A DNA stretch of 20,717 nucleotides from positions 1 to 20,717 of IMG/VR virus record IMGVR_UViG_3300042907_001258. One strand, given 5' to 3'. Source of the DNA: a virus. Of this stretch, positions 1 to 20,717 are shown piece after piece (the stretch's first letter is position 1; each line of letters begins with the position of its first letter). The position numbers were made by a program, and so were the translations under genes. Under the pieces are notes generated by a model. The model was not told the origin of the DNA, did not search any database, and was given only the letters and a program-made list of their open reading frames with translations.

Positions 1-66
1 CCGGCTCGTGATCGGGTCGTTTCGCCGGCAGGCGGCGAAGAGCGGTAGGTCGTCGAGAGCATCCAT
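1..66 (-). CDS. Partial small phage protein (N-terminus only)
   Basis: An open frame starts with ATG at 66 and runs off the left edge, giving 22 residues beginning MDALDDLPLFAACRRNDPIT. It lies 12 nt after the recombinase stop at 79, on the same strand, so it is probably the next gene of the early operon. The pattern 'LPLF...NDP.TS' resembles the start of small phage proteins with a DP-x-TS motif, which are often HTH-containing, but too little is visible to name a family. A weak purine stretch (AGGTG) precedes the ATG. The start and frame are plausible; the function is unknown. Confidence 0.5.
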   Translation of the reverse strand, partial: MDALDDLPLFAACRRNDPITSR

Positions 67-78
67 GCTCGTCACCTG

Positions 79-912
79 CTAAATGAGGGCCGGGGTCTTT
101 GGCGTCTTCGTCCGAAGTTGTGACCAATCGCAATAGGCCTGCTCGAAGAGGGAAGGGGAGCGATGTCCTAGGTGAAGCCTGCCGGCTCCGGCCTGGGACA
201 TTTCGCAGTGAGTCGCCCCGCTGCGCCGCAGAAACTTCGATGTGCCGCCAATGCCGACTCCGTCTATCAGATCCCTCATGAGCCGCTGTGCCTGCCGCCG
301 CTTGCAGACCCAGCCGAGGATCGTGCCGTCGGTAGAGCCGGCGATCATCTGGTCGACCGCAGACAGGCAGGCCGGCGTGAGCGACCTAGTCATCGGGTCG
401 CCCGTCTTGGATTGCGTCCAGGCGAGAGAGTCGCCGTCGATGTGCTCAGACCGGAACGACATCACGTCGCCGAAGCGAGCCCCGCACTCGTAGGCCAAGA
501 GCACCCAGCACCGCAGGAAGAGGCCGAGGTCGGCACCGCTGCGGAGCCGGTGGCCTTCGTGGGCCTTGGTCGCCTCCACCAGCGAGCGGAGCTGCTCGAT
601 CGTCCAGGCCTTCGTAGGGCTTTTGCGGCTCTTGATCCGCATCACGCCACGGGGGGCCTCGGCAATCATCCCGGTCTCATAGCCCCAGCGGTAGAGCGTG
701 AGCAGGATCGTCCGCTCGGCCCTGACCGTGGTCGAGGCCTTCTCCGCAGAGATGGTGCGGAGGTAGGCGTTGACCCGCTCGACGCTCACCTCGCCGCACC
801 TGGCCGAGATCCGCATCACGTTCTCGCCGTAGTAGCGGGAGACAATGCGGTCGGCCAGGTACGCCGTGGCGACACGTCCGAACGTTTGGATAGTTGGCTT
901 TTTGATCTTCAC
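79..912 (-). CDS. Tyrosine recombinase/integrase family protein (first copy)
   Basis: This is a 277-aa tyrosine recombinase, cutting and rejoining DNA through a phosphotyrosine. Visible catalytic positions are Arg146 (YECGARFGDV), Lys169 (SKTG), Lys226-x-x-Arg229 (KFLRRSGAT), His250 (LGH) and Tyr260 (AYCDW). An N-terminal SAM-like core-binding region is followed by the catalytic domain from about residue 100. The usual HxxR box reads KxxR. I chose the GTG at 912 rather than the ATG at 996: it overlaps the upstream stop as GTGA and has AGGGCAGGAG 8 nt upstream, and the extra 28 residues are low-complexity Arg-rich sequence. It sits at the distal end of the early operon, far from the tRNA-derived attachment site, so it may not be the main integrase. 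A role in excision, multimer resolution or a second integration site is possible. Confidence 0.85.
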   Translation of the reverse strand: MKIKKPTIQTFGRVATAYLADRIVSRYYGENVMRISARCGEVSVERVNAYLRTISAEKASTTVRAERTILLTLYRWGYETGMIAEAPRGVMRIKSRKSPTKAWTIEQLRSLVEATKAHEGHRLRSGADLGLFLRCWVLLAYECGARFGDVMSFRSEHIDGDSLAWTQSKTGDPMTRSLTPACLSAVDQMIAGSTDGTILGWVCKRRQAQRLMRDLIDGVGIGGTSKFLRRSGATHCEMSQAGAGRLHLGHRSPSLFEQAYCDWSQLRTKTPKTPALI

Positions 913-1124
913 GAGATCGACTCCTGCCCTACGTTGCTGTGGCCTTCGTGGCGATACCGAACACGATCCCTGCCGTTGATCTCGACGACCAGGCACCGAT
1001 AAAGGTGCAGCCGGTCGCCGTGCGGCAGCCTGAGAAACTCCGGAAACCAGTCGACGCCGTGGGCCTTGTAGGCCGCCCCGTCGAGAGGCCCGCCGACAAA
1101 TCGAGCTTTAGAAGGGGATGTCAT
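909..1124 (-). CDS. Small conserved phage protein with GGPLDG motif
   Basis: The 71-aa protein has the motif FVGGPLDG near its N-terminus (residues 9-16) and ends in a basic, Tyr/His-containing stretch (DRVRYRHEGH). Short proteins with N-terminal GGPLDG are common in phages and have no assigned function. GGGAGG lies 9 nt before the ATG at 1124. It overlaps the DUF669 gene by 17 nt upstream and the recombinase by 4 nt (GTGA) downstream, so translation is probably coupled. No membrane segment or Cys cluster is seen. Confidence 0.75.
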   Translation of the reverse strand: MTSPSKARFVGGPLDGAAYKAHGVDWFPEFLRLPHGDRLHLYRCLVVEINGRDRVRYRHEGHSNVGQESIS

Positions 1125-1653
1125 CGTTGGCGACCTCCCTCACGACGGCGTCCGCCTTCTGGGCCTGGGTCTTTCGTGGCGTCTTCGCCACGGGCTCGGC
1201 CACCGGCTCCGGCTGGGCTGGCCGGCGGTCGGCCGGAACGTACTGCAAGACTTTGGGCCGCTCGTCGCCCATGTTCTTTCCGCTCTGCACGATGTAGGTG
1301 TCCGTCTCGATGTAGAGCTTGGCACCCTGCAGGCAGTTCTCGTCCCAGTTCTCGCCACGCTTCGGGCCTTCGACGGCCGCACACCGGCAGATCTCGGCGA
1401 TCTTCCAGAGCAGGTTGGTCGGCACCGTCTCGAAGATCCGCTTGCGGTCGTTGTCGTGGTCGATCACGTCGATCCAAATCGAGAGGCAGTCGCCGCTTTT
1501 GTTCTTGTCGCTGGGCCGCCAGCCTTCCTTGACCTCGATCTTCTCGACGTGGCCCAGGTGATAGCCGGCCGAGAGCGGCGTGCGGCTGATTGCCGACTTC
1601 GCCTTCTCCTCCATCACGTCTGCTGGAAACTTGTCCCAATCAATTTCGATCAT
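1108..1653 (-). CDS. DUF669-family, SSB-like single-strand DNA-binding protein
   Basis: This 181-aa protein looks like the phage DUF669 family, thought to act as single-strand DNA-binding proteins. It has a beta-rich N-terminal domain (about 1-145; GYHLGHVEKIEVKEG, LSIWIDVIDHDNDRKRIFE), then a Pro/Ala/Lys-rich linker. It ends in NDDIPF, closely matching the acidic aromatic tail that bacterial SSB uses to recruit partner enzymes. It is downstream of a Sak4-like ATPase, a family known to work with cognate SSBs. The start at 1653 overlaps the previous stop as ATGA, with GGAGG 7 nt upstream. The family call rests on pattern recognition; the SSB-like tail is seen directly. Confidence 0.8.
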   Translation of the reverse strand: MIEIDWDKFPADVMEEKAKSAISRTPLSAGYHLGHVEKIEVKEGWRPSDKNKSGDCLSIWIDVIDHDNDRKRIFETVPTNLLWKIAEICRCAAVEGPKRGENWDENCLQGAKLYIETDTYIVQSGKNMGDERPKVLQYVPADRRPAQPEPVAEPVAKTPRKTQAQKADAVVREVANDDIPF

Positions 1654-1853
1654 GACTGAACCTCCGGTTTGTGCTCCTTGCCGATGCGGACGATCCGCTC
1701 CGGCTGTCCATGAATCACCGTCTCGATCTGGTCGGCGAGCTTTGCGAACGACAGGCCGCCGGCCTTGTATCTCTCAAGCAGAAGGCCCAGTTGGTCGACC
1801 TTCGCCCTCTGTGCTGCCCGCTTCGCCTCCCACGGGCTCCGATCGCTCCACAT
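1650..1853 (-). CDS. Small hypothetical early protein (67 aa)
   Basis: The protein starts MWSDRSPWEAKRAAQRAKVD and is mostly helical and charged, with LGLLLERYKAGGLSFAKLAD in the middle. GGAGG lies 5 nt before the ATG at 1853. Its stop overlaps the DUF669 start as ATGA. The longer open frame reaching 2066 is Arg/Gly/Pro-rich and unlike a real N-terminus, so I rejected it. It overlaps the upstream 60-aa gene by 80 nt in another frame. No family recognised. Confidence 0.65.
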   Translation of the reverse strand: MWSDRSPWEAKRAAQRAKVDQLGLLLERYKAGGLSFAKLADQIETVIHGQPERIVRIGKEHKPEVQS

Positions 1854-1956
1854 GCTCGCCTCCGTTCTTGTGCTCCGACCACGCCCGATCCCAAGACCGA
1901 TCCCGTGAAATCTCTCTGACCTCACGCTCGCAAAACTCCTGCCACGACTCAGGCAT
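1774..1956 (-). CDS. Small hypothetical early protein (60 aa), overlapping
   Basis: This reading frame starts with ATG at 1956, 8 nt inside the end of the Sak4-like gene, with GAGGAG 7 nt upstream. It encodes an amphipathic, Glu/Arg/Trp-rich N-terminus (MPESWQEFCEREVREISRDR) and a low-complexity Gly/Glu tail. The tail overlaps the next gene's first 80 nt in another frame. The N-terminal half fills an otherwise gene-free gap of about 95 nt and looks coding; the C-terminal half could be incidental. No function is suggested. Confidence 0.5.
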   Translation of the reverse strand: MPESWQEFCEREVREISRDRSWDRAWSEHKNGGEHVERSEPVGGEAGSTEGEGRPTGPSA

Positions 1957-2854
1957 TGGCCGGCTCCTCGCTCGGAGCGCGGGCGTCGATCTGGTCGGTG
2001 AGCGTCGCCCACTGTGCCGAGGTCAGGGTGCCGTCCGACAGGAGCTGGTCGACACGCTTGCGACACTTGGCAAGGGCGGCGTCGTCGTTGGCATCGGCGA
2101 TCGCCTTGGCGGCCTTCGTCATGACGGCCGGCTCTGCCGCCGGCGTGCCGCCGAAGATCCCGGCGAGGCGGTCGATCGACATCGGCATCTCTTCAGGCAG
2201 GCCGAAGCGATTCTTGGCGTCCCAGGCCGCAGCCCGCTCGGCGTACATGACGCGCTCTTTGCCCCCGCTGGCCTTGATCCGGCCGTCGGAGCCCTCGACG
2301 AGCTTGAGCCGGTAGTTGCAGAAGAGGAGGAGGTCGCACCACTCTCTCAACAACGGGGCCACCTGCTTCGTGAGCTTGAGCTCGTAGCGGTCATAGCCGT
2401 CGGTCTGGTCGGGCGGGCTGGTCCGCTGCACCTTGGAATGAGCGACGAAAACCACATTGATCCCGCGGGCGATCAGTTGGTCGGCGATCGCCAGAAACTT
2501 CGACACCCGCTCTTGAACGTGGATGTAGCCCTTGCCGAATCCAAAGTCCTCGATCGATTTCTTCCCGGCCTGGCGGACGATCTGCTCGATCATGATCCGC
2601 TCCATCCAGTCGGCGGAATCAATCACGATCGTCTCGAAGCCCTGAGCGTCCCTCACGAGCTCGTGCATGGTCGACTCAAGCGTGATCCAGTCGCTGCAGA
2701 TAACACGGGCGCAGTCCAGATGCTTTGAGCCGTCCTCGGTGTCGAGGATCAGCGGCGACGGAAACTGCGACGCCATGGTCGATTTGCCGATGCCCTCGGT
2801 GCCGTACATCACGACCCGAGCGGCCGACTTTTGCTTTCCTCTGACGATCTTCAT
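1949..2854 (-). CDS. Sak4-like RecA-fold ATPase (phage recombinase, AAA_24 type)
   Basis: The 301-aa protein has a Walker A motif GTEGIGKST (residues 18-26) after a short beta strand, an aspartate-bearing strand LILDTEDG, and a Walker B strand TIVIDSADW (75-83). This layout is typical of phage Sak4/AAA_24 proteins, minimal RecA-like ATPases that promote single-strand annealing during phage recombination. The C-terminal 70 residues are Ala-rich and helical. AAGGAG lies 7 nt before the ATG, which overlaps the csrA stop as ATGA. The SSB-like DUF669 protein is encoded just downstream, the expected partner. Annotation as a generic phage nucleotide-binding protein is the conservative alternative. 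Confidence 0.82.
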   Translation of the reverse strand: MKIVRGKQKSAARVVMYGTEGIGKSTMASQFPSPLILDTEDGSKHLDCARVICSDWITLESTMHELVRDAQGFETIVIDSADWMERIMIEQIVRQAGKKSIEDFGFGKGYIHVQERVSKFLAIADQLIARGINVVFVAHSKVQRTSPPDQTDGYDRYELKLTKQVAPLLREWCDLLLFCNYRLKLVEGSDGRIKASGGKERVMYAERAAAWDAKNRFGLPEEMPMSIDRLAGIFGGTPAAEPAVMTKAAKAIADANDDAALAKCRKRVDQLLSDGTLTSAQWATLTDQIDARAPSEEPANA

Positions 2855-3078
2855 GCCTGATCTCCTTTTTTCCTCTTCTCGTCCCGGCGGATCGCCGTCA
2901 GCACTTCGCGACGGTAGATGTCGACCTCGTCGGGGGCGTCGATTCCGAGCCTCACCTTGTTTCCCTCGATAGCCACGAGCACGATCTCGATGCCGTCGTC
3001 GTGCCAGTCCTTGCAGGCGGCGATAGCATCACCGGGGATCACGATCGACTGACCTGCTGTCCGACTCAAAACGAGCAT
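2851..3078 (-). CDS. csrA: Phage-encoded CsrA-family RNA-binding regulator
   Basis: The 75-aa protein begins MLVLSRTAGQSIVI and carries GNKVRLGIDAPDEVDIYRRE (residues 39-58), the hallmark CsrA/RsmA segment. It includes the Arg-Glu pair (57-58) corresponding to the RNA-contacting R44 region of bacterial CsrA. CsrA dimers bind GGA in mRNA leaders and block or stabilise translation. The segment between the first two strands (about residues 16-30, DAIAACKDWHDDGIE) is longer than in ordinary CsrA. GGAGG lies 4 nt upstream of the ATG at 3078. It is the first member of a coupled cassette with Sak4 and SSB-like genes. A role in switching host or phage translation is inferred. Confidence 0.9.
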   Translation of the reverse strand: MLVLSRTAGQSIVIPGDAIAACKDWHDDGIEIVLVAIEGNKVRLGIDAPDEVDIYRREVLTAIRRDEKRKKGDQA

Positions 3079-3144
3079 CGTTCCTCCAAACTTCCGGCCG
3101 CTGGCGTTCCGTCGCCCGCGACCGGCAACATCACAATCCTTTGA

Positions 3145-3564
3145 TCACCCTGCCGCTCCGTCGGCTGGGGTCGATCCATCGCCTTTGATGAAGAGACTGT
3201 CGCCACGCTCAACGCGCAGCCGCATCTCCTCAACCTTGTCTTTGGTGCCGGGGACCGCAGCCGTTGGTGTGGCTGCGGCCATTGCCTTCTCGACGAGCTC
3301 TCGGATCTCGATCAGCTCGTCTATGGAAAGCGTCAAGGCCTCGTGAAGCAGGGTCCGATCACCGCTGGCGGCGCGAGCCGCGTAAGCATTGCCCTGCAAG
3401 CTTTGACCGCCGGCCCTCTCCGGATTCCCGTAAAGCCTTACGATCGCGCAGAGATGAGCGTGGACTCGTGCAGTTCTTCGTAGCCAGTCTGCAAGCGAAG
3501 AGCCGAGCGAATGACTGAGCCGGGTACGCCGGTTGGTGACCACCGACCGCCTCGCCCGACCCAT
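3145..3564 (-). CDS. Hypothetical early protein, overlapping the HTH gene (start uncertain)
   Basis: The frame ends at 3145 and its C-terminal half looks coding: a helical stretch LSIDELIEIRELVEKAMAAA, then VEEMRLRVERGDSLFIKGDG. It is the only candidate gene for 3145-3437. The ATG at 3564 gives 139 aa but overlaps the HTH gene by 127 nt and lacks a clear ribosome-binding site. Later GTG or TTG starts are possible. It may instead be the C-terminal part of the HTH protein, joined by a frameshift. No family recognised. Confidence 0.45.
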   Translation of the reverse strand: MGRARRSVVTNRRTRLSHSLGSSLADWLRRTARVHAHLCAIVRLYGNPERAGGQSLQGNAYAARAASGDRTLLHEALTLSIDELIEIRELVEKAMAAATPTAAVPGTKDKVEEMRLRVERGDSLFIKGDGSTPADGAAG

Positions 3565-3800
3565 CGCTTCTGCCGATCGGTGTCCGACCAGTCTGCTTGG
3601 ATCTCTTCGCAACGCTTTGCGATTGTCTGCTCGTCCGGATCCTCCGGCGACCGGGTATAGACGACCTGCAGCCGGCGCGAGATCGCCGAGATAGTCAGTC
3701 CGGTCATCTGCGAGAGTCGCTCGATCGTGTAGCCCTGGTGCTTCCACGAGAGGAGCTGCGTATCCGTCACATCCGCCCGCCAGCGCTTCGAGTTTGGCAT
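3438..3800 (-). CDS. Helix-turn-helix protein, probable early regulator
   Basis: This is a 120-aa protein with a clear helix-turn-helix near residues 24-45 (YTIERLSQMTGLTISAISRR), of the kind in resolvase-like or GcrA-like DNA-binding domains. A segment follows with CEEIQADWSDTDRQKRWVG, a pattern seen after such HTH domains in phage and bacterial proteins. AAGGAGG lies 5 nt before the ATG at 3800. It is the first gene after the promoter/dyad at 3949-3990, with a leader of about 140 nt. Codon third positions after about residue 75 are less GC-rich than in neighbours, and another frame is open there, so its C-terminus may be affected by a frameshift. Confidence 0.7.
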   Translation of the reverse strand: MPNSKRWRADVTDTQLLSWKHQGYTIERLSQMTGLTISAISRRLQVVYTRSPEDPDEQTIAKRCEEIQADWSDTDRQKRWVGRGGRWSPTGVPGSVIRSALRLQTGYEELHESTLISARS

Positions 3801-3894
3801 CGTCGCCTCCTTGAGAAAGAGAGGCTCCGGTAGCTCCGCGGTCGCTCTTGCGATCCATGTGGCAATCCCTCGCCTCTCGGAATCCTTGACGCTG

Positions 3895-3913
3895 CTGCCA
3901 GTGCATCTGGCAG
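3895..3913. repeat. 19-bp dyad (7-bp arms) in the early leader
   Basis: CTGCCAG and CTGGCAG flank a 5-nt spacer TGCAT, giving a perfect 7-bp inverted repeat. It lies between the predicted minus-strand promoter and the HTH gene, so it could be an operator or an RNA hairpin in the leader. No T-run follows, so it does not look like a terminator. Confidence 0.45.
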
Positions 3914-3948
3914 ACCAGCGGTCGAGCCGGATGGCCCAACGAGGGGGG

Positions 3949-3977
3949 AAGATACGGAAACGCGAAAACTACGTCAA
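3949..3977 (-). promoter_or_regulatory. Predicted sigma70-type early promoter (leftward)
   Basis: On the minus strand, TTGACG (3977-3972) and TATCTT (3954-3949) are separated by exactly 17 nt. It lies upstream of the leftward early genes and is overlapped by a 29-bp dyad, as expected for a repressed phage promoter. The region 3801-4017 has no other gene. Confidence 0.5.
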
Positions 3978-3990
3978 GCGGAGTTTTCGC
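3962..3990. promoter_or_regulatory. 29-bp inverted repeat, candidate repressor operator
   Basis: GCGAAAACT (3962-3970) and AGTTTTCGC (3982-3990) form a perfect 9-bp inverted repeat with an 11-bp spacer containing the -35 box TTGACG. Binding here would block the leftward early promoter. The nearest candidate ligand is the XRE protein encoded just upstream (stop at 4018). Its A/T-rich arms stand out from the GC-rich surroundings. Confidence 0.55.
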
Positions 3991-4017
3991 ATTTGCGTAA
4001 AAGCCTAAAAAAGCAGG

Positions 4018-4257
4018 CTATGAGGCCAGCTTGTCGAGCTTGACCTTGAGCGCGCCGGCGATTGCCTGCACGGTAGCCAGCCTCGGAGAACGGATGTCTC
4101 CGGTCAAGATTCTGTAGAGCGTCGCGGATGCGATCCCGGCCTCGCCGGCGACCTGGTCAAGGTGAAGGCCACGGCGGGCGGCGAGCTGCTCGATCCTCTC
4201 GCCCATGGCACAGCGGCGCAGCTGCTTCGGTCGTCCGCCGGCGTGTCGACTCACCAT
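4018..4257 (-). CDS. XRE-family (Cro/CI-type) transcriptional regulator
   Basis: The 79-aa protein is a single HTH_3 domain after a basic N-terminal arm (SRHAGGRPKQLRR). The five-helix motif is clear: RIEQLAARRGLHLDQVAGEA, GIASATLYRILTGDIRSPRL, ATVQAIAGALKVKLDKL. Such proteins bind palindromic operators as dimers. With no cleavage or oligomerisation domain it resembles Cro or a minimal repressor rather than a LexA-like CI. GGAGG lies 5 nt before the ATG at 4257. The operator-like dyad at 3962-3990 lies just downstream, so it could control both its own read-through and the early operon. The integrase and attachment region are on its other side. Confidence 0.88.
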   Translation of the reverse strand: MVSRHAGGRPKQLRRCAMGERIEQLAARRGLHLDQVAGEAGIASATLYRILTGDIRSPRLATVQAIAGALKVKLDKLAS

Positions 4258-4327
4258 CTGAACCTCCTTGCCATCCTATGCCCGTTTGCCTTCCGGCTTC
4301 CTGCCGCCTAGTGTTGACCAGGCGGAA

Positions 4328-4381
4328 TACACCCCGCTGGGCTCGAACCAGCAACCTTCGGTTCCGTAGACCGATGCTCTA
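4328..4381 (-). other. attP core: 3' part of tRNA-Arg(ACG)
   Basis: On the minus strand, 54 nt match the 3' three quarters of a tRNA: D-stem end TAGAGC, A26, anticodon stem TCGGT/ACCGA around loop CTACGGA (anticodon ACG, Arg), 5-nt variable loop AGGTT, T-arm GCTGG-TTCGAGC-CCAGC, 3' acceptor GGGGTGT, and discriminator A. All spacings are canonical. A proper D-arm is absent, so this is not an intact gene. Integrative phages often carry the 3' end of a tRNA as the attachment core. An integrase gene starts 170 nt away and phage-like genes lie on both sides, so attP is favoured over attL or attR. Confidence 0.75.
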
Positions 4382-4394
4382 CAAGAACCGAAGG
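4355..4394. repeat. 40-bp near-palindrome spanning the attachment core
   Basis: CCTTCGGTTC (4355-4364) is repeated in reverse complement as GAACCGAAGG (4385-4394). Inside them, GTAGA and TCTAC flank a 7-bp centre, CCGATGC. The left arm is tRNA anticodon-arm sequence and the right arm lies outside the tRNA. Inverted arms around a 7-bp overlap match the usual core site of a tyrosine recombinase. Confidence 0.65.
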
Positions 4395-4412
4395 CCCCTC
4401 GATGAGAGGGGC
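4394..4412. repeat. GC-rich hairpin next to the attachment core
   Basis: GCCCCTC (4394-4400) and GAGGGGC (4406-4412) form a perfect 7-bp stem with a 5-nt loop. It directly abuts the 40-bp near-palindrome. No T-run follows at once on either strand (a short TTTT occurs at 4424-4427), so a terminator role is uncertain. It may be an arm site or part of a larger fold closed by the 9-bp repeat at 4329-4337 and 4428-4436. Confidence 0.4.
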
Positions 4413-4553
4413 GATATTTCGGGTTTTGCGGGGTGTTTGACAGGCCGCCGCTCGTCTGGAGGATGAGCCCACCAATCCACTCCATGAAGGGGTGCGGAGG
4501 GTTGTCGGAGGGGTGCACGAAGCATCCGGCCGACCACATCGCGATCGGCAGTT

Positions 4554-5498
4554 ATGTACCGAAGAAACGGCCCGACGACCCTGTCGGCCTACGTCAAGGA
4601 ATACGGTCTTTTTCACCCTTGCAGGGTGGAGACGCTCCGGCAGTATCAGATCTCAGTCGACCTATTCGAGCGGTGGGCCGGTGGGCCGATCGCACTTGAC
4701 CAACTCGACGCCGCCAGCGTCTCGGAGTGGATCCGCGACTACGCTGCCAGCGGGATCGCCCCCAGCACCGTCCGATCCAAGAGGAGCCACATCCTTATCA
4801 TGTGGCGGGCCGCAGCCGACGAGGGCCTCTGCGAGCTGCCGACCCGACGGGTCCGCCCGGTGCGAGTGCCGTGGATCGCCCCGACCTGCTGGACTCGCGA
4901 CGAGGTGCAGCGGCTTGTAGACGCCTGCTCCAGGCTGAAACGGTGGCACAAGTGCGGTATCCGACGCTCCGAGTGGTGGGCGCTCGCCGTCCGGGTCGCA
5001 TGGGATACCGGGCTCCGCTGGGAAGACCAGGTCGCCCGCCTCCGGATCGACCAGATCACGCCCGACGGGATCGTCGCCATGCCGCAATCGAAGACCGGCA
5101 GGGTCGTCGTCTGTAGGCTCTCTGAAGCCACCCTAGAGGCATTGCGGCTTTCGGTGGCCGATCACCCTCGGACGCTCGTAACGCCTTGGGGGGCCAGCCA
5201 CGAGACGTTTTCCAAGCAGTTAAAGCGTTTGGCCAGGATGGCAGGCATCCGGCCAGGCACATGGAAATGGGTCCGCAGGGCCTCGGCCACCGATGTCGAG
5301 ATTCAGTCGCCACGAGGAGCCTCGGAGCACCTCGGTCATACGCCCGGCTCGATGATTGCCGAAAGAAGCTACATCGACCCAGCGATTGTGGGCGCAAACC
5401 GGCTGCGGTCAGCCCCTCGCCCCCTCTCCCTTAATACCCCCCCCCACTTTGCCAAAGTGTCCAGTGAGTTTCTCAGGCAGGACAGGTCGGCTGGCTAG
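4554..5498 (+). CDS. int: Tyrosine recombinase, probable phage integrase
   Basis: The 314-aa protein has an N-terminal core-binding domain (about 8-95; LSAYVKEYGLF, IAPSTVRSKRSHILIMWRAA) and a catalytic domain. Visible catalytic positions are Arg155 (DTGLRWED), Lys180 (SKTG), Lys238-x-x-Arg241 (KWVRRASAT), His262 (LGH) and Tyr273 (RSYIDP). As in the recombinase at 79-912, the usual HxxR box is KxxR. The gene starts 160-225 nt from the tRNA-derived core and runs away from it, the standard int-attP layout, so it is the best candidate for site-specific integration. No strong ribosome-binding site is seen before the ATG. The C-terminal 40 residues after the Tyr are low-complexity and contain a C9 tract. 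Confidence 0.88.
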   Translation: MYRRNGPTTLSAYVKEYGLFHPCRVETLRQYQISVDLFERWAGGPIALDQLDAASVSEWIRDYAASGIAPSTVRSKRSHILIMWRAAADEGLCELPTRRVRPVRVPWIAPTCWTRDEVQRLVDACSRLKRWHKCGIRRSEWWALAVRVAWDTGLRWEDQVARLRIDQITPDGIVAMPQSKTGRVVVCRLSEATLEALRLSVADHPRTLVTPWGASHETFSKQLKRLARMAGIRPGTWKWVRRASATDVEIQSPRGASEHLGHTPGSMIAERSYIDPAIVGANRLRSAPRPLSLNTPPHFAKVSSEFLRQDRSAG

Positions 5499-5552
5499 TT
5501 GAGTGTCGGCGTGTCGCCGGCGTAGCATTGCACCGCTCAAAAGGAGGGCTGT

Positions 5553-5933
5553 ATGGGATGGTTCTTTTTCTCGCGGCCGAAGCCGCCACCGAAGCCGCCG
5601 CGGCGACATAAAGTCGACGACGGGCTCTGGGTCCGCATCCACGGGCCGCAGTCGCTCACCGTCGAGGCTTCGCTCAAATGGTACGAGGGCTACGAGGATC
5701 GCTCGCCCATCTCGGCCGACAGCCTAGAAGAGTTTCGGTCGTGGAACTTGGTGCATACCGGCTGCTACACCGAGGGCGACGCCGTAGCCATCCGCACCGT
5801 CATGTGGAACAGCGAGTTTCAGTGTCCGAGGTGCGGAGATGAGACCGTCCATGACGACGTGAAATGCGTCCACTGCGGCGCGAGGCTCTGGCGACAACGG
5901 CTGGCGGTTGATCTTGTGCAGGTAGCCAAATAG
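5553..5933 (+). CDS. Small zinc-ribbon protein
   Basis: This is a 126-aa protein with a C-terminal zinc ribbon, CPRCGDETVHDDVKCVHCG (CxxC-11-CxxC, about residues 91-109). It starts with MGWFFFSRPKPPPKPPRRHK, a short hydrophobic then Pro/Lys-rich stretch. The middle has several Trp and acidic residues (LKWYEGYEDRSPISADSLEE). AAAGGAGG lies 5 nt before the ATG, one of the strongest ribosome-binding sites here. It follows the integrase by 54 nt on the same strand. The zinc ribbon is visible; the role (nucleic-acid or protein binding) is unknown. Confidence 0.8.
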   Translation: MGWFFFSRPKPPPKPPRRHKVDDGLWVRIHGPQSLTVEASLKWYEGYEDRSPISADSLEEFRSWNLVHTGCYTEGDAVAIRTVMWNSEFQCPRCGDETVHDDVKCVHCGARLWRQRLAVDLVQVAK

Positions 5934-5944
5934 GCTCCCCACCC

Positions 5945-6130
5945 ATGCGAATCGAGACCGACCACTACGTCACCGTCACCAATGCCGCCACGCTGGCCGG
6001 CGTCTCCCGCTACTGGATGCGGCAGCAGGCCCAGGCCGGGAAGGTCAAGGCCGTCTGTATCGACGGCCTCTGGTTTGTCTTGAAGGCCGACGCCGAGCGA
6101 TTCAAGTTGCCAACTGGCAACCGCCGATAG
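5945..6130 (+). CDS. Small excisionase-like / MerR-type HTH protein
   Basis: The 61-aa protein has TVTNAATLAGVSRYWMRQQA followed by AGKVKAVCIDGLWFVLKADA. This is the helix-turn-helix plus wing ('DG.W.v') pattern of excisionase and MerR-like DNA-binding proteins. Its position after int suggests an excisionase or regulator, but proof is lacking because such domains are widespread in phages. The ribosome-binding site is poor and the gene follows the zinc-ribbon gene by 11 nt. Its last codons contain the first of the 14-bp palindromes. Confidence 0.72.
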   Translation: MRIETDHYVTVTNAATLAGVSRYWMRQQAQAGKVKAVCIDGLWFVLKADAERFKLPTGNRR

Positions 6131-6149
6131 TCCTGTTGCCAGTTGGCAA
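6107..6149. repeat. Paired 14-bp palindromes before the 44-aa gene
   Basis: TTGCCAACTGGCAA (6107-6120) and TTGCCAGTTGGCAA (6136-6149) are each nearly self-complementary and are exact reverse complements of one another, 15 nt apart. Together they can form a 14-bp stem. The second copy ends directly at the GGAGG ribosome-binding site of the gene starting at 6160. A third copy is at 13076-13089. Confidence 0.6.
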
Positions 6150-6159
6150 GGAGGCTACG

Positions 6160-6294
6160 GTGAACGGATTAAATTGGTCGCAGGCGTTGCAGGCGTTGGC
6201 GTTGGTCAAGATCGGGCAGGAGTTGGGCAGCGACACTCGGCTCGCCCATGCCGTGCATGACGTGATCGAGCTCCTGCTCGCCTTCACGCGGTAG
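6160..6294 (+). CDS. Small hypothetical protein (44 aa, GTG start)
   Basis: A GTG at 6160 is preceded by AAGGAGG with 6-nt spacing and opens a 44-codon frame ending at a TAG (6292-6294). The protein is a helical peptide, MNGLNWSQALQALALVKIGQ, followed by ELGSDTRLAHAVHDVIELLL and AFTR. It is the last gene of the plus-strand block and overlaps the convergent minus-strand gene's 3' end by 11 nt. The frame and ribosome-binding site support it; no family is recognised. Confidence 0.6.
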   Translation: MNGLNWSQALQALALVKIGQELGSDTRLAHAVHDVIELLLAFTR

Positions 6295-6685
6295 GCCGCT
6301 GCCGCACCTTAAAGATGATCTTCCGCAGGCCGATCCGCGCCGCCGCATCGAAAAACCACAGGTTCGCAAACTCGACCACGACCGCCCGCAGCACCAGGTC
6401 GAGGGCGGCTTGCTCGCTGGGCTCGCAGCCCCAGCGGGCCTCGATCTGCTCCCGCACCCTGGCCGTGATCACCGGGATCGCGTCGAGCACCTGCCCGCCG
6501 GCGGATTTGCTGTCGAGCTTGCGGGCGAGCTCTGCCATGTGCCGCTCCGGCCACTGGCGGCAGACCTCCTCGACGATCACGTCGCAGGTGTGGCCGAGCT
6601 GCTCGGCAGGGTAGCCGATCGTCCCGCGAATCGCATCGCGGACCTCTCGCAGCGTGAGCGTGTCGAGAGCGTCGCCCACCGTCAC
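6284..6685 (-). CDS. Hypothetical protein (133 aa), distal end of late operon
   Basis: A mostly helical, soluble 133-aa protein, starting from GTG at 6685, which overlaps the upstream stop as GTGA. Segments include LTLREVRDAIRGTIGYPAEQ, a Trp/Arg region (CRQWPERHMAELARKL), and a hydrophobic helix (LVLRAVVVEFANLWFFDAAA). No recognised motif. It is the last gene of the long leftward late operon and meets the plus-strand block tail to tail. Confidence 0.7.
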   Translation of the reverse strand: MTVGDALDTLTLREVRDAIRGTIGYPAEQLGHTCDVIVEEVCRQWPERHMAELARKLDSKSAGGQVLDAIPVITARVREQIEARWGCEPSEQAALDLVLRAVVVEFANLWFFDAAARIGLRKIIFKVRQRPTA

Positions 6686-7005
6686 CTCCCGCCCTTAGGC
6701 GCGGCCGGTGAAACTGTCGCAGGCGACGCTCCCGGCACGCACTTGCCATCTGGGCAGCCAGCCGCACCACAAGGGCAGCGAGTGCGATGCCCGTCGCCAT
6801 GGACGATCCAGCCGGTGCCGTTGCAGTCTTGGCATTTGCCGGGTGTTGGCTTCGGGGCCGGCGTCGGCGACGGTGCTCCATCAACGGCCATGCTCGCCCG
6901 TGCCGCCGAGACCGCCGCTGCGGCCCGTGGGTGCTCCAGGCTGGCGGCGACAGGGTCAGCCGACAGCCAGGCGAGGAGCCAGAGCAGGAGGTCGTAGAGG
7001 CCCAT
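6682..7005 (-). CDS. Membrane-anchored protein with DnaJ-like Cys-rich motif
   Basis: The 107-aa protein starts with a hydrophobic segment (MGLYDLLLWLLAWLSADPVA), then an Ala-rich and Pro-rich linker (GAPSPTPAPKPTPGK). A Cys cluster follows, with CQDCNGTG (CxxCxGxG, as in DnaJ zinc fingers), then CPC, then CPDGKC. It probably sits in or across the membrane with a zinc- or disulfide-bound head. Spacing to the upstream gene is 2 nt. It belongs to the run of anchored small proteins beside the papain-like peptidase. Function is unknown. Confidence 0.7.
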   Translation of the reverse strand: MGLYDLLLWLLAWLSADPVAASLEHPRAAAAVSAARASMAVDGAPSPTPAPKPTPGKCQDCNGTGWIVHGDGHRTRCPCGAAGCPDGKCVPGASPATVSPAAPKGGR

Positions 7006-7007
7006 GG

Positions 7008-7265
7008 CTAGAAACTCCTGCCGTGGTCGAGCAGGGGGAATCCGTCGTCGCCGATCCGCTGTTGCACGAGCTGCTCATCCGGTGGCGGCTCGACGACCAG
7101 GGCGATCCAGAGGAGATTCTTGGCGGCCTTGGCGAGCCAGCTCAAAACCGGCCGCTCCGGAGCCGGCGTCGGGTTGACGGGCGACGCTGGCGACGACGAG
7201 AGCCAATAGCCGGCGGCCATGCACAAAAGGCAGACGATTGCGAGCTGGCGGGGCGTGAGCAACAT
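7008..7265 (-). CDS. Small membrane or signal-peptide protein (85 aa)
   Basis: Starting at ATG 7265, the protein is MLLTPRQLAIVCLLCMAAGY and then a Ser/Pro-rich linker (SSSPASPVNPTPAPERP). The N-terminus is a membrane anchor or signal; the LLC could act as a lipobox but is not ideal. A second hydrophobic stretch (WLAKAAKNLLWIALVV) and an acidic tail follow. The longer frame to 7376 overlaps the peptidase gene and has no anchor-like start, so I rejected it. The start lies 8 nt after the peptidase stop. Confidence 0.65.
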   Translation of the reverse strand: MLLTPRQLAIVCLLCMAAGYWLSSSPASPVNPTPAPERPVLSWLAKAAKNLLWIALVVEPPPDEQLVQQRIGDDGFPLLDHGRSF

Positions 7266-7273
7266 GAGAGACC

Positions 7274-8434
7274 TCAAGGGGCTATCTGATAATCGAGAAA
7301 CTGATTTGTTCGCGGGAGCCTGGTGAGCGTGTCGATGGCTGGCATTAGCCAGTTGCCGTGGTGGAGGTCTTTCCACTTCCAGCCGTCAACGCGGCCGACG
7401 GCCCAGCTATCGTCCTGGGCGAGGATCCGCTCCATCACCGCCCGACGGCACCAGAAACTCCCGGCAGGCTGGTCGGCCGGATAGCGGCCTTCGTAGCGCA
7501 GGTAGGTCGGTCCCCAACTATTCAAAATCAAGGCGGCGTCGACCGGATTCTTCTCTTCGGGCGGCGCGTTCTTGGCGAAGCGAATTCCCACGACCGACAT
7601 CTGGTGCATCCAAGTCCCAGACGCTTCGCAGAGGCCGGCAGGCGAGGCCAGAGCCGTCGATGTAAATCCCTGCGAGCTGGCGATCGTGCAGGGGAAACCG
7701 GCCGTGATCGCGGCGACCAGTTCTTCCCACGTCTTCACGGCGACAATGTGCTTGCATGGGTGCTGCTTGGCCGTGGCGTCGAGCTTGCCGCCGTCGCCCT
7801 GGCCGCCGTTGCCGTACGCTCCCCAGTCTTTCTCGACCGTGGCGTTGTAGGTCGTGAGGTTGAGGTCGCCGTAGGGCTGGCGATAGATCACGCCGAAGTC
7901 TCGCAGCCAGCGAGCGGCAGCGCCGCCGTAGGAGCCATCGCTCCACCCGCCGATTGGACGGGATCCGTCGTAGGGCTTGCCGCCGTTGCGGGTAATTTCC
8001 ACGCGGGCTCCGCCGTAGATGCTTTCGGTAGCCGGCATGAGCGGAGGCTCGGCCAACTCGCCGAGATCCCACGAGACCGATTCGGCGCAAAAAACCGCGT
8101 GCATGGCCCCCCAGGCGACGCACGATCCATTTAACTGCTTGCCGACGACGAAAGGCTTTCCGTACTTGGCCCGGTGTGCCTTGTCCATTGCACGGTAGAG
8201 AAACGTGTCGACCTCAGACGCTTTCCGCATCGCCTCCGGTGCCGCCTGGGCGAAGTAGCGATCGTTGCCTAGCTCGTCGAGGAATTGCTTGTTGCCTGCC
8301 GGGTTGGGTGTATACCCAAACTGCGAGACCGCCGGCGCGTGCCGCTGCATGACGGCGGCGTAGACCGCTGCAAAGAGCAGGATCGCAGCGCCAACAAACT
8401 GCCAGGATCGGATTTCGTCAACGGGTCGCTTCAC
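7274..8434 (-). CDS. Membrane-anchored papain-like (C1 family) cysteine peptidase
   Basis: The 386-aa protein has an N-terminal membrane segment (about residues 11-29, WQFVGAAILLFAAVYAAVM), then a C1-type peptidase domain. The catalytic set is visible: Gln100 and Cys105 in KQLNGSCVAWG, His277 in WMHQMSVVGI, Asn305 in LILNSWGPTY. Cys-His-Asn order and the NSWG box are characteristic of papain-fold peptidases. GTG at 8434 was chosen because GGGAGG lies 7 nt upstream and it overlaps the previous gene by 17 nt; the extension to 8581 is Arg/Ser-rich shadow. It is probably displayed on the outer face of the cytoplasmic membrane. It may serve lysis, envelope remodelling or host-protein processing; none is shown. 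Confidence 0.85.
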   Translation of the reverse strand: MKRPVDEIRSWQFVGAAILLFAAVYAAVMQRHAPAVSQFGYTPNPAGNKQFLDELGNDRYFAQAAPEAMRKASEVDTFLYRAMDKAHRAKYGKPFVVGKQLNGSCVAWGAMHAVFCAESVSWDLGELAEPPLMPATESIYGGARVEITRNGGKPYDGSRPIGGWSDGSYGGAAARWLRDFGVIYRQPYGDLNLTTYNATVEKDWGAYGNGGQGDGGKLDATAKQHPCKHIVAVKTWEELVAAITAGFPCTIASSQGFTSTALASPAGLCEASGTWMHQMSVVGIRFAKNAPPEEKNPVDAALILNSWGPTYLRYEGRYPADQPAGSFWCRRAVMERILAQDDSWAVGRVDGWKWKDLHHGNWLMPAIDTLTRLPRTNQFLDYQIAP

Positions 8435-8879
8435 CGGCGGCCCTCCCGATCTCGCGGTAGGCAGCCGCCCAGGCCGACCGCTGCTCAGGTCCGACCGGGC
8501 CGCCCGACGTGCCGACGGCCTTTTCGAGATACGCTTGGATAGCGTCTCGCACCCGTGGCTGTCGCTCGCCGATGCTCTCACCTCGGCATCGCAGCACCCG
8601 TGCTCTGGTCCTCAACTCGTCGAAGGCGACGCCGCTCTTGTAGAAGGGCTCGGCCTGCATGGCGTCGTATTCGATCTCTGAGGCCAGCTCCTCGGCGAAG
8701 GCTGCGAGCGTGGCAGCGTCGGCGGCTGCCGTTGGACCGACAAACTTGCCGCGCAAGACCAGACCGTCGGCGGGGCCTGGTGCTGGCGTCGGGATCTGCT
8801 GGCGGTCGCCCACCAGCCAGGCCAAGAGGCCGGCGATCACCATCGCAGCGGCGAGCGTGTAGCGGGTCCTGTCGGTCAT
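8418..8879 (-). CDS. Membrane-anchored hypothetical protein (153 aa)
   Basis: It starts MTDRTRYTLAAAMVIAGLLA, a single N-terminal membrane segment, followed by a Pro-rich linker (QIPTPAPGPADG) and a charged helical domain to the end. ATG at 8879 overlaps the upstream stop as ATGA. The 250-aa frame to 9170 is an Arg/Pro-rich shadow before this start. The topology (anchor, Pro linker, helical domain) resembles an inner-membrane spanin component, but no spanin partner is identified. It lies directly upstream of and overlaps the peptidase gene. Confidence 0.7.
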   Translation of the reverse strand: MTDRTRYTLAAAMVIAGLLAWLVGDRQQIPTPAPGPADGLVLRGKFVGPTAAADAATLAAFAEELASEIEYDAMQAEPFYKSGVAFDELRTRARVLRCRGESIGERQPRVRDAIQAYLEKAVGTSGGPVGPEQRSAWAAAYREIGRAAGEATR

Positions 8880-9127
8880 GGGTGGTCGCTCCCCGCCACG
8901 AGGGCGAGCGTCAACGTGTCGATGGCTTTCTTCGCGCCGTCGTCGAGCTTCTCGGTTTGGATCAGCCGGAGGCGGACGTGGGCGAGGTCGGCGATCGCCG
9001 ATTGATAGGTCGGCGTCAGGTGCGGCGGGGCCGGGGCCGGGCCGAGGGCGGGGGCCGCCTGCCGAGCCAGCCGGGGGCCGAAGAGGAGACCCGCAGCACC
9101 GAGGATTCCGAAGATGAGATAGGTCAT
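8876..9127 (-). CDS. Small membrane-anchored protein (83 aa)
   Basis: It starts MTYLIFGILGAAGLLFGPRL, an N-terminal hydrophobic helix, then a Pro/Ala linker (ALGPAPAPPHLTPTY) and a helical C-terminal region (VRLRLIQTEKLDDGAKKAID). ATG at 9127 overlaps the upstream stop as ATGA, and its own stop overlaps the next ATG in the same way. The longer frame to 9232 was rejected for its shadow-like sequence. It is one of the coupled run of anchored proteins. No family is recognised. Confidence 0.7.
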   Translation of the reverse strand: MTYLIFGILGAAGLLFGPRLARQAAPALGPAPAPPHLTPTYQSAIADLAHVRLRLIQTEKLDDGAKKAIDTLTLALVAGSDHP

Positions 9128-9501
9128 GCGTGGGCTTTCCGGACCAGTGGCAAGAGGCTCTCGATCGCACCGCCGGCGATCAGTAGGAGGAGTTGGCGGG
9201 CGGCCGGCTTGAGGATGATCCAGACGGGCCACGCAAGCGACGGAATCGCCTTGTCGGCGAGACCGTCAAACAGCAGGCCGACGGCGTTGATCACAAACTC
9301 TTTCCGCTCGGCACCATCGACCGGGATTGAGTCGGCTGCGTCGATGGCGATCTTCATCAGAGCCATCAGCAGCTCGCCAAACTCGGCGAGCGTGATGCCG
9401 TTTATGGCCTTGACCTTCGCCACGTTCACAAACGCCCGCACCTTTTCGGCGAGCGTCAACAGGTCATTGGCGGCGAGGATCGGTGCGGAGGAGATCATCA
9501 T
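9124..9501 (-). CDS. Hydrophobic helical protein, possibly holin-like
   Basis: The 125-aa protein has a helical N-terminal half (LAANDLLTLAEKVRAFVNVA) and two hydrophobic segments toward the C-terminus (IPSLAWPVWIILKP and QLLLLIAGGAIESLLPL), ending in RKAHA. A small protein with C-terminal hydrophobic helices beside a peptidase and several anchored proteins fits a holin, but the sequence does not match a family I can name. Its ATG at 9501 overlaps the upstream stop as ATGA. A second ATG follows immediately at 9498. Confidence 0.6.
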   Translation of the reverse strand: MMISSAPILAANDLLTLAEKVRAFVNVAKVKAINGITLAEFGELLMALMKIAIDAADSIPVDGAERKEFVINAVGLLFDGLADKAIPSLAWPVWIILKPAARQLLLLIAGGAIESLLPLVRKAHA

Positions 9502-9959
9502 GCTTTCACCCCTACGAGATAGATTTCCACGTCGGCGGCGCTTGCCCCGGCGTTTTGGATCGTGAGCGTCGAGCCGGCCCAGCCGGTCGCCGGCCTAGTC
9601 ACATAGAGAACGCCTTCGGGGCCGAGGGCTGCCGTGACGAGCGAGCCGAGGGCCACCGTGACCGAGGTCGTGGTCGAGAGATTGCGGACGAGGATCAACT
9701 TCTGAGCGGCGAGATTGAGCGTGCCGGTGCCGCCGAAGGCCTTGAGCGGCAGCGTTGCCATCGTGAGCGTCGTCGTGGTCGAGGCGGCGACCGTGACGAC
9801 ATCTTTGAAATAGCCGTTTGCCTGGTTGGCAGCCGTGCCGTCGGCGAAGGAAAACGTATAGGCGGCCGTGGCAGAGTCGGTCACGTCGGTCGTATTCAGG
9901 CTGTCGACCCAGCGGGGCTGGATGCGGAGCGAGCCGGTAAGCGTAAAACTAGCTGCCAC
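9498..9959 (-). CDS. Beta-rich structural protein, paralog B
   Basis: The 153-aa protein is rich in Thr, Ser, Ala and Val with alternating beta-strand patterns (LTGSLRIQPRW, KLILVRNLSTTTSVTVALGS) and few charges. It ends in ADVEIYLVGVKA. It shares layout and local motifs with the protein encoded immediately upstream: LTG near the start, a YTFSFADG/YSIADG turn, an LxLVRNLST/LRVIRVVNTST strand, a central glycine-proline turn, and IQN...EIYLVG versus ISN...ELYLIG. It starts with GTG at 9959, overlapping the upstream gene by 11 nt. It is probably a virion surface or tail-associated protein. Confidence 0.72.
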   Translation of the reverse strand: MAASFTLTGSLRIQPRWVDSLNTTDVTDSATAAYTFSFADGTAANQANGYFKDVVTVAASTTTTLTMATLPLKAFGGTGTLNLAAQKLILVRNLSTTTSVTVALGSLVTAALGPEGVLYVTRPATGWAGSTLTIQNAGASAADVEIYLVGVKA

Positions 9960-10482
9960 TGCCGGAGCCTCCTGCCGCTGTCGAGGTGCCGATGAGGTAG
10001 AGCTCGTAGGTCGCCGAGGCTGCGTTGGGATTCGAGATCCGGATCACGCTGTTGTCGGCCGTCACCTCCCAGGCGTCGGTCTGGTTGACCGCGAACCACT
10101 CGGATCCCGGCCCGACCTCGGCGGCGTAGACGGCAGTCGGGCGACCGGGGTCGACGCCGACCAGGATCCGGCGACCGGCGACCGTGGAGGTGTTGACGAC
10201 CCGGATCACCCGGAGCTGCCGAAACACAAACGGCACCGTCACGCCGAGAGCCTGTTGCGTGAGGGCCAGCAGGTCGAACGATTCGACGGAGTTGGCCGGG
10301 ATCGTGCGGGAGTCGGCGAAGACGAGGTCAGCCTCGCCCGGCCCGTCGCCGTCTGCGATCGAGTAGCTGCCGGTCTGGGTCTTGCGGTTGGTGATCGACC
10401 CGACCTCTTGCGTGTCGGTTCGCGCCCAGGTGAGCGTCGTCCGCACGGTGCCGGTCAGCGAGTCGGTGAGCGTGTCGGCCAT
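9949..10482 (-). CDS. Beta-rich structural protein, paralog A
   Basis: The 177-aa protein starts MADTLTDSLTGTVRTTLTWA and ends in TYELYLIGTSTAAGGSGSGS, a Gly/Ser tail. The body is beta-rich with a YSIADGDGPGEADLVF segment and LRVIRVVNTSTVAGRRILVG. It resembles the next gene's product along its length but has longer loops, suggesting tandem duplication. The ATG at 10482 shares a base with the upstream stop (TGATG). Such proteins in late phage modules are often tail or capsid decoration components; that role is inferred. Confidence 0.72.
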   Translation of the reverse strand: MADTLTDSLTGTVRTTLTWARTDTQEVGSITNRKTQTGSYSIADGDGPGEADLVFADSRTIPANSVESFDLLALTQQALGVTVPFVFRQLRVIRVVNTSTVAGRRILVGVDPGRPTAVYAAEVGPGSEWFAVNQTDAWEVTADNSVIRISNPNAASATYELYLIGTSTAAGGSGSGS

Positions 10483-10784
10483 CAGATCAGTCCGAGCTCG
10501 ATGGCCCGCCTTGCAGATTCAACCGAACAACCAAGTCGAAACGCCGTCAGTTCCAGGTCGGCTCGCGAGAGCCGCTGCGGCTTTTTGCTCGTGATCTTTC
10601 CCCAGAACTGCTGCGACGGCGTGTAGGCCTGGGCGATCGACACGACCTCTCCGGCGGCCGCGATCGCCTCGCGGCCGTCAGCACCGCCTCGACGCCAGGT
10701 AGCAGCGGCGATCACGTCAGCCTCCGTCTGCTCTAGGTTGCCGAAAGAGGCGACCGGCAGGCAGGGCCTATGGCTGGGCCTCAC
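10482..10784 (-). CDS. Hypothetical protein (100 aa)
   Basis: The protein starts from GTG at 10784, overlapping the DUF6378 gene's end by 17 nt. It has an Ala-rich middle (ADVIAAATWRRGGADGREAI) and a C-terminal helical region, SRADLELTAFRLGCSVESAR, resembling a small HTH or UBA-like fold. The DUF6378 gene lies just upstream and the structural paralogs just downstream. A clear ribosome-binding site was not found, so the exact start is uncertain. No family is recognised. Confidence 0.6.
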   Translation of the reverse strand: MRPSHRPCLPVASFGNLEQTEADVIAAATWRRGGADGREAIAAAGEVVSIAQAYTPSQQFWGKITSKKPQRLSRADLELTAFRLGCSVESARRAIELGLI

Positions 10785-11448
10785 ACTCGGCCAAGCAAGC
10801 TGCGTAGCCAGCCAGATCGATTGGAGTGTCGGTGGTTTTGCTCGGCCCCATGTGGCGGGCGACCTTGTCGAGCGTCATGATCACGGCCCAGTCGGCCGGC
10901 GTGAGCGGCCTCTTGAGCACGTCAGCAAAGGCGGCGTTGATCATGCCGACGGTTTTGGCGAAGTGGGCGAGCGGCCCGCCGTACTTGGGTCGCCGGTCGC
11001 GGATCACGTCGATCGCCTGGTGGAGGAGCGTCTCGGCCGGCGTCGTCTCTTGGTTGGCGAGCAGGCCGTCGCCGAGTTGACGTATGTCATGCCAGACCGT
11101 TTTCGACTCCTCCTTGAGCTCCCGCTCGCCTTGCAGGATCCAGTCGACCGGGATGCCGGCCTCCGGCTCGTCGAGCTCCGTCGGCTCCTCGTCGTCGGCA
11201 GGATGGCAGCGACCGCCCTCGCAGCAGGCGGCCTCGGCCGCGAGGATCCCGCCTCCGAGGCGATGCTCGACGGCCTCGCGGAGCGCCTGGTTGTCTTGCT
11301 CCAACTGATCAAATGCCGCCGTCATGGTTTGCCTTTCCTTGAGGAGATGAATAATGCCGCCCGCTAGATGCCCGCTCGTGCCGTGGTAGGCACCCGAAAA
11401 CCGCCGCGCCCTAAATTCCAGATCGACGAGGTAGTCATTTGGCAGCAT
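10768..11448 (-). CDS. DUF6378-family phage protein
   Basis: The 226-aa protein ends in a DUF6378-like domain: IDVIRDRRPKYGGPLAHFAK, then LTPADWAVIMTLDKVAR and TTDTPIDLAGYAACLAE. This helical family is common in phages, resembles the MazG/dUTPase-like helical layout, and has no established role. Before it are a coiled-coil-like segment (FDQLEQDNQALREAVEHRLG) and a Cys/His group (CCEGGRCH). ATG at 11448 overlaps the phosphoesterase stop by 14 nt. An alternative start at 11325 (MTAAFDQL), with AAGGAAAGG upstream, would give 185 aa. Confidence 0.72.
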   Translation of the reverse strand: MLPNDYLVDLEFRARRFSGAYHGTSGHLAGGIIHLLKERQTMTAAFDQLEQDNQALREAVEHRLGGGILAAEAACCEGGRCHPADDEEPTELDEPEAGIPVDWILQGERELKEESKTVWHDIRQLGDGLLANQETTPAETLLHQAIDVIRDRRPKYGGPLAHFAKTVGMINAAFADVLKRPLTPADWAVIMTLDKVARHMGPSKTTDTPIDLAGYAACLAECEAQP

Positions 11449-12526
11449 CGGCCCGCCTCTGCTGCAGGTCGCGATCGCAGAAGATCGGCAGGGCCTTTGT
11501 CACTTCTTTTCTGTGGTGATCGACCGTGATAAACGCTTGACAAGGGGGTTCAAAACTCGCTTTGATCTTCACCGCGTATGCTGAGTGGCCTATTAAACTC
11601 CCATTACTGACATAGCGACCGGCTCGCAGCCACGAGAACTGGTGGTAATGGCCGAAGACCGTGAGGTCGGCAGGCTCGATCTTGTCCCAGGCGGCGATCG
11701 CCTTGGCCGCACCGATGGCGATCCCGCCGACGCCGCCTGAGTAAACGAGGGCGTGGCCGTGGTGAAATCGCACCGTGAAGCCGTCGAGGTCGAGCACGTT
11801 GAGATAGCCACCGCTCACCTGCCAGCGGACGTTTTTGCGGCGCTCGCCTGCTGCCATGGTTAGGTAGGCGTTTTGCTCGAAGGAATGGTCGAGCTCTGTG
11901 CCGATTCGGATCTTGCCGTGGTTGCTGCGGCCGTGGTTGCCGCTGCTCGTGACAACGATCACCTCTTTCGCCATGCCGGCCACCATGTCGAGGAAGCCTT
12001 GGATCCGCTCGCCGGCCCACCGCATCGCTGCGAGTGGTGCCTGTTGGGCGAGCTCGGCGCAGTCTTCGTGAATGTGGCCGGTGATAAAATCGCCTCCGAG
12101 CCAGACTACGACCCGGTCTACCTTCACGAGTTGCCGCTCATGCTCTAGGAGCGTGGCGAACCGCTCGGACAACTCGCCGATCCGTCGCTCGCAGATGTCG
12201 AGGTCGAAGGCGTTGAGGCCGTTAACCGTCTCCTCTCGCACGAGCTCCTCGGTGTGCCAGTCGGAGAGGGCCACGATCACGGTCGCCTCATGCTTCCGAC
12301 CCTTGACAGATTTGGTCAAGGGCGGGCGGATAGCCTTGATGCCACTCAGGCCGGCGATCGTGTCGGCCCGCTCCCGCTCGGCGTCGATCTGGTTGAGCGC
12401 CGCCTTGTAGCGGCCCTTGTAGGAGCCGAGCTCCGACCGGAGCCGAGCGATCTCGGCGTCGGTGGCGAGTTGGCTGACGTTGGCAACGTCGGCGGCGATG
12501 TCGTCGATCACCCTCTTAGTAGCCAT
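11435..12526 (-). CDS. Calcineurin-like metallophosphoesterase
   Basis: The 363-aa protein has a coiled-coil N-terminus (about 15-57) and then the metallophosphoesterase motif series: SDWH (Asp89, His91), GGDFITG (Asp146), SSGNHGR (Asn197, His198), HHGHAL (around His258) and GHYH (292-295), followed by SNGSL. These residues bind two metal ions in phosphoesterases such as Mre11/SbcD and lambda phosphatase. The likely substrate class is nucleic acid or phosphorylated small molecules, unproven. ATG at 12526 was chosen; the extension to 12688 is a shadow of the overlapping 81-aa gene. It overlaps the DUF6378 gene by 14 nt downstream. Confidence 0.85.
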   Translation of the reverse strand: MATKRVIDDIAADVANVSQLATDAEIARLRSELGSYKGRYKAALNQIDAERERADTIAGLSGIKAIRPPLTKSVKGRKHEATVIVALSDWHTEELVREETVNGLNAFDLDICERRIGELSERFATLLEHERQLVKVDRVVVWLGGDFITGHIHEDCAELAQQAPLAAMRWAGERIQGFLDMVAGMAKEVIVVTSSGNHGRSNHGKIRIGTELDHSFEQNAYLTMAAGERRKNVRWQVSGGYLNVLDLDGFTVRFHHGHALVYSGGVGGIAIGAAKAIAAWDKIEPADLTVFGHYHQFSWLRAGRYVSNGSLIGHSAYAVKIKASFEPPCQAFITVDHHRKEVTKALPIFCDRDLQQRRADAAK

Positions 12527-12753
12527 GCCTGCACCCCTTGCTGTCCGATGGTGATGCCGTTCTTCGCGAGGTGCTCGGAGATCACTCGCGCCGCCGTGAT
12601 GCGGCGGGTGCCAAACTTGCCAGCCCGCCAGCCGTCGAGGATCGGCTGGATAAATTTCTTTTGCTCGGCGTCGAGCCGCTGCCACCATGGCTTGCTCGTG
12701 GGGCCTTCTGGGATCGCCGCTGCGATGTCGTCGACGATTGACCGCTTCGCCAT
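12508..12753 (-). CDS. Small conserved-type protein preceding the phosphoesterase (81 aa)
   Basis: The protein starts MAKRSIVDDIAAAIPEG and contains WWQRLDAEQKKFIQPILDGW and AARVISEHLAKNGITIGQQG, ending VQAWLLRG. The C-terminal half looks like a small HTH domain. GAGGAGG lies 5 nt before the ATG, which directly follows the upstream stop. It overlaps the phosphoesterase gene by 19 nt, and the two proteins share a similar N-terminus (MAKR.IVDDIAA and MATKRVIDDIAA). DNA binding, perhaps in packaging or regulation, is a guess. Confidence 0.7.
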   Translation of the reverse strand: MAKRSIVDDIAAAIPEGPTSKPWWQRLDAEQKKFIQPILDGWRAGKFGTRRITAARVISEHLAKNGITIGQQGVQAWLLRG

Positions 12754-13044
12754 CTAGTCCTCCTCGTGGTCAGGCTGTCGGAATCCCTCGGCGTCGAGCA
12801 CGCCCGAAAGCGTCTCGGCAAAATCGGCTACGGCGTCTTCTTTGAGGTCGGGCCAGCGTGCATGAATCAACTCGTGGATCAGTGTGTCGAGTAGGTCAAC
12901 CGCCACTAGTCGGGCGTGAATCCGGATCCTCTTCAGGTCGTAGTTGCAGTCACCGTCGCAGCCGCGGAGCGACTCGCTCCGCTCGATCTTCCAGCGCTGG
13001 TCGCCGACGTAGACCGTCCGCCGTTGTCGCCGTCTCCTTGGCAT
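12754..13044 (-). CDS. Small HEXXH zinc-metallopeptidase-like protein
   Basis: The 96-aa protein has a basic start (MPRRRRQRRTVYVGDQRWKI), a Cys pair (GCDGDC), and the zinc motif HELIHARW (HEXXH), preceded by LLDTLI and followed by the acidic helix LKEDAVADFAETLS, which could supply a third ligand. This layout resembles compact SprT-like or phage putative metallopeptidases. The ATG at 13044 has TAGGAG upstream; the longer frame to 13164 would run into the glycosyltransferase gene. It could process a host or virion protein; the active fold is inferred. Confidence 0.72.
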   Translation of the reverse strand: MPRRRRQRRTVYVGDQRWKIERSESLRGCDGDCNYDLKRIRIHARLVAVDLLDTLIHELIHARWPDLKEDAVADFAETLSGVLDAEGFRQPDHEED

Positions 13045-13054
13045 CCGCTCGCTC

Positions 13055-13999
13055 CTAGGCTGATTTTCCAGCCGGTTGCCAGTTGGCAAATCCCGGTTTT
13101 TCTCGGGAGTTGGCGAGGATTTCGGACAATTTCGCAGCGGCGTCGGGCGTGAAGCGACGGGCAACGATGCCTTCGAGCACCTTGCCGGAGGCGATCTCAG
13201 TCTTCCCGTTGCAGCAATGTTGGAAGATCAACTCGCCGTCGGAGTCGTGCTGGCAGATCGCTGGATGCCTATAGGCAGGGTTGCGCGGCGGCATGTGGTA
13301 ACGGGCTCCGAGGAGGTGCCAAGCGAGGAGCCAGCAATCCTTGTCGCCGTAGACAACCTTGTAGGTGTGGTCGCTCCACTCATTGAGGAAGACGGCCACC
13401 TCGCAGGCGGCAATATGCCGGCGGCGATTGATGAGGAGCTGCCCGCTCTCGAAGGGTCGAGCCGTCGGCACGGGTTCCAGGCCCACGAGTCGCCAGGCGG
13501 CCTCCGGCACCCACTGCCCACGCTCTCTGGTCGGCGGCAGATCGGCCCAAAACATCGCACCCGCTCGCTGGTAGGCCGTGTCGTGAAACAGGTAGGCCGG
13601 GTCTTTGGCCGGCACGTTGTCGGCGTCGAGGAAGAGCACCTCGGTAAAGCCGCTGTGCCGCACCGCAAACGCCTTAAGCCACCAGCCAGCGTCACGGGCT
13701 CCGAGCGGCCTTGTGCGGGGCGTGAGGCCGACCGAGTCGCTCGACACGAGTCGCACGCCGTCGAGCCCTGTGAAGGCTGCGGCGAGGTCTGGGGGCATCT
13801 CACCGGGCAGGTGCCAGATCTCGATCGGGAGGCGGCAGCCGAGGCCGCGGAGCACGGTGACGAGGTGCCAGGCGAGCCGGCCGTAGAGGTCGCCGCCGGC
13901 GGCGATCACGATCCCTTGCTGGGCGCGAACGGGCGGCAGGAAGAAGGGCAGGTCGGCGACCTTGGCTGCGAGGGCCGAGCGGAACAAGGCGGGATCCAT
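13055..13999 (-). CDS. GT-A type glycosyltransferase (mannosyltransferase-like)
   Basis: The 314-aa protein has a Rossmann-like start (GIVIAAGGDLYGRLAWHLVT), then LFLDADNVPAKDP with a DxD motif at Asp125/Asp127 for metal and nucleotide-sugar binding. FESGQLLINRRRHIAA (183-198) and VYGDKDCWLLAWHLLG (216-231) follow. These resemble the alpha-mannosyltransferase (MNN1-like) family and GT8-like enzymes. GGAGG lies 5 nt before the ATG at 13999. In a late phage module, it could glycosylate virion proteins or modify host surface sugars to block superinfection. The substrate is unknown. Its last codons hold the third copy of the 14-bp palindrome. Confidence 0.75.
   Translation of the reverse strand: MDPALFRSALAAKVADLPFFLPPVRAQQGIVIAAGGDLYGRLAWHLVTVLRGLGCRLPIEIWHLPGEMPPDLAAAFTGLDGVRLVSSDSVGLTPRTRPLGARDAGWWLKAFAVRHSGFTEVLFLDADNVPAKDPAYLFHDTAYQRAGAMFWADLPPTRERGQWVPEAAWRLVGLEPVPTARPFESGQLLINRRRHIAACEVAVFLNEWSDHTYKVVYGDKDCWLLAWHLLGARYHMPPRNPAYRHPAICQHDSDGELIFQHCCNGKTEIASGKVLEGIVARRFTPDAAAKLSEILANSREKPGFANWQPAGKSA
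13073..13089. repeat. Third copy of the TTGCCAACTGGCAA palindrome
   Basis: The minus strand reads TTGCCAACTGGCAACCG, a 17-nt exact match to the plus-strand sequence at 6107-6123. Both lie at the 3' end of a gene, in different reading frames, so the match is not explained by a shared protein motif. Confidence 0.55.
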
Positions 14000-14020
14000 G
14001 AGGGCCTCCGAGTGGAGGCT

Positions 14021-14461
14021 TCAAGGTAGGGCAGCCGGGGGCCTAGCCGGAGGGGGTAAGGGGGCGGCTCGCCTTGCGTTGCTGATCGCCCGCCGCACAA
14101 GCAGGCGACCGGCGGCGTCGATCCACGGCAGGCCTCGACGCTGGGCCTCATCTCGCAGCCAGCCGACGATCTCCTCGATCCGCGCCTCGCAGCCATCGCA
14201 GCCGAGGAAATCCATTTCCCTAGCGTGTCGATTGCACGGGCAATCGCCAGCGGCGTGGATGCCGATCTTGGCGAGGAGGCGCTTGAGCTCGGTTCCGGGG
14301 CCATGCCCGCTCGACGCTGTGGCGAGTCGCTGGTTGGTCGTCGCGTAGTCGGCCGCTGCCCGGCAGGCTGCGCGGATGCTGCCGCTCTTGGTTCGCACCC
14401 GCCGGCCGCAGCGGGTGCAGGTCGACACGTCGCCAACCCGGCTAAATTGGCAAAAACTCAT
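14021..14461 (-). CDS. Conserved Cys-rich phage protein (REMD motif)
   Basis: The 146-aa protein has an N-terminal zinc-knuckle-like CTRCGRR, a GPGTELKRLLAKIGI segment, then CPCNRHAREMDFLGCDGCEA and IVGWLRDEAQRRGLPWIDAA. The 'GTELK..L...GI...C.C...A.EMD..G..wC' arrangement is one I recognise as recurring in phage and prophage proteins without known function. Many Cys and His suggest metal binding. The ATG overlaps the repeat-protein stop as ATGA. The glycosyltransferase gene begins 21 nt downstream. Confidence 0.78.
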   Translation of the reverse strand: MSFCQFSRVGDVSTCTRCGRRVRTKSGSIRAACRAAADYATTNQRLATASSGHGPGTELKRLLAKIGIHAAGDCPCNRHAREMDFLGCDGCEARIEEIVGWLRDEAQRRGLPWIDAAGRLLVRRAISNARRAAPLPPPARPPAALP

Positions 14462-17178
14462 TGAATTGAAAACGAGATGCTTGGCGACGGACAGCGGCGA
14501 GTGAATTGGAGCTCGACGCTCGGAGAGCCTGCAATCGGAAACTGTCGGGTGTATTCGTCTCCGATTTCAGTTTCGTCGACCGGTGGGTCGGGCTCCTCAG
14601 CCTCAAGCTCCTCCCAGTCACCCGGCCCGCCGAGGCACTCGCCAGAGGCAATCGGGATCTCTGTGGTCGTTGCCACTTTTTTGTAGTATCGGCCACCTCG
14701 CACCACAGAGACGCTCTCGATGTAGCGATCCTGCCCATAGAAACTGCCCGTGCCGTATTCTCCAAACGTGATGCCTGTGATTTCGCCCGTTTCTGGATCG
14801 GTCACGGTGTAGGGGTCTGGCGACTCAATCTCAACGACGTACTGATCGAAAACGATGCGGATGTATTCGCCGTCTGCATATCCAGACCCGCCGCTGATGA
14901 TCTCAATCTCGCCGACCGTCCAGAGCCCAGCGCCGGCCGACTCAATCACGACCCGCACTTCGGCCCCCTCGCCAGTCGGCAAAATCACGCTGTGAATTGT
15001 CGGCTCCCGTCGCGCCGGCAGGTTGACCGTGGCAAGTGCCGGCGACTGCTCGTAGGCATCGACGCCGAGCACAAACACAACACGCTCGCCCTGCAGGTAG
15101 TAGCCTCCACCGTGCACGACAGCGACCGACTCAACCTCCCAGTATTGCCGGCCGTTGCTGTCGGTCTGCTCTTGAAGCGCGACGGAGAGCACTGCCCCGC
15201 TGCCTTGGCGGACGGTGCGAGTGCTGCGTGGCCCCCTGGCGGCGACCTCCGGCTCGCTGTACGTCGTGACGAGCGTTTGCGTGGAGCTGCCTGCCGCCAG
15301 CCCTTGAGGCGAGGCAATCGCCCCGAGCGACGTGATAGTCGCCGGCCCCGAAAACCGCCCTCGATTGGTCACGTTGACCGCCGTCACCGTTCCGCCGCTC
15401 ACGGTGGCTGTGATCGTGGTCGCGATCTGCTGGTAGCCAAGGTCGAGCGAGATCGTGACGGCCCGCGACGATGCAAAGAAAAACTCCTCGGCAACGCCCC
15501 CGCTCACGATGGAGACGGTGTTGATCTCATATCGACCATTCACGCCAGCCACCGACCGAAACGTCACCGCGAAAACGGGCTGGGTTGCGAAGCCTGCGAC
15601 GGTCGTGAACGCCACCACTGGGGATGCCCAACTGTACGCAACCGGAAACAAGGCATTGAATACAGATCCGCCAAAGAGGTTGGAGTTGTGAGGCGTCAGG
15701 TTTGTGTAGAGCTGCCCGGCAGGAGTGTCGGCGATCAGTAGATTTCTGCCCGGCGAAGTAAGCGTCGCGCCGGAGAGCTTCCAGTAGGGGCGACCAAGAT
15801 CGTCCAAATCCTGAGCCCAGGCCGAGGCGATTGTCGGGAGTGACGCTTGCGACGGCTGGGAGGGAATCGTGAAATCTACTTGCGGAGAAATTCGACCGGC
15901 GTTTGGCCTTACGAAATGCCGGAGCCTTGAAGTTGTGTCGGCCACCACGGTTCCCGACTGATTAAATGTGATCCCGGTCCATGTGTCCTCGATCGCGACC
16001 CGATACGCCTCCCTGGAAAAGAAAACTTCTGGATCGCTGGATCCGCCAAGCAATCCAAATCCCAGCGAGAGATCAGCCGACACGCTCCAGCCGCCGCCCT
16101 CTTGCAGGTAGGCCGGCTCCGGATCTTCAACGTCGAGAGGAAAAATGCCGTTGGAGGAAGTGCTGTCAAAGGCGACGACGTGGCCGAGCGATGCGCCGCA
16201 GCCGTCATCGATGTCGATCACGATCGCCTCGTCGACCGACGAAAAGGCGACAGCCGCCGCCCCCGTCCCGCCGCCGCCCGAAATCGCGACAGTGGGCAGC
16301 TCGCAATCCTTGCCGGTGCAGCCCTGCGTAAATTCGTTTGGGACCAAGATACCAGTCAGTACGCCGCTCCACTCAATCGAGGCAACCGCCCCGGCCCCGG
16401 CACCGCCGCTGAATGAGACGGTCGGGAATGTCGTTGTCGATCCTGGGTCGGAAGAGATTTTGTAGACGCCTGGCGAGACGATGCGGACAGCGTCGACCGA
16501 CCCGACGATCGCCGCCGTTGCCGCCGCTCCGGTTCCGCCGCCTCCTGTAAAGGCGACCGTCGGCGGATACCTGTAGCCCGACCCGGCGGCCGTCAGGCTC
16601 ACGGCCGACACGCTGCCGCCGGAAATGGTGGCCTCCGCTGTCGCGCCCGATCCGCCGCCGCCATGAAGGTGAACGGTCGGGGCAGTGGTATAGCCGCTGC
16701 CGCCCGCCGTCCTCTGGATGGAGGAGACTTTTGCCGAGAGGTCGCAGTAGAGCGAGGCCGCCTCTATTTGCGACTTGAGTTTTCCGCCCGAGAACTTTGC
16801 GCCCGTGAGCGCCACGGCCGGAGCACTCGTGTAGCCAGATCCTCCGGCGGTGACGGCAATCGACACGATGGGCGACTCAACGACACTGCCAAGCGGCACC
16901 GTCCCGCACGACAAAACCACCGACGGCAAAGAGGTATAGCCCTCGCCAGCGTCGGTAATGGAGATGAGCGAGACGCACTTTGACTCTGCGATCGGCGTGC
17001 ATGTGGTCTTGATTTCGCCGTAGGTAGAACCGTCCTCCTCTTCGGCAGCCTTGATCATTACCCCGCTGCCGCTGGGGTATTCGACCTCGATCACGAGCTG
17101 CGTCGCGCCGTCGCCGCACTGGTTGCACGGTGCCGCCGGCTCTGGACAGCAGCCGCACTGGTGGCTCCGGACTGGCAT
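14458..17178 (-). CDS. Large GSGY-repeat tail or fibre-like structural protein
   Basis: The 906-aa protein begins with a Cys-rich stretch (HQCGCCPEPAAPCNQCGDG) and then at least four clear and two degenerate repeats of about 35-45 aa, with core VSIAVTAGGSGYTSAPAVAL followed by TGGGGSGAAA. They span roughly residues 68-310. Further weak copies occur near the C-terminus (EIISGGSGYADGEY, VVRGGRYYKK). The centre (about 340-560) is a different beta-rich domain. Such GSGYT/GGGGxGA repeats are found in virion surface proteins. It comes third after the tape measure, so a tail-tip, fibre or adhesion role is likely. The ATG directly follows the upstream TAA. Confidence 0.78.
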   Translation of the reverse strand: MPVRSHQCGCCPEPAAPCNQCGDGATQLVIEVEYPSGSGVMIKAAEEEDGSTYGEIKTTCTPIAESKCVSLISITDAGEGYTSLPSVVLSCGTVPLGSVVESPIVSIAVTAGGSGYTSAPAVALTGAKFSGGKLKSQIEAASLYCDLSAKVSSIQRTAGGSGYTTAPTVHLHGGGGSGATAEATISGGSVSAVSLTAAGSGYRYPPTVAFTGGGGTGAAATAAIVGSVDAVRIVSPGVYKISSDPGSTTTFPTVSFSGGAGAGAVASIEWSGVLTGILVPNEFTQGCTGKDCELPTVAISGGGGTGAAAVAFSSVDEAIVIDIDDGCGASLGHVVAFDSTSSNGIFPLDVEDPEPAYLQEGGGWSVSADLSLGFGLLGGSSDPEVFFSREAYRVAIEDTWTGITFNQSGTVVADTTSRLRHFVRPNAGRISPQVDFTIPSQPSQASLPTIASAWAQDLDDLGRPYWKLSGATLTSPGRNLLIADTPAGQLYTNLTPHNSNLFGGSVFNALFPVAYSWASPVVAFTTVAGFATQPVFAVTFRSVAGVNGRYEINTVSIVSGGVAEEFFFASSRAVTISLDLGYQQIATTITATVSGGTVTAVNVTNRGRFSGPATITSLGAIASPQGLAAGSSTQTLVTTYSEPEVAARGPRSTRTVRQGSGAVLSVALQEQTDSNGRQYWEVESVAVVHGGGYYLQGERVVFVLGVDAYEQSPALATVNLPARREPTIHSVILPTGEGAEVRVVIESAGAGLWTVGEIEIISGGSGYADGEYIRIVFDQYVVEIESPDPYTVTDPETGEITGITFGEYGTGSFYGQDRYIESVSVVRGGRYYKKVATTTEIPIASGECLGGPGDWEELEAEEPDPPVDETEIGDEYTRQFPIAGSPSVELQFTRRCPSPSISFSIQ

Positions 17179-17748
17179 TTACATCGCTCCGAAAGCCCAC
17201 TTGTTTAATCCGGTCGCAGTCTCGCGCCAGACCAACTGCACTACCCCACAAGCAGCGGAGCGGAGCTGCGTCACGTCGCCCTCGCGGGCGACCGCAAAAC
17301 GGTCGGTTCCGTTGACCAATTCGACCTTGACCGGAAAGGCACCGCTGACGGCCGCGCGCCCAACTTGGCCGCTTGAGATCGGCTCGACAGCAATCGCAAA
17401 CGCCAGCGACGCAGACGGATTGGCACCAACTAAAACAGGGCTTTTGGAAAACTCTCTCGCCCTAGCCGACGCGGCGTCCGTTCCGGTTAATGTGCCGTCG
17501 GCCGGGTTGATGACAACGCCAGAAATGCCGAGCACGCCAAACATCGGCACCGGCTGCCCGGTGTCGTTTCTGACCAAGACTAAGTTTGCACCTTTTGCAA
17601 AAGCCACGCTTTCGCCAGCCGTCGCCCCGGTTTTAGCCCCGAGCACCACGTCGGCGGCATCCTGCGCACGGTTCCACGCCCGCGCAGAAAACGCCGACGA
17701 GATCCGTTGGCCTGGCTCGACTCGGCCGTCTGGTCGCTTGGTCGCCAT
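17179..17748 (-). CDS. Phage structural protein (189 aa)
   Basis: The protein starts MATKRPDGRVEPGQRISSAF with SARAWNRAQDAADVVLGAK, a pattern common at the start of small phage virion proteins. The rest alternates strands and turns (ANLVLVRNDTGQPVPMFGVL) and ends in WRETATGLNKWAFGAM. It sits between two other tail-region genes, with TAAATG junctions on both sides (stop immediately followed by start). It is likely a tail-associated protein; no exact family is assigned. Confidence 0.7.
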   Translation of the reverse strand: MATKRPDGRVEPGQRISSAFSARAWNRAQDAADVVLGAKTGATAGESVAFAKGANLVLVRNDTGQPVPMFGVLGISGVVINPADGTLTGTDAASARAREFSKSPVLVGANPSASLAFAIAVEPISSGQVGRAAVSGAFPVKVELVNGTDRFAVAREGDVTQLRSAACGVVQLVWRETATGLNKWAFGAM

Positions 17749-18657
17749 TTAGGTCGTCCCTATGCCCAGCGAGGCGAAACTTCCGTCGCGGTAGACCTTA
17801 TTGATGTAGACGTATTTTGGCCGCTTGAGCGCCACCGATGCGGATCCGTCGACCGCGTCCTCGTAGCGCACCCAGAGGTATTCGTGGCCTTTTTTATCAA
17901 TGCCGGTAATGCTGCCGATGGTCTCGTTGGTCACGTTTGACGAGGCGACAAACTTATAGGAGAGGCTCCAAGGCCCGTCGCCTTTCTCTTCGTCCCATTC
18001 GTGGGAGCCAGAGGCTCCGAGGAAGAGAACCTCGCCGGCGGCGAAGGAGCGGAAGGCGGCGTTGTTGACCGTGCCGGTCAGGGCCGCGACCGTCTTGATG
18101 TAATCGTTTGTGACGTATGTGCTCGGCACGTCATACGTCTCGGTCCAGGTGAGCTGCGGAACGACCACGTCGACGCCCGCGACGCTGTCGCCGTCGACGC
18201 CGATGGCGCTGTCCATGCTAGGGGCTGACGGTGGAAAGCGTCGCTCGGTGCCGGTCGTGGTCGTCGTGGATCCTGAGACCGTGACCGTGCCGCCCTTGGC
18301 CTGAGTGATGTGCTGGGTGCCGCCCGACGTGTCGAACGAACGGGATCGCTTGAGCGGGTCCGGTTGATCGTCGTCGTCCGACCCGTCTTTGGCATAGTTG
18401 ATCTGCACCTGCCAGGCGTCGTCGCCTAGGTACGAGACGCTGTAGCTCTCGGCGAGGAGCTGGACGCTTGTGCCGGGATACTGCCAGCCGCGCAGGCTTG
18501 ACGAGACGTAGGCGTTTATGTCGGCGTGGAGCGCCACGTCGTCGGTTGTGCCGAAGACCTTGTAGCTCTTGACGTAAGAGCTAGACGCCTTCTTTCCGAG
18601 GCGGACGATTGTCGCGGAGCGACTGTCGGAGTCTTCGATCCAGGTGAACGTAGGCAT
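17749..18657 (-). CDS. Tail-region structural protein after the tape measure (302 aa)
   Basis: This protein is encoded directly after the tape measure, sharing one base (TAATG). It starts MPTFTWIEDSDSRSATIVRL and has beta-rich halves separated by an acidic/Thr linker (DGSDDDDQPDP, VSGSTTTTTGTERR). A C-terminal domain contains WSLSYKFVASSNVTNETIGS. The position matches distal-tail or baseplate proteins of siphoviruses, but I do not see a diagnostic motif. Low Cys content and no membrane segment agree with a virion protein. Confidence 0.7.
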   Translation of the reverse strand: MPTFTWIEDSDSRSATIVRLGKKASSSYVKSYKVFGTTDDVALHADINAYVSSSLRGWQYPGTSVQLLAESYSVSYLGDDAWQVQINYAKDGSDDDDQPDPLKRSRSFDTSGGTQHITQAKGGTVTVSGSTTTTTGTERRFPPSAPSMDSAIGVDGDSVAGVDVVVPQLTWTETYDVPSTYVTNDYIKTVAALTGTVNNAAFRSFAAGEVLFLGASGSHEWDEEKGDGPWSLSYKFVASSNVTNETIGSITGIDKKGHEYLWVRYEDAVDGSASVALKRPKYVYINKVYRDGSFASLGIGTT

Positions 18658-20717
18658 TAGGCTGCTACTGCTCCGTCGTCGGTGATTCCGCGGGTGTTTT
18701 CTTCGATCTTCTTTTGCACGTCGAGCGACTGCTGCGCGAGGCTTGAGCCAAAGCCCATGCCGCCGAGGCCGGCGGAGGAGAAGGTGCCGGCGACCTCTGC
18801 CTGACTCTCCCTAGCTGCGGCAGCAGCGTCGGCCAAAGCCTTAGGATCGACCTCCTTCTTCCCGGCGGCGATCGTGGCACCGTCGCCCATGATCCGCTCT
18901 GTGGCATCGTCAAAGGCGGTCGAGAGTTTGTCTTGCTGCTCGCTGGTGAGGCGTCCGGCGGCCGTGAGCGTATGGAATTCATCCGACAGCTCTCGCAGGC
19001 TGTCGAGCGTGCCGGCCTTGGCGACCAGGCCGCCGAGATCCTCGGCCTGTTGGTTCATGGCTCGCTTTTCACGGGAGCCTCGGCCGAGGGCCGTCACCTT
19101 GCCTTCGGCATCGACCACGGCCTGCCGTCGCTTGTCGCGAAGCAGCTCGTTGCCACGCCTACGCTCGGCGATGGTGTTGCGGGCGTCGGCATTGCGTCGC
19201 ACCTCCCGAGCCCCGGAGGCGAGCGTGTCCATCTTGTTATCAGAGTCGGCCTTTGCGACTCGGCCGGAAATGCCACCGCCTGCCAACTCGCGCTTTCTTG
19301 CGCGAGCGCTCATATCTGAGTCAACCTTTTCGTTTTCTTCCTTTAGGTTAAACCCGAGAACAACTAACTCCTGGATGAAATTCCACGATTTGCGAATCCC
19401 TGCCTCAAGCGTGTCCCATGAGACTAGGACGGCGTTGATCACGTTGTCGAAGGCACCCATCAGGTAGGCTCCGAACGTGCGGAAGGAGTTGCCGACGCCC
19501 GTCCACATTCCATCCCAGATGTTTTGGACGTTTGTCGAAATAAGCGTGAACACGTTTTGGAGCACAGTCGCCCATGGGTCGACGGCGTTCTGGAAGTTTT
19601 CGACGCCGCGGAGCCAGCCGGCGTAGAGGCCCGCCCAAAGGGCATCCATGGCACCAGACAGGTCGCCGGCGACGATGGCGTCGTAGATCGCCCCGAACGT
19701 GGTCGAGGCGATCGCCGATAGGCCCGACAGCGATCCCGTCGCCGCCGCGATCGCCACGCCCAGGGCCGCCACGCCGGCGACGATGAGCACAACCGGCGAG
19801 AGCACGACGCCCATGGCTGCGCTGACGAGCGTCAAGGCCGCGCCGATGCCGGCGATCGCCAGGCCGGCGGCCGTGAAGATGGCGACGCCCTTGGTAAACG
19901 AGATTACGAGGGCTTCGTTTTCCTTGACGAAGGCCGTCACGGCCGTCGCCACCTGGCCGATAAAGTCGACGAGTTTCTGCAGGCCTGGTGCGAGGGCATC
20001 GCCGATCGCTAGGGCCGTGCCTTCGATCGCCGAGAGCGTGATCCGCATCGAGCCGCCGAGGCCAGCGTCCATTTCCTTGGCCGTCTTAGCGGCCGTGCCT
20101 TCGGCTGTCCGCAGCACGGCGGCCAGGTCGGCGACGCCGCCGGCAGACTTGGAGAGCACGTTGGCCGAGGTGATTCCCAACAGCCCGAAGGCTTCGGCCA
20201 TCCGCTTCGTCCGCTCTGCGACCGGCATATTTGCCGTTACGTCGTTGATCTCGTCGAGGATCGTGATCAGCGGCTTGAGGTTGCCGGCGGCGTCTTGGTT
20301 GGAGATCCCAAAGAGCTCTTGCAGCTTCTCGCCGCTGGCTGCCGAGATCACGCCGAGGCGTCGCAGGGCAGTTCCCGCCTCGCTGCCCTGGATGCCGACG
20401 TTTCCGAGCACGCCGAGGATGGCTGCCGTATCTTCCAGCGACAGGCCCAGTTCCTTGGCGACCGGGCCAGCGTATTTCAGCGACTCGCCGAGGCCCTCGA
20501 CCGTGTTGAACGTCTTGTTAGCCGTGGCCGTGAGCACGTCGGCCGCCCTGGTAGCCTCGGTGGCACCGAGGCCAAACTGCCGCAGCGTCGCCGCCATGAT
20601 GCCTGCCGAGAGGGCAGCGTCGGTGCCGGTGGCCCGCGAAAGGTCGAGCACCGCCGCAGTCATGTTCTCGATCTCTTTCGGGCTGAAGCCTGCCCGGCCG
20701 AGCTCGGTCATGAGGTT
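18657..20717 (-). CDS. Tail tape-measure protein, TP901 family (partial, 5' end missing)
   Basis: At least 686 residues are visible and the frame is open at the window edge, so the N-terminus is missing. The visible start holds the TP901/PhageMin_Tail core (LSRATGTDAALSAGIMAATL, TFNTVEGLGESLKYAGPVAK, LGLSLEDTAAILGVLGNVGI, QGSEAGTALRRLG). A long hydrophobic region (about 276-326 of the visible part), a charged helical region and a C-terminal end, LDVQKKIEENTRG, follow. The protein sets tail length and helps DNA entry. The late genes continue upstream beyond the window. The in-frame ATG at 20711 is not the real start. Confidence 0.9.
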   Translation of the reverse strand, partial: NLMTELGRAGFSPKEIENMTAAVLDLSRATGTDAALSAGIMAATLRQFGLGATEATRAADVLTATANKTFNTVEGLGESLKYAGPVAKELGLSLEDTAAILGVLGNVGIQGSEAGTALRRLGVISAASGEKLQELFGISNQDAAGNLKPLITILDEINDVTANMPVAERTKRMAEAFGLLGITSANVLSKSAGGVADLAAVLRTAEGTAAKTAKEMDAGLGGSMRITLSAIEGTALAIGDALAPGLQKLVDFIGQVATAVTAFVKENEALVISFTKGVAIFTAAGLAIAGIGAALTLVSAAMGVVLSPVVLIVAGVAALGVAIAAATGSLSGLSAIASTTFGAIYDAIVAGDLSGAMDALWAGLYAGWLRGVENFQNAVDPWATVLQNVFTLISTNVQNIWDGMWTGVGNSFRTFGAYLMGAFDNVINAVLVSWDTLEAGIRKSWNFIQELVVLGFNLKEENEKVDSDMSARARKRELAGGGISGRVAKADSDNKMDTLASGAREVRRNADARNTIAERRRGNELLRDKRRQAVVDAEGKVTALGRGSREKRAMNQQAEDLGGLVAKAGTLDSLRELSDEFHTLTAAGRLTSEQQDKLSTAFDDATERIMGDGATIAAGKKEVDPKALADAAAAARESQAEVAGTFSSAGLGGMGFGSSLAQQSLDVQKKIEENTRGITDDGAVAA

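Follow-up and report, generated by a model that had tools for sequence, protein, structure and literature searches.

A conserved gene block around a predicted membrane-anchored papain-like protease, a candidate proteolytic lysis module of planctomycete phages

Introduction

Lysis by tailed phages is usually framed around peptidoglycan. The S-R-Rz/Rz1 cassette of phage lambda is a compact late block which, after a holin-like start, combines a single hydrolytic enzyme with small membrane-anchored products, and the cassette described here shares this plan. Like the lambda lysis genes, it stands upstream of the terminase in some relatives, but it differs in the lack of a known peptidoglycan hydrolase and, in the window, of an o-spanin lipobox; its enzyme, here named C1, is a predicted papain-like protease. 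In SAR endolysins an N-terminal hydrophobic segment exports the lytic enzyme. C1 shares such a segment, whereas its catalytic domain is that of a putative protease, and membrane release is no part of the likeness. PeiW and PeiP, the pseudomurein endoisopeptidases of methanogen viruses, are cysteine peptidases that open a non-murein wall; C1 would correspond to them as a putative viral cysteine peptidase with a possible action on such a wall, but family and wall are different. With peptidase family C1 (papain; xylellain 3ois, cathepsin B) our protein shares the predicted fold and the order Gln/Cys/His/Asn, but it lacks a significant PF00112 match, is encoded by phages, is apparently membrane-anchored at its N-terminus and is linked to partner genes. 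The parts thus resemble known kinds, namely a lysis cassette and a papain-like protease.

For a peptidoglycan that is disputed or reduced, the Planctomycetes, with their Cys-rich wall proteins, are the classic example. The literature searched yielded no paper on host lysis by phages of planctomycetes. Cys-rich YTV wall proteins and the absence of peptidoglycan genes in most Planctomycetales have been described (PMC8567305), and murABCDEFGJ and mraY are dispensable in Planctopirus limnophila (PMC10632474).

Results and Discussion

Architecture of the cassette

The window, i.e., the whole 20,717-base fragment that was analysed (IMG/VR virus record IMGVR_UViG_3300042907_001258, positions 1 to 20,717), carries the majority of its genes on the minus strand. 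Read along this strand, the loci run from the tape measure over tail genes, a glycosyltransferase, SprT-like and phosphoesterase genes and a pair of paralogs into a cassette of six genes (9501-6682, minus strand) in the order holin-like, g83, g153, C1, g85 and g107.

18657-20711, minus strand: tape measure gene (Pfam PhageMin_Tail)
9124..9501, minus strand: holin-like protein, 125 aa, cassette gene 1
8876..9127, minus strand: g83, N-terminal hydrophobic segment, Pro/Ala linker and small helical domain
8418..8879, minus strand: g153, N-terminal membrane anchor, PTPAPGP linker and conserved domain
7274..8434, minus strand: C1, 386 aa, GTG start, predicted membrane-anchored papain-like cysteine peptidase
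7008..7265, minus strand: g85, anchor, Pro linker, second hydrophobic segment and acidic tail DHGR(S/G)(F/W)
6682..7005, minus strand: g107, hydrophobic N-terminus, Pro linker, CxxC..GDGH..C cluster and CPDGKC tail
6284..6685, minus strand: g133, 133 aa, a looser downstream member with no N-terminal anchor

The five consecutive ORFs of the original prediction (107, 85, 386, 153, and 83 aa) are present at their proposed place, and the holin-like ORF lies directly upstream of them, as proposed. Overlaps of 4 bp occur between the holin-like gene and g83, g83 and g153, and g107 and g133, g153 overlaps C1 by 17 bp, and gaps of 8 and 2 bp separate C1 from g85 and g85 from g107, respectively. Due to these junctions, with overlaps of 4-17 bp or gaps of 2-8 bp, the cassette genes are probably translationally coupled.

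Further genes of the window were recorded in passing. Tandem paralogs of 177 and 153 aa (9498-10482, minus strand; phrog_22694, function not assigned) are situated immediately ahead of the cassette, and a Mannosyl_trans3-type glycosyltransferase gene (13055-13999, minus strand), past the tail genes, is present in 14 out of 86 loci. A CsrA-like protein of 75 aa is encoded at 2851-3078 (minus strand), with a CsrA Pfam match in the near-identical relative G001. Two ORFs are integrase-like, 79-996 (minus strand) and 4554-5498 (plus strand), of which Pfam confirms the latter only; two proteins of G001 match the phrog_1 integrase.

C1 is a predicted papain-like protease

The four active-site residues proposed for C1 are all present, invariant in 78 out of 78 relatives, and kept in the order Gln-Cys-His-Asn.

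8135-8137, minus strand: codon of Gln100
8120..8122, minus strand: codon of the putative catalytic Cys105
7604..7606, minus strand: codon of the putative catalytic His277, invariant, aligned with the cathepsin L2 His region by a sub-threshold match
7520..7522, minus strand: codon of the putative catalytic Asn305 (N-S-W-G motif), invariant, opposite the cathepsin L2 NSWG in a sub-threshold match

C1 falls outside the Pfam, PDB-sequence and INPHARED sets. Nothing significant was obtained for C1 against Pfam, by phmmer against PDB sequences or by tblastn against INPHARED phages. A PF00112 search of its own record gave no match, and across the family PF00112 hit one of 38 members (E 0.08, below the Pfam cut-off); a profile search reached cathepsin L2 at a sub-threshold E of 0.13. 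Structure prediction, which had been suggested as a check, returned a papain/cathepsin fold: the AlphaFold2 model (pLDDT 80, pTM 0.80) matched xylellain 3ois (Foldseek E 2e-9, TM 0.66 on target) and many cathepsins including procathepsin B, as well as C1 peptidases of phages and giant viruses in BFVD. Taken together, model, structural matches and invariant residues lend good support to a papain-like fold in which the active site is intact, and proteolytic activity may be expected from the model. The N-terminal anchor is missing in some relatives (L086, L155, and L386), which counts against the lysis reading proposed below.

NlpC/P60 and CHAP enzymes belong to the same papain superfamily, and mycobacteriophage Lysin A appears among the weaker Foldseek matches. 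C1 could hence act as an endolysin of an unconventional type on the peptide cross-links in residual peptidoglycan, and only this enzyme would then set the cassette apart from an ordinary one. The best structural matches, xylellain and the cathepsins, are however true proteases, and with the host and gene-exchange data given below we regard this reading as unlikely.

Small cassette proteins and the holin-like protein

The products of all five genes g107, g85, C1, g153, and g83 are hydrophobic at their start, with best 17-residue KD values of 1.5-2.4. The single N-terminal segment originally assigned to each is thus borne out as a hydrophobic start, but g85 has a second segment and that of g107 is weak. 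The Pro/Ala linker described for four of the five was found in g83, g153, g85, and g107. In all 20 sequences of g83 the positive charges follow the hydrophobic stretch, from which a C-terminus in the cytoplasm is predicted, unlike for C1, g153, and g85. A display of all five proteins outside is therefore too simple, and the arrangement with all of them facing outward was dropped. Lipoprotein-type signals occur in distant relatives of g153 and g107, g153 having a lipobox-like form in L386, which supports export of their domains. Export and topology of the cassette proteins are what we infer from the charge pattern and these signals.

By inspection, lipoboxes are absent from the window proteins, lipobox-like signals being confined to the distant relatives, and an Rz/Rz1 spanin identity of the small proteins was therefore rejected. 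Against PHROG and Pfam the small proteins gave noise-level matches only. The DnaJ-like Cys cluster noted in g107 exists as a motif but not as a domain: g107 of the window has neither a thioredoxin fold nor a DnaJ CR domain in Pfam, and the DnaJ_CXXCXGXG match of a relative had an E of 0.46. Where the window has g107, L084 and its relative L402 encode a significant Thioredoxin_7 domain after a signal-peptide-like start; L083 has a slightly weaker thioredoxin-like domain, and a Thioredoxin match occurs also among the L397/L399 proteins. In the majority of the other loci, the g107 slot carries the CxxC..GDGH..C cluster or Cys residues in a similar arrangement.

The main hydrophobic region of the holin-like protein is its C-terminal third (AWPVWIILKPAARQLLLLIAGGAIESLLPLVR). 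The label fits a hydrophobic, conserved protein at the head of the block, but neither Pfam nor PHROG gave a match; a holin identity is suggested by hydrophobicity and position.

Recurrence and linkage

C1 relatives were found in at least 592 stretches of IMG/VR. Recurrence of the neighbourhood in other phages, a check named beforehand, was confirmed by the presence of the cassette in hundreds of related phage contigs. Linkage was counted on non-redundant loci found via C1 alone, with loci of sufficient flanking DNA as denominators; since the loci share ancestry, the counts are not numbers of independent events. Upstream of C1, g153 occurs in 90 out of 91 and the holin-like gene in 76 out of 81 loci; downstream, g85 occurs in 82 out of 87 and g107 in 71 out of 76. 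The association is looser for g133 (near C1 in 45/71 loci), and g83 was detected in 26/86. In the reverse direction, C1 adjoins g153 in 44 out of 44 loci and is next to the holin-like gene in 35 out of 37 loci with room. As it extends across unrelated backbones, the co-occurrence of g153 and C1 is more than chance, and g153 is a predicted partner of C1.

Genomic position

The location of the block differs among at least four phage backbones. In the window group it comes after the tail genes. In L081 (a Pirellulales MAG) it is located upstream of Terminase_4/TerL_ATPase, in L084/L149 (a Blastopirellula marina prophage) upstream of a Terminase_6N protein, and in L151 ahead of a terminase of the GpA type. 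In L154 it is flanked by an S78 prohead protease gene on one side and the capsid gene on the other. The terminase-adjacent site corresponds, by analogy, to the lysis position of lambda-type phages. One ordered block at different sites of unrelated backbones indicates a portable, self-contained module, standing upstream of the terminase or after the tail genes. Such lysis-type positions would suit an endolysin as well.

Position also bears on two other roles. An anchored protease might cleave a receptor or an incoming phage protein, in superinfection exclusion or envelope remodelling, as the membrane anchor, the many small anchored partners and the temperate nature of the phages (integrase) could suggest. 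However, the block runs collinear with late genes, its direct neighbours are genes for the terminase, a prohead protease or the capsid, and its linkage to the holin-like gene is near-universal; we consider this role improbable, and surface display to exclude other phages, as originally suggested, gained no support. In several backbones, C1 lies beside genes of the tail or head, and it might process tail or head proteins or travel in the virion for entry. Against such an assembly function, head-maturation proteases are encoded separately (phrog_133 in G001; S78 in L154 and L282), and the N-terminal anchor, Pro linkers and putatively exported partners point to the envelope, so that it appears very improbable.

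Search for a conventional lysin

Four relatives were scanned against Pfam, G001 (40.8 kb) and G013 (44.0 kb) with codon-scored gene sets, G019 (41.8 kb) and G007 (38.3 kb) with a hand-picked ORF set. Terminase, portal and capsid families were found, and variously tail, integrase and replication families. No peptidoglycan hydrolase occurred among the best 25 of 26 and the best 25 of 28 families of these scans; Transgly_assoc, matched in the G019/G007 set, we take for a family of small membrane proteins rather than of transglycosylases. Searches with single families were negative for Amidase_2 in the records of 27 relatives and for SLT, Peptidase_M15_3, M23, Phage_lysozyme, and NLPC_P60 in 18 records each. 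A known peptidoglycan hydrolase domain, as expected of a canonical endolysin, was thus found neither in the window nor in the relatives scanned, which upholds the original observation in four relatives of 38-44 kb and in six-family searches of 18-27 relatives, Pfam being blind to new hydrolase types and the relatives' contigs possibly being incomplete.

Hosts and their peptidoglycan genes

Genome matches fall mainly into the Planctomycetota (Blastopirellula marina and others). In even samples, matches occur in 11 of 392 Planctomycetota and 1 of 296 Bacteroidota genomes, the single Bacteroidota match being the sampling centre itself and the Planctomycetota centre being also among the 11. From the hosts of its relatives, the phage of the window probably infects Planctomycetota as well. 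A lone chromosomal C1 relative in Mucilaginibacter pankratovii (Bacteroidota; L086, 9863-10789) has no cassette partners. A cassette fragment (L085) occurs in a MAG labelled Alphaproteobacteria, where misbinning or a broader host range is possible.

In seven hosts with closer cassette versions (G028 to G031, G154, G366, and G372), MurG gave only weak partial matches below the family cut-off and the PBP transpeptidase (PF00905) is absent; some of these genomes are MAGs and may be incomplete, G028, G154, G366, and G372 measuring 6.4-7.1 Mb. The lack of full-length MurG and PBPs in these seven hosts argues against C1 as an endolysin. In favour of that reading, peptidoglycan sacculi and lysozyme sensitivity were described in several Planctomycetes (PMC4432640), so that peptidoglycan is possibly a target. 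Both MurG and the PBP transpeptidase are present in G332 and G422, which carry a divergent C1 cassette with no peptidoglycan hydrolase detected in it; these two loosen the correlation with the host.

An alternative cassette with a trypsin-type protease

Among holin-like loci with downstream room, C1 is missing only in L236, L238, and L282, the first two being near-identical in sequence. Here, the holin-like gene is followed by genes for p141 (membrane or secreted), p288 (288 aa) and a trypsin protein.

L282:4650-7566: alternative cassette, holin-like gene, p141, p288 and a Cys cluster plus trypsin-type protease

The trypsin protein of L282 contains a Trypsin_2 domain (E 1e-19); its N-terminus is hydrophobic, and it further has a CxxC cluster and ends in a CPDGRC tail that resembles the one of g107. 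This cassette is widespread, with 80 p288 loci (L300-L379); p141 is present in 78 of them, the trypsin protein in 77 and the holin-like gene in 68. In L282 it is situated behind the portal and S78 protease genes, and in L154 the C1 block stands behind the S78 protease gene. Phages of the L282 type thus keep the holin-like gene and swap the rest of the C1 block for p141, p288 and the trypsin protein. A trypsin-type protease is not expected to cut peptidoglycan peptides, which speaks further against an endolysin role of C1.

In p288, which takes the slot of C1, Q76, C82, and H234 are invariant, which hinted at a papain-like enzyme; this is not claimed. Similarity to the C1 profile is absent, the AF2 model is poor (pLDDT 46) and its fold search was empty. 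A 'GDSGG' match in L169 was discarded as a chance reading frame.

Proposed function

Position, linkage to the holin-like gene, hosts without PBPs and the exchange for another protease cassette lead us to favour, with some reservation, the reading that the cassette is a lysis block of planctomycete phages which would act by proteolysis and not by peptidoglycan hydrolysis. Of the protease-based lysis module first proposed, recurrence and the absence of a detectable peptidoglycan hydrolase in relatives have held; lysis itself is what we infer. Late in infection, the holin-like protein would damage the inner membrane. C1 would be tethered through its N-terminal helix, expose its domain to the periplasm and be kept in place by g153/g85; after membrane damage it would become active and cut a protein layer of the envelope, while g107 may handle disulfides of a Cys-rich layer or keep Cys105 reduced. 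The sequences show the block, the predicted fold, the conserved residues, the linkage, the hosts and the exchange; lysis, substrate, holin activity and the redox role of g107 are putative. It is tempting to speculate, though we hold this fuller picture only tentatively, that a disulfide-linked protein wall is attacked by an anchored papain-like (or trypsin-type) protease together with an exported thiol-handling protein, in place of an endolysin, in phages whose hosts lack peptidoglycan machinery.

Conclusions

If true, lysis by a protease module would reveal the way in which phages exit planctomycete cells, would add a genetic line of evidence on the components that keep the envelope of these bacteria together and could provide enzymes for opening the cells. 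With the cassette in hundreds of environmental contigs and in prophages of culturable hosts such as Blastopirellula marina, the proposal is testable.
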